NCBI GenBank assembly: GCA_903875465.1
Contig: CAIQWB010000101.1
Span: 1 to 52,149, forward strand
Direction of reading: 5' to 3'
Origin: an uncultured Verrucomicrobia subdivision 3 bacterium
GTDB taxonomy: Bacteria; Verrucomicrobiota; Verrucomicrobiia; Limisphaerales; UBA11358
Length of the DNA stretch: 52,149 nucleotides
The notes under the pieces are model-generated. The model had not been told where the DNA came from and did not search any database. It saw only the letters and a program-made list of their open reading frames with translations. The position numbers and the translations under genes were made by a program. How positions within the stretch are numbered: the stretch's first letter is position 1; each line of letters starts with the position of its first letter. Below are positions 1 through 52,149 of the stretch, piece after piece.

Positions 1-177
1 AAAACTTCCGCCTGCGCACAGAGCTATGGCGGACAGGTGCCCCCGGCTAATTTCCGGCGCCCCTCCGGGGCAAGGCGCGGGCGAAGGAAGAAATTTGGCT
101 CACACCCAATTGAGATGGAGTCAGGGCGATTTGCTTTGCGTCGGGGGGAGGCTGAACTAATATAAGCGGCAGTATTT

Positions 178-1752
178 ATGCGCCGCACATCATTGTCCGC
201 CACGAGTTCGGTCCTTTTATTTTTCTGTGCCGGTATGGCCCTCGCAGTCCAGCCGGTCCGCGCGGCGGACGCCGGGGCTGCCAGTCCGGCGGCCGGAGCA
301 ACCAGCCCTTCCAAAAATGCCGGGACCATAGAAGATTCGGTCGTCAAAGTATTTTCCACCTTGCGCGGACCGGATTTGTACAAGCCGTGGACCAAGGAGT
401 CCCCCGCGGAAGTGACCGGCAGCGGGGTGGTGATCGAAGGCAAGCGGATCCTTACGAATGCCCACATGGTCCAGCACGCGAGCCAGGTGCAAATCCAGGC
501 CAACCTGGCGGGTGACAAACTATATGCGACGGTGGTGGCCGTGGCGCCGGACACGGACCTGGCCATATTGAAGCTGGACGATGAATCCTTTTTTGACACC
601 CATCCCCCGCTGCCGCGCGCCAAAAACCTGCCGGGGGTAAAAGACATGGTGCTGGCGTATGGCTACCCGGAAGGCGGCAACAGCCTGGCCATCACCAAGG
701 GTATTGTTTCGCGGGTAGAATTTGCCTATTTCCGTTATCCGGCGGCTGGTTTGCGGATTCAGATTGATGCGGCCATTAATCCCGGTAACAGCGGTGGCCC
801 GGCCATTGTCGGGGATAAAATGATTGGGCTGACCTACAGCCGGCTCAACGATGCGGACAATATCGGGTACATTATTCCCAGCGAGGAAATTGACTGCTTT
901 TTACAGGGCATGGCGAGCGGCCACTACGACGGCAAACCAGCCATGTATGACGAGCATCAGACCTTGGAAAATCCGGCTTTGCGCAATTTTTTAAAGTTGA
1001 GTCCGGCCGTGCAAGGCATGGTGGTGGCCCGGCCTTACCAAACGGATGCGAGTTACCCTTTGAAGACGTGGGATGTGATTACCAAAATCGGCGATTTTCC
1101 GGTGGATGACGAAGGCATGATCAAGGTCGGGGACGAACTGAAATTGCGCTTTACGTATGCCGTGCAAAAGCTGGTTAAAAATGGCACGGTGCCACTGACC
1201 ATCGTCCGGCAGGGCCGGGAAATACAGGTAACCGAACCGGTTTCCGCGAATTATCCGCGTTTGATTCCGAGCATCGGCAATGGCTACCCCAATTATTTTA
1301 TTTATGGGCCACTAGCTTTCACGGATGCCACGGAGGAGTATTTGGACGGGTTGGTGCGCAGCAAATATGGCAGTTCGATCATGTCCCGGATGAGCGCGTC
1401 CGGCAACCCGCTGGTGACGCGGATCGGTGACCGTCCGCAATTCCCGGGCGAGCGGCTGGTGGTGGTGGCCGGGCCGTTTTTCCCGCACAAATTGTCCCAA
1501 GGCTACAGTAATCCCATGACGGAGGTCGTCAAAACGATCAATAGCATCCCGATCAAGAATCTGGCGCATCTGGTGGCCGTGTTGCGGGATTGCCATGACA
1601 AATATGTGACCGTGGAATTTGCGAGCCGGTATAGCGAAATCCTGGTGTTTCCACGCGCCGAGATGGTGGCGGCAACGGATGACATTCTGACGGACAACGG
1701 CGTGCGCGCCCAAGGCTCCGCCGACATGCTGGACATTTGGAATAAAAAATAG
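178..1752 (+). CDS. Exported trypsin-like serine protease with PDZ-like domains (DegP/HtrA type)
   Basis: Predicted envelope serine protease of family S1C, 524 residues. An N-terminal signal peptide (hydrophobic stretch about residues 10-22, Ala-rich cleavage region near 30) implies export. The catalytic triad is visible: His96 in TNAHMV, Asp127 in DTDLAIL and Ser205 in NPGNSGGP. Two degenerate PDZ-like regions follow, about residues 270-345 (WDVITKIGDFPVDDEG) and 410-490 (VVKTINSIPIKNLAHL). The protein is longer than classical DegP (about 450-480), mostly in the region after the protease domain. The ATG at 178 is the only start that keeps the signal peptide; no good Shine-Dalgarno lies directly before it, and a purine-rich run at 146-153 is too far away. 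It stands alone. Family assignment is firm; substrates are unknown. Confidence 0.88.
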   Translation: MRRTSLSATSSVLLFFCAGMALAVQPVRAADAGAASPAAGATSPSKNAGTIEDSVVKVFSTLRGPDLYKPWTKESPAEVTGSGVVIEGKRILTNAHMVQHASQVQIQANLAGDKLYATVVAVAPDTDLAILKLDDESFFDTHPPLPRAKNLPGVKDMVLAYGYPEGGNSLAITKGIVSRVEFAYFRYPAAGLRIQIDAAINPGNSGGPAIVGDKMIGLTYSRLNDADNIGYIIPSEEIDCFLQGMASGHYDGKPAMYDEHQTLENPALRNFLKLSPAVQGMVVARPYQTDASYPLKTWDVITKIGDFPVDDEGMIKVGDELKLRFTYAVQKLVKNGTVPLTIVRQGREIQVTEPVSANYPRLIPSIGNGYPNYFIYGPLAFTDATEEYLDGLVRSKYGSSIMSRMSASGNPLVTRIGDRPQFPGERLVVVAGPFFPHKLSQGYSNPMTEVVKTINSIPIKNLAHLVAVLRDCHDKYVTVEFASRYSEILVFPRAEMVAATDDILTDNGVRAQGSADMLDIWNKK

Positions 1753-2097
1753 CCGGAGTGGCTCGCTGGGATAGCATCCGCCTGATGCCACTGCCGGGGT
1801 GGGTGAGCCAGCATCAAGGTTTGCGCGCCGGCGCGGCGAATGAGGAATTTAAGTCCTGCCGCCGCCGACTGCTCGTCAAAGGAGGAGCCGGTTGAGTCCC
1901 GACGCCTTTCGTGGAGTGGACCAAGAATTTCACGAATCGGGCCAATAACTTCAAATTCAAGAGGTCATGGCAAGCGCGGGTTGCCAGAAAAGCACCCTTT
2001 TTTGCGATAACTCATTGACTAAGCTACAGAATAATCATAATTTATTTTCAAGGAAAAATAAATCAAAAATTAGATCGGCTAAATATTGCTAACCTTT
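1753..2097. other. Intergenic region, 345 bp
   Basis: No coding potential was recognised here. The first half is GC-rich and contains short complementary segments around 1759-1813 without a T-run, so no clear terminator. The last 90 bases are AT-rich and hold the promoter-like pair listed separately. Confidence 0.5.
2015..2043 (+). promoter_or_regulatory. Candidate sigma70-like promoter before the SUMF1-like gene
   Basis: TTGACT at 2015-2020 and TAATTT at 2038-2043 are separated by 17 bases, in an AT-rich stretch that contrasts with the GC-rich surroundings. The -10 lies about 55 bases before the ATG at 2098. Promoter consensus in this phylum is poorly known, so this is a weak pattern-based call. 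Confidence 0.35.
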
Positions 2098-3287
2098 ATG
2101 AAATTGAAAGCGTTTGGTTGGATCCTCGGCTTGGCGTTGTGGGCAGGTGGGACGGCCTGGGGGCACCGAGTTCCATCGTCATCTCGTTTAGCCCGGCAGG
2201 GTCGCTGATCTGCACGAATCTCAAACCGTTTACGTATGCGTTGGTGCAATACGCGACCGGACCTTTGGCCAGCGATGGCAGCCTGAATTGGCAGTACCTT
2301 CCTAATTGGGATATTTATTCGGGTGCCAGCGGGCGGGTGACAATTGCTGTCGGTCCTCTTACGTCCAAAGTACCGGTTTTCTACCGTCTGCAGGGAGTGC
2401 CGATACCAGTGATCCCCCTCAACATGGTGTTGATTCCGGAGGGCAGTTTCACGATGGGGGACGTGAATGACAATAATAGTTTCGCCCTGCCGGATGCCTA
2501 TCCGGTTTCCGTTAATGTATCGGATTTTTACATGGATAAATACGATGTGACCCTGGCCCTGTGGCAGCAGGTTTACAATTGGGCGACCAATCACGGATAC
2601 AGCTTTGATGATGCGGGAGCAGGCAAGGGTACGAATCATCCAGTGGTGGGTTTGAATTGGTATGATTGTGTGAAGTGGTGCAATGCGCGGAGTGAAATGG
2701 CCGGCGAAGTGCCGGCCTACTACACCGATGCGACGCAAACGACGGTTTATCGCACGGGTAACAATGACCTTGCCAATGAGTGCGTAAATTGGGCGGCCGG
2801 GTACCGTTTGCCGACGGAGGCGGAATGGGAGAAGGCGGCGCGGGGCGGGGTGAGTGGGCAGCGGTATCCGGGCGGTAACACCATCAGTGAGAGCCAGGCT
2901 AACTATTACAGCTTGGTGTCTTTCAGCGGTTATGGTGACCTGAGTGCCACCGGTAACAACCCGACCTATGCCACCGGCCCAACTCCCTGGACGAGTCCGG
3001 TGGGATCCTTTGCGCCCAATGGATATGGGTTGTACGACATGGCGGGCAACGTTTTCCAGTGGTGTTGGGATTGGTATGGCACTCCCTACGCAAATTATAG
3101 CGGCGATCCGCATGGCCCCGGCGCCGGATCCGGGCCCGATGGTTACTCCTTCCGGGTGGAAAGGGGCGGCGCATACGCTTATAACTGCATGGCCTGCCGG
3201 TGCTCGAACCGCCGCTACGATGATGCAAACCTTTTCGGCAATGCCCCCTACATCAACTATATCGGATTCCGCACGGCCCACCCTTGA
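2098..3287 (+). pseudogene. Secreted SUMF1/FGE-like protein, apparently frameshifted after its signal peptide
   Basis: From 2118 an open frame encodes a formylglycine-generating-enzyme-like (SUMF1) domain: IPEGSFTMGD, VGLNWYDCVKWCN, YRLPTEAEWEKAARGG, GLYDMAGNVFQWCWDWYG, RVERGGAY and final IGFRTAHP. This frame has no signal peptide. An ATG at 2098 in another frame encodes a good one (MKLKAFGWILGLALWAGG then TAWG) but stops after 36 codons. Adding one G to the GGGGG run at 2159-2163 joins the frames as TAWG-APSSIVIS, giving 396 residues. Either a sequencing slip or a real frameshift. Residues before the SUMF1 domain end in VFYRLQG, like the FYR module of other secreted proteins here. The position of the first FGE catalytic Cys appears to be Tyr (GGAYAY), with Cys two residues later, so formylglycine synthesis is doubtful. 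Confidence 0.7.
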
Positions 3288-3480
3288 GGGATGGAAAGGC
3301 AAGGGCCTGAGCCGGGAGGGGCAAAGGGCCCACGAATAGCGCAAAGCTGGCGACTAAAGCCAGGCTCCACCCTCCAGGCTCAGGCAAAAATTTAATTGTA
3401 TAGCCACGGGCTTTCGATGGGCGCGGAAAATGAAGAGTTTAGAGCTGCCGCACCGCGGAGGCGGGCGACGAAAACGGGAA

Positions 3481-6400
3481 TTAAGGGGACACGGACTTGG
3501 CCCGGTAGAAGCGGCGGGGGAAATTGGTGGCTTTAGGGTCGGAATAAAACACGGGGCTGTTGGTGAAGAGGTTGGTGGCCACCGGGGTCCAGCTTAGGAA
3601 GTTGGTGGACGCTTCGAGGACGACGGTCTGGCCGGCGAGGGCGGAGTAATTGAAGCCAAAACGATTGCTCACCAGACTAAATAAGGTGCCGGGCGCGGGC
3701 AATTGGGGTGCCGGGTAATGCACGGTCACCGAGTAAACCGCGCTGGTGATGGAGGCATAGGGGGAGGAGACGACCAGGGTATAATTGCCGGTTTGGTTGG
3801 TGCCGGAATTGATGAGTTTCAAGGAGGGATAACCCGCGGCGAGGGCTACTTTGCGGATGCGTTGATTGTAGGTGTCGGCGATAAGCAAGTTGCCGGCGGC
3901 ATCGGTGGCAACTGCATAGGGACGATAGAGGCTGGCATTGGTGGCGGGACCACCATCCCCGGCAAACGCCGCCGTGCCATTGCCGGCCACGGTGGTAATG
4001 ATGCCATTGGTGCCGACCTTGCGGATGCGCTGGTTTAAGGTGTCGGCGATGTAAAGATTCCCATATAAATCCACGGTGGCTCCGCCAATATTATTGAGGG
4101 CGGCGGCGGTGGCGGCGCCATTATCCCCGCTGAACGCGGTGTTGCCATTGCCGGCTGCGGTGGTCATGACCCCGTTGGTGCTGACTTTGCGGATGCGGTT
4201 GTTGCCCTGGTCGGCGATGTAAACATTCCCGGCCGCGTCAGCGGTGACTTTCAGGGGGCCACTCAAACTGGCATTGGTGGCGGCGCCGTTGTCGCCGCCA
4301 TAGCCGCCAGTTTTGCCGGCCACGGTAGAGATGGTGCCGTTGGTGGCAATCAAGCGCAGGCGGTTGTTAAAATTATCAGCCACATAGATGCCCTTGCCGG
4401 GCACCAGCACCACTCCGGTGGGCCGGTTTAATGCGGCCTGGGTGGCGGGTCCCCCATCGCCGGCAAAGTTGGCCACGCCGGTGCCGGCCAGCGTGCTCAC
4501 GAGGGTGTTCGTATCGATAAACCGCACGCAATTGCTGCCATATTCGGCAATGATGAGGCCGGCATTGCCAAAAGGCGCCACATCATAGGGGATGCTCAGG
4601 CCGGCCCTGGCAGCGGGGCCGCCGTCGCCGGTATGGCTGTTGGTATGATTCCCCGCGTAGGTGGAAATCAGCCCGGCGGGGCTTACCTGGCGAATGGCAA
4701 AGTGCAGGGTATCGGCGATATAAACCGAGCCATCATGAGTGACCGTCAAGCCGCGGGGAAAATCCAGGCCGGCACTGGTGGCCGGGCCGCCATCCCCGCT
4801 ATAATTGGTGGCCCCACTGCCGGCCACGGTTTGGATGAGATTGAGGGGCAAATTGGTCCCGTTGAGCCGCCATTGACAGGTGTACGGACCGCTGCCGCTG
4901 ATGATGGGATCCAGGCTCAAGTCGGCACCCAGCACAATACTGTTGCTCGCGAGCACGGACACGGACAAGGGTTGATAAACCGCAGCGACCTGGCTGGTAA
5001 TGCTGCCGTAGTCATTGGCAATCACGACGGAATAAAACCCCACATTGGCGGGTCCGAAATTCGTGATGGCGAGGTTGGTGGCGCTGCCGGCGGGGCCGGG
5101 CACCGGGGTGCGGTTGAAATACCAGGTGTAATTCAAAGGCGGGGTGCCACCGGCCGTCACACTCAAGGTGGCATTGGCGCCCGGGTTCAACGGCTGGCTG
5201 ACCGGTTGAGTGATGACAAAGGGACGGGAAACCGAGGTGAGAAGGGCGGGGGAACTGGTCACACTGCCGTACGGGCTGGAGACGACCACGGTGTAAGCAC
5301 CATCGGTGTTGGAACTGAGATTGAGAATGGTGCGCGAGGGAAGGCCATTGAAGGCGAGCTCCCGCACGCGGTTGTTGCCTTTGTCGCCGATGTATAAATT
5401 ACCCAATGAATCCAGCGCCAGGGCGGACGGTTGATTCAAGCTGGCGTTGGTGCCGGCATCCCCCTCGCCCGTGTAGGCGGCCGTGCCGTTGCCGGCCACG
5501 GTGGTAATGCCACCGCGCGCATCGATCCGGCGCACGCGGTGGTTCTGTTGATCGGCCACGTAGAAATTGCCGCTGCCATCCCCCAACACGGCCACAGGGA
5601 AATTGAAACTGGCATTGGTCGCCACGCCGCCGGCATCGGTGTAACCTTTCACTCCATTACCAGCCAGGGTGGAGATAAGGCCGGTGGCCGAAATGCGGCG
5701 AAGGCGGTGATTGGCAGAGTCCGCGATGATGAGGTCATGATTGGTGCCCCAGGCCAGGCTGGCGGGATTATTCAAACGGGAGCCCAAGGCACTGCCGCCG
5801 TCGCCGGAATAGCCCGCCGAATTATCCAAGGCGCCGGCGATCGTGGAAATGAAGCCGTTGGTAGCCACTTTGCGAATCACATTATTTAACTGGTCGGCAA
5901 TGTACACATTGCCGGGAGCGTCCAGCGCCACGGCCACCGGGGCATGGAGACAGGCATTGGTGGCCGGTCCGCCGTCGCCACAAAAACCCGTGGTCGCCCC
6001 GCCGGCGAACGTGTAAATATTGCCATCGGACCGCACGATCCGCACCCGCTGATCGTTGGCATCGGCAATGTAAAGGTTGCCGTTGGTGGCCAGGGCGAGG
6101 CCAGCCGGGGAGGCCAGCCGCGCCGCCAGGGCACTGGCCCCGTCGCCCAGCGTGCCATTGACGGCATAGCCGACGTACGTGGTGAGATAGGGGCCATAGC
6201 CATTGGCGGTGGAGATGCGCACGCGACTATTGGTGGCATCGGAGATATAGAGATTTTGGTTTGCGTCAAAGACCAGTCCGGAAGGGGCGGCCACGCTGGC
6301 CGCCAAGGGCTCGTTGCCATCCCCGCCACCGCCGGCCGTGCCGTCACCGGCGACCGTGACGAGGGTGTTATTGGACAAATTCGTGCCATTCAACTGCCAA

Positions 6401-8334
6401 TGATAGTTAAAAGGACCGGTGCCGGAAACCGTCACCTGAAAGGTCGTATTGGAGCCCACGAAATTGGTCTGGCTGAACAAATCGGAGGTGATGGACGGGG
6501 GGTAAACGGTGGTTACGTTCGCGGACTGGCTCACGGTGCCGGCATAGCGATTACTGACCACCACCTGATAGGAGCCGGCATTGGCCTCACTATAATTGGT
6601 GATGACCAGGGAAGTATTCGGGCCAGCCTGGAGCAGGGTGGAGCCATTGAAATACCAATAATAAGTCAAGGGCGGAAGGCCGGTGGCCGAGACTTGCAAC
6701 GTCCCATTGGTGCCGTCCAGCCAATACTGGTCTTGCGGTTGGGTGACGATGGCGGGCAATGGGCCAATTGTCAGGGTGGTGCCGGGACTGACGGTGCCCG
6801 TGTAGGCATTGCTGACGATCACGGAATAGGTGCCGACATTGGGATCATCAAAGTTGGGAACCGCCAGGTTGGGACTGGAGCCGGCCTGCAACAGATTGGT
6901 GCCGTTCAAATACCAAAAACAGGTGAACGGGGGGGTGCCGGTGACGCCGACGGACAAGTTTGCCGTGGTCCCGCGCAGGACGCCATAGCCCGCCGGTGGG
7001 TTGGTAATCACCGGGGGATAAACAATCGTAAGACTGCCGGCGGCGCTGGTGGCACTGCCCGCGGCATTGGTGACGATGACGAAATAAGTGCCCGCCTGGC
7101 CGGGACCGACGCTAAAGAGGGGAAAGACCGGCCGGCCGGTGAACGCCACTTCCCGGACGCGGCCATTGGCGGCGTCGCAAATATACACATTACCGGAGAC
7201 ATCGCAGGCCAGCTCAAAAACATTACGCAGAGCCGCATTGGGGGCCGGTCCGCCGTCACCCCCAAAATCGGCCTGGCCATTGCCGGCGATGGTGGTGATC
7301 ACGCCGCTGGCATTGATTTCCCGGACCCGGTTATTGCCTAGATCCGATACGAAACAATTGCCGTAGGTGTCCACTTTGGCATCGATGGGCCAGTAAATGG
7401 AGCCATTCACGGCGGGTCCGCCATCGCCGGCAAAGGTGGCAGCACCATTCCCGGCAATGGTTGAGATGTTGCCCGCGGCATCGATTTTGCGGATGCGGTT
7501 ATTATAAGTGTCCGCCAGGTAGATATTGCCGGTGGCATCACAACCCAGCCCAAAGATGGTGGAAAACACGGCGCCGGTGGCGGGTCCGCCATCGCCCGCA
7601 TAGCCGGATTGGTTGGTGCCGGCGATGGTCGTGATGATACCCCCCGGGGTAAGGCGACGCACCCGGCCATTGCCTGAATCCGCAATAATCAAGTTTCCGG
7701 CGGGGTCCACCGCCACCGCGAGGGGATCGTTCAAGCTGGCGTTGGTACCGGGCCCGCCATCGCCGGAAAAGGCCGGTGTGCCGTTGCCGGCCACGGTCGA
7801 GATGAGTCCGTTCCGGGTCACTTTGCGCACGCGGTGGTTGCCCCGGTCGGCGATGTATAAATTCCCCACGGCATCCAGGCAGAGGCTTTGAGGGTTTTGC
7901 AGGCTGGCGTTGGTGGCCGGTCCGCCGTCACCCCCGTAGGTGGCCGTGCCATTGCCAGCATAAACCGTGATCACGCCATTGGTGGCCATCCGGTGGACCC
8001 GCTGGCTTTGGTCAGCGATGTATAAATTGCCCTGCGCATCGAGCACACAACCCTGGGGCCAATTCAGACTGGCAGCGATTGCTGGTCCGCCATCGCCCGA
8101 GGTGCCGCCGCCGGCCACGGTGGTGATGAGGTTATTGAAAATGGGCTGGCCATTGAAGAACCACTGATAATTGAAGGGCGGGGTGCCGGAAACGCCCACG
8201 GAGAACGTGGCATTGCCACCGTTCAAGACAAACAGATTGGTCGGCGACTGAAAAATGGTGGGGGCGGTCTGCGCCCAGACCCCAAGAGTGGTGCTACAAA
8301 GCAGCCACCAGATGCCGTACCAATAGTTTCTCAT
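3481..8334 (-). CDS. Giant secreted protein: three six-bladed NHL propellers nested in Ig-like domains
   Basis: 1617 residues with an N-terminal signal peptide (cleavage near VWAQ, residue 21). Eighteen NHL repeats of about 56 residues, each near GDGGPATNASL...GNLYIAD...NRVRKV...GIITTVAGNG, form three blocks of six at about residues 69-403, 655-998 and 1166-1503. Each block starts right after an Ig-like half (YQWFFNGQ, YHWQLNGTN, CQWRLNGTN) and is followed by the other Ig half (GTYFVIVTNAAG, GAYTVVVSSPYG, GNYTLVVSSPYA). Complete Ig-like domains lie between blocks (for example FWYLNGTNLLQ ... GTYSVIVSNAY). The C-terminus ends in a FYRA module. No catalytic motif is visible. NHL propellers usually bind proteins or ligands; role unknown, likely extracellular scaffolding or glycan/protein binding. 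Single gene, downstream neighbour convergent. Confidence 0.88.
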   Translation of the reverse strand: MRNYWYGIWWLLCSTTLGVWAQTAPTIFQSPTNLFVLNGGNATFSVGVSGTPPFNYQWFFNGQPIFNNLITTVAGGGTSGDGGPAIAASLNWPQGCVLDAQGNLYIADQSQRVHRMATNGVITVYAGNGTATYGGDGGPATNASLQNPQSLCLDAVGNLYIADRGNHRVRKVTRNGLISTVAGNGTPAFSGDGGPGTNASLNDPLAVAVDPAGNLIIADSGNGRVRRLTPGGIITTIAGTNQSGYAGDGGPATGAVFSTIFGLGCDATGNIYLADTYNNRIRKIDAAGNISTIAGNGAATFAGDGGPAVNGSIYWPIDAKVDTYGNCFVSDLGNNRVREINASGVITTIAGNGQADFGGDGGPAPNAALRNVFELACDVSGNVYICDAANGRVREVAFTGRPVFPLFSVGPGQAGTYFVIVTNAAGSATSAAGSLTIVYPPVITNPPAGYGVLRGTTANLSVGVTGTPPFTCFWYLNGTNLLQAGSSPNLAVPNFDDPNVGTYSVIVSNAYTGTVSPGTTLTIGPLPAIVTQPQDQYWLDGTNGTLQVSATGLPPLTYYWYFNGSTLLQAGPNTSLVITNYSEANAGSYQVVVSNRYAGTVSQSANVTTVYPPSITSDLFSQTNFVGSNTTFQVTVSGTGPFNYHWQLNGTNLSNNTLVTVAGDGTAGGGGDGNEPLAASVAAPSGLVFDANQNLYISDATNSRVRISTANGYGPYLTTYVGYAVNGTLGDGASALAARLASPAGLALATNGNLYIADANDQRVRIVRSDGNIYTFAGGATTGFCGDGGPATNACLHAPVAVALDAPGNVYIADQLNNVIRKVATNGFISTIAGALDNSAGYSGDGGSALGSRLNNPASLAWGTNHDLIIADSANHRLRRISATGLISTLAGNGVKGYTDAGGVATNASFNFPVAVLGDGSGNFYVADQQNHRVRRIDARGGITTVAGNGTAAYTGEGDAGTNASLNQPSALALDSLGNLYIGDKGNNRVRELAFNGLPSRTILNLSSNTDGAYTVVVSSPYGSVTSSPALLTSVSRPFVITQPVSQPLNPGANATLSVTAGGTPPLNYTWYFNRTPVPGPAGSATNLAITNFGPANVGFYSVVIANDYGSITSQVAAVYQPLSVSVLASNSIVLGADLSLDPIISGSGPYTCQWRLNGTNLPLNLIQTVAGSGATNYSGDGGPATSAGLDFPRGLTVTHDGSVYIADTLHFAIRQVSPAGLISTYAGNHTNSHTGDGGPAARAGLSIPYDVAPFGNAGLIIAEYGSNCVRFIDTNTLVSTLAGTGVANFAGDGGPATQAALNRPTGVVLVPGKGIYVADNFNNRLRLIATNGTISTVAGKTGGYGGDNGAATNASLSGPLKVTADAAGNVYIADQGNNRIRKVSTNGVMTTAAGNGNTAFSGDNGAATAAALNNIGGATVDLYGNLYIADTLNQRIRKVGTNGIITTVAGNGTAAFAGDGGPATNASLYRPYAVATDAAGNLLIADTYNQRIRKVALAAGYPSLKLINSGTNQTGNYTLVVSSPYASITSAVYSVTVHYPAPQLPAPGTLFSLVSNRFGFNYSALAGQTVVLEASTNFLSWTPVATNLFTNSPVFYSDPKATNFPRRFYRAKSVSP

Positions 8335-8448
8335 GCAATTTTCGTGGATTTCCCATTTGGGTTTTGGCAGACGACTGACGGGAACGCCATTTTATAAATT
8401 GTTTACCCTGGTCCGGCAACATTGATTTGCCGGGTAGGGTTGCCAGGT

Positions 8449-9618
8449 TTAGGGTTTTTGGTCCGTTGTGGGGGGAGCTTCCAGCCAGGTCAAGGAAAAG
8501 TTGGCGAAAACCAGGCGGTCGGTTTCATCGGTTTCAAACAGGCAGCCAATCGTGCCGTCGGGCATTGCCACCAGGACCGAATAGGCAAAACTGCCCGGGT
8601 ACAACACTTTTTTCACGGGCCAAGTCAGGCCTTCATCGTAAGAGATGTGAAGGGTACCGTTGGTGCGTTTCAGGCTGTCCGGTCCGCAGTAAAGAATCCG
8701 GCTGGGCACACCGGAGCGGGGAAATGTGAGGCGAAGGATGGAGGCCATGCAGCTCGGGTCACGCAATTCGGGGGCGTCAGTGATGGGCGACCAGGTCGCC
8801 CCACCATCGTGGCTGACGGCGGTTTTGCGGACTTTGGCACCGGCAAACTGGCGGCTGTTGAGCCGCACGGAACCATCGGCGAGTTCGACCATTTGCACTT
8901 CGTTCACCTGGCTGCGCGGACGGCCTTTGGCATCCGTGATAAGTGCGCCAGGAGCATTTTCTCCACAGTGCCAGGTGGCACCACGGTCGTCGCTGAAGAC
9001 GGCGAAATTCTGCCATTTCCAGAAAGGTCCTTCGTTGAACGGAAACAGCAGCCGGCCGGCGTGCGGTCCATGGGCAAGCTGGATGCCGATGCCCGGTCCG
9101 CTGGCAATGGTGGTGGCCCCGGTGGGATGCTTGGTGGAGCGGGTCACGTCGAGCGGGGGGCTCCAGGTGGTGCCATCGTTGTCGGACCAGATCAGAAAAT
9201 TGCGATAAACGTTCGTGCCGTCATAACCGGTGGCGGTTTGCGGGCTGGATTCCTTGAGATGGGCGGGAATGCGCTGATAGATCAAAAAGATGCGTCCGCT
9301 GGTTTGCTCGACGACGGCGGTGGGGTTGTTCAATGAATTGGCACCGTCGGCGGAGATGACCCGGGCCGGGTCCCAGGAGCGGCCAAAATCCCGGCTGCGT
9401 TTCAGCATGATTGCGTTGGCGGCTTGATCGCTTTTAGGTGCCTTGCGCGCTTCGGCAAAGGCGAGGAGAGTGCCGCTTTTGGCGACAACGATGGAGGGAA
9501 TACGGATGGCGGGAAAGCCAGCCTGGCCGGCGACAAAAACGTCGGAGAAGGTTGGTTCAGCCGCCCAGGCCAGGCGGGCCAAGGCGCAGAAAATTGCCAC
9601 AAGGGTGAGGGTTTTCAT
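8449..9618 (-). CDS. Exported sialidase-like BNR-repeat protein (GH33 type)
   Basis: 389 residues with a signal peptide ending near AWAAE. The start of the mature protein carries a RIP motif (PAIRIPSIV) holding the first catalytic Arg. Five Asp boxes are visible: SRDFGRSW, SDNDGTTW, SDDRGATW, SHDGGATW and SYDEGLTW. A Glu in QVNEVQMVEL, further Arg residues (RLNSRQ, SRILYCG) and Tyr in FAYSVLVAMPDG fit the remaining exo-sialidase site. Known family members release terminal sialic or related acids from glycans in the periplasm or outside. In soil Verrucomicrobia such proteins often sit near sulfatases, and a sulfatase remnant lies next to this gene. Substrate specificity cannot be read from the sequence; a BNR-fold enzyme for another acidic sugar remains possible. 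Confidence 0.85.
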   Translation of the reverse strand: MKTLTLVAIFCALARLAWAAEPTFSDVFVAGQAGFPAIRIPSIVVAKSGTLLAFAEARKAPKSDQAANAIMLKRSRDFGRSWDPARVISADGANSLNNPTAVVEQTSGRIFLIYQRIPAHLKESSPQTATGYDGTNVYRNFLIWSDNDGTTWSPPLDVTRSTKHPTGATTIASGPGIGIQLAHGPHAGRLLFPFNEGPFWKWQNFAVFSDDRGATWHCGENAPGALITDAKGRPRSQVNEVQMVELADGSVRLNSRQFAGAKVRKTAVSHDGGATWSPITDAPELRDPSCMASILRLTFPRSGVPSRILYCGPDSLKRTNGTLHISYDEGLTWPVKKVLYPGSFAYSVLVAMPDGTIGCLFETDETDRLVFANFSLTWLEAPPTTDQKP

Positions 9619-9689
9619 ACAAGCTCCCGGGATAACCTTTTGCCGGTAAAAAGCAAACTATTTCAAGAGCCGGGCTGGCTGGCCGGCAC

Positions 9690-9822
9690 GGCGCCGGCCG
9701 CGCCGCTGCGTCCCAATATAATTTTAATTTTAGCGGATGATTTGGGGTTCGCGGATTTGGGCGCAGTGCACGCCTCGGCCGTGGGTGGGCCGGCGAGGGG
9801 GGCGGAAAAGCCGATTTTTTAA
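9690..9822 (+). pseudogene. N-terminal remnant of a sulfatase
   Basis: The plus strand at about 9703-9765 encodes RPNIILILADDLGFADLG, the near-invariant start of type I sulfatases that holds the first metal-binding Asp pair. After this the frame loses similarity and stops at 9820-9822, and the C-x-P-S-R formylglycine site is absent. The open frame runs on upstream into the antisense of the sialidase gene, so the true start is lost. A hairpin (CGACTGCA at 9827-9834 with TGCAGTCG at 9851-9858) lies directly after the break. The fragment is clearly a relic and not functional as an enzyme. It suggests a former sialidase-sulfatase pair and would fit a former target for a SUMF1-like enzyme. Confidence 0.75.
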
Positions 9823-10106
9823 AGTTCGACTGCACCCGGAAAGAGGGGGATGCAGTCGGGTGATGATGCAAGGCCGCCACGGCACTGTTTTGGGGACTTG
9901 TCTGGAGGTATGATGAATTTCAAGGTGATGGATTGAACAGCGCCCGATAATGCGGACTTGGTCGCGAGCGGCCGGGAGGCGTTTCACCCGATGGTGAGAC
10001 CGCCTGATTTTGTGCGTGGACAAATTTGGCGAGCGCACCGTTGAAAATAACCCATGCAGCAGCGCTGTCCGATTTTATGGATTTGACCGCCGCAGGGGGG
10101 AGTTGC
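9823..10106. other. Non-coding stretch after the sulfatase remnant
   Basis: No open frame with recognisable protein features. It holds the hairpin at 9827-9858 (8-bp perfect stem, inner CCC/GGG also able to pair). No further sulfatase motif was found, so the rest of that gene is deleted or unrecognisable. Confidence 0.5.
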
Positions 10107-10532
10107 TTAGGCGCGTTCCCACCGCAACTTCCGGTCCGCCTCGCGAATGGGCAAATCATTAATACTCGCAAAGCGATATTTCATATAGCCCAGGGCATCA
10201 AACTCCCAGTTCTCGTTCCCATAGGAGCGATACCATTGGCCGGAGTCATCATGCCATTCATATTCGAAACGCACGGCAATGCGGTTATCCAAAAACGCCC
10301 ACAGCTCTTTTTTAAGCCGGTAATCCAGCTCCCGCTTCCATTTGCGGCTAAGAAATTCCACCACTTGGGCGCGACCATGGACGAATTCCGCCCGGTTGCG
10401 CCATTCGGTGTCCTCGGTGTAGGCGAGGGAAACTCGTTCTGGGTTGCGGGAATTCCAGGCGTCCTCGGCGGCCTGGACTTTTTGCCGGGCGGTTTCGAGG
10501 GTGAAAGGGGGCAGGGGAGGCCGGGGGTTCAT
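10107..10532 (-). CDS. DUF1348 family protein (NTF2/SnoaL-like fold)
   Basis: 141 residues, beginning [15 protein letters not shown]. The body matches the DUF1348 pattern: [74 protein letters not shown] and a C-terminal DLPIRE. This family has the small cone-shaped NTF2-like fold; a general biochemical role is not established. The start is fixed by an ATGA overlap with the upstream PNPOx-like gene: its ATG at 10532-10530 shares bases with the TGA at 10531-10529. It is the third gene of the operon thioredoxin, PNPOx-like, DUF1348, which suggests a role in redox or oxidative stress. Longer in-frame starts upstream lie inside the preceding gene and are unlikely. Confidence 0.85.
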
Positions 10533-11131
10533 GTTTTTATTTGGTGCTTCATTTGGGCTTCCAGTTCGGCAATGCGCTGCCGCAGCGGGGCCACGGCTGA
10601 TTCTACTTCCGCCACAGAATAGCGTGGCGTGATGTATTGGGGACAATTCCAATCAAATGAAATCACGTCAATCACGAACAGCCGTTCCACGACCGACTGC
10701 GCCGGGGTTTCGGCCCATTTCGCGACCAAGTCCGGATGTTCCCGGGCATCCACCACGCGGCCATGGCCCAGGATTTTCAACCGCGTGCGGTTGGGATAAT
10801 CCATCAGAAACAACGCCACTTTATCATTCACGGCCAGGTTTCCGGTGGACAGCAACTGCCGGTTCCCAGAGTAATCGGCAAACGCCAGAGTGGTCGCATC
10901 CACCACCTGCAAAAAACCGGGGGCCCCGCCACGATGCTGCAGGTAAGGCCAGCCCGATTCCGAGACCGTAGCGAGATAAAAGCTATCTCGAGCCAAAATA
11001 AACGACTGCTCGTCTGGACCCAATGGATCGCGCTCCGGTGCATTGGCCGGCACCCTGGCCCGACCGTAATAATGCGCCTGGGCCCGACCCACTGAGGGGG
11101 TGGTCAGGATTTGGAGGTACGTTGCGGACAT
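10529..11131 (-). CDS. Pyridoxamine 5'-phosphate oxidase-like FMN-binding protein
   Basis: 200 residues with the split-barrel flavin-binding fold pattern: [74 protein letters not shown]. This is typical of PNPOx-like proteins of about 200 residues that bind FMN or related flavins and are often reductases or of unknown function; it is not the vitamin B6 enzyme PdxH. The C-terminal 35 residues ([22 protein letters not shown]) form a predicted coiled coil. It starts 11 bases after the thioredoxin stop codon and overlaps the DUF1348 gene by four bases, so the three are almost certainly one transcript. Flavin plus thioredoxin suggests a shared oxidative-stress function, which is inference. Confidence 0.85.
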
Positions 11132-11142
11132 AGGGTGGTATT

Positions 11143-11457
11143 TTATGCTGCCAGTGCCGCGACAATGGCTGATTTGGACTGGACCCCGCGCAAGGTTCGC
11201 CGGGGGTGGCCATTTTTAAACACAATCAGCGTGGGGATGGCCGTTATGCCAAAGCGCTGCGCCAACTCCGGGGCTTCGTCGATATTGACCTTGCCCACCA
11301 GCACCTGCCCGGCATGTTCCGTGGCGACCTGTTCCAACACGGGTGCGATCATTTTACACGGACCACACCATTCCGCCCAAAAATCCACCAGCACAGTGTC
11401 TGGCGTCGCTTGCAGCGTTTCATCGAAATTGACTTGATTGAGTATTTTGGTGTTCAT
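11143..11457 (-). CDS. trxA: Thioredoxin
   Basis: 104 residues, the normal length of a bacterial thioredoxin. The active site is DFWAEWCGPCKMIAPVL with the WCGPC dithiol. The cis-Pro loop (ITAIPTLIVFKNG) and the early motif NFDETL are present. It reduces disulfides in cytoplasmic proteins, using NADPH through thioredoxin reductase, which is not in this window. The ATG at 11457 begins MNTKILNQVNF; longer in-frame starts would add an unrelated tail. It leads the operon with the PNPOx-like and DUF1348 genes. A perfect 16-bp palindrome centred about 31 bases before the ATG suggests regulation by a dimeric DNA-binding protein. The symbol is by family; paralogues may exist elsewhere in the genome. 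Confidence 0.92.
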   Translation of the reverse strand: MNTKILNQVNFDETLQATPDTVLVDFWAEWCGPCKMIAPVLEQVATEHAGQVLVGKVNIDEAPELAQRFGITAIPTLIVFKNGHPRRTLRGVQSKSAIVAALAA

Positions 11458-11480
11458 AAACGGCCATTTCCATTCGCATA

Positions 11481-11496
11481 TACCTATGCATAGGTA
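11481..11496. promoter_or_regulatory. Perfect 16-bp palindrome, candidate operator of the thioredoxin operon
   Basis: TACCTATGCATAGGTA is a perfect palindrome that begins 24 bases upstream of the thioredoxin ATG at 11457 and lies in the only AT-rich stretch nearby. Its position is right for an operator overlapping a promoter or transcript leader. Sites of the form TACCT-N-AGGTA are typical of dimeric winged-helix regulators, but the cognate protein is not identifiable here. No convincing -35/-10 pair could be assigned around it. Confidence 0.55.
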
Positions 11497-11524
11497 GAAT
11501 AATCCATCAGTGGGAGAATTCAAA

Positions 11525-11933
11525 TTATATTTCAAAAATCTGCGCGCACCAATGCTGGTACCAAGGCGTGCCGGGCGTGATGAGATCGTGCCATTGGGCA
11601 TCGGTGAGCCGGCCTTGTACGCTGGCGAGTGGCAGGTTGGTGTCGGCGGGCGCGGCAAAGCCGAAATCCTGGCCGAAAATCGCCGGCACTTTCGCATAAA
11701 CCCGGGAGGCATCCCGCGTGGATGCGTCATGGGTGTTGGGGAAATGATGCTGGCCAGTCAGCGTGTGCTGGCCCGCGATACTTTGCAAATATGCCAATAC
11801 AGCCCGCGCCTATGGTGAGGCCTGGGGGGACACGGGCCCCGGTCCGAATGAGGTCACCCCCCGGCCGCATGGAGTTGCATCTGCTGATGATCAGGCAGAG
11901 CAACGAGCCAAGCAGCAAGGGCGGCAATTTCAC
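11525..11933 (-). pseudogene. Decayed GH26-like (mannanase-type) gene
   Basis: A GTG at 11933 opens a lipoprotein-like signal peptide ([19 protein letters not shown]). About 40 codons later the frame is lost and a +1-shifted frame continues with ARAVLAYLQSIAGQH, TLTGQHHFPN and VPAIFGQDFGF, the usual N-terminal pattern of a GH26-like family. Then a jump to ASVQGRLTDAQWHDLITPGT and WCAQ, and a stop at 11525. Intact relatives, as I recall them, have about 100 residues between these segments and then the catalytic domain (VPVLWRPYHE), both missing here. So the gene carries a frameshift, an internal deletion and a large 3' truncation. Its GTG overlaps the TGA of the GH130 gene (GTGA), a relic of operon coupling in this mannan cluster. 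Family recall is from memory, so the exact family is less sure than the decay. Confidence 0.6.
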
Positions 11934-13117
11934 GCACTTTTGGATTTTTTCCGCAGGTTTTTGGCGATCAACGCACAGCGCTGGTCGACGCACAATTTTG
12001 ACCGCAAAGGGTCCGCCGGTGTGTTGATGACATAATCCAGCAGCTGATCCACCGTGCTAGTGGCCACATGCGTGCGGGTGTCGGACGAGCCGTAGTAGAT
12101 GAATACATCCCCATTGGCCCGGGCCACCCAGCCGTTGGCAAACACCACGTTGGAAACATCCCCGACGCGCTCCTCGTTTTCCGGAGCCATGAAATAACCG
12201 CTTGGGGCATGGAGTAACTTCGACGGATCCTGCAAGTCGCACAGGAACATGTACAGCACATAGCGCATGCCCGCCGCCGTGTTGCGCACGCCATGGGCGA
12301 GGTGCAGCCAGCCCCTGGCGGTCTTGAGCGGGGCGGGTCCCAAACCGTTTTTACCTTCCTTGAGGGTGTGGTAAAAGCGCGGGTCCACAATGGTTTCCTT
12401 TTTGATCACGGCCTTGGTGATGTCGTCGCACAGCCCCCAGCCAATGCCATCGCCGCTGCCGGTGGCGGCAAAATCCGCCATGGGCCGCGTATAAAAGGCA
12501 TATTTCCCATTTACGAACTCCGGATGGAGCACGCAATTCCGCTGGTGGAGGGCCGGGGTCTTGAGGTCCGCCAGCCGTTCCCACTGGATTAAATCCTTCG
12601 TGCGGGCAATCCCCCCGCGCGCGATCGCGGCCGACAGGTCCCGCGGCTTGGAGGCGTCATGACGTTCGGCGCAGAACAAGCCATAAATCCAGCCATCCTC
12701 ATGGTGGACCAGGCGCATGTCATAGAGATTCGTCTCTGCTGCCTCCAACTCGGGCATGCGCACCGGATAATCCCAAAAGCGAAAATTATCCACACCGTTT
12801 TTGCTTTCGGCCACAGCGAAGAAGGATTTGCGGTCCCAACCTTCCACCCGCGCCATCAAGATGATTTTCCCATTAAATTCCGTGGCACCGACATTAAACA
12901 CGGCGTTGACACCCAGGCGCGTCATCAGCCAGGGATTGGTCGCGTGGTCAAAATCGTAACGCCAGGTCAGCGGTGTATGCTCGGCGGTGAGCACCGGGTT
13001 TTCGTAACGGTCAAAAATGCCGTTGCCGTTTTTCTGCGGCCGGTTTTTTGCGCCGAGCAGTTGGTGGTGATGGAACTGGAGCTGTTTAAGCTTTTTGGCG
13101 AAGGTCGTCGGGTTCAT
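11930..13117 (-). CDS. mgp: GH130 4-O-beta-mannosylglucose phosphorylase
   Basis: 395 residues. Known members of this GH130 subgroup (Mgp) phosphorolyse mannosyl-beta-1,4-glucose to mannose 1-phosphate and glucose in the cytoplasm. Family landmarks: [49 protein letters not shown] with Asp133 as the expected catalytic acid, [44 protein letters not shown] and [11 protein letters not shown]. No signal peptide is present, as expected for a cytoplasmic phosphorylase. It follows the GH26 mannanase gene by 22 bases on the same strand and overlaps the decayed GH26-like gene. Together with the epimerase at 17.1-18.3 kb it completes the mannobiose-to-mannose-1-phosphate route. A related GH130 acting on mannobiose or longer chains is the main alternative. 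Confidence 0.9.
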
Positions 13118-13139
13118 TTTTTGTATTTAAGGTGTAAAA

Positions 13140-14951
13140 TTAAGGGGATGGATTGGGTTGGGCCAGTCGAAAAGCCGGGATGGGGCGTTCCTGCGTGCCG
13201 TCCGGCAACTGCCACCAGACGCTTAATTGGGTGGAGCCTTGGGCCTGTTTTTGGAGGATTTCAAAAGCATAGTGTTTTCCGGCCTGGAGCTGAACCACTG
13301 CCGAGGTGGCCACACTCGTGTGCGGCCACTTTTGATAGGGCGTGTCCCGGGTGACGGCGGCAATTTGCTGATGGCTGGATGGGGACGAACCAGTTTGCAA
13401 CCACAACTCGGCAGGACCACCCGAAGCCACCCAGAATTGGTAAGGGCCGGATTGCGGGGGGATGATGACTCCCCGAATGTGCGCCAAGTAATTTGTGCCC
13501 AGGCAAACGGGAGTTTCCAGTGCCCGAGCAAGAATTTCGGCAGCGTCTGGTGGGCTGGAAAAATCAGTTTTACCGAGCCACACCTCACGCAGGGCCCCAT
13601 TGCCGGGTCCCGCTAGAAAGGAGGTGCTGGCGGTCTTGGCCCCGCTGGCAGTGGAGGCACTGAACCGATATTTTCCAACAGGGCCGGCCACACTTGCATC
13701 GGCAAAGGTCGCCACGCCATTCACGGGCGCGGCAGTGAGCGTACCAGTCAAGGAAACTCCGGCTGCACCTTTTAAAGCCAGGGTGATGGAACCGGTGGCG
13801 GTTCGCACCGTTCTCCCGTGACGGTCCTGCCAAGTCACCGTGACGGGCGAATGCCGCGTGCCGCCGAGAGCAACATCCCCCGGGGGGGCGGGGAAACCAA
13901 TTTTTACCGCCGGTCCGGCGGGTTTATACGGATAATGCTGGAGATCTGGCAAATCGCCGAGATTCAGCACGTAGGGGTCGTTGTAAGCCTCCCGAAGTTG
14001 TTCAGGGGTGGTTTTATCAAACAGAATGCTCCCCGACCACGTTGTAAAAAGCAGCCAGCCCGCATGTTCCCGCTGGACCAACTGGATATCCGGCACGGGA
14101 CCATTTTCACCCAAAGCGATCAATTTGGTGCCCCGGGTGAGGGTGGTTAGCTCAGCGAACACATCCCTGGCCGGACCATGATTGCCATCCATGGGGTAAT
14201 GGTCCTGGCCGACAATGTCGACGTAGGCATCGCCCGGATACCAGTCCGCCAAATCGGTTTCGGCACCCGGCGAAAACACCCAGATCAAGTTGTTCAGGTG
14301 ATGTTTGGCAGTGAACACTGCAAACATTGTTCGCCACAATGCCCGGAAAGGTTCGGGTCCGCCAGCGCCCCACCAGAACCACCGCCCATTGGCCTCGTGC
14401 AGGGGCCGCCACAACACGGGCACATGGGCATCGCGCAGGATGGCTAATTCGGCGGCGATGGCATCCAAGTCGCGTAACATGGCCGCATGCTCGGGCGTGC
14501 CTTCCCGGACAGCGCGTCGGATGTCGAACGTGGTTTCCTTGGAGTAAAATCCCGGTGCATTCATGGGCGCGCGCCAATGACAGCAGAATTCGGGAATACC
14601 ATTGCGATCGCGGTACCAGGCAATGCCCCGCTGGGCGACAAAATGATTGGTCTCGTGCCGTCCCGATTTATCGGTGTAACCCGACAGATCCTGCGCCAGG
14701 ATCGCCGGCAAATGGCCGGTGGTGTTGGTGATGTAATTCAACTCCCGGGTAAGTCCGCCGGACCGCTGCCAGCCATCCTGCTGCCCGGAAATGATATGTT
14801 TGCCGTACGTATCCGAAAAAAACGCCAGCAATGATTGCGCCTCCGGCGAAGCGCCGGGCGTCACCGGCGGGTCGGCCGTAAAAGCAACGGCGGCCGGTAC
14901 CGTCAGCCAAAGCGACAGCGCGAGAACATAGTTCCAGGGCGGGCAATTCAT
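13140..14951 (-). CDS. Secreted GH26 beta-mannanase with C-terminal PA14-like domain
   Basis: 603 residues from the ATG at 14951, chosen because it starts a compact signal peptide (MNCPPWNYVLALSLW, cleavage near VAFTADPP); an upstream ATG at 14996 would add 15 residues. The catalytic domain covers about residues 30-345. Glu186 in WRPLHEANGRWFWWG is the expected acid/base and Glu282 in IALGENGP the nucleophile. KHIISGQQDGW is the usual GH26 N-terminal landmark. An Ig-like linker region follows (about 360-450), then a PA14-like domain (about 455-600: RGVIIPPQSGPYQFWVASG, WWQLPDGTQERPIP) likely binding carbohydrate. GH26 enzymes mostly cut internal beta-1,4-mannosidic bonds. The GH130 gene follows 22 bases later; the GH5 gene is divergent, so the 137 bases between them may hold shared control sites. 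Confidence 0.88.
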   Translation of the reverse strand: MNCPPWNYVLALSLWLTVPAAVAFTADPPVTPGASPEAQSLLAFFSDTYGKHIISGQQDGWQRSGGLTRELNYITNTTGHLPAILAQDLSGYTDKSGRHETNHFVAQRGIAWYRDRNGIPEFCCHWRAPMNAPGFYSKETTFDIRRAVREGTPEHAAMLRDLDAIAAELAILRDAHVPVLWRPLHEANGRWFWWGAGGPEPFRALWRTMFAVFTAKHHLNNLIWVFSPGAETDLADWYPGDAYVDIVGQDHYPMDGNHGPARDVFAELTTLTRGTKLIALGENGPVPDIQLVQREHAGWLLFTTWSGSILFDKTTPEQLREAYNDPYVLNLGDLPDLQHYPYKPAGPAVKIGFPAPPGDVALGGTRHSPVTVTWQDRHGRTVRTATGSITLALKGAAGVSLTGTLTAAPVNGVATFADASVAGPVGKYRFSASTASGAKTASTSFLAGPGNGALREVWLGKTDFSSPPDAAEILARALETPVCLGTNYLAHIRGVIIPPQSGPYQFWVASGGPAELWLQTGSSPSSHQQIAAVTRDTPYQKWPHTSVATSAVVQLQAGKHYAFEILQKQAQGSTQLSVWWQLPDGTQERPIPAFRLAQPNPSP

Positions 14952-15088
14952 CTTCAAGGTTGCCTGCCATATTAAGTTAATTCTGAAAAAAGCCATGTCG
15001 TGTAAACAGGGGACAGCATTCAGTCTTTTTCCCAGCCGGCGGGCCGTTTAGTATCCGGGAAATCCAATAACACGTGGTCACTCAATTT

Positions 15089-16435
15089 ATGAATCACCCT
15101 GCATTTTCCCGGCGGACCTTTATCAAAACCAGCGCCCTGGCCATGCCGCTGCTGGCGGCCGGATGCGCCCATTTGGGCGGAGGATCGCCGCGGGCGGAGG
15201 ATTTTGTGAGTGTGCGCCAGGGCCAATTCTATCTGCGGGGCCGGCCACATTATTATGTCGGTGCCAATCTGTGGTACGGCGGCTATCTCAGCGACGCCGC
15301 TCTTCCCGGCGGACGCCAGCGGCTGACCCGCGAATTGGATTTACTGCAATCGCTGGGGGTCACCAATATCCGTTTGCTCGCTGGTTCCGAAAGCTCCCCG
15401 CTTGCCGGAGCCATTCCGCGGGGCATCACCCGTGCCCCCCACGATTACGACGAGGCCCTGCTCGCGGGACTGGATTTTTGCCTCGCGGAAATGGCGAAAC
15501 GCGATATGCGGGCCATCCTGTTTGTCTCGAATTACTGGCAATGGTCCGGCAGCTTTGCGGAATACGTTCGCTGGGTTACGGGTGAAACTATTCCCGACCC
15601 CGATCGTCCGGTCATGGCGAAGGGGGACTGGCACGCGTTTATGGAATTTTCCGCTAAATTCTACAAAACTCCCGCGGCGGTTCAGCTTTATCGCGATTAC
15701 GTGGCCAGTTTGATTCACCGCCGTAATACCATCAATGGCCGCCAATATCGCGATGACCCGGCCATCATGACTTGGGAACTGGCGAACGAGCCACGGCCCG
15801 CGGCGGACAACCCCGCTGATGTGTCGGTCTTTTGCGACTGGGTGGACGCCACCGCCCGGTTTATTCATACCCTGGACCCCCACCATCTGGTGTGCACGGG
15901 GTCCGAGGGGCTGAATGGTTCGCTGCAACAAGAGTCCGTTTATATTGCGGCCCACAAAACCCCGGCCATCGATTACGTCACCGTGCACATGTGGCTGAAA
16001 AACTGGAGCTGGCTCACTGAATTTCAATTAGGATCCGCCTTCGAGGTGGCCGCCGCCAAGGCGCGGGAACATGTGGAGACGCACAATCGCATGGCGTCCG
16101 ATATTCTGCATAAGCCCCTCGTGCTGGAAGAGTTTGGCCTGCCGCGCGACCAGGAAGCTTATGCGCCGGGCACGCCCACCAGCGCCCGGGATGAATACTA
16201 CCGCCGGATGTTTGACCAGGTGGCGGAATCCGCCCATGCGGGCCGGGCCCTGCAGGCGGCGAATTTCTGGGCCTGGGCCGGAGCGGGACGCGCTGACTCG
16301 CCAAAAGATTCCGCAGGTTCGTACCTGGGCGATCCGCCGTGTGAACCGCAAGGTTTGAACTCGGTGTTCGACACCGATACCACCACCCACGCGATTACTG
16401 CCGCCGCGAACCGGAAATTGCAGGCCCTGGGTTAA
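15089..16435 (+). CDS. GH5 mannanase-like lipoprotein exported by Tat (GH5_7 type)
   Basis: 448 residues. The N-terminus has a twin-arginine motif (SRRTFIKT) and a lipobox (LAAGC, Cys near residue 27), predicting a folded, Tat-exported, membrane-anchored lipoprotein. The clan-A barrel shows Glu234 in WELANEPRP as acid/base and Glu348 in VLEEFGLP as nucleophile; WELANEPR is characteristic of GH5_7 endo-mannanases. Also seen: YVGANLWYGGYL near the N-terminus and ANFWAWAG near the end. Start: the ATG at 15089 is preferred over an in-frame GTG at 15074, since it puts the Arg pair at residues 8-9. It is divergent from the GH26 gene and followed by lspA, fitting because the lipoprotein needs signal peptidase II. 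Likely product: surface-bound mannanase or mannobiohydrolase; which of the two cannot be told. Confidence 0.85.
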   Translation: MNHPAFSRRTFIKTSALAMPLLAAGCAHLGGGSPRAEDFVSVRQGQFYLRGRPHYYVGANLWYGGYLSDAALPGGRQRLTRELDLLQSLGVTNIRLLAGSESSPLAGAIPRGITRAPHDYDEALLAGLDFCLAEMAKRDMRAILFVSNYWQWSGSFAEYVRWVTGETIPDPDRPVMAKGDWHAFMEFSAKFYKTPAAVQLYRDYVASLIHRRNTINGRQYRDDPAIMTWELANEPRPAADNPADVSVFCDWVDATARFIHTLDPHHLVCTGSEGLNGSLQQESVYIAAHKTPAIDYVTVHMWLKNWSWLTEFQLGSAFEVAAAKAREHVETHNRMASDILHKPLVLEEFGLPRDQEAYAPGTPTSARDEYYRRMFDQVAESAHAGRALQAANFWAWAGAGRADSPKDSAGSYLGDPPCEPQGLNSVFDTDTTTHAITAAANRKLQALG

Positions 16436-16536
16436 CCGGGCGCAGGTTGAGCACGGTTTTTCGCTGGCCAACCTGGGATCGGTGGCACACTTTGTAAGCA
16501 TGCAGACGCGGGCGGAATTCGACGCCAATCAAATCC

Positions 16537-17055
16537 ATGCATTTGTCCCCTAAAATTCGGCTGGCGGTTTTGGCATTGATCCTGGTGTGCACCGTGGGTT
16601 GGGACCAGGGTGCCAAGCAGGTGGCGCGCCGCACATTGAGTGGTCGTGAGGCGGTTGTGCTGCCGGGAGGCTGGGGCGAATTTCGTCTGGCGGAGAATCC
16701 GGGTTCGTTTCTCAGCCTCGGAGACTCGCTGCCTGAGGCGGCCAGGACCGCTGTTTTTACGATTGGCACCGGACTGGGCCTGTTGGGTTTGCTGGGGTAC
16801 CTGGCCTTGGCCGCGCGACTGGGGTGGCTGCCTTTTTGGGGTCTCAGCCTGGTTTGCGCCGGCGGGGTGAGTAATTTGATTGATCGCATTACCCGCCACG
16901 GCCGGGTGTGCGACCTTATTTTAATCCGGTTTGGACCCTTTCATACCGGGGTTTTTAACGTGGCGGACATGATCATTATGATGGGTATTACGCTGCTGGC
17001 CTGGGAGTTCGGGCGGCGTCCGCATCCGCAGTTGGCCCAGCATACAAAGGGTTGA
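16537..17055 (+). CDS. lspA: Lipoprotein signal peptidase (signal peptidase II)
   Basis: 172 residues, four predicted membrane segments. It cleaves signal peptides of prolipoproteins after lipid attachment at the inner membrane. Family motifs: WDQGAK in the first helix, ENPGSFLSLG, AGGVSNLIDR with catalytic Asp116, and GVFNVADMIIM with catalytic Asp144. Length is typical. It lies 101 bases downstream of the GH5 lipoprotein gene on the same strand and is convergent with the epimerase gene 27 bases away. The neighbourhood with a lipoprotein glycosidase may be chance, since this is normally a housekeeping gene. The loop with ENPGSF carries Ser where many homologues have Ala, a harmless variation. 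Confidence 0.93.
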   Translation: MHLSPKIRLAVLALILVCTVGWDQGAKQVARRTLSGREAVVLPGGWGEFRLAENPGSFLSLGDSLPEAARTAVFTIGTGLGLLGLLGYLALAARLGWLPFWGLSLVCAGGVSNLIDRITRHGRVCDLILIRFGPFHTGVFNVADMIIMMGITLLAWEFGRRPHPQLAQHTKG

Positions 17056-17082
17056 CATGAACTTGTTCCGGCAACACTGCGG

Positions 17083-18300
17083 CTATGATTTTGGGCGCAA
17101 CCGACGCATGGCCTCCAAGCAAGCCCGGGTCGCATGATACGGTCCCTTCCATTCGCTCACCTTGGGCAATTTGGGATCGACCAGGCCATCCGGATTAATC
17201 CGCCAAAACCATTCGCCATGGATCCGGTCCACGAGATTGTTTTGGATATAATGCCAGACAGCGGTGGGGGCTTGGGCAAAGCCCGGGAACTCCGGAGCCA
17301 ATTCACTGGCATGCAAAAAGCCAACCAGGGCCTCCGCCTGGGGCCAGCACTCGCGGCCCGCATCAATGACCGCGCCTTGCCGGCCCTCATAAAACAGTCC
17401 GCCATCGGTGCCCAAGCCCTCGCGGAGCGCCACTTCGGCCATGTTTAGGGCAACCAGTTGAACGCCTTGGAGCAGGGCAGCATCGCCAAGGACCTCAGCG
17501 GCTTCGCAGAGCAGCCAACTGGCCTCAATATCATGGCCGAAAGTGTAGGTATCCGAACGCACGTTCCAGGCGCTGTCAAAAAAGTGGTGGAGGTGCCCGG
17601 TGCGCTGATCAAGGATGCGCGTTAAAAAAATCACGAGCAATTCCCGCAAGCGGGCCGCCACGCGTGGCTCGGGCCAGACGCGATACAGGTTGGTATAGGC
17701 CTCGAGCACGTGCAGGTGATTGTTCATGGACTTTTTCTCGTTCATGTCCTTGTCACTCAGGCGGGCCTCAGTGCCCGCCTCGGACCAGTCCCGCCGGCAT
17801 ACTTCGTTGTACCCGCCAAATTGCGCGTCATGCGCGTGCAACTCGATCAGCTCAAACAATGCAATGGCCCGCTGCAGGGCCGCCTGGTCGCCGAACGACC
17901 GGTGATATTCCGTTAAAGCGTATATGTAGAAGGCCTGGCCGTAGGTTTTCTTGGAATCGTCCAGCACCACCTGGCCGGTGTCATCCAACCGCCAGCAGGC
18001 ACCACCATGTTCCGGGTCCCAGAACTTCGTCATCACGTAATTAAATGCCCGGGCGGCGAGCTGGCGAAACACTGGCTCCGGGCGCTGCTGATGAACCGCC
18101 GAAAACGCCCATAGAATGCGGCTGTTCACGATCAGGCCCTTGGGCTGCGTGCGATCGGGTTGCAAATCGTTGGACAACCACCCCATCCAGCCGCCATTGA
18201 CGGTATCCAAAGCCGGTCCACACCAGAAGGGCATGAGATGGTTAAACAGGTGTTCCTCGACTTGCTCCGCCAGCAGGTTTAATTGGTCCGTGGGCTTCAT
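17083..18300 (-). CDS. AGE-family 2-epimerase (cellobiose/mannobiose 2-epimerase)
   Basis: 405 residues, (alpha/alpha)6 barrel of the N-acylglucosamine 2-epimerase superfamily. Landmarks: HLFNHLMPFW, GGWMGWL, PKGLIVNSRILWAFSAVHQ, MTKFWDPEHGG, KKTYGQAFYIYALTEY. Histidines expected in the active site are in NNHLHVLEAY (His195, His197), FGHDIEASWLL (His256) and GPYHATRACLE (His389). Length and motifs fit cellobiose 2-epimerases, which isomerise the reducing-end glucose/mannose of beta-1,4-linked disaccharides in the cytoplasm. With the GH130 phosphorylase this gives mannobiose to mannosylglucose to mannose 1-phosphate. The ATG at 18300 overlaps the TGA of the upstream GH5-like gene by one base (TGATG), so translation is probably coupled. 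An N-acylglucosamine 2-epimerase is less likely from length and context. Confidence 0.88.
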   Translation of the reverse strand: MKPTDQLNLLAEQVEEHLFNHLMPFWCGPALDTVNGGWMGWLSNDLQPDRTQPKGLIVNSRILWAFSAVHQQRPEPVFRQLAARAFNYVMTKFWDPEHGGACWRLDDTGQVVLDDSKKTYGQAFYIYALTEYHRSFGDQAALQRAIALFELIELHAHDAQFGGYNEVCRRDWSEAGTEARLSDKDMNEKKSMNNHLHVLEAYTNLYRVWPEPRVAARLRELLVIFLTRILDQRTGHLHHFFDSAWNVRSDTYTFGHDIEASWLLCEAAEVLGDAALLQGVQLVALNMAEVALREGLGTDGGLFYEGRQGAVIDAGRECWPQAEALVGFLHASELAPEFPGFAQAPTAVWHYIQNNLVDRIHGEWFWRINPDGLVDPKLPKVSEWKGPYHATRACLEAMRRLRPKS

Positions 18301-20135
18301 CAAGGCAGGGCAGGGTGGGTGATTTCCACGCGGCCAATTTGGGTCTCCCCGGTAAGTTCCAGGCGAAAATACGACCGGCCTTTCAGGTTTTGCACCTGAA
18401 ATTCCGCGGCGCGCCAATAGCCGTACTCGCCGGCACCCTGATAGTGGCTGTCTTTTTGCGAAGCCACGGTTGCAAAATGCTGGCCGTCGGTGGAGAAAGA
18501 GAACCGAGGATCGCTTTCTTCCTTGGGGAAGAAGGCGAATACCCGGACGCTTTGCACGGCGGCGGGCACATGGTAGGTGAGTGAATCGCCCGCCTGGCCA
18601 GCGGCGCGGTGCGCGTCCTCACGAGCGGAGCGGCAGTCGTGTGTGGCAATTTTCCAGTTACCGGCATGGGTCTGCACGCGTGAAACATCGGCCAGTTCAT
18701 CCACCAACGTGGCACTTTTAACCCGAACCGGTCCGGATACATTCGAGGGTTCGGAGAGCCCGGAGGCATTGCGGGCGCGGACCCGGTAATACCATTTGCC
18801 GGCGGGCACGGTTTCATCCGCGAATTCTGGACGATACTGGGTGAGTGCCTCATCCACATTCGTGGCAATCACCGACCACGCGCCGGTGCGGTGCGATGAG
18901 CGCTCCACCTGATAATCCGTGGCCCCCACCGAGCCTTGCCAGGCAATGGCCGACGCATTCGTTACCGGCAGCAACGTCGGCGGTTGCGGCACAGGCACGG
19001 GTGGTACTGGCAGTCCACGAATAGCAAACGCATTACTCCGCACGAGATTTAGCAACTGGCTTTCGTCGTAATCATTTCCCAGGCTGGAACCCGGCCAGTG
19101 AAACGCCTTATAGAGGTTGCCGCCCAGCCCAGGCTCACTGTGCCAGTAAAAACCGCCATCCCGATCCCGAAAGCGCAGGCTCCACAACATCCCGCCCGAC
19201 GCGCTGCTCTCCTTTATTGCGGCCATCGCCGCGGCCATTTGGGCGGTGTTTACAAACCCAAATTCGCCAATGATGTAGGGTTTTTTACCCCGGGCCAGGG
19301 CGGCATTACCCCGAATCAATTCAGCAAAACTTTGCTGGCTGCCCGGATAATGATGGGTGGTCACAATGTCAATGTCGGACATCGCGAGCGATTCCGGCCG
19401 CAGGTTCGAGGCGTTAAATCCATCCATGACCAAATGATTCGTATCCAGAGTCTTGATGTAGTGCGCAATTTCCCGGGTCCAGGCGGGGGGGGAGACAATT
19501 TCATTGCCGGTTTCCCAGCAGAGCACGGCTTTGTCATCGGCGTAACGCTGCCCGGTCACAGTGTTGGTGCGGGTGAGGATAAATTTGATGGTCTGCTCAA
19601 AATCGGCGATGAGTTGCGGATCGGTCCAGAAATCGTCCTTGGTCCTGCCCCGAAACCCAGCGTATTCGGCGCGTCCGCCCATCCACGGCCAGTTATCCAC
19701 GAAGGGAATGATCAACCGCACGCCGGAGCGATTGGCGGCGGCCAGCACTTCGTCCAGAGTTTGAAAAGCGGCTTCATTAAACTGGCCCGGAGCCAGCACA
19801 TGCCGCGGGGTGCCGGGGGGATCGTTCGGGCGCAGCACGCTGATGACATAAGTGCGGGTTACGGTTCCGCCGATGGCGGCAATGGTGCCGAGCGCGTCAT
19901 TAATTTCAAACCGGTCGGGCAGGCGCCAGGGATTCACTTCGTTAAAGGCCACATTATCCTCCACCAGCAGCAAGTTGGGGATGTCCAGCGAGATAAACCG
20001 GAAGGGCTGGTGGCCCTCCATCAATTGGTCCCCGCGCACCGTGATGAAATCATTGAGGCGGGAATGTACCCCGTCAGCACGCGCTTGGAATAGCGTTGAT
20101 AACAGCGCGATGAGGACAAAGCATGGTCGTTTCAT
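18300..20135 (-). CDS. Secreted GH5-like (clan GH-A) glycosidase with Fn3 and C-terminal beta-rich domain
   Basis: 611 residues with a signal peptide (cleavage near QARAD). The catalytic barrel covers about residues 25-370: Glu212 in CWETGNEI is the expected acid/base and Glu291 in YIIGEFGFV the nucleophile; LIIPFVDNWPWMGG and WSLRFRDRDGGFYWHSEPG are further landmarks. A fibronectin type III-like region follows (about 385-470: ATDYQVERSSHRTGAWSVIATNV, KWYYRVRARNASGLSEPSN), then a beta-rich C-terminal domain of about 130 residues that may bind sugar. It starts 6 bases after the transporter stop codon and overlaps the epimerase, so it belongs to the mannoside operon. Known relatives act on mannans and glucomannans; a GH5 subfamily cannot be assigned by eye. 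Confidence 0.8.
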   Translation of the reverse strand: MKRPCFVLIALLSTLFQARADGVHSRLNDFITVRGDQLMEGHQPFRFISLDIPNLLLVEDNVAFNEVNPWRLPDRFEINDALGTIAAIGGTVTRTYVISVLRPNDPPGTPRHVLAPGQFNEAAFQTLDEVLAAANRSGVRLIIPFVDNWPWMGGRAEYAGFRGRTKDDFWTDPQLIADFEQTIKFILTRTNTVTGQRYADDKAVLCWETGNEIVSPPAWTREIAHYIKTLDTNHLVMDGFNASNLRPESLAMSDIDIVTTHHYPGSQQSFAELIRGNAALARGKKPYIIGEFGFVNTAQMAAAMAAIKESSASGGMLWSLRFRDRDGGFYWHSEPGLGGNLYKAFHWPGSSLGNDYDESQLLNLVRSNAFAIRGLPVPPVPVPQPPTLLPVTNASAIAWQGSVGATDYQVERSSHRTGAWSVIATNVDEALTQYRPEFADETVPAGKWYYRVRARNASGLSEPSNVSGPVRVKSATLVDELADVSRVQTHAGNWKIATHDCRSAREDAHRAAGQAGDSLTYHVPAAVQSVRVFAFFPKEESDPRFSFSTDGQHFATVASQKDSHYQGAGEYGYWRAAEFQVQNLKGRSYFRLELTGETQIGRVEITHPALP

Positions 20136-20141
20136 GGCGTT

Positions 20142-21554
20142 TTAGGCGGCGGCCCGGGAGGATTTTACCTGGTCGGCGCGGCGGGAGCCCAGTTCGGTTT
20201 CAATCTGGTCCAGCAAAGGTTGCCTGAGCGGATACACCAGCATGAACAGCCCCGAGATCAGAGCGCCAATGGCCGGATAAACACTGACCATCATGCGAAT
20301 ACCCTGCTGGGTGTCGCTATTCTGCACCACGTTGGCCTGAAAGCCGTAAAATCCCAGCAACCACCCGGCAAAGGCCCCACCCAGAGTCCAGCCGAACTTT
20401 TGGGACATGGACGAGGCGGAGAAGACCAGTCCGGTGGCGCGACGGCCGGATTTCCATTCGGAATAATCGGCCGTATCCGCATACATGGACCATAATAGAG
20501 GGAACACAAAGCCGGCGCTCAAGCTGATGAAAAATTGCAGCAAAAGCACCAAGGATACGGAGTCGGGTGGCACCCCGTAAACCGCGAGGCTGAACACTGT
20601 GGCTGAAAGCATGGCTCCAAAGAACGTCAGTTTTTTGCCGATCCGGTCGGAAATTGGTTTGGCGAGAATGACCCCAACAATGTTGGCCGCCTGGCCAATA
20701 ACGAAATAGAGGCTGCTCCAGCCCATGGTCACGTTCAGGGAGGGCAGGGAAAAGGCCGCCTGGGTGTGCAGATAATATTTAAAATAGTAAATGGCAGCGC
20801 CATCGCGGATGGAATTGAAAAAAATGGTCGCAATGCCCGCCCCCAGCAGGACAAACCAGGGGGTGTTTTTGAGCAAATCCCGGAGATCGCCCTTGAGCGA
20901 GGTTTTTTCGGTGATGGGGCGGATGCGCTCGCGGGTCCAGGCGAAGGTGAGCCAAAACAAGATTACCGCGATGGCGGCAAACACGGCGGCGGCCCATTGC
21001 CAGCCGCGTTGTAAATTTGGTGCGCCACCACCGAGCCGGCTGAAAAAGCCGGCCACGGGCTCGGCAGCGGCCAGGACCACCAGACTGCCGCCAAAGGCGA
21101 AGATGAAGCGAAAGGTTGAGAGGGTCGTACGTTCCTTGCCATCGGCTGTCATTACGCCCAAGAGCGAGGCGTAGGGCACATTGATGAGTGAATAAATCAT
21201 CATCATCAGTGAGTAGGTCACGTAGGCGTAGATCAATTTCCCACTAGGGCTCAGGTCGGGGGTGGTAAAGGTCAGCACCCCGATTATCCCAAAGGGAATG
21301 GCCATCCAGAGCAGGTAGGGCCGGAATTTTCCCCAGCGCGATTCGGTGCGGTCCCCCAGCACGCCCACAAACGGATCAAACGCGGCGTCCCAGATGCGAG
21401 TGACGAGAAACATGGTGCCGACCGCTGCCGCCGTCAGGCCGAAGATGTCCGTATAAAAGAACATCAGGTACATCGAAAACAGCTTCCAGAACATGGAAGA
21501 CGCGGCGTCGCCGAAGCCATAGCCGATTTTTTCCCGCAAACTCAATTTCATCAT
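20142..21554 (-). CDS. GPH-family MFS sugar:cation symporter
   Basis: 470 residues, about 12 membrane segments. The N-terminus (LREKIGYGFGDAASSMFWKL, then FYTDIFGLTAAAVGTMFLVTRIWDAAFDPFVG, then DRTESRWGKFRPYLLW) is diagnostic of the glycoside-pentoside-hexuronide:cation symporters related to MelB and XynP; the Asp pair in WDAAFDP contributes to cation coupling in MelB. It probably imports manno- or glucomanno-disaccharides for the two enzymes downstream. First gene of the operon transporter, GH5-like, epimerase, with 6 bases to the next gene. Either ATG of the doublet at 21554 or 21551 could be the start. No SusC/SusD pair is present, so this organism seems to use symport rather than a Bacteroidetes-type outer-membrane system for this substrate. 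Confidence 0.9.
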   Translation of the reverse strand: MMKLSLREKIGYGFGDAASSMFWKLFSMYLMFFYTDIFGLTAAAVGTMFLVTRIWDAAFDPFVGVLGDRTESRWGKFRPYLLWMAIPFGIIGVLTFTTPDLSPSGKLIYAYVTYSLMMMIYSLINVPYASLLGVMTADGKERTTLSTFRFIFAFGGSLVVLAAAEPVAGFFSRLGGGAPNLQRGWQWAAAVFAAIAVILFWLTFAWTRERIRPITEKTSLKGDLRDLLKNTPWFVLLGAGIATIFFNSIRDGAAIYYFKYYLHTQAAFSLPSLNVTMGWSSLYFVIGQAANIVGVILAKPISDRIGKKLTFFGAMLSATVFSLAVYGVPPDSVSLVLLLQFFISLSAGFVFPLLWSMYADTADYSEWKSGRRATGLVFSASSMSQKFGWTLGGAFAGWLLGFYGFQANVVQNSDTQQGIRMMVSVYPAIGALISGLFMLVYPLRQPLLDQIETELGSRRADQVKSSRAAA

Positions 21555-21778
21555 ACAGTGCCACCGGGTTGCTTGCCTTTAAATCGCCATGCAAGTGCCG
21601 CGTGGCGGAAGCCAACGGTCAGACACAGGAAGGGCAACGTCATGGAATGGCGTCAGGCTGCGGTCTGGCGGTGCAAATTTCGAGCCAAATCTGCGTAGCG
21701 AATTTAGGTGACACGGTGAAAAGTCTTTGGCCGGCCATGCCAGTCCGTCGGAGTTTCTGACAGAGCTCACCAGACTGC

Positions 21779-21812
21779 GGCGGGCGCACAGTGCGCCCGC
21801 CCGGACTTTTTT
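21779..21812 (+). terminator. Strong GC hairpin followed by T-run
   Basis: An 11-base arm at 21779-21789 pairs perfectly with 21791-21801 around a single central base (functional loop about 5 bases), then CCGGAC and six T at 21807-21812. On the plus strand it resembles an intrinsic terminator, though the T-run starts 5 bases after the stem. Both flanking genes are on the minus strand, where the hairpin lies 36 bases past the M13 stop without a U-tract. Confidence 0.5.
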
Positions 21813-21836
21813 AATCCGCGTCCGAATCGAGCTTTT

Positions 21837-23939
21837 TTACCATACTTTCACTTGTTTCTCGGGGCCGCGCCACATCGGTTGGCCGGGTTTTATCCCGAAT
21901 GCCTGATGGAACTCGGGAATATTGGCGAGGGGGCCATTCACCCGCCATTTGGCTGGGGAATGCACATCACTGAGCAAGTGAGTGCGCAGGGTTTCGGTGC
22001 GTTCCTGATAGAGCCAGCTTAAGGCATAGCCGAGGAAATAGCGTTGAATGGGGGTAAAGCCGCCGATCTTTTCGCCCTTTTTGTACTGCTCGGTTTTCTT
22101 GAAAGCATCGAGGCCCAGTAAGACGCCACCATAGTCGGCCAGATTTTCGCCCAGGCTGGCGGGGCCATTGATGTGCAGGCCGGGCAGGGGCTCGTAGGCA
22201 TTGAACTGGGCGACCAGGACGTCCGTGCGTTTTTTGAAACGGGTGGCATCCTCGGTGGTCCACCAGTCTTTCAAGTTGCCCGACGCATCAAACTGCCGGC
22301 CTTCGTCATCGAAACCATGGGTGATCTCATGCCCGATCGTCGAGGCGGCTGCATAGCCGTACACCAAGGCGTCGTCGAGGTCCGCGTCGCGCAAGCCCGG
22401 CACGGTGAACATCGCGGCAGGCAGCACAATCTCGTTGTTCGCCGGTTCGTAATAGGCGTTGTAAGTCTGCGGGGTCATTTCCCACTCCGTGCGGTCCACC
22501 GGCTTGCCAAACTTGGAAATCATATCGTTAAACTCCCAGCGATCCGCGTTCATCATGTTTTCGGCATACGAATTCGTGCCCACCACCAGTTTGGAGTAAT
22601 CCTTCCATTTGTTGGGGTAACCCACCTTGGCGGTGACTTTGGCGAGTTTCTCCCGGGCGCGGGCCTTGGTGGCGTCACTCATCCAGTCCAGCCGGTCAAT
22701 GCGCTCGCCATAGGCCGTGCGAATGGCCTCGACCAGATCGGTGTAACGCTGTTTCGCCGCCGGCGGAAAATATTCCTTCACAAACACCTTCCCCAGCACC
22801 ATGCCCATCGCCCCGCCTTGCGCATCCAGCACCCGCTTCCACCGGGGACGCTGTTCCTCCTGGCCATCCAGCACCTTGCCGGTGAAGGCGAAGTCTTCAT
22901 CCACCCAGGCTTGGCTCAGGAAGGGCGCGTAACCTTCCACCAGATGCAGGCGCAGGTAATCTTGCAATACCGGCACCGGTGTCTTGCGGAGCAAACGGTT
23001 CAGCGCCGTGAAAAATTCCGGCTGGCCCACAATCACCTGGTCTGGATGCAACCCGAGGCCGGCCAGGCGTTGCTCCCAGGCAATCAAGGGGCTGAACGCC
23101 TGGGTCAGTTTGGCGGGAGTCATCTTGTGATAATTCTTTTCCGGATCCCGCAAATCCGCCAGTTTCCGCGAGCCCTTGGCCAGGGCGGTCTCGAATTTCA
23201 TCACCGCCTCGGCCGCCTCGTCCGCCGCTTTTTCCGGGCGACCCATCAGCCGTAACATCCGGGCCAGGTGCGCCACATATTCCTTGCGCACTTTGGCGGT
23301 TCCGGCCTCCGGGTTAAAATAAAAATCCCGGTCCGGCAAGCCCAGGCCGCCTTGGGAAATATGCACCGACATCACGTCGCTCTGCTTTTCGTCCTGGTTG
23401 ACCGACACATCACAAAATCCCTCCACGCCGAGCGGATGCAGGGCAAACAACACGTCCAGCGCGTCCGCCAGCGACGTGATGCCGTCAATGGTCGCGAGTT
23501 CGTGTTGCAACGGAGACAGGCCCTGGGTATCGGCCTTGGCTTCATCGATGGCGGTGGCCCAAAAATCGCCGATTTGCTGCTCATCGGTGCCCGTGGCGGG
23601 GTGGCTTTTGACCGCCTCCTCGTTGATCGTCCGCAACTTCACATACAAATCCTCATCCACCAGATGGCCAATGCCCCAACCGGATTCGGAAGCGGGGATC
23701 GGATTCCGCGCCAGCCAGCCGCCATTGGCATAAGTAAAAAAGTCCTGCCCCGGATCCACCTTGGGATCCAGATTTGTCGCCAAAATGGTTTCATCCGTAA
23801 TCATGCCCATCCCCGCTGGCGGCACGCCCTCCGCCGTCGCCTTCCAATTACCTGCCGTTGTCATAATAAAAGCCATGGACATAACCCCGATTGCCATCCG
23901 GCGGGTTGCACCGGTTAGTACATATAAATCACACATCAT
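21837..23939 (-). CDS. M13-family zinc metallopeptidase (PepO/neprilysin type)
   Basis: 700 residues, usual for bacterial M13 peptidases. The zinc site is HEITH (His537, catalytic Glu538, His541) within STIGHEITHGFDDEGRQFD; the third ligand is Glu598 in ENLADYGG. NAYYEPANNEIVLPAAMF is the substrate-binding Asn-Ala-Tyr/Phe region. The N-terminal domain starts with DPGQDFFTYANGGWL, also typical, and the protein ends in VW as the family does. The hydrophobic stretch MAIGVMSMAFIMTT near residue 15 looks like a signal peptide, so it probably acts in the periplasm on oligopeptides; start could be ATG 23939, 23936 or 23897. A weak AAGG precedes 23939. Stands alone, flanked by long non-coding regions. 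Confidence 0.92.
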   Translation of the reverse strand: MMCDLYVLTGATRRMAIGVMSMAFIMTTAGNWKATAEGVPPAGMGMITDETILATNLDPKVDPGQDFFTYANGGWLARNPIPASESGWGIGHLVDEDLYVKLRTINEEAVKSHPATGTDEQQIGDFWATAIDEAKADTQGLSPLQHELATIDGITSLADALDVLFALHPLGVEGFCDVSVNQDEKQSDVMSVHISQGGLGLPDRDFYFNPEAGTAKVRKEYVAHLARMLRLMGRPEKAADEAAEAVMKFETALAKGSRKLADLRDPEKNYHKMTPAKLTQAFSPLIAWEQRLAGLGLHPDQVIVGQPEFFTALNRLLRKTPVPVLQDYLRLHLVEGYAPFLSQAWVDEDFAFTGKVLDGQEEQRPRWKRVLDAQGGAMGMVLGKVFVKEYFPPAAKQRYTDLVEAIRTAYGERIDRLDWMSDATKARAREKLAKVTAKVGYPNKWKDYSKLVVGTNSYAENMMNADRWEFNDMISKFGKPVDRTEWEMTPQTYNAYYEPANNEIVLPAAMFTVPGLRDADLDDALVYGYAAASTIGHEITHGFDDEGRQFDASGNLKDWWTTEDATRFKKRTDVLVAQFNAYEPLPGLHINGPASLGENLADYGGVLLGLDAFKKTEQYKKGEKIGGFTPIQRYFLGYALSWLYQERTETLRTHLLSDVHSPAKWRVNGPLANIPEFHQAFGIKPGQPMWRGPEKQVKVW

Positions 23940-24262
23940 AATTTAGCCTTGTTTTCAATCGGCAGCCAACCAAAGGGTTGCCCCATGGAATTTAACCAAA
24001 CCTGGCTTTTAAAAAAGTAATTTCACGCAAACCACATCAGCACCAATGGCGCGTGCCCTGCCAGCCTGGGACAACTTCCCAGGAAATGCCCTCATTCCAC
24101 ATCCGGGCGGCAGGCCCGCTCCATGCCCCAGGGCAGACGCATCTAGAAATCGGCCTCAGGCGCACGACCCGGCAATGGCTGAATCGGCACTTGACCACCC
24201 CAAAACCATCGAAATTTAGACCCTCTACAGGTTAAGCAACCACCGTCCAAAACACCTTGGCC

Positions 24263-24295
24263 CCCTCTCTTCCATTTGCAAAATGGAGGAGAGGG
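24263..24295. repeat. 15-bp stem-loop, dispersed-repeat type
   Basis: CCCTCTCTTCCATTT (24263-24277) pairs with AAATGGAGGAGAGGG (24281-24295) over a 3-base loop, with one G-T wobble. The purine-rich run goes on to 24306. Hairpins of this composition are common as scattered intergenic repeats; no second copy is in the window, so dispersal cannot be shown. Confidence 0.5.
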
Positions 24296-24488
24296 AAGGG
24301 GAGAGGAGGCGCTCATAAAAACGTACTGACACCCTTGCCGATGGGCCGGCTAATAAAGTCCAAGGCATTTGGAAAGATTTTCGTCCGGCCTTCCAGGAAG
24401 CGATCTCAATCTTTCAAATTAGCAACTTATGATGAGCACAACACAAGATCTCAGAGAGAGGCAAGTCCTGCGGCTCCCTAAAAAATGT

Positions 24489-24540
24489 CCACCCCGCTAC
24501 TCTTTCGAGAAAACCCATGGGTTTTTTGTAATCGGGGTGG
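24489..24540. repeat. Nested inverted repeat with perfect inner palindrome
   Basis: CCACCCCG at 24489-24496 pairs with CGGGGTGG at 24533-24540. Inside is the 16-bp perfect palindrome AAAACCCATGGGTTTT at 24510-24525, followed by two more T. It could fold into a hairpin like an intrinsic terminator on the plus strand, but no plus-strand gene ends nearby. Function unknown. Confidence 0.45.
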
Positions 24541-24703
24541 GACCTTCAAATTGTCGTGCCGGCACTAGCGGCCTCTTGGGATTGCCTTTCAGCAACCTTA
24601 GTTCTGCGCCTATCACGCGCATGTAGCGCGCATACCGTCAATCCGAAATTAACACAAAGTGACCCAAATTGCCTCCGGGTGTTCACTTGCTCCCCATCCA
24701 TGG

Positions 24704-26736
<2,033 letters not shown>

Positions 26737-26742
26737 TTAACA

Positions 26743-26772
26743 ATAAAAATCCCCGAACGTTAAAATTCGGGG
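26743..26772 (-). terminator. Hairpin with U-run in the purA leader
   Basis: Read on the minus strand, CCCCGAA (26772-26766) pairs with TTCGGGG (26757-26751) around an 8-base loop, followed by ATTTTTATTG. This looks like a weak intrinsic terminator placed 45-66 bases before the purA ATG. It could attenuate purA or end a transcript from upstream; no minus-strand gene directly upstream needs one. Confidence 0.45.
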
Positions 26773-26945
26773 CAAAGCGCGGGGTCTTTGCGGATAGAAC
26801 TTAAAAAGAGGGCGCGCCGGTGTCAATCTTGGAGACGATAATTGTTTGGCCAAAGACGGCGGCGAGTTGACTCCCATGACCACAAACTTAACTTTGCCAG
26901 CCCGGGCCTGCCCGCTAAAAATGCCAGCGTGTCTGGGCGACCCGC

Positions 26946-27257
26946 ATGATTATGAAAACCCGCTTGTTTTTGAGTCTGATCCTCACCCTGGCTCCGATGT
27001 GCCCCAGTTGGGCCGACGACCTCACCACCCGGGAGGGCCAAAAAAATTCCGGTATTTGTAATGTGGCGGTGAAGCCCAAGGGGCTTTTTTTCGTCACCGG
27101 TTCCGGCGACACCGCCAAAGGCGTGACGGGGGCCTTGACAGAAACGTGGACGGTGAAGGTGGCCGCGGTGCCGGGGGCATTGGTCGCCAGCAGGGGGCTA
27201 GGACCGGAATCAACCACGGGGACGCCGCCAGCGGTGGCGCTAACGGCCAGTACGTGA
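26946..27257 (+). pseudogene. Short secreted ORF, probably a truncated or decayed gene
   Basis: 103 codons with a convincing signal peptide (MKTRLFLSLILTLAPMCPSWA, from the second ATG at 26952) followed by DDLTTREGQK and NVAVKPKGLFFVT. This start resembles small exported proteins of Verrucomicrobia that continue with a short beta-rich domain, but here the rest is low-complexity sequence (VASRGLGPESTTGTPP) and stops at 27257. In another frame around 27350-27415 the peptide TITIAEMPAEVAHNP looks more protein-like, hinting at frameshifts. No Shine-Dalgarno is visible. A real short secreted protein is possible; decay seems more likely. No function proposed. Confidence 0.4.
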
Positions 27258-27560
27258 GTGGTGGAACGGGGGCTCCCCGCCGAGCCGTACATCAGCACAA
27301 TATTCGTCACCGGGCTGCCCACGTCTTTGAGCACGAAATACACCAAGCCACCATAACCATCGCAGAAATGCCGGCCGAGGTGGCCCATAACCCGGTGCGT
27401 CCATTGCTGCCCGCATGACTGCCCCCATGGGGTAGTCACCCCGCGCGGTGGACCGCCCGGCTGTTGAATGGACGACATGGTTTGTGTTGAATGAAATCGA
27501 GCATAATCCTTTTGGGATGGGTTGCAACCAGCAAGCCCCGAGTAGCGTTGCACGCACCCA
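27258..27560. other. Intergenic or decayed sequence, 303 bp
   Basis: Several open frames cross this stretch on both strands, but none has a recognisable domain or plausible start. It may be the decayed 3' part of the secreted ORF before it. yggS ends at 27561 on the minus strand; no clear terminator hairpin was found. Confidence 0.4.
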
Positions 27561-28277
27561 TCACTCAGCCGCCTCGGAGTTTCCTTTTATGGCGCCATAC
27601 TGGCGCTTGCCAAAGAGGGCGGTGCCGATGCGCACAATTGTGGCGCCCTCCTCAATGGCCACTTCGTAATCACCGCTCATGCCCATACTGAGGTGGGGCA
27701 GGGGGGCACCCAAACGGGCCTCGCATACGGCTTTCAATTCGCGCAACCGGACGAAATGCGGCCGGGCCTTTTCGGGATCGGTGACATAAGGTGGCACCGT
27801 CATCAAACCATGGATTTCCAGGCGGGGCAGGGCATTCAAGGCATCCCAATCGGCTAACAACTGCTCGGGGCGATAGCCAAATTTGCTGGCCTCGCCGGCG
27901 ACATTCACTTCGAGCAGCACCGGCATGGTTTTGGCGGACTGGTCGGCCCGCTTGTTGATTTCCTGGGCCAGCGCCAGGCTGTCCACTCCCTGGATCAGGC
28001 TGAACATTTCCACGGCCTCGCGGCATTTGTTGGATTGCAAATGGCCAATGAAGTGCCAGCGCAAGTTGCCCGGGCATTGGGGGATTTTCGCCCGGGCCTC
28101 CTGGATTTTGCTTTCGCCAAAATGGCGTAATCCCGCCGCCACGGCCGCCTCAATGGCTGCCGGCGGATGGGTTTTGCTAACGGCCAGCAGGGTGACCGAT
28201 TCCGGCGCGCGGCCGGCGCGGGCACAGGCGGCGTTCATTCGTTGCCGTATCTCGGCCAGGTTTGATGCGAAATCCAT
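27561..28277 (-). CDS. yggS: YggS-family pyridoxal phosphate homeostasis protein
   Basis: 238 residues, a fold-type III PLP-binding protein (PLPBP/PROSC family). The PLP lysine is Lys35 in TLLAVSKTHP. Other landmarks: FGESKIQEARAKI, WHFIGHLQSNKCR, VLLEVNVAGEASKFGY, GLMTVPPY, LSMGMSGDYEVAIEEGATIVRIGTALFG. Members have no known catalytic reaction and buffer free PLP in the cytoplasm. Divergent from the EVE-domain gene with 86 bases between them. Typical length, intact. It is not linked here to the usual cell-division or proC neighbours. Confidence 0.93.
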   Translation of the reverse strand: MDFASNLAEIRQRMNAACARAGRAPESVTLLAVSKTHPPAAIEAAVAAGLRHFGESKIQEARAKIPQCPGNLRWHFIGHLQSNKCREAVEMFSLIQGVDSLALAQEINKRADQSAKTMPVLLEVNVAGEASKFGYRPEQLLADWDALNALPRLEIHGLMTVPPYVTDPEKARPHFVRLRELKAVCEARLGAPLPHLSMGMSGDYEVAIEEGATIVRIGTALFGKRQYGAIKGNSEAAE

Positions 28278-28363
28278 GAGGGGATTTTAATGGGCGCAGG
28301 CAAGGGAGGCTACTGAATTTAAAATAACTTGGTTTGTGATCCGGCGCGGCCTAAGTTTCAGTC

Positions 28364-28771
28364 ATGCATTACTGGCTGGTAAAATCAGAACCTGCGGCGT
28401 ATTCGTGGTCCGCGTTTGTGAAAGATGGGCAGGCGGCATGGACGGGCGTGCGCAACTTTCAGGCCCGCAATAACCTGCGGGCCATGAAAACCGGCGATCA
28501 CGTCTGCTTTTACCACAGCGTCACCGACAAACAGGTTGTGGGGGTGGCCAGGGTAGTCCGGGAATTTTATCCGGATCCCACGGCCAGGGAGGGCGACTGG
28601 TCGTGCGTGGATTTGGTGCCGGTAAAGCCACTGCCCCGGCCGGTGGCACTGGAAACCATCAAGGCGGATGCGGCGCTGAAGGACCTGCCGTTGCTCAAGC
28701 AATCGCGGCTTTCGGTGACGCCCTTGAGCGAGGTGCAGTTCCGGCATTTGTTGCAACTGGGTGGGGACTAG
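28364..28771 (+). CDS. EVE domain-containing protein
   Basis: 135 residues made entirely of an EVE domain: MHYWLVKSEPAAYSWSAF, WTGVRNFQARNNLRAMKTGD, FYHSVTDKQVVGVARVVREFYPDP and DLVPVKPLPRPVALETIKAD. EVE domains are related to PUA and YTH folds and are thought to bind modified bases in DNA or RNA. Stand-alone proteins of this size are common in bacteria and their targets are mostly unknown. EVE domains also occur fused in defence systems, but no defence gene neighbours are present here, so a housekeeping role is likelier. Divergent from yggS, followed on the same strand by an MFS transporter gene 120 bases away. Confidence 0.9.
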   Translation: MHYWLVKSEPAAYSWSAFVKDGQAAWTGVRNFQARNNLRAMKTGDHVCFYHSVTDKQVVGVARVVREFYPDPTAREGDWSCVDLVPVKPLPRPVALETIKADAALKDLPLLKQSRLSVTPLSEVQFRHLLQLGGD

Positions 28772-28891
28772 GTAGTGGCGATATTCACAGGCCGGTTGGC
28801 ACGAGAAAAAGCATGCCTCGTCGCAGCAAAAGGTTGCCTTATTTTGGGGATTCTGTTAGGTGTTCGGCAATCCCTAATATAATTATCAAAC

Positions 28892-30142
28892 ATGGCTTCC
28901 GAAACTGTGCAACATCATCGCGGCTGGACGGTAACCTTCGCTGGTTTGGGCATCAACCTCGCCCTGGGCGTGCTTTACACGTGGAGTTTGTTCAAAGCGG
29001 CCATTGAAAAGGAATTTGGCTGGAAGGGTGCGCAATTGAATGATCCTTACGCCCTCTGCTGCCTGGTATTTGCCTTTACGATGATTCTGGCAGGCCGCTG
29101 TCAGGATAAAATGGGACCGCGGCTCACGGCATCGCTCGGTGGAGTGCTGGTGGGGCTGGGGCTGCTGCTGGTTTCCACGACGAATCATTACGGCACCTGG
29201 TTGCTCGGCTTTGGGGTGCTGGTGGGGGTGGGCATTGGTTTTGGTTATGCCTCGGCCACGCCGCCCGCGCTCAAATGGTTTCCGCCCGCGAAGACAGGTT
29301 TGATTGCCGGACTGGTAGTGGCCGGTTTCGGGCTGGCCCCGGTTTATCTGGCGCCCACCTCGGATTATTTGCTGCGTAATTTTGGCATTCTTAAATCCAT
29401 GATGATCTTTGGCGGTGCGTTTACGGTGATTGTCTGCGGCCTGGCGCAATGGCTGGTGAATCCCACCGCGGAACAAATCGGCGGGATCAAAGCGCAGGCC
29501 GCGCGCCTGGCGAATTCAGTCCCGATTGTGGATTGCACGCCGGGACAAATCCTGCGGCAGCCCGGTTTCTGGCTGCTCTGGGTGATCTACTTTATCGGCG
29601 CGGGCGCGGGTTTGATGGTGATCAGCAGTGTGAGTGGCATGGCGAAGAAAACGATGGGGGACCAGGCGTTCATCGCGGTGGCGGTGATGGCCATTGGCAA
29701 TGCCGGCGGCCGCATCGTGGCGGGGGTGTTGTCGGACAGGATTGGCCGGCGCTGGACCCTGATGCTGGTTCTGCTGGTCCAGGCCGCGCTGATGTTCATG
29801 GCCATTCCAGTGACGGCCGCGACGGATGGGGCGAAATTCATCATCGTTTTGTTGGCGACATTTATCGGGTTTAATTACGGAGCCAACCTGGCACTGTTCC
29901 CATCCTTCACCAAGGACCTGTGGGGCTTGAAAAATTTTGGTATGAATTACGGGGTCCTCTTCACCGCCTGGGGCGTGGGTGGTTTTGCCTTGAGCCGGTT
30001 GCAAGCGATGCTCTTTGCGGCGAGCAAGGACTCGGCGGGACATGGAAATTATGCCTCGTCCTTTATCACGGCCGGGGTGTTGTTGCTGGTGGGCGGCGCG
30101 CTGACGCTGGGGATTCGGACAAAGGCGGCAGCAAAAGTTTGA
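28892..30142 (+). CDS. OFA-family MFS transporter (oxalate/formate antiporter-like)
   Basis: 416 residues, 12 predicted membrane segments. The start RGWTVTFAGLGINLALGVLYTWSLFKAAIE and the motif AGRCQDKMGPRLTASLGG are characteristic of the OFA subfamily; GVGIGFGYASATPPALKWFPPAKTGLIAGLVVAG and GRIVAGVLSDRIGRRWTL follow. OFA proteins exchange or symport small carboxylates (oxalate, formate, pyruvate and others). Substrate here is unknown because no metabolic gene is linked. A TATAAT sequence at 28878-28883 lies only 9 bases before the ATG at 28892, and no Shine-Dalgarno is visible, so the transcript may be leaderless; no clear -35 was found. Confidence 0.88.
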   Translation: MASETVQHHRGWTVTFAGLGINLALGVLYTWSLFKAAIEKEFGWKGAQLNDPYALCCLVFAFTMILAGRCQDKMGPRLTASLGGVLVGLGLLLVSTTNHYGTWLLGFGVLVGVGIGFGYASATPPALKWFPPAKTGLIAGLVVAGFGLAPVYLAPTSDYLLRNFGILKSMMIFGGAFTVIVCGLAQWLVNPTAEQIGGIKAQAARLANSVPIVDCTPGQILRQPGFWLLWVIYFIGAGAGLMVISSVSGMAKKTMGDQAFIAVAVMAIGNAGGRIVAGVLSDRIGRRWTLMLVLLVQAALMFMAIPVTAATDGAKFIIVLLATFIGFNYGANLALFPSFTKDLWGLKNFGMNYGVLFTAWGVGGFALSRLQAMLFAASKDSAGHGNYASSFITAGVLLLVGGALTLGIRTKAAAKV

Positions 30143-30258
30143 GTTTCCTTTCCCCCCAAGCCGGCCGGGCGAAAGACAATAGTCCACCCGTTTCAACAAT
30201 GTGTTTCCAAGGTGGCGCGGCTGAAGTCCCGCTGGGAAAGGCAGAAATTCGGGTTAAA

Positions 30259-30483
30259 CCCGAGCTCCGAAATTAAAACGGCCGGTCGGCAGCCATCGCT
30301 TGGGCATAAACGCTTGGGAACATTGGCTTCCCAAGCCGCTGCCAAGCAGTTGCCCATTTAAGGATGTGCGCTGCGCGCAGAGGCAGTCTCACCAGACCAC
30401 TGCGGGTATGCCGGCAATTTTTCCAAAGGGTTTCTGCTCCAACAGCTTGAGACATCCCAGCCATTTTAATTTCGGAGTTCGGG
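30259..30483. mobile_element. MITE-like element with 23-bp terminal inverted repeats
   Basis: The ends 30259-30281 and 30461-30483 are inverted copies that differ at only 2 of 23 positions (core CTCCGAAATTAAAA). TTAA lies just outside each end (30254-30257 and 30485-30488), compatible with a target-site duplication though TTAA is itself palindromic. The 225-bp unit has no ORF. Inside, GCTTGGGAA (30312-30320) and TTCCCAAGC (30328-30336) form a 9-bp stem. The left end also begins with the hyphenated palindrome CGGGTT-A-AACCCG (30250-30262). The right end abuts the bioA stop codon. A non-autonomous transposable element is the best explanation; a long terminator or structured RNA is the alternative. 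Confidence 0.55.
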
Positions 30484-30484
30484 A

Positions 30485-31981
30485 TTAATGCAAAACCTCC
30501 CCAATCGCCTCCGCCAACACCCCCACCATCCGCTTCACCTCCTTATCTGTGGTGCAATATGGCGGCATCAATACAATCACACTTCCAATCGACCGGGTAA
30601 GCACCCCGCGCCGGGCCATGGCCTCACAGACCCGGATGCCCGCCCGTTCACTCAATGCATAAGGCGCGCGCGTCTGCCAGTTTTTCACGAGTTCAACGCC
30701 CGCGACCAAGCCCACCTGGCGGATGTCGCCCACGTGGGGCAGGGTCCACAACGACTTCAACTCCTGCTGCAAGGTTTGTTGCAATCGCGCCCGGTCCCGG
30801 ACTGAAGCGGCGCTCTGCAATAAGTCCAGGCTCGCCAGCCCGGCCGCCGCCCCCAACTGGTTGCCCGTAAAACTATGCCCATGGAAAAAGGTCTTGAACT
30901 CCGCGTACTCGCCGAGGAAGGCATCAAACACGCGCTGCGTGGTGAGGGTGGCCGCCATGGGCAGATAACCGCCGGTCAATCCCTTGGCCAGGCAAAGGAA
31001 ATCCGGTTGAATGCCTGTGCGCGTGGCGGCGAAGAGGTTGGTGTTCGCCGGGTCGGCCACGGCAGCGGCAGAGGCCTCCGCGGTGACATGGCAGGTCAGG
31101 CCGGTGCGGCCAAAGCCGGTCATGACTTCATCCGCGATGAGCAAAGCCCCATGGGCCCGGGCGAGGTCGGTCACTTGTTCCAGCCAGCCGCTCGGTTGTG
31201 GAATCATGCCGGCAGCGCCTTGCATGAGGGGCTCGTAAACAAAGGCGGCATAAGGGTTGCCCCGGCGTTTTTGGGCAGTGAACTTTTTCGCCACCAGTCC
31301 CGTGCATTCCCAGTGGCACTTGCGATATTTGCGGGCGTCCTCCCGCTGGGTTTCGGCGCGGTTGAAAGGGCAGCGGTAACAATAGGGGGCCATCACTTGG
31401 TCGGTCTTGAACAGCATCCCGCCAAAACTTTTATGGAACAAGTCAATGTGCCCCAGTGACACCGCGCCAATCGTATCCCCATGGTAGGCACCCGTCAGGG
31501 ACAGGAATTTCGGGCGCGTTATGGGTCCGCGGGCGCGGCGGGTGTATTCATAGGCCAGCTTGAGCGCCACTTCCAGGGCGGTGGAACCGTTGTCACTGAA
31601 AAACACTTTGGCGAGTTTATCCGGAGCCGCCAGCGCCGGCTTTTTACGTTTTCCGGCCACCGCCTGGCGCGGGGTGACTTGCGCTGCCGCCACCAGTTTT
31701 TCCGCCAACACGCTGGCTGGCTCATTGGCCAGACCCAGCGCGGAACTATGCGATATTTGTTTTAACTGCCGGATGATGGCCGCGTTCAGTTGGGGGTGGC
31801 GGTGGCCGTGCAAATTGGTCCAGATGGAAGCATTAGCGTCCAGATACTGGTGGCCGTGCACATCGGTGAGCGTGGCCCCCTTGCCGGAGGTGATAACGAT
31901 TGGCTCCGTGTGCAACCAGTCGCGCATCTGGGTGAAGGGATGCCAGACGTACTGTTGATCCAGTTTTGCGAAGGGATTCAT
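30485..31981 (-). CDS. bioA: Adenosylmethionine-8-amino-7-oxononanoate aminotransferase
   Basis: 498 residues, longer than the usual 430-450. It transfers an amino group from SAM to KAPA to give DAPA in biotin synthesis, using PLP. Motifs: YVWHPFTQMRDW, DANASIWTNLHGHRHP, NGSTALEVALKLAYEYTRR, TGAYHGDTIGAVSLG, DEVMTGFGRTG, CLAKGLTGGYLPMAATL with the PLP Lys, and FFHGHSFTGNQLG. Extra length comes from low-complexity inserts near residues 100-115 (GKRKKPALAAPDK) and 300-320 (AEASAAAVADPANTN). The ATG at 31981 overlaps the bioF stop as ATGA. The TAA stop directly touches the MITE-like element. No bioB or bioD lies in the window. Confidence 0.94.
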   Translation of the reverse strand: MNPFAKLDQQYVWHPFTQMRDWLHTEPIVITSGKGATLTDVHGHQYLDANASIWTNLHGHRHPQLNAAIIRQLKQISHSSALGLANEPASVLAEKLVAAAQVTPRQAVAGKRKKPALAAPDKLAKVFFSDNGSTALEVALKLAYEYTRRARGPITRPKFLSLTGAYHGDTIGAVSLGHIDLFHKSFGGMLFKTDQVMAPYCYRCPFNRAETQREDARKYRKCHWECTGLVAKKFTAQKRRGNPYAAFVYEPLMQGAAGMIPQPSGWLEQVTDLARAHGALLIADEVMTGFGRTGLTCHVTAEASAAAVADPANTNLFAATRTGIQPDFLCLAKGLTGGYLPMAATLTTQRVFDAFLGEYAEFKTFFHGHSFTGNQLGAAAGLASLDLLQSAASVRDRARLQQTLQQELKSLWTLPHVGDIRQVGLVAGVELVKNWQTRAPYALSERAGIRVCEAMARRGVLTRSIGSVIVLMPPYCTTDKEVKRMVGVLAEAIGEVLH

Positions 31982-33339
31982 TTTAATTGCGCCAGGGCCG
32001 CCAGTAATTGATCGACCTCGGCAACCGTGTGATCCGCCGATAACGTGATGCGCAACCGCGCCAGTCCCCGCGCCACGGTGGGAAAGCGAATCGCCGGGAT
32101 AAAAATCCCTTGGTCACGCAAACCCTGCGCCGCCGCCACCGCCGCGACCTCCTCGCCAATAATGTAAGGAATAATGGCACTGGGAATCCGGGGCAAATCT
32201 TTGGGCGGTAGTGCGTTGGCGGGTAATTCTTCCGCTCCGCTTTGGAGTGGGGCGGTCTTAGACGAAAATGACGTCCGCATTTCCTTAAACGATGGATCCG
32301 CTGGAATCCTGGTGGCATTTGAAATTTGGATCATCTCGGGAGTTGGGAGTTGGGAGTTGGGAGTTTCGCTTCCGCGACTCCTGGCGAGCCCCGTGTTTAG
32401 TTGCTCCACCCGCTGAAATAGCGCCTCCCGACGAGCCCGTCCTGCGACCGATTGCACCAGTTGCAGGGCGGCGGTGGCGGCAGCGGCAGCGGCGGGCAAG
32501 GGGGCGGTGGAGAAAATAAAACTCCGGGCACGGTTCACCAGATAGTCCGCCAGTGCCCGAGAGCCGCAAATGTAGCCACCGCTGGCACCCAGGGCTTTGC
32601 CCAGTGTGCCCATTTGAATGTCGATGCGGTCGCTGACGCCCAATTCCTCGGCGAGACCGCGCTGGCGCGCTCCATACAAGCCGGTGCCGTGAGCCTCATC
32701 CACCATCAGCCAGGCGCCATACTGTTCCTTAAGTGCCACGATTTCCTTTAACGGGGCAGCGTCCCCGTCCATGGAAAAGATGGATTCGGTAACAATCAGG
32801 AGATTGGGTTTGTCGGTCGCGGCGGCCGCGCGTTTGGCGTCCGCCCATTGCAGGATTTCCGCGAGATCATTCAGGTCATTATGGGCAAAAACCCGAAGGG
32901 TGGCCCCGCTGGCACGGGCGGCGTCCACGATGCACGCGTGCACTAGTTTATCCAATATGACAATGTCCGACCGGCCCAGCAGCGCCCCGAGGGTGCCGGT
33001 GGCGGCCGCATAACCGGTGGCAAACGACAGCGCCGCCTCGGTGCCTTTGAAGGCGGCCAGTGTTTCCTCCAATTCGTGAAATGGCGCAAGGGAGCCGCAG
33101 ACCAGGCGCGAGGCCCCGCTGCCCACTCCGTAGCGCTCAATGGCCTTAACTGACGCCTCACGAAGGGCCGGGTGACTGGCCAGGCCCAGGTAATCATTGG
33201 CGGAAAAATTGAGCAACGACTGCCCGGCGATCTGCAAATGGGTGGTTTGAGGGGAATCCACCCGGCGCAATTCGCGGTACAGCCCCTGCTGGCGGAGGGC
33301 GGCCAGCCGGGAATTCAATTCGTCAGTCAACCAAGGCAT
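31978..33339 (-). CDS. bioF: 8-amino-7-oxononanoate synthase with a low-complexity insertion
   Basis: 453 residues from the ATG at 33339 (MPWLTDELNSRL), chosen because GGA precedes it at about -9 and upstream in-frame codons add no family sequence. Motifs: FSANDYLGLASHP, YGVGSGASRLVCG, HNDLNDL, ESIFSMDGDAAPL, DEAHGTGLYG, GTLGKALGASGGYICG with the PLP Lys, and IPYIIGEE. It condenses pimeloyl thioester and alanine to KAPA. Usual members have about 385 residues. About 65 extra residues sit before the C-terminal small-domain strand, encoded near 32190-32400, and contain four GGGAGTT heptamers. Reading frame is kept, so the enzyme may still work. First gene of bioF-bioA; start and stop overlap. 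Confidence 0.92.
   Translation of the reverse strand: MPWLTDELNSRLAALRQQGLYRELRRVDSPQTTHLQIAGQSLLNFSANDYLGLASHPALREASVKAIERYGVGSGASRLVCGSLAPFHELEETLAAFKGTEAALSFATGYAAATGTLGALLGRSDIVILDKLVHACIVDAARASGATLRVFAHNDLNDLAEILQWADAKRAAAATDKPNLLIVTESIFSMDGDAAPLKEIVALKEQYGAWLMVDEAHGTGLYGARQRGLAEELGVSDRIDIQMGTLGKALGASGGYICGSRALADYLVNRARSFIFSTAPLPAAAAAATAALQLVQSVAGRARREALFQRVEQLNTGLARSRGSETPNSQLPTPEMIQISNATRIPADPSFKEMRTSFSSKTAPLQSGAEELPANALPPKDLPRIPSAIIPYIIGEEVAAVAAAQGLRDQGIFIPAIRFPTVARGLARLRITLSADHTVAEVDQLLAALAQLK
32338..32365. repeat. Four tandem GGGAGTT heptamers inside bioF
   Basis: The plus strand reads GGGAGTT four times without interruption (28 bases). It falls in the bioF insertion and is translated on the minus strand as a Thr-Pro-Asn-Ser-Gln-Leu-Pro-like run. 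Heptamer arrays of this kind are usually intergenic; finding one in frame in a biosynthetic gene is odd. Confidence 0.9.
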
Positions 33340-33705
33340 GTTAGTTCCATAGGTAACCATAAAACGGTGCGAATGCAAAGCGGGACGCATGGGTTTGATT
33401 TGGGATGTTGGGCAGCGGCGTTTAGCTTTTGGGAGAGGTTGAACGAGGGGCTCGTCCAACGGTCCAACTCGCTCGAAGCGTGGCCATTATCTCCCCAAGA
33501 CGGGTATGCCCCAACGGGGGTGATGGACCAATTTATCGGCGGGGATGATTTTGCCTTTATCAATCTGCCATCAGGCTTTAGCCTGTTTTTGCGCCCCGCG
33601 GTCACTGGTCAGATTGGCATGGGTTGTGGGCATCCAATGCTGGGCATGGATCAACCAACGATGCGGTTAAAGGTCCCCGGGGCGACGGACGCTTGCACTG
33701 AAATT
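33340..33705. other. Divergent intergenic region, bioF / GH5 glucanase
   Basis: 366 bases without a supported gene; the open frame crossing it is an upstream extension of the GH5 frame without protein features. It holds two hairpins: GTTGAACGAG/CTCGTCCAAC at 33438-33460 (one A-C mismatch) and CAGGC-TTTA-GCCTG followed by five T at 33572-33590, a small terminator-like structure on the plus strand. No promoter could be assigned. Confidence 0.5.
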
Positions 33706-35697
33706 ATGTACCGGTTTTGGCTGATATTCGCGGGCTGGCTGCTGCTGGACAGTGCCAGTGCGTCACGCGCGCAACTGATTGATGTGGATTTCAATCAAAA
33801 TAATGCCGTGGGTTGGGGCGGTGGGGGCACCAATCCCGGCCCCACAATGGTCGGCGCGGCCGTGCTCGGTGCGGCCGGGGATCATTGGAATGGTATTAAT
33901 GTTAATAGTGGTACCGGGCTGGCTCTGTTCCAAGCGAATGGCAGCCCCACACCGGTGCGGCTGACCTTTACCTCCGGCGGTGGCTACGATGTTTATAGCT
34001 ATGGTGGGGGTACCCCGTTTGCCGGCACGCCTTGTGGCACGCTCATGGAGGATTACCTTTACAACAGCGGCACGCCGCAGACCATCACTCTTTCCGGACT
34101 CACCCCGAATGCCGCTTACAAATTGGTGCTATATAACGCAGCGGGTAACAACACGGCCGGACGCACGACTTTTTTCACGGTCAATGGCATTCCCCTGGCC
34201 AGCACTTGGGATGCGGCCAGCCGCACCTTGGTTGCTGGTGTGAATTACGTCGAATTTACCTCGGCTTTATCGGATGCCACGGGCACGCTCGCGATCACAT
34301 ACACCGGGAATGGCACGTTGGAAGGGGATGTGAACGGTTTGCAACTTCAGCCGGCACCACTGGTGCTCAACGCCATGCCCAAAGGCACGAATGAGGTCCT
34401 TTCCTTTCCGACGCAGGCCGGGCTGAATTATCTGGTGGAGTATAAAACCAACCTGGCGAGCGGGGCCTGGATGCGCTTGGCCGGACCGCTTGCCGGCAGC
34501 AACGCAGTGTTCGCCGTGACGGACAGTGCGCGGGACCGCAGCCGGTTTTATCGGGTGCAAGTGACGATTCCGCTGGTGAGCCTGCTTCACGCCAGCGGGA
34601 CCAATATTGTCAACGCCGGCGGCAGGGTGGTGCCGTTGAGAGGACTGAATTTGGGCGGCTGGTTTATCATGGAGAAATGGATGTGTCCGCTGGACAGTGG
34701 CACCTTGCCGGACACTTACAGTGTGATTACCAATCTCGACAGCCGTTTTGGGGTGGCCACCGAGCAAGCCCTCATGCGCGGTTACCAAACCAATTGGATC
34801 ACCCTGACGGATCTGAATAACATCACCAATGCCGGTTTCAATTGCGTGCGGATGCCGGTGTGGTGGGGTAATTTCTATTCGATCACCAACACCACGAGCT
34901 CGGGCTGGCGGGCGGATGCCTTTGGGGTGCTGGACTGGCTGGTGACGAACTGTGCCACCCGGGGAATTTATGTGGTGATCGACATGCATGGCGTGGTGGG
35001 GGGCCAGGGGACATCGGGCGACACCGGTTGGCAAAACCAGAACCAATATTGGACCAACACCCTGGCCCAGAGCCAGACGGCTTATATGTGGACGCAAATC
35101 GCTGCGCATTACCGGGGCAACGCAGCAGTGGCCGGTTATGATTTAATTAATGAACCCGACGGCACCAGCAGCACGGGGGACGTGTGGCCGGCGTACTCGG
35201 CGTTGTACACAGCGATCCGCGCGGTGGATACCACGCACATGATTTTCATGGAAGGCACCTTTGGCAGTTGGAATTGGAGCATGCTGCCCAATCCGGCCGC
35301 TTATCATTGGACGAACATTGTCTATTCCATGCATGAATATCAATTTAATGGCAATGTTGCCCAAGTGGAGGCTGGTTCTGATGGACAGGTGAGTGACTTC
35401 AAAAACCATTCGGGTTGGAATGTGCCGGACTATGTGGGGGAATGGAACGACATGGGGCTGGGGGCGGCGTGTTATGATTATTCCATTAATGCCTACAATG
35501 GGGCCGGGATTAGCTGGTCGCTTTGGGCTTACAAAGCTTCCGCCGGGCTCCTGCCGAATGGGTGGGGCTGGTACGATCCCATTTACTGGCCCGTAACACC
35601 CAACATTACCACCGATTCGGCCGCCACCATTGCCGCCGACTGGCAGCAGTGGCGGACGAGCACGGCTTTCGGGGTGAATGCGGCGATTGGGTTGTGA
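33706..35697 (+). CDS. Secreted GH5 endoglucanase-like protein with N-terminal beta-rich modules
   Basis: 663 residues from the ATG at 33706, which begins a signal peptide (MYRFWLIFAGWLLLDSASAS). The first domain (about 25-215: LIDVDFNQNNAVGWGG ... GDVNGLQL) resembles a carbohydrate-binding or lectin-like beta sandwich of unknown family. Next comes a FYR module (about 225-285, ending RSRFYRVQV). The GH5 barrel (about 295-655) has GLNLGGWFIMEKW, RMPVWWG, Glu483 in YDLINEPDG (acid/base) and Glu579 in YVGEWNDMG (nucleophile). The GLNLGGW start resembles the exo-glucanase/beta-glucanase type GH5 proteins; substrate is probably a beta-glucan. Not part of an operon with its neighbours; the next gene is convergent, 35 bases away. 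Confidence 0.85.
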   Translation: MYRFWLIFAGWLLLDSASASRAQLIDVDFNQNNAVGWGGGGTNPGPTMVGAAVLGAAGDHWNGINVNSGTGLALFQANGSPTPVRLTFTSGGGYDVYSYGGGTPFAGTPCGTLMEDYLYNSGTPQTITLSGLTPNAAYKLVLYNAAGNNTAGRTTFFTVNGIPLASTWDAASRTLVAGVNYVEFTSALSDATGTLAITYTGNGTLEGDVNGLQLQPAPLVLNAMPKGTNEVLSFPTQAGLNYLVEYKTNLASGAWMRLAGPLAGSNAVFAVTDSARDRSRFYRVQVTIPLVSLLHASGTNIVNAGGRVVPLRGLNLGGWFIMEKWMCPLDSGTLPDTYSVITNLDSRFGVATEQALMRGYQTNWITLTDLNNITNAGFNCVRMPVWWGNFYSITNTTSSGWRADAFGVLDWLVTNCATRGIYVVIDMHGVVGGQGTSGDTGWQNQNQYWTNTLAQSQTAYMWTQIAAHYRGNAAVAGYDLINEPDGTSSTGDVWPAYSALYTAIRAVDTTHMIFMEGTFGSWNWSMLPNPAAYHWTNIVYSMHEYQFNGNVAQVEAGSDGQVSDFKNHSGWNVPDYVGEWNDMGLGAACYDYSINAYNGAGISWSLWAYKASAGLLPNGWGWYDPIYWPVTPNITTDSAATIAADWQQWRTSTAFGVNAAIGL

Positions 35698-35732
35698 CTG
35701 CGAGCCAAGGCAGGCAGGCACCTCGGAACGTT

Positions 35733-36965
35733 TCAGTGGGGCAGAAAGGTAGCGCCCTTCTCCTCGACGAAACGCAACCCGTGCATGCGGCGTTTGCCAA
35801 TTATTAAAATGCCGAAACCAATCCAGGAGGTGGCCGCCAGAATCAGCGCCACCGGGAGCAGGGTGTGGGAATTAAATATGCCAACGATGGCGGAAGCCAG
35901 TCCGGCCACACCGATTTGGAGGAAACCCAGCATGGCGGCGGCACTGCCAATGTTGCGATCAAACGGCACCATCGCCAGCGCGGCGGCGTTGGGATAAGCC
36001 AGGCCGAGACTGGACAAGGTGATAAAGAGCATTACCAAGGTGGCGGGGAGGCCGAACCAGCCAAAATAAGTGCCGGCCAGGAGGACCAGGGCGGCGGGAC
36101 ATTCCACCAGCAGTGCGCCGCGAAAAATTTGTTCGCTGGTAAAGCGGCGCAGTAACAGCACATTGATTTGGTTGCTCCCGATAAAGCCGACCGACAGCCC
36201 CGCAAAAATGGCCCCGAACACCTGCGGACTTACCTTGAATACTTCCATGAAGATAATCGGCGAGCTGGCCACGTAGACCAGCAAACCGGAGAAAGCGAAG
36301 GCCCCGGCCAGGGAATAGGTGATGAACTGCGGTTCCTTAAGCACCAGGGCGTAATTGGCGAAAATGGGCTTCAACCGCAGCGACACACTGGGATCGGCGG
36401 GGTGGCCATCGGGCAGCGCCCACTTGGCCACCACCAGCATGAGCGCCACAAACAAGGCCAGCACAATGAACACCCATTGCCACCCCAGATAGACGGCCAC
36501 AAAACTGCCCACACTGGGGGCCAGGAGTGGAGAGGCGCTGATCACTAAAATCAGCAGCGAGATGATTTTAGCCGTTTCATCCACGTGGAAAAAATCCCGC
36601 ACCATGGCCATGCCCGCCACCTGCGCGGCGCAACCGCCCAGGGCCTGTACAAAACGCATGGCCACCAGCCATTCTACCGTGCGCGAGCCCAGGCAGAGCA
36701 GGGAGGCGGCCATGAACAAGGTTAGCCCCGCATACAAGGGAAGTTTCCTGCCGAACCGGTCGAGCAGCGGGCCGTAAAAGAGTTGTCCTGCCGCCAAACC
36801 GGCAAAGTAACTGGCCAGGGACAATGAGACCCGGGCCGTGGAGGTGTGCAAGGCCGCCGCCACTTGGGGAAAGGCCGGCAAATACATGTCGATGGCAAAG
36901 GGGCTGATGGTGGAAAGCGCCCCCAGAATTAAGATGATTAAATAACGGTTTTGGGTTTGGGCCAT
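35733..36965 (-). CDS. Bcr/CflA-type MFS multidrug exporter
   Basis: 410 residues, 12 predicted membrane segments. LGALSTISPFAIDMYLPAFP is the signature start of the DHA1 Bcr/CflA subfamily, and FYGPLLDRFGRKLPLYAG is MFS motif A; ALGGCAAQVAGMAMVRDFF is motif-C-like. Members pump out drugs such as bicyclomycin or chloramphenicol, or small metabolites, driven by protons. The frame ends near a charged C-terminus (EEKGATFLPH). No regulator gene is adjacent. Drug substrate cannot be predicted. Convergent with the GH5 gene. Confidence 0.92.
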   Translation of the reverse strand: MAQTQNRYLIILILGALSTISPFAIDMYLPAFPQVAAALHTSTARVSLSLASYFAGLAAGQLFYGPLLDRFGRKLPLYAGLTLFMAASLLCLGSRTVEWLVAMRFVQALGGCAAQVAGMAMVRDFFHVDETAKIISLLILVISASPLLAPSVGSFVAVYLGWQWVFIVLALFVALMLVVAKWALPDGHPADPSVSLRLKPIFANYALVLKEPQFITYSLAGAFAFSGLLVYVASSPIIFMEVFKVSPQVFGAIFAGLSVGFIGSNQINVLLLRRFTSEQIFRGALLVECPAALVLLAGTYFGWFGLPATLVMLFITLSSLGLAYPNAAALAMVPFDRNIGSAAAMLGFLQIGVAGLASAIVGIFNSHTLLPVALILAATSWIGFGILIIGKRRMHGLRFVEEKGATFLPH

Positions 36966-37266
36966 AGTCAGTTTGCTAAATTCGATAGTTCAAACGGGGG
37001 CAAAACGTGCCAGATCAATTTCAGCCGGGGAAATTTTGCCGCCCTCACTGTCCCGTAAGCTGGGCTTTCTCCCTTGCAGGGTCAAGCCGCAATGGGCGCC
37101 TGTTGGCCGTAACGGGCACCACCAACATGTGGTCCATGGCTTTGATCCGTGGGGGGAACCACGCTGACTTGGGCGGGATGCACTTATAGGAGACTCTTTT
37201 GCAATAATAGCATAAATTTTAATCTGGTTGCCGCGCGGGGGTCGGGTATTGTGTTATCACCATATT
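36966..37266. other. Divergent intergenic region, Bcr/CflA exporter / gnd
   Basis: 301 bases. The part near gnd (37190-37230) is AT-rich and probably carries its promoter, but no clean -35/-10 pair could be assigned. No protein-like open frame and no strong hairpin were seen. Confidence 0.5.
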
Positions 37267-38736
37267 ATGGAACCTCAAGCTGACATTGCGTTGATTGGTC
37301 TGGCCGTCATGGGCCAGAATTTGATTTTAAACATGAATGACCACGGCTTCACGGTCGTGGCGTACAACCGGACCACCGAAAAGGTGGATCATTTCCTGGC
37401 CAATGAAGCCAAGGGCACCAAAGTGCTGGGCGCCCACTCCATCCAGGAAATGGTGGCCCAGCTCAAACGTCCGCGCCGGGTGATGATGCTGGTCAAGGCC
37501 GGCAAGGCGGTGGACGAGTTTATCGAACAACTCCTGCCGTTTTTGGAACCAGGCGACATTATCATTGATGGGGGCAACTCGCTGTTCGATGACACGAACC
37601 GCCGGGTCAAGTATGTGGAAAGCAAAGGGTTGCTCTACGTGGGCACGGGGGTGAGCGGTGGCGAAGAGGGCGCCCGCAAGGGGCCGAGCATCATGCCGGG
37701 TGGTTCCCCCGCGGCGTGGCCGTTTGTGAAAGAGATTTTTCAAGCCGTTTCAGCCAAGGTGGACGGCGCGCCCTGTTGCGACTGGGTGGGTGAGGGCGGC
37801 GCGGGACATTATGTCAAAATGGTGCACAACGGCATTGAGTACGGTGACATGCAATTAATTTGCGAGGCGTACAATATTTTGAAGCACGGTCTGGGCCTCT
37901 CGGCGGATGAAATGCACGATGTTTTTGCAGAATGGAACAAAGGTGAACTGGACAGCTACCTGATTGAAATCAGCCGCGACATTCTGGGTTTCAAGGACAC
38001 GGACGGCGCGCCGTTGGTGGACAAGATTCTGGACACGGCCGGCCAAAAGGGCACGGGCAAATGGACGGTGATCAATTCGCAGGACCTGGGCATTCCGATC
38101 ACGCTGATTGCCGAGGCGGTTTACTCCCGCTGTGTTTCCGCCTTGAAGGATGAGCGAGTAAAGGCCTCCCGCAAGTTGAAGGGACCGCGCCCGGCGCTGA
38201 CGAGCATCGCCAGCAATCCCGAGCGCAAGAAGGCTTTTATCGCGGAGATTCGGGATGCGCTGTATGCCTCCAAAATCGTAAGCTATGCGCAGGGTTACAT
38301 GCTCATGCGGACGGCGGCCAAGGAGTATAATTGGAAGCTCAATTACGGTGGGATTGCGCTGATGTGGCGCGGCGGCTGCATCATCCGGTCGCGTTTCCTG
38401 GGTAAAATCAAAGAAGCCTACGACACCAATCCCAAGCTATCGAATTTGCTGCTGGATGATTATTTCCGGGGCGAAATCAAACGCAGCCAGAAGGGCTGGC
38501 GCAATGTGGTAGCCACCGCGGCCAAGCGGGGCATTCCCGTGCCGGCCTTCAGCACGGCGCTCGCCTTTTTTGACCAGTATCGCAGCGCGGTGCTGCCTGC
38601 CAACCTGCTGCAGGCCCAACGGGATTATTTTGGCGCGCACACCTATGAACGGGTGGACAAACCGCGCGGGGAATTCTTCCACACCAACTGGACGGGCCGC
38701 GGCGGCACCACCGCATCCAGCACGTATAACGTTTGA
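37267..38736 (+). CDS. gnd: 6-phosphogluconate dehydrogenase, decarboxylating
   Basis: 489 residues, the long-chain type. It oxidises and decarboxylates 6-phosphogluconate to ribulose 5-phosphate in the pentose phosphate pathway. Motifs: [19 protein letters not shown] (dinucleotide fold), [66 protein letters not shown] with the catalytic Lys, [13 protein letters not shown] and the C-terminal HTNWTGRGG. The NRTTEK sequence after the second beta strand fits NADP+ use. ATG at 37267 ([11 protein letters not shown]) is chosen; an upstream in-frame ATG at 37228 adds 13 unrelated residues. A strong terminator follows 26 bases after the stop codon. Confidence 0.96.
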
Positions 38737-38761
38737 ATGGCTGACGCAACCTGAATCACTG

Positions 38762-38788
38762 AGCGCGGGCTTCGGCCCGCGCTTTTTT
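38762..38788 (+). terminator. Intrinsic terminator of gnd
   Basis: A perfect 9-bp stem (AGCGCGGGC at 38762-38770, GCCCGCGCT at 38775-38783) with a TTCG tetraloop is followed by five further T to 38788. This is a textbook Rho-independent terminator on the plus strand directly after gnd. Confidence 0.92.
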
Positions 38789-39017
38789 ATTGCCAACGGT
38801 GGTTGGGTTAATCACTGGTAAAGCGAATATTTTTCATTAAAATAGGCGTTGTTTTAGCGGGTAAATCGCCCATTATGAAAGAATATTTGTGAGAATTCAT
38901 CGGCAGGTTTTGGCAGGTGCCCACGGTTGGGTGGGTGGGGATTGAACCCGGGGCGCAACGCCGGGGACGATGACTGGCAAATTTCTTAACCCACAAAAAA
39001 ACCAAACTGGTTATCGC

Positions 39018-39320
39018 ATGATGGCCCTGCCTAATTATCTCCGCGTTCAATCGGACGGCACCTTGCTGGCGGTAAAGCTCCAGCCGCGCGCCTCGGCCAA
39101 TGCCATTGGGGAGGCCTTGGGCGACGAATTGCGCATCAAAGTCACCGCCCCGCCCGTGGATGCCGCCGCCAATCAGGCGCTGGTGGAAATGCTGGCCGAC
39201 CGTTTGGATTGCTCCCGTTCCCGCGTGGAGCTGATTCGCGGGCACACTTCGCGACACAAGACGCTCAAACTCCACGGTTTCAAGCCGGAAGAGGTGCTGG
39301 CTAAAATCACCAACCCTTAA
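39018..39320 (+). CDS. yggU: DUF167/YggU family protein
   Basis: 100 residues: LRVQSDGTLLAVKLQPRASANAI, LGDELRIKVTAPPVDAAANQALVEMLAD, SRSRVELIRGHTSRHKTLKL. This is the compact alpha/beta fold of the YggU/DUF167 family, conserved in most bacteria and in eukaryotes; the molecular role is unknown. The motif VKLQPRAS-NAI and APPVDAAAN are the family signature. Two adjacent ATGs (39018, 39021) are possible starts; the longer open frame from 38970 adds a tail not seen in the family. In many bacteria the gene lies beside yggS or yggT; here yggS is 11 kb away. Confidence 0.87.
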   Translation: MMALPNYLRVQSDGTLLAVKLQPRASANAIGEALGDELRIKVTAPPVDAAANQALVEMLADRLDCSRSRVELIRGHTSRHKTLKLHGFKPEEVLAKITNP

Positions 39321-39371
39321 ATTAACGGAATCTGCGCCAGTGTTTCAGTTTCTCGACCCAAATCGATGAGG

Positions 39372-40754
39372 TTAGGCGATTTTTTCGGCCAGCTCCTCGG
39401 CGGGGTAAGTCCAGATTTCAGCCAGGGTGGGGTGGTAATGCGGCGTGACCGCCAGTTCCTGGACCGTCATGTGTTTGGCCATCGCGGTTACAATTTCATG
39501 GATAAGTTCGCCGCCAGCGGGCCCAACGCAGGCGCCGCCGAGGATTTCCCCGGTCCGGGGATGGGCCAGCAATTTTACAAAGCCGTCCTTGGCCTCCATG
39601 ATGAGTGATTTGCCATGGTCGTTAAAGGGATAACTGGCGGCGATGCAGGAAATCCCCTGGGCCTTGGCCGCCTTTTCCGTGAGGCCAACCACCGCCACCT
39701 GGGGGTCGGTGAATACCACCGAGATCAGCAGGCGGTAATCCATGGCGCGTTTGCGGCGGGGGTGCCGGAGGTTGTGGATGGCGGTTTCCCCCTGTTGGAT
39801 GGCGATATGCACGATTTCGTGCGGACCGGTGCAATCTCCGGCCGTGTAAATGTGCGGCGCGGTGGTTTGCATGAAGCCATTCGCAACCACGCGGCCTTGC
39901 TCGGTCTGCACGCCCGCCTGGTCCAGCGCCAGGGAGTCGGTGTTGGGCACGCGGCCCAGGGCGAAGAGCACTTCCTCGGCGGAGGCACTGAGCGGCTGCC
40001 CGGCTTGTTCAAAGTGAATGGTTTTTAAACGGCCCTTTTTTTCCGCGCCGGTTAATTTGGTGCCGGTCAACACGGTGACGCCTTCCCGTCGGAAAACGGT
40101 TTCAATGACGGCCCCCGCATCATCATCAAATTCCTTCAACAAGTGCGGGCTGCGCTGGATCAGCGTTACTTGGACGCCAAACCGGGCGAAAAATTGCGCG
40201 AATTCGCAAGCGATGGCCCCGCCGCCGAGAATTATCAGGGACTTGGGTAGTTTTTTGAGAGTTAATGCCTCGTCACTGGTCAGGTAACCGATCGCGGCAA
40301 GGGCGGGCAGGGGAGCGGAGGCCACGCGGGAGCCGGTGGCGATGACAAAATGCTTCGCGGTGACCGGCTGGCCCTGGTCGAGTGCCACGGTGTGGGCATC
40401 CAGAAACCGGGCATTGGCGCGAATAAAGCCAAACCGGCCATCCTCTAATTGTTTCTCGCGGTACTCTGCGAAGTCCTTGATCAGCTCATCCTTGCGCGCC
40501 ATGACTTGGGCGAAGTTGAAACCCGCCCGGGACTTCAGTCCCCAGGGTTGCGCATGGTTGGCCAGGTGCAGGACCTCGGCGGCGTAGAGCAGCGCCTTGG
40601 TGGGCATGCAACCCCGCAGGATGCACAGGCCGCCGACCTCGCGCCCACCCTCAATGACCACGGTTTTTAAGCCCGCACCAGCGGCCGTGCGTGCCGCCGC
40701 GTAACCGCCACTGCCGCCACCAATGATGGCCACGTCGAAATCAAATGTACGCAT
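39372..40754 (-). CDS. Pyridine nucleotide-disulfide oxidoreductase (dihydrolipoyl dehydrogenase/Mer-like)
   Basis: 460 residues. FAD motif VAIIGGGSGGYAAARTAAGAG at the N-terminus, redox pair in GGLCILRGCMPTKAL (C-x4-C), NAD(P) motif SLIILGGGAIACEFAQFF, FAD-contact YTAGDCTG and a C-terminal dimer domain with the catalytic His-x4-Glu (HYHPTLAEIW). It transfers electrons between NAD(P)H and a disulfide substrate. The sequence differs from true Lpd (which has CLNVGCIPSK) and resembles the uncharacterised branch that also includes mercuric reductase and SthA relatives; no pyruvate dehydrogenase genes are nearby. ATG at 40754 (MRTFDFDVAIIGGG) is chosen; longer starts add no family sequence. Divergent from the DUF5069 gene, 79 bases apart. 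Confidence 0.88.
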   Translation of the reverse strand: MRTFDFDVAIIGGGSGGYAAARTAAGAGLKTVVIEGGREVGGLCILRGCMPTKALLYAAEVLHLANHAQPWGLKSRAGFNFAQVMARKDELIKDFAEYREKQLEDGRFGFIRANARFLDAHTVALDQGQPVTAKHFVIATGSRVASAPLPALAAIGYLTSDEALTLKKLPKSLIILGGGAIACEFAQFFARFGVQVTLIQRSPHLLKEFDDDAGAVIETVFRREGVTVLTGTKLTGAEKKGRLKTIHFEQAGQPLSASAEEVLFALGRVPNTDSLALDQAGVQTEQGRVVANGFMQTTAPHIYTAGDCTGPHEIVHIAIQQGETAIHNLRHPRRKRAMDYRLLISVVFTDPQVAVVGLTEKAAKAQGISCIAASYPFNDHGKSLIMEAKDGFVKLLAHPRTGEILGGACVGPAGGELIHEIVTAMAKHMTVQELAVTPHYHPTLAEIWTYPAEELAEKIA

Positions 40755-40833
40755 GACCTGAAGATGGGGTGGCGGGGGGAAAATGCAAATTTCAAAATTG
40801 AAATTTCCAGGGGCATTCGGGATGATGCCCCCC

Positions 40834-41259
40834 ATGAGCAATTTAATTTATCCCCGCAGTCCGCGCGAAACGATGGCCGGTTGGAGCTATTTGCCTCGTT
40901 ATGTTGACAAAATCCGCCTGCATCTGGCCGGTCAGTTGCATGCCGATTATCAGGAAAACCTGGGCAAGGGTTTTGACGCCTTGTGGCTCAAGCATGCCGG
41001 GGTTACCCATGAACAAATGCTGGAGGTGGTCAAGCACGCCGTCATTGATGGCCAGGTGTGTGATTGGGTCCGCCAAAACGTCCACAAAACGGAGGCCGAA
41101 AAGCTGGCGCACCGCGAAGATTTATTGAGCCGTCCGCTGGCCAATGATCCCAAGGCCAACGAACGGTTCAAACTGCGCAAGCAAGAGTCCGGACTCTCCG
41201 ACCGCCACGATATTACGAATTTCGTGGACTATATTGATGCCGATGAAAAACGGCTGTGA
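40834..41259 (+). CDS. DUF5069 domain-containing protein
   Basis: 141 residues. YPRSPRETMAGWSYLPRYVDKIRLHLAGQLHADYQENLGKGFD (written here in parts: YPRSPRETMAGWSYLPRYVD and KIRLHLAGQLHADYQ) and HEQMLEVVKHAV match DUF5069, a small soluble family frequent in Verrucomicrobia and Planctomycetes, function unknown. The C-terminal third is highly charged (NERFKLRKQESGLSDRHDI). ATG 40834 is preferred; ATG 40822 or 40825 would add four or three residues and AGGGG lies 13 bases before 40822. Convergent with the M42 peptidase gene, with 7 bases between stops. The divergent partner is a disulfide reductase. Confidence 0.8.
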   Translation: MSNLIYPRSPRETMAGWSYLPRYVDKIRLHLAGQLHADYQENLGKGFDALWLKHAGVTHEQMLEVVKHAVIDGQVCDWVRQNVHKTEAEKLAHREDLLSRPLANDPKANERFKLRKQESGLSDRHDITNFVDYIDADEKRL

Positions 41260-41266
41260 GCGGACG

Positions 41267-42337
41267 TTATATCTTCACCTTGAACTGCTCCCCCGGTTGG
41301 ATTGAGCGCGCAAAGGCGGCCATGAGTTCCGGGATTTTTTCCAAATCCTTGAGGTTTACCACTTCCACCGGGGAGTGCATGTAACGATTCGGCAGGCTGA
41401 TCAGCGCGCTGGCAATGCCGCCGCGCGTCCAGAAAATCACGTCGGTGTCCGTGCCGCTGGAACCGGACATGGCTTTGTGTTGGAGGCTGATTTTTTGCTC
41501 GGCGGCCACGGTCTCGAGCCGGGCGACCACTTCTGGATGATTGCACCCGGCATGGGTGAGGGTGGGCCCGCCACCGAGCTTGATGTCACCGAACTGGTGC
41601 TTGCTCACGGTGGGATAGTCGGTGGCGTGGGTGACATCCACCACCAGGGCGGCATCGGGATTCAGCGAATAGGCGATCTGGCGCGCACCGAGCAGGCCCA
41701 CTTCTTCCTGCACATTGGAGACCGCGCAAACCTCGGCATGCAGTTTCACGCCGGATTCTTTGAGCAGCCGCAGGGTTTCGGCCACCGCAAAGGTGCCGAT
41801 GCGATTGTCGAACGCCCGGGCCACAGCCAGGTCGTTGCGCAATAAATCAAATTGCGCGTTCACGGTAATGGGATCCCCCACCCGAACCAAGGCCTGGGCC
41901 TCCGGGCGGCTGCTGACCCCAATGTCAATGAACAGTTCATGCATCTTGGGCGGCTTGGGATCCTTTTCGTCATGTTTCAAATGCGGGGCCACATTGCCAA
42001 CCACGCCGCTGACGGGGCCGGTGCGCGAATGAATCACCACGCGCTGGGCCTTGGTGATGGCGGCATCGATGCCGCCCACTTTGAGGACATAGATATAACC
42101 GTCGTCGGTGATATAATTCACCGCCATGGCGATTTCATCGGCATGTGCGGCGAGCATGATGCGCGGCGAACCGCCTTTATTCAGGACTGCCACACAGTTG
42201 CCATAAGCGTCCGAGTAGGTTTCGTCCGCATAGGGTTTGACATAGTCCAGCCACACCCGCTGCCCGGCCACCTCATGACCGGCGGGACTGGGGGTGTTGA
42301 CCAGGTTGCGCAAGAAATTTAAGGATGCTTCTCTCAT
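41267..42337 (-). CDS. M42-family metallopeptidase (glutamyl/leucyl aminopeptidase type)
   Basis: 356 residues, standard for M42. A cytoplasmic tetrahedral or dodecameric aminopeptidase that trims peptides. Metal ligands and catalytic residues: AAHADEIAM (first His and Asp), DNRIGTFAVAE (bridging Asp), NVQEEVGLLGA with the catalytic Glu pair, VDVTHATDYP, and PNRYMHSPVEV with the last His. Also NTPSPAGHE near the N-terminus. Some family members were misnamed endoglucanases, so that annotation should not be copied. ATG 42337 is a clear start. Not in an operon; 81 bases separate its start from the stop of the LysR gene upstream on the same strand, which are likely separate units. Confidence 0.93.
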   Translation of the reverse strand: MREASLNFLRNLVNTPSPAGHEVAGQRVWLDYVKPYADETYSDAYGNCVAVLNKGGSPRIMLAAHADEIAMAVNYITDDGYIYVLKVGGIDAAITKAQRVVIHSRTGPVSGVVGNVAPHLKHDEKDPKPPKMHELFIDIGVSSRPEAQALVRVGDPITVNAQFDLLRNDLAVARAFDNRIGTFAVAETLRLLKESGVKLHAEVCAVSNVQEEVGLLGARQIAYSLNPDAALVVDVTHATDYPTVSKHQFGDIKLGGGPTLTHAGCNHPEVVARLETVAAEQKISLQHKAMSGSSGTDTDVIFWTRGGIASALISLPNRYMHSPVEVVNLKDLEKIPELMAAFARSIQPGEQFKVKI

Positions 42338-42418
42338 GGGAAGGACTATAGCGCATCCGGTCCCGGTACGAAAGCCCCAAGCGGCAAACCGCCGCGATTT
42401 CAGGCAGCCATTATGTGG

Positions 42419-43345
42419 TCACACGGCTGCCAGTTCCTTCAAGCGCTGGCGAAAGGCGGTGACAATCTCACCCAGCCACAAGTTCTGGAAGCGCTTGCGC
42501 AGGGTCAATGCGTAATATTTCTCCACCAAATTGGGCACCCGCAACATGAATTTTATTTTGCGGGACTGCAATTCGCGCTCCACGACAATCTTGGACACCA
42601 GGGCCAGCCCCTCCCCGGACAAGGCCAGCAAGCGCAGCAGTGCCATGTCGTCCACCTCGGCATGGATGAAGGGTTCCACGCCCGCCTCGGCCAGGAGCAG
42701 GTCAAAATTTGCCCGCACATCACTCTGCCGGCTGGGCAGGAAGAGCGGGACATTTTTTAAAAAATCGGGGAATTGGGGAGGCCCCCCGGCCAGCTTTTTC
42801 CCGCCCACCAGGAAGACGGGGACCTCGCCCAGTGGATGGTTGAAAATATTTTGTTCCTGATCGGCCCGCAAAGGAATGTTCGAGAGCACCAAATCCAGCT
42901 TGTGGTCTTGCAACTGGCCGGTGAGTTCATCCAGCGCGCCGGCCACGACCACCACCTTGGTGCGGGTGTCGGCGAGGATGGGCTGGATGAAGTCAAATTG
43001 CAGGTTTTTGGAGAGCGGTCCCACCGCGCCAATGCGCAAGACCCGCTGCTGGGATTCACTGGACTGGCGGAAGCGGGAAATGAGTTCATGTCCGGTGGTA
43101 AAGATGGATTCGGCGTGTTCCAGCGCCACGCGGCCGGCTTCCGTGAGGTGTAGTTCCCGGCCGCGCCGGTCAAACAGCGCCTCGCCCAGCCAGGCTTCCA
43201 GTTCCGCCAGGTGCTCGCTGAGGGTGGACTGGGAAATGTTTAATTTCTCCGCCGCACGCGTCACGCTGCGGTGCCGGGCAATCATCCAGAAATGCCGGAG
43301 ATGGTGGTAGTTCAGCCATTGCGGGTTTTCAAACGCCGAATTCAT
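42419..43345 (-). CDS. LysR-type transcriptional regulator (NhaR-like)
   Basis: 308 residues from the ATG at 43345 (MNSAFENPQWLNYHHLRHFW); an in-frame ATG at 43372 would add nine residues. The helix-turn-helix covers about residues 14-72: HHLRHFWMIARHRSVTRAAE, LNISQSTLSEHLAELEAWLG and FDRRGRELHLTEAG. The long LysR effector domain follows (about 95-300). The NYHHLRHFW start and C-terminal MLRVPNLVEKYYALTLRKRF resemble NhaR-like members. It is divergent from dabB. An ATC-N9-GAT site lies between them, so it probably controls dabAB and itself. In other bacteria LysR proteins such as CcmR and CbbR control inorganic carbon uptake; the effector of this one is unknown. Confidence 0.92.
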   Translation of the reverse strand: MNSAFENPQWLNYHHLRHFWMIARHRSVTRAAEKLNISQSTLSEHLAELEAWLGEALFDRRGRELHLTEAGRVALEHAESIFTTGHELISRFRQSSESQQRVLRIGAVGPLSKNLQFDFIQPILADTRTKVVVVAGALDELTGQLQDHKLDLVLSNIPLRADQEQNIFNHPLGEVPVFLVGGKKLAGGPPQFPDFLKNVPLFLPSRQSDVRANFDLLLAEAGVEPFIHAEVDDMALLRLLALSGEGLALVSKIVVERELQSRKIKFMLRVPNLVEKYYALTLRKRFQNLWLGEIVTAFRQRLKELAAV

Positions 43346-43348
43346 GCT

Positions 43349-43363
43349 ATCGGAATAACCGAT
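43349..43363. promoter_or_regulatory. LysR-type operator between lysR and dabB
   Basis: ATCGGAATAACCGAT is an inverted repeat with 5-base arms and fits the classical LysR box ATC-N9-GAT (T-N11-A). A second, partly overlapping repeat TGCTAT/ATAGCA spans 43345-43371. It lies directly before the LysR start and about 75 bases before the dabB start, as expected for an autoregulated divergent pair. Confidence 0.65.
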
Positions 43364-43436
43364 GAATAGCATAGAAACAATCTAATTTTACGAATCAATG
43401 GAGCCGGTTAATTTGGGGGCGTGATGGATCAAGCCT

Positions 43437-45020
43437 ATGAGTAACGAAACTATGCACCTAATGACCAATCTGTGCGCGGGCGCCGGTCCCCTGGCTTTGC
43501 TGGTGTTTGGCCTGCTTCCGACGCTTTGGCTGAACCGCCAGGGCAAACGCGCCGCCCGGACCGCCGCCACCCTGGCACTGGCGGCGTTCGGGGCCTCTCT
43601 GCTGGCGGCCGTGACGTGGCTTTGCCAGCCGACTCCGGGACCGAATGCCTTCATTTATTTTGACAACCTTGCGGCGGTCTTGCTGGTGCTGGTGTCCTTT
43701 CTACTGGCGGTGGTCAGCCGCTATTCCATCAACTATCTAGCCGGTGATCCTGCCCAGGGGCGCTTCACCAAATGGCTTTGCCTGACCGGCGGCGCGGTGT
43801 TGACCATCATCCTTTCCGGCAATCTGGTGCAATTTGCCCTGGCCTGGTGTGCGACGAGTCTGGGCCTGCACCAATTATTGTTGTTTTATCCGGACCGCCC
43901 GGGGGCCGTGCTGGCGGCGCGCAAAAAATTCATCATCAGCCGGTTGGGCGATATTTGCCTTTTGACTGTGATTGTTTTGGTTCACCATACCTTTCATTCT
44001 TGGAATTTTTCCGTCCTCTTTGCGGCCGCCCGGCAGATTCACCAAGCCGGGGTGAGCACGGGCATGGACATCAGCGCGATTGGCTTTCTGCTCGTTGCGG
44101 GGGCGATGCTCAAATCGGCGCAGTTTCCCTTTCATAGCTGGCTGCCCGACACCATGGAAACGCCCACGCCCGTATCGGCGCTGATGCACGCTGGCATCAT
44201 TAATGCCGGCGGCTATCTGATCATCCGGTTGAACCCGCTGGTGACGCTCTCACCGGCGGCGATGTCCACCCTGGCCCTGTTTGGTGCGTTCACGGCCCTG
44301 TTCGCTTCGCTGGTGATGCTCACGCATGCGAGCGTGAAGCGTTCGCTGGCCTTTTCCACCGTTGCGCAGATGGGCTTTATGATGCTGGAATGCGGTCTGG
44401 GCGCCTTTGGACTGGCGGTCCTGCACTTGGTGGCGCATTCCCTCTACAAGGCACACGCCTTTCTGGCCTCGGGCAGCATGGTCAGCATGGCGAAGTCTGC
44501 CTGGACGCCAACGGCGCGACCCAATGCGCATCCGCTCACCCTGGTGGCGGCATTCGCCACAGCCATCGGACTGGTCATTCTTGCGATGCGGTGGCTGGGG
44601 CTGGAGACGGGTCACGCGCCGGCACCGGTCTTGCTCGGCTGCACCTTTGCGATGGCCCTGGCATATGCCCTGTGGAACTTATGGAGCCAGTCACTCAATT
44701 TCAAAATGGCGGCCTTTGGCGCGGTGGTGGGTGGCGGCATCATGGTGGTTTATTTTGAACTCCACCAGGTTTTCAGCCGGCTCACCGGGCAAAATGAGTG
44801 GGCTAATTCGCAACTCAACACCTGGCCGGGAATGGTTTTAATGGCGGTGCTCCTCGCACTCTTTTTGTTGGTCCTGGTGGTGCAGACGCAATTGCCGGCC
44901 TGGACAAACCGCCCGCTTTTTCAGGCGGCCTACGTTCACGCGCGGAACGGATTTTATTTCACCACACTGGCCAACCGCCTTGTCGCTGCGGTCTGGCCGG
45001 TGAAAAAGACCGTTAAATGA
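43437..45020 (+). CDS. dabB: DabB: proton-conducting membrane subunit of the DAB inorganic carbon transporter
   Basis: 527 residues, about 13 membrane helices, from the NADH-quinone oxidoreductase subunit L/antiporter family. Landmarks: CATSLGLHQLLLFYPDRPGA, MLKSAQFPFHSWLPDTMETPTPVSALMH and GIINAGGYLIIRLNPL with helix-breaking region, and MLTHASVKRSLAFSTVAQMGFMM. In DAB systems this subunit, with DabA, couples ion flow to unidirectional CO2 hydration to bicarbonate. The stop overlaps the dabA start as ATGA. No other complex I gene is nearby, which excludes a respiratory subunit. The dabB-dabA order after a LysR regulator agrees with known DAB operons. The protein has the usual length. ATG at 43437. 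Confidence 0.9.
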   Translation: MSNETMHLMTNLCAGAGPLALLVFGLLPTLWLNRQGKRAARTAATLALAAFGASLLAAVTWLCQPTPGPNAFIYFDNLAAVLLVLVSFLLAVVSRYSINYLAGDPAQGRFTKWLCLTGGAVLTIILSGNLVQFALAWCATSLGLHQLLLFYPDRPGAVLAARKKFIISRLGDICLLTVIVLVHHTFHSWNFSVLFAAARQIHQAGVSTGMDISAIGFLLVAGAMLKSAQFPFHSWLPDTMETPTPVSALMHAGIINAGGYLIIRLNPLVTLSPAAMSTLALFGAFTALFASLVMLTHASVKRSLAFSTVAQMGFMMLECGLGAFGLAVLHLVAHSLYKAHAFLASGSMVSMAKSAWTPTARPNAHPLTLVAAFATAIGLVILAMRWLGLETGHAPAPVLLGCTFAMALAYALWNLWSQSLNFKMAAFGAVVGGGIMVVYFELHQVFSRLTGQNEWANSQLNTWPGMVLMAVLLALFLLVLVVQTQLPAWTNRPLFQAAYVHARNGFYFTTLANRLVAAVWPVKKTVK

Positions 45021-47527
45021 ATATGAATCCCCCAATAAACCCGGAAAACCAAACGTTGAACCCTTCACTTCACAGCTCGATTCAAGCGGCGGGCAAACGT
45101 ATCGCGCCACTGTGGACATTAAAGAATTTCGTGGCGGTGAATCCCTTCGTGGGGTTGAGCGACCGCCATTTTCTGGCGGCGGCAACCTTGATCCAACAAG
45201 TGGGCCATGCGGAAATGCTCATGCCCCCGGCTTATTATCGCGAAGCCATCTTGAGTGGGCGCATCCAGGCAAAGCATCTGCAGGCGGCGCTAAAGGCATT
45301 GTCCAAAACCACCCCAGATCCATGGGCGAAGGGCCTGGCCGGGATGAATCTGGAGCAACTACAAGCCGGGCTGGCGGAAGCTGCCGGGCGGACGCAACCG
45401 TGGCGGATTTTAACTTTTGCTGACTGGCTGGACGTGCGGGATGACTCCGGGTGGGCGGCCTTCGTTGTCGAAGAAATTTCCAAGTGGTGCTCGGCCTATT
45501 ATGACCAGGGCCAATCCTCGTGGCGCATGCCCTGGCGGCAGTTAGCACTCTTTGCCGCCTGGAAGCAAGCCGCACAACTCGACGCCAATGCGGAAATGAC
45601 CGGCTTGGAAGGTTTCCGCGCGCTCGTCGCGAGCCTGCCTGAGGATTATACCGAAATCATTGGTCAGGTGCTGGTCACGCTGGGGGTGCCGGAAGCGCGG
45701 CAGGCGGATTTTCTGCACCGCCAATTGATGAGCATCCATGGCTGGAGTAGTTACGTGCAGTTTCAGGTGCGGGAAAAAAGCCAGACCGGCCAAAACGATG
45801 ATTCGCTCACCCAATTGCTCGCTATCCGGCTGGTCTATGACCTGGCGCTATGGCATGGATTGGGTGGCGAGGCCAGGTCCCTGGCCGCATGGAGTGAGAC
45901 TTTTAAGGAGTTGGAAAATCCTCAAGCCGCCGAAAATCTGGTGGCCCGCTACCTCGCGCAGCAAGCGTTGGAACAAAGTTACCAGGCTCAACTAATCGCC
46001 CGGCTAAAGGCCCGCCGTCCAGTGACTGCCGCACCGTCGCAAAAATGGTTGCAGGCCGTTTTTTGCATTGATGTGCGGTCGGAAGTGTTCCGCCGGGCGT
46101 TGGAAGGGCAATCGGAGCACATCGAGACCATAGGTTTCGCGGGCTTTTTTGGCATGACCATTGAGTATGTGAAATTTGGCCAGCCGGCGGGCACGGCGCG
46201 TTGTCCCGTGCTCTTGACCCCAAAAATCAAAGTGCGGGAGTCGCTGTGCCAGCCAGCCGGTGGGGAGGCCAGCTGGTTGCGGCAAATGGATTTCCGGCAG
46301 TCGGTCAATGGCGCTTGGAACTCATTCAAGACCTCGGCAATCTCCTGTTTCTCGTTTGTGGAGACGGCCGGGTTGTGGTTTGGCGTGCGGCTCGCGCAGG
46401 ACTCACTGGCGCTGAACGCGCCGGAGGTGAATTTCGCAACACGGGGCGACCGGTCGCGGCCAAATACGAATCATGAGGTGTGCCGTCCGGACACGCACGG
46501 CCACGAACTGGCAACGGGGATTACCCCTGACGATCAAATTAAAATGGCGGCTTTTGCGCTGAAAAACATGGGACTGGTGGCCAACTTTGCGAAAATCGTC
46601 TTTATTTGCGGCCACGGCAGCGCAACGACGAATAATCCTTATGGTTCAGCGCTCGACTGCGGTGCCTGCGGTGGGCATGCGGGTGATGTGAATGCCCGGG
46701 TGGCGGCGCAGATATTAAACAACCCGGCCGTGCGGGCCGGTTTGCGGGAGCAGGGCATAAGCATCCCGGCGGAGACGGTTTTCTTGGCTGGCTTGCATAA
46801 CACCTCCACGGATGAAATTTTGATTTATGACGCCCAGAATCTTTCGCCCAAGCAGGCGGCAGAACTGGACCAAGTTCAAAATTGGCTGGCTGCCGCATCC
46901 CAGCAAGCCCGCCGCGAGCGGTCCATTTCACTTGGTTTGGGTGATGAGACCGAGGCGGGACTGGCCGAAAAAGTTTTCGCGCGCAGTCGGGATTGGGCGC
47001 AAGTGCGGCCGGAATGGGGCCTGGCCAACAACGCCGCCTTCATTGCGGCACCGCGTGAACTGACCCGGGGATTGAATCTCGAGGGCCGGGTTTTTCTGCA
47101 TAATTATGACCCCGCCAAGGACCCCGAAAAGGCCACGCTGGAGCTCATCATGGTTGCCCCGATGGTCGTGGCCAGTTGGATCAATCTGCAATATTATGGA
47201 TCGACGGTGGACAACCGCCGGTTTGGCAGTGGCAACAAAGTTCTCCACAACGTGGTGGGCACTTTTGGTGTCTGGCAGGGTAATGGTGGTGATTTGCAAC
47301 CGGGCCTGCCGATGCAATCGCTCCATGACGGGGTGAAATGGATGCACGAGCCGCTAAAATTGAATGTGTTCATTGCGGCCGAACCCAGTGCGATTGAAGC
47401 CATTGTTGCCCGCCAGCCCGGGGTCCGGGAATTGCTGGAAAATGGCTGGGTTAACCTCCTGGCCATGGACCCGTCCGGCCAGCGTTTCTGGCGGTGGTGC
47501 GGATCGCAATTTGTCGAGCAGGATTAA
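45017..47527 (+). CDS. dabA: DabA: carbonic anhydrase-like subunit of the DAB transporter (DUF2309)
   Basis: 836 residues (family formerly UPF0753/DUF2309). The zinc-binding residues expected from the known Halothiobacillus DabA are present: Cys350 and Asp352 in VFCIDVRSEVFRRALE, His533 in FICGHGSATTNNP, and Cys548 in ALDCGACGGHAGD. Other landmarks: PLWTLKNFVAVNPFVGL near the N-terminus and VGTFGVWQGNGGDLQPGLPMQSLHDG near the end. It hydrates CO2 to bicarbonate vectorially when coupled to DabB. Starts inside the dabB stop codon (ATGA). purK follows 22 bases later, so the four genes may be one transcript. Supplying bicarbonate for biosynthetic carboxylases such as those of purine, fatty-acid or anaplerotic metabolism is a plausible role in a non-autotroph. 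Confidence 0.93.
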   Translation: MNMNPPINPENQTLNPSLHSSIQAAGKRIAPLWTLKNFVAVNPFVGLSDRHFLAAATLIQQVGHAEMLMPPAYYREAILSGRIQAKHLQAALKALSKTTPDPWAKGLAGMNLEQLQAGLAEAAGRTQPWRILTFADWLDVRDDSGWAAFVVEEISKWCSAYYDQGQSSWRMPWRQLALFAAWKQAAQLDANAEMTGLEGFRALVASLPEDYTEIIGQVLVTLGVPEARQADFLHRQLMSIHGWSSYVQFQVREKSQTGQNDDSLTQLLAIRLVYDLALWHGLGGEARSLAAWSETFKELENPQAAENLVARYLAQQALEQSYQAQLIARLKARRPVTAAPSQKWLQAVFCIDVRSEVFRRALEGQSEHIETIGFAGFFGMTIEYVKFGQPAGTARCPVLLTPKIKVRESLCQPAGGEASWLRQMDFRQSVNGAWNSFKTSAISCFSFVETAGLWFGVRLAQDSLALNAPEVNFATRGDRSRPNTNHEVCRPDTHGHELATGITPDDQIKMAAFALKNMGLVANFAKIVFICGHGSATTNNPYGSALDCGACGGHAGDVNARVAAQILNNPAVRAGLREQGISIPAETVFLAGLHNTSTDEILIYDAQNLSPKQAAELDQVQNWLAAASQQARRERSISLGLGDETEAGLAEKVFARSRDWAQVRPEWGLANNAAFIAAPRELTRGLNLEGRVFLHNYDPAKDPEKATLELIMVAPMVVASWINLQYYGSTVDNRRFGSGNKVLHNVVGTFGVWQGNGGDLQPGLPMQSLHDGVKWMHEPLKLNVFIAAEPSAIEAIVARQPGVRELLENGWVNLLAMDPSGQRFWRWCGSQFVEQD

Positions 47528-47549
47528 CCCCAATCATATATCTTGGCGT

Positions 47550-48749
47550 ATGCACATAACTTTGCAAACACCGTGCTCCCCGCAACCGCAAGTTGGAAGC
47601 AGTTATCCGGTTCGGTTGGGTATTATTGGCGGCGGCCAGCTCGCCCGCATGACCGCTCTGGCGGCCGCCCCGCTGGGCGTGGAGGTTTTGGTGCTGGAAA
47701 AAAATCCGCTCGGTCCGGCTGTCCGGCTGTCGCCCGATTCCTTGGTGGCGGACTGGACGGATCCGGTCGCATTGGATCAATTTGCCCGGCGCTGCGCGGT
47801 CGTCACCCTGGAGAATGAGTTCGTGGATGCTGGCGTGCTGGAGCGGTTGGAAGCGGCGGGCCACCGGGTGTTTCCCAGCGCCGCCTGCCTGGCCCTGACG
47901 CAGGATAAATTCCGGCAAAAGCAGGCCCTGGAACAGGCCGGCGTGGCCACGGCAACTTTTCGCGCCGTTTGCTCGCCCGCGGAAGTGAAACAGGCCGGTA
48001 GCCTACTGGGTTGGCCGGTGCTTTTGAAAAAGCGGCGTAATGGCTATGATGGGAAAGGTAATTTTACGGTGCGATCCCCAGACGAGGCCGTCGCCGCGTG
48101 GCAAGCCCTGGAGGGTGATCAAAATGAATTGTTGGTCGAAGCGTTTTATCCGTTTGTCAAAGAGCTGGCGGTGATTATTACGCGCGCCCGGGATGGCCAG
48201 ATGGTGGTTTATCCCGTGGTGGAGACGATTCAAGAACACCATGTTTGCCGGATCGTCAAAGCGCCGGCGGCCGTCCCGGAGGCATTGGCCGGAGCGGCAG
48301 CCCAACTCGCGCAACGCGCGGTGGCGGCGGTTGGGGGTGTCGGGAGTTTCGGCGTGGAACTGTTTCTCTCGGCGGACGGGCAGCTCGCCATCAATGAGCT
48401 GGCCCCGCGCGTCCACAACTCTGGCCATTATACGATTGAGGCCTGTGCCTGTTCACAATTCGAAAATCATGTGCGGGCCGTGCTGGGCTGGCCGCTGGGC
48501 AGCCCGGTCATGCGCACGCCTGCGGCGGTCATGGTAAATTTGCTGGGCACCTGTCCCTGTTCCGGGCAACCTTTGGGCCTGGCGGAGGCGCTGGCAATTC
48601 CCGGTGCCCACGTACACCTTTACGGCAAGGAAAAATCTGCCGCCGGCCGGAAAATGGGCCATGTCACGGCTTTGGGAAGCGCGCCGGAAGCCACGCTGGG
48701 GCTGGCGGAACGGGCCGCGCGTCTCATCCGTTTTGCAGGCGAATTATGA
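47550..48749 (+). CDS. purK: 5-(carboxyamino)imidazole ribonucleotide synthase (PurK)
   Basis: 399 residues, ATP-grasp enzyme that carboxylates AIR using bicarbonate and ATP in purine synthesis. Motifs: [78 protein letters not shown] (ATP-grasp), [20 protein letters not shown] and [11 protein letters not shown]. The first 20 residues ([20 protein letters not shown]) precede the normal start of the family; GTG or other internal starts near VRLGIIGGG are possible. Its stop overlaps purE as ATGA. Use of bicarbonate as substrate makes the position right behind dabA notable. Confidence 0.95.
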
Positions 48750-49279
48750 AACAAATCAAACCGTTGGTTGGTATTATCATGGGCAGCGATTCCGACTGGC
48801 CCACCATGGCGGCGGCCCATCAAATCTGCCAGGAATTTGCGATCCCGTGCGAGGTGCGCGTGGTCTCCGCCCATCGAACCCCCGATGACATGGCCCGCTA
48901 TGCCCGTACCGCTCACCAACGGGGGCTGCGGGTCATCATCGCCGGAGCCGGGGGCGCGGCCCATTTGCCGGGCATGGTGGCCAGCCACACGCCGCTGCCG
49001 GTGATTGGGGTGCCGGTGGAGAGCAAAAGCCTGAAAGGCCTGGATTCCCTATTGTCGATTGTGCAAATGCCGGGCGGGATTCCGGTCGCCACCGTCGCCA
49101 TTGGCGGGGCACGTAATGCGGGATTGCTCGCCGTGGCCATTTTAGGTGCGGGCGATCCGCGCTGGCAGTCGGCCTTAATCGCCTTTAAACGCAAACTGGC
49201 GGCGGAATCGCGCGCCCGTGGCCGGCAGCTAAACGCCCGTTTAAAATCCGAGGCTGGCGCGGCGACCCCGGAAAAATAA
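48746..49279 (+). CDS. purE: N5-carboxyaminoimidazole ribonucleotide mutase (PurE)
   Basis: 177 residues, class I PurE. It moves the carboxyl group from N5 to C4 of the imidazole ring, directly using the PurK product. Motifs: [55 protein letters not shown], and [20 protein letters not shown]. Overlap with purK is ATGA. The C-terminal tail of about 20 residues is charged and not part of the catalytic core. Intact and typical. Confidence 0.96.
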
Positions 49280-49354
49280 TCCCGGCGGAGGCGGTTCCAA
49301 TTCACTCTGGCAGGATTCGTTATGCGGCCTTTCTCTAGAGTTCACAGAAAGTAA

Positions 49355-49370
49355 TTGACCGGTCAGTCAA
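49355..49370. promoter_or_regulatory. TetR-type operator upstream of tetR
   Basis: TTGACCGGTCAGTCAA contains the perfect palindrome TGACCGGTCA (49356-49365). It shares GACC(G/A)GTCAGT with the second site at 50182-50201. It lies about 150 bases before the TetR start, in a likely promoter region. Confidence 0.65.
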
Positions 49371-49521
49371 CGCATGCTAAATTGTGTTCGCCAAACCAAA
49401 AAACGGCATGAACCCAATCGCAAACAGCAACGCGGCACCAATAGAAGCTGGCTCAACCAGCCGAGGTGGCCGTGCGTGCGTGGAGGTTGTGGTGTGTTCA
49501 CCACTCAAATTCTAAAGACTT

Positions 49522-50124
49522 ATGGGCCGGACGAGCGATGTTAAAGAACGATTGTTGGAAGTGGCGTTTGACCTGATTTCGGATCATAGCTACGGCTCCG
49601 TGAGTGTGGATCAAATCTGTCTGCGGGCAGAGGTCAACAAGGGCAGCTTTTATCATTATTTCCCCTCCAAATCCGAACTAGCCCTGGCGGCTTATGAGGA
49701 GCACTGGCGCGAAAAGCAGCCGGAACTGGACCGGATATTTTCCTCCCAGTATCCTCCGCTAACCCGTTTGCAATTATGGTGTAACTACATTCGGGAACGG
49801 CAACGCTGGAAGGCGGAGAAGTTCGGGCACGTATGTGGCTGCCCCTATTCCAGTCTGGGCACGGAACTGGCCACCCAGGATGAGCGCATTCGGGCCAAAG
49901 CGGAAGAATTGGTGGACCGTTCGTTGCGCTATTTGGAAAGCACGCTCGCGGAAGCGAAGCAACAAGGGGTGGCGGGCTTTACCGATGCCAAGTTAACGGC
50001 CCGGCGGATTCACTCCACCGTTCTCGGAATTTTGCTGCATGCCAAAATTCGCAACCAACTGGCGGTGCTGGATGATTTGGAACCTTCCGTAATGAACATC
50101 CTCCGGATTTCCCAGGCTGCCTGA
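49522..50124 (+). CDS. TetR/AcrR-family transcriptional repressor
   Basis: 200 residues. The N-terminal DNA-binding domain (about 5-55) has KERLLEVAFDLISDHSYGSVSV and the recognition helix region ICLRAEVNKGSFYHYFPSKSELALAAYEEHW (seen in parts: AEVNKGSFYHYFPSKSEL). The C-terminal ligand domain carries CGCPYSSLGTELATQ, as in the TetR_C subgroup that regulates efflux genes. It sits 94 bases before an RND pump gene on the same strand, and two matching operator-like sites lie before each gene. It probably represses itself and the pump until an inducer binds. Ligand unknown. ATG at 49522; no strong Shine-Dalgarno. Confidence 0.9.
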   Translation: MGRTSDVKERLLEVAFDLISDHSYGSVSVDQICLRAEVNKGSFYHYFPSKSELALAAYEEHWREKQPELDRIFSSQYPPLTRLQLWCNYIRERQRWKAEKFGHVCGCPYSSLGTELATQDERIRAKAEELVDRSLRYLESTLAEAKQQGVAGFTDAKLTARRIHSTVLGILLHAKIRNQLAVLDDLEPSVMNILRISQAA

Positions 50125-50181
50125 TTTATGCACCCCAAGCACCAACTGCAGGGGATCCGCCAACCCTTTAAGGCGGAGTTT

Positions 50182-50201
50182 TTGACTGACCAGTCAGTTA
50201 A
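50182..50201. promoter_or_regulatory. TetR-type operator upstream of the RND pump gene
   Basis: TTGACTGACCAGTCAGTTAA holds the perfect inverted repeat ACTGAC-CA-GTCAGT (50185-50198). It ends 17 bases before the pump start codon and shares its core with the site before tetR. A Shine-Dalgarno GAGGTGA lies between it and the ATG. Confidence 0.7.
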
Positions 50202-50218
50202 CCGGTTGAGGTGATACT

Positions 50219-52149
50219 ATGTGGATTGTCCAATTAGCCTTGCGCCGGCCTTACACCTTCGTGGTGGCCGCACTGTTGCTGGTGCTGGTTACCCCGCTCA
50301 TTCTGTTGCGGACACCCACGGATATTTTTCCGGCCATTAACATCCCGGTGGTAAGCATCATCTGGCAATATGTCGGCCTGGATGCGCAGCAGATGGAGCA
50401 GCGAGTCATTTACACGCATGAACGGGTGCTGACCACGACGGTTAATAACATCGAGCACACGGAGTCCACGTCTTACAACGGCATTGGCGTCATCAAAGTA
50501 TTTCTCCAACCGGGGGCGTCGGTACCGGCTGCCGTGGCCCAGATTACCGCCGTTTCCCAAACGATCCTGCGCCAGCTGCCGCCCGGTTTCACGCCGCCCC
50601 TAGTCATCCAGTACAACGCCGCCTCAGTTCCCATCCTCCAGTACAGCATCAGCAGTCCCCAGCGGTCCGAGGCGGAATTGTTTGATATTTCGGTGAATCA
50701 AATCCGGGTGGGTTTGACGACTGTTCCGGGGACTTCCATCCCCTATGCCTATGGCGGGAAAACCCGGCTGGTGTCGGTGGATTTGAACCTGGCGGATCTC
50801 AAAGCGAAAAATCTCAAGGCGCAGGATGTGGCCGATGCGGTCAATGCGCAAAACCTGGTGCTGCCGAGCGGCACGGCCAAAATTGGCGCCACGGAGTATG
50901 CGGTGGCAGTGGACACCAATGCGAAGTTGATTGAAGACCTGAATCACATTCCCATCAAAGTGGTCAATGGTGCGACGATTTATCTCAGTGACGTGGCGCA
51001 AGTGCATGACGGGTATAATCCCCAACAAAACGCAGTGCGGCTGGACGGCGTGCGCGGCACTTTGCTGACCGTCATGAAGGCCGGCTCGGCTTCCACTCTG
51101 GAGGTGGTTAAGGGCGTCAAGGCGGCGTTGGAACGGGTGATGCTCACGGTGCCACCTGATTTGCAGGTGAAGGAATTTGCGGACCAGTCTTTGTTTGTCC
51201 GCGCGGCCATTAATGGGGTGGTGCGGGAAGGCATCACGGCCGGAGCCCTCACGGCCCTGATGATCTTGCTGTTCCTGGGTTCCTGGCGCAGCACGCTGAT
51301 TATTGCGCTGTCCATTCCGCTCTCCGTGCTGGCTTCCCTGGCCATCCTGAGCGCCCTGGGGGAGACCATCAATCTGATGACTTTGGGCGGCCTGGCGCTG
51401 GCCGTGGGGATATTGGTGGATGACGCCACCGTGGCCATCGAGAATATTCACCGACACATGGCCGCGGGCGAGCCGCTGGAAAATGCCATTCTGATCGGTG
51501 CCCAGGAAATCACCATGCCGGCCTTTGTCTCCACGCTGTGTATTTGCATTGTATTTGTGCCGATGTTTTTCCTGACCGGGGTGGCGCGTTTTCTGTTTGT
51601 ACCCCTGGCCGAGGCCGTGGTGTTTGCCATGCTGGCCAGCTACGTGATTTCGCGCACGCTGGTGCCCACACTGGTCATGTGGTTTTACCGCAATGTGCAA
51701 CTTTACGGGCATGACGCGGAGGCGTCCGCCGGTCCGGTATGGCTCCGCCCATTCAGCCGCCTGCAAACCGCATTTGAACATGGGTTTGAGCGTCTCCGCC
51801 TGGGCTACCGGGCGCTATTGGCGGCGTGTTTTGCCCGGCGCAAACTATTCGCCGGGCTCTTTCTGACTTTTTGTCTGGGGTCCTGGTGTCTCACGCAAAT
51901 GCTAGGACAGAACTTTTTCCCGGCAGTGGACACCGGCCAGTTTCTCCTGCACTTCCGGGCGCATACCGGCACGCGCATCGAGGAAACCGAGCGGCTGGCC
52001 GACGAGGTGAACCACGCCATTCGGAAGGAAATACCGTCCGCCGAGCTGGAAGGTATTTTGGATAATATTGGCATTCCTAATTCCTCAATCAATTTGAGCT
52101 ATAATATCAGCGGTGTCATTGGCGCCGGGGATGCGGATGTCATGGTTTC
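50219..52149 (+). CDS. RND-family multidrug efflux permease (HAE1 type), 3' end beyond window
   Basis: An open frame from ATG 50219 runs to the window edge (643 codons seen of about 1030 expected). The start MWIVQLALRRPYTFVVAALL is the first membrane segment, followed by the periplasmic porter domain (TPTDIFPAINIPVVSIIW, ERVLTTTVNNIEHTEST) and helices with GGLALAVGILVDDATVAIEN, where Asp401 and Asp402 correspond to the proton-relay pair of AcrB; VFVPMFFLTGVARFLFVPLAEAVVFAM follows. It exports drugs or other amphiphiles with periplasmic adaptor and outer-membrane partners, which should lie beyond the window. GAGGTGA at -12 is a good Shine-Dalgarno. The porter sequence is close to the HAE1 branch rather than heavy-metal pumps (HME). 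TetR gene and operators upstream imply regulation. Confidence 0.93.
   Translation, partial: MWIVQLALRRPYTFVVAALLLVLVTPLILLRTPTDIFPAINIPVVSIIWQYVGLDAQQMEQRVIYTHERVLTTTVNNIEHTESTSYNGIGVIKVFLQPGASVPAAVAQITAVSQTILRQLPPGFTPPLVIQYNAASVPILQYSISSPQRSEAELFDISVNQIRVGLTTVPGTSIPYAYGGKTRLVSVDLNLADLKAKNLKAQDVADAVNAQNLVLPSGTAKIGATEYAVAVDTNAKLIEDLNHIPIKVVNGATIYLSDVAQVHDGYNPQQNAVRLDGVRGTLLTVMKAGSASTLEVVKGVKAALERVMLTVPPDLQVKEFADQSLFVRAAINGVVREGITAGALTALMILLFLGSWRSTLIIALSIPLSVLASLAILSALGETINLMTLGGLALAVGILVDDATVAIENIHRHMAAGEPLENAILIGAQEITMPAFVSTLCICIVFVPMFFLTGVARFLFVPLAEAVVFAMLASYVISRTLVPTLVMWFYRNVQLYGHDAEASAGPVWLRPFSRLQTAFEHGFERLRLGYRALLAACFARRKLFAGLFLTFCLGSWCLTQMLGQNFFPAVDTGQFLLHFRAHTGTRIEETERLADEVNHAIRKEIPSAELEGILDNIGIPNSSINLSYNISGVIGAGDADVMV

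Follow-up and report, generated by a model that had tools for sequence, protein, structure and literature searches.

Type I MITEs are described as short multicopy elements with ends common to an insertion sequence (PMC4133298, PMC3542288), and TIMEs as Tn3-derived, non-autonomous miniature elements that have fold energies of -70 to -115 kcal/mol and are usually present in single copy (PMC4133298). IS1247, of the IS1380 family, is described as a 1672-bp element with an IR of 16/13 and a DR of 5 bp (PMC3281130), and IS1380 as a distant relative of piggyBac, with which it has 4-bp target-site duplications and CC..GG termini in common (PMC10045372).

The element studied here lies at positions 30259 to 30483 of the window, a 52,149-nucleotide stretch of DNA from an uncultured Verrucomicrobia subdivision 3 bacterium. 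It resembles type I MITEs in size, terminal inverted repeats (TIRs), target duplication, high copy number and stable RNA fold, but the insertion sequence with matching ends was found in relatives and not in its own assembly. Its family is like the IS1380-family insertion sequences in having TIRs of about 13 to 16 bp, a 5-bp duplication and partner transposases that score over the NF033539 cut-off; unlike them, the window element has no transposase, and its core is unrelated to the insertion sequence interiors examined. Tn3 makes a 5-bp duplication, and TIMEs have Tn3-type ends of about 38 bp; the window element is likewise non-autonomous, with similar fold energies and a 5-bp duplication, but its ends match the IS1380 clade. 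The target of piggyBac is TTAA. Likened by features alone, the window element shares CC..GG termini and a TTAA-like palindromic target with piggyBac, but is bacterial and has a 5-bp TTNAA target whose centre base is free. Elements of this kind are already known, and no description of this MITE family and its partner was found in the titles and abstract openings of the open-licence papers that the searches listed. Its interest is moderate, the biology being familiar in kind, the partner informative and the cores unusually varied.

The initial annotation had described a 225-bp element with terminal inverted repeats, which was borne out. The element (30259-30483; coordinates without a sign are given without strand) runs from CCCGAGCTCC to GGAGTTCGGG, with a 27-bp left TIR at 30259-30285 (+), CCCGAGCTCCGAAATTAAAACGGCCGG, and a 27-bp right TIR at 30457-30483 (-), which reads CCCGAACTCCGAAATTAAAATGGCTGG when inverted and pairs with the left at 24 of 27 positions. 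The IS1380-type partner elements share the outer 13-16 bp, and a repeat search that included the flanking bases returned arms of 32 nt at 88%. The 5-bp target copies are TTAAA on the left (30254-30258), which fits TTNAA, and ATTAA on the right (30484-30488), which differs from it and holds the bioA stop codon. In a consensus fold of 30 copies, a left subterminal arm at 30300-30320 (columns 42-63) pairs with a right arm at 30421-30442 (columns 166-187) to form a long fold-back. The internal 9-bp stem noted previously is present at 30312-30320/30328-30336; with its loop of 7 it forms a hairpin at 30312-30336 that is a pairing alternative to the long fold-back, and the 162-bp copies of the family (e.g., L100) are devoid of the stretch holding its loop and right arm. 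The absence of open reading frames that had been claimed held for long ones; mechanical frames of 63 aa (30273-30464, -) and 62 aa (30300-30488, +, TTG start) exist in or over the element, the former being the longest internal frame. These frames were open over at least 60 codons in 22/30 and 28/30 copies, respectively, about as would be expected at 4% divergence; nothing beyond openness hints at genes, and the core has no recognisable gene.

A search of the own genome with the window stretch gave 166 first-look candidates, and all 40 of those scored aligned over at least 212 of 261 query bases, most with 91-95% identity to the query. When up to 2 mismatches were allowed, the TIR pattern was found at 224 sites in this genome (114 forward and 110 reverse), compared with 0 for the reversed-pattern control. 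From three overlapping site lists and the fetched stretches, at least 61 distinct paired copies were collected; 27 were exactly 225 bp, 13 were 162 bp, three were 505-581 bp and the other 18 were 62-232 bp in length. The further copies for which the initial annotation had called are thus plentiful. Many single TIRs sit at contig ends, as expected because a repeat breaks assemblies, and the family accounts for many contig breaks in the own assembly. Within the 225-bp class, thirty copies of 223-227 bp diverged by 2.7-6.2% from the consensus sequence (mean, 4.2%) and by 1.8-10.3% among themselves; the expansion is therefore not very recent. Among 59 genomes searched with the window 225-bp sequence and its flanks, only 5 had a match, the own genome being one of these; in two of the five the matching stretches were short and weak. 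The specific TIR had 0 matches in viral_contigs. Two copies (L058 and L059) were located on contig CAIXXC010000065.1, filed under an uncultured Rhodospirillales MAG. This contig is 99.9% identical to a contig of the own genome (C27), both MITE insertions are common to the two, and the label is probably a binning error.

When the element was taken as CCCG...CGGG, an identical 5-mer was present on both sides in 39 of the 61 copies; at lengths of 3, 4, 6, 7 and 8, only 0, 2, 1, 0 and 0 copies had identical flanks. In 10,000 random re-pairings of left and right flanks, identical 5-mers numbered 11.4 on average and never more than 21, versus the 39 observed. The centre base of the target agreed in 43/61 copies (re-pairing mean, 21.8; maximum, 35), and TTNAA was seen in 84 of 122 flanks. 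A fixed TTAA could not account for this agreement at a free centre base. As read from these flanks, the duplicated target over the family is 5 bp, with the consensus TTNAA and not TTAA. It had been proposed that TTAA stands at both sides of the window element; this tetranucleotide is indeed there, at 30254-30257 and 30485-30488, but the family target is the 5-bp TTNAA. The window copy is among the 22/61 with non-identical flanks, which could each have arisen from mutation, recombination between copies or short-read misassembly.

The element stands between two convergent genes, an MFS transporter gene (28892-30142, +; 416 aa), which ends 116 bp before it, and bioA (30485-31981, -), encoding a class-III aminotransferase of 498 aa. 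The reported contact with the bioA stop codon was confirmed: the codon (30485-30487, minus strand) lies inside the right-hand 5-mer, separated from the element by a single base. The length of BioA falls within the range of 479-514 aa in relatives, and the insertion therefore left bioA intact. The reading frame was kept because the target itself carries TAA, and a MITE thus accounts for an element on a stop codon without harm to the gene. A bioA match was found in 45 of 49 genomes of the genus, of which 30 were given as loci (29 relatives and the own genome). No TIR pair followed bioA in the 29 same-genus loci over the 163-903 bp searched; an isolated TIR site with 2 mismatches was seen after bioA in three loci (L244, 85 bp; L232, 582 bp; L236, 739 bp). 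In the nearest relative (G012), BioA is 86% identical, and the genus search with the TTNAA-flanked TIR pattern at up to 1 mismatch gave no match. This absence agrees with insertion in the window lineage, as an absence only, since the intergenic DNA was not alignable.

An uninterrupted site was found for another copy. A 225-bp copy on own contig C54 (L012:1501-1725) interrupts a hicA-like toxin-antitoxin gene, and its flanks, once joined, aligned across the junction with a gene from a genome of the same genus, G033, at 89 of 119 bases (97 bases to one side of the junction, 21 to the other). The G033 gene encodes an 80-aa HicA-type RNase (PF07927, 38.8 bits; cut-off, 27) and, by this alignment, is a homologue, though not necessarily the orthologue, of the interrupted gene. 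The search for empty sites in relatives suggested by the initial annotation therefore yielded one homologous uninterrupted site, and at bioA only the absence described above. A site in G012 corresponding to copy L077 was rejected as an empty site; the element is absent there, but the flank match of 9 bases did not exceed the one obtained with an unrelated copy. Among six translations examined in the joined-flank test for interrupted genes, there was no convincing case.

A transposase with the same ends, which had also been sought, was found in relatives and was of IS1380 type; none was found in the own assembly (96% complete), which was searched with PF13701, the L194 protein and PF01609. PF13701 had 0 matches there and none in G033, compared with matches in 144 of 320 genomes of the order, and the L194 protein (E-value threshold, 1e-20) had 0 matches there and matches in 48 of the 320 genomes. 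G033 is rich in MITEs (84+68 TIR sites) and keeps a 95-residue fragment of an L194-type transposase at 57%. Three PF01609 matches in the own genome (L060-L062, of which one scores under the cut-off) were rejected, as their surroundings were without the 20-base TIR at up to 5 mismatches; those of L062 contained only TIR sites with 6 and 7 mismatches.

When up to 1 mismatch was allowed, the TTNAA-flanked TIR was present in 20 of 49 genomes of the genus, the own genome included. Across the 320 genomes of the order, 29 contained the exact general form of the TIR, and these represent 18 of 118 genera; reversed controls gave 0 throughout. Most pairs in 40 stretches around general-TIR sites were short elements, and one, L142 (G127), spans 1528 bp with a TIR at both ends and a transposase in two frames, whose fragments P0001 (108.4 bits) and P0002 (70.1 bits) fall below the NF033539 cut-off of 180. 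Two further elements came from 20 additional IS1380-type matches that were fetched: L207 (G242), of 1509 bp, has a TIR at both ends and an open 473-aa transposase (NF033539, 233.4 bits), and L194 (G245) has an open 472-aa transposase (227.7 bits) with a TIR at one end and a contig cut at the other. Both proteins are above the curated cut-off and are named IS1380 transposases by NCBIfam. L214 (G117) has TIRs at both ends over 1520 bp, TTAAA on both sides and a transposase match in two pieces. L275 (G070), from the window's own genus, has TIRs at both ends, 1473 bp apart, and transposase matches in two pieces. The transposase was thus open in only two of five partner elements (L207 and L194), and four of the five share both ends with the MITE.

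These insertion sequences of 1473-1528 bp, from other species of the genus and order, have in common with the MITE the outer 13-16 bp and the TTNAA flanks. Their CCCG..CGGG termini and the TTAAA/TTAAA flanks of L214 agree with the CC..GG termini and 4-5 bp duplication of IS1380 elements; the flanks of L142 (TTTAA/TTCAA) differ at the centre, L207, L194 and L275 are each without one flank, and one end of L214 is CCTG. Only the ends are shared between the MITE and the insertion sequences, over 13-17 bp and at best 28 bp with gaps, and the lowest E-value for the core was 0.49. The MITE is therefore not a simple deletion derivative.

The partner transposases are 55-78% identical to one another, and other IS1380 matches in the order are 23-37% identical to them or unalignable. 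In a quick tree of 20 proteins, the four TIR-bearing transposases formed one clade with an SH-aLRT of 100, only the first part of L142 having been used. Among the 16 comparison rows, two (L197 and L209) have long branches and odd composition and are perhaps in the wrong frame. Twenty further stretches with matches to transposases of the clade had the TIR at 0-1 mismatch in 11, at 2 mismatches in 6 and not at all in 3; some of the 2-mismatch sites may be due to chance. Across 50 IS1380 loci, the TIR was found at 0-1 mismatch in five (L188, L189, L194, L207 and L210, of which L189 overlaps L214) and at 2 mismatches in two of the 45 others.

Several other candidate partners were rejected. The L210/L217 transposase is unalignable with the clade and has a lone TIR at 1 mismatch. 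TIR pairs 1.8-3.8 kb apart in G033 and G063 (L103 and L104) are separate short elements with ordinary genes between them, and the long pairs that weak TIRs delimit in L124 and L134 enclose unrelated genes. L123, the only match of the general TIR in viral_contigs, has no partner end within the 13.7 kb searched of its 42.8 kb.

Two side observations concern the insertion sequences. In G245, 8 of 11 listed TIR sites lie about 150 bp or less from a contig end (C43, C134, C147, C194, C214, C533, C541 and C542), the four stretches read at contig ends (L160-L163) continue alike, and the insertion sequence is probably multicopy in this genome. Several IS1380 elements have a TIR-like site facing one end at 177 bp (L256:131-307 and L258:1297-1473), which is possibly due to chance or a route to miniature copies.

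Judged by its sequence, the window element is a genuine MITE and one copy of a large family. Collectively, the ends, the target and the transposase clade suggest that it is mobile and very probably mobilised in trans by an IS1380-family transposase. Such an enzyme would recognise the terminal CCCGAANNCCGAARTN sequence, move the MITE, presumably by cut-and-paste, insert it at TTNAA and duplicate five target bases; this copy would have landed in a target containing the bioA stop codon. The proposal of a MITE-like mobile element is supported by the copy number, the 5-bp target duplication, the one uninterrupted homologous site and the same-ended transposase family. In the own species, the transposase supply would have been lost or would have come transiently. 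A large orphan MITE family is in this way tied to a named transposase family, and the MITE with an L207- or L194-type transposase forms a testable pair for trans-mobilisation.

Mobilisation by a different, unsampled transposase with similar ends would fit both the lack of any IS1380 transposase found in the own assembly and the MITE cores that are unrelated to the insertion sequence interiors. It is nevertheless unlikely, as the ends and the 5-bp TTNAA target are two separate features that both agree with the IS1380 clade, with TTAAA on both sides of L214, and the three PF01609 matches of the own genome are without these ends. Even less probable, to the point of being remote, is a REP/BIME-type repeat spread by a RAYT (Y1 HuH) transposase; the element is palindromic and occurs in many copies, but REPs are not known to have a 5-bp target duplication or long TIRs, and both are found here.

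The initial annotation had further suggested that the element may terminate both convergent genes. Retention of the element for an effect on these two genes, as a terminator acting in both directions or as a hairpin that stabilises mRNA, would accord with its position between them and with its very stable fold-back: the fold energies were -100.7 and -105.2 kcal/mol, with z-scores of -5.7 (+ strand) and -5.6 (- strand), and 0 of 200 shuffles were as stable. By crude gene calls, 9 of 34 copies also have an ORF stop no more than 10 bp away; starts and stops near copies were not comparable, since in nine rows the ORF runs into the element edge. We read this proximity as a by-product of the TTNAA target, which contains TAA. 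A consensus scan for a GC stem followed by a T run found one terminator-like match versus 0.8 expected, and there were 0 Rfam matches at E up to 1. None of 62 predicted pairs had changed on both sides among the 30 copies (covariation term, 0.05); a single copy conserved with covariation had been named beforehand as the finding that would point to an RNA or terminator, whereas the copies are many and covariation is absent. Copies with enough flank (34/61; crude ORF-based calls) lay at 10 convergent, 6 divergent and 18 tandem sites, and the 29 same-genus bioA loci have no TIR pair, apart from the isolated 2-mismatch sites in three of them. The terminator proposal is thus not supported, and retention for such an effect is quite improbable, though a strong hairpin may affect read-through transcripts. 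The preferred reading remains a MITE moved in trans by an IS1380-family transposase.

The same ends also enclose other cores. Clustering of the sequences enclosed by 122 distinct short pairs, 121 of which had sufficient length, gave 14 clusters. Eleven of these were counted; the three set aside as doubtful comprise pairs of 126-177 bp located within the insertion sequences, two pairs of 83-101 bp that overlap in repetitive DNA, and a lone 80-bp pair. At least one member had identical 5-mers on both sides in 8 of the 11 core clusters, and 4 of the 11 were single-member. The window family was the largest cluster, with 79 members from G000, G033, G008, G063 and the apparently mislabelled contig. 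Several unrelated core clusters have a common length of 162-164 bp. Common ends around unrelated cores permit a direct test of the needs of the enzyme. It is quite possible, and we suggest it tentatively, that one IS1380 clade serves as a shared mobiliser for the whole order: its 16-bp ends and TTNAA would enclose at least 8 unrelated non-coding cores (about 150-230 bp, in different genera) that were captured independently, with more than 100 end sites in the window species and in G033 though no intact clade transposase was found there, the supply being lost or coming and going between species.

In other genomes, the same TIR, mostly with TTNAA-like flanks, was observed around unrelated cores (L106, L108, L122, L127, L136-L141 and L150-L159), several of which have AAAGAACGCAAAGAGC-like repeats or GC palindromes.

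A second element, with the ends GGTTCCTCGCTGTTTTCGGTGG (one base differs in L063), was nested at the same place in three MITE copies (L063:345-955, L064:378-925 and L065:2225-2757), flanked in each by the 8-bp TCCCAGCC on both sides. The L063 composite is flanked by CTAAA on both sides, and the flanks of L064 and L065 are non-identical; the MITE and the second element seem to move as a unit. At four other sites in the own genome (L080:3055-3560, L074, L079 and L068), one MITE end was joined to the start of the second element with no opposite end seen, L079:6809 running into a contig end. We regard these four as decayed or one-ended derivatives.
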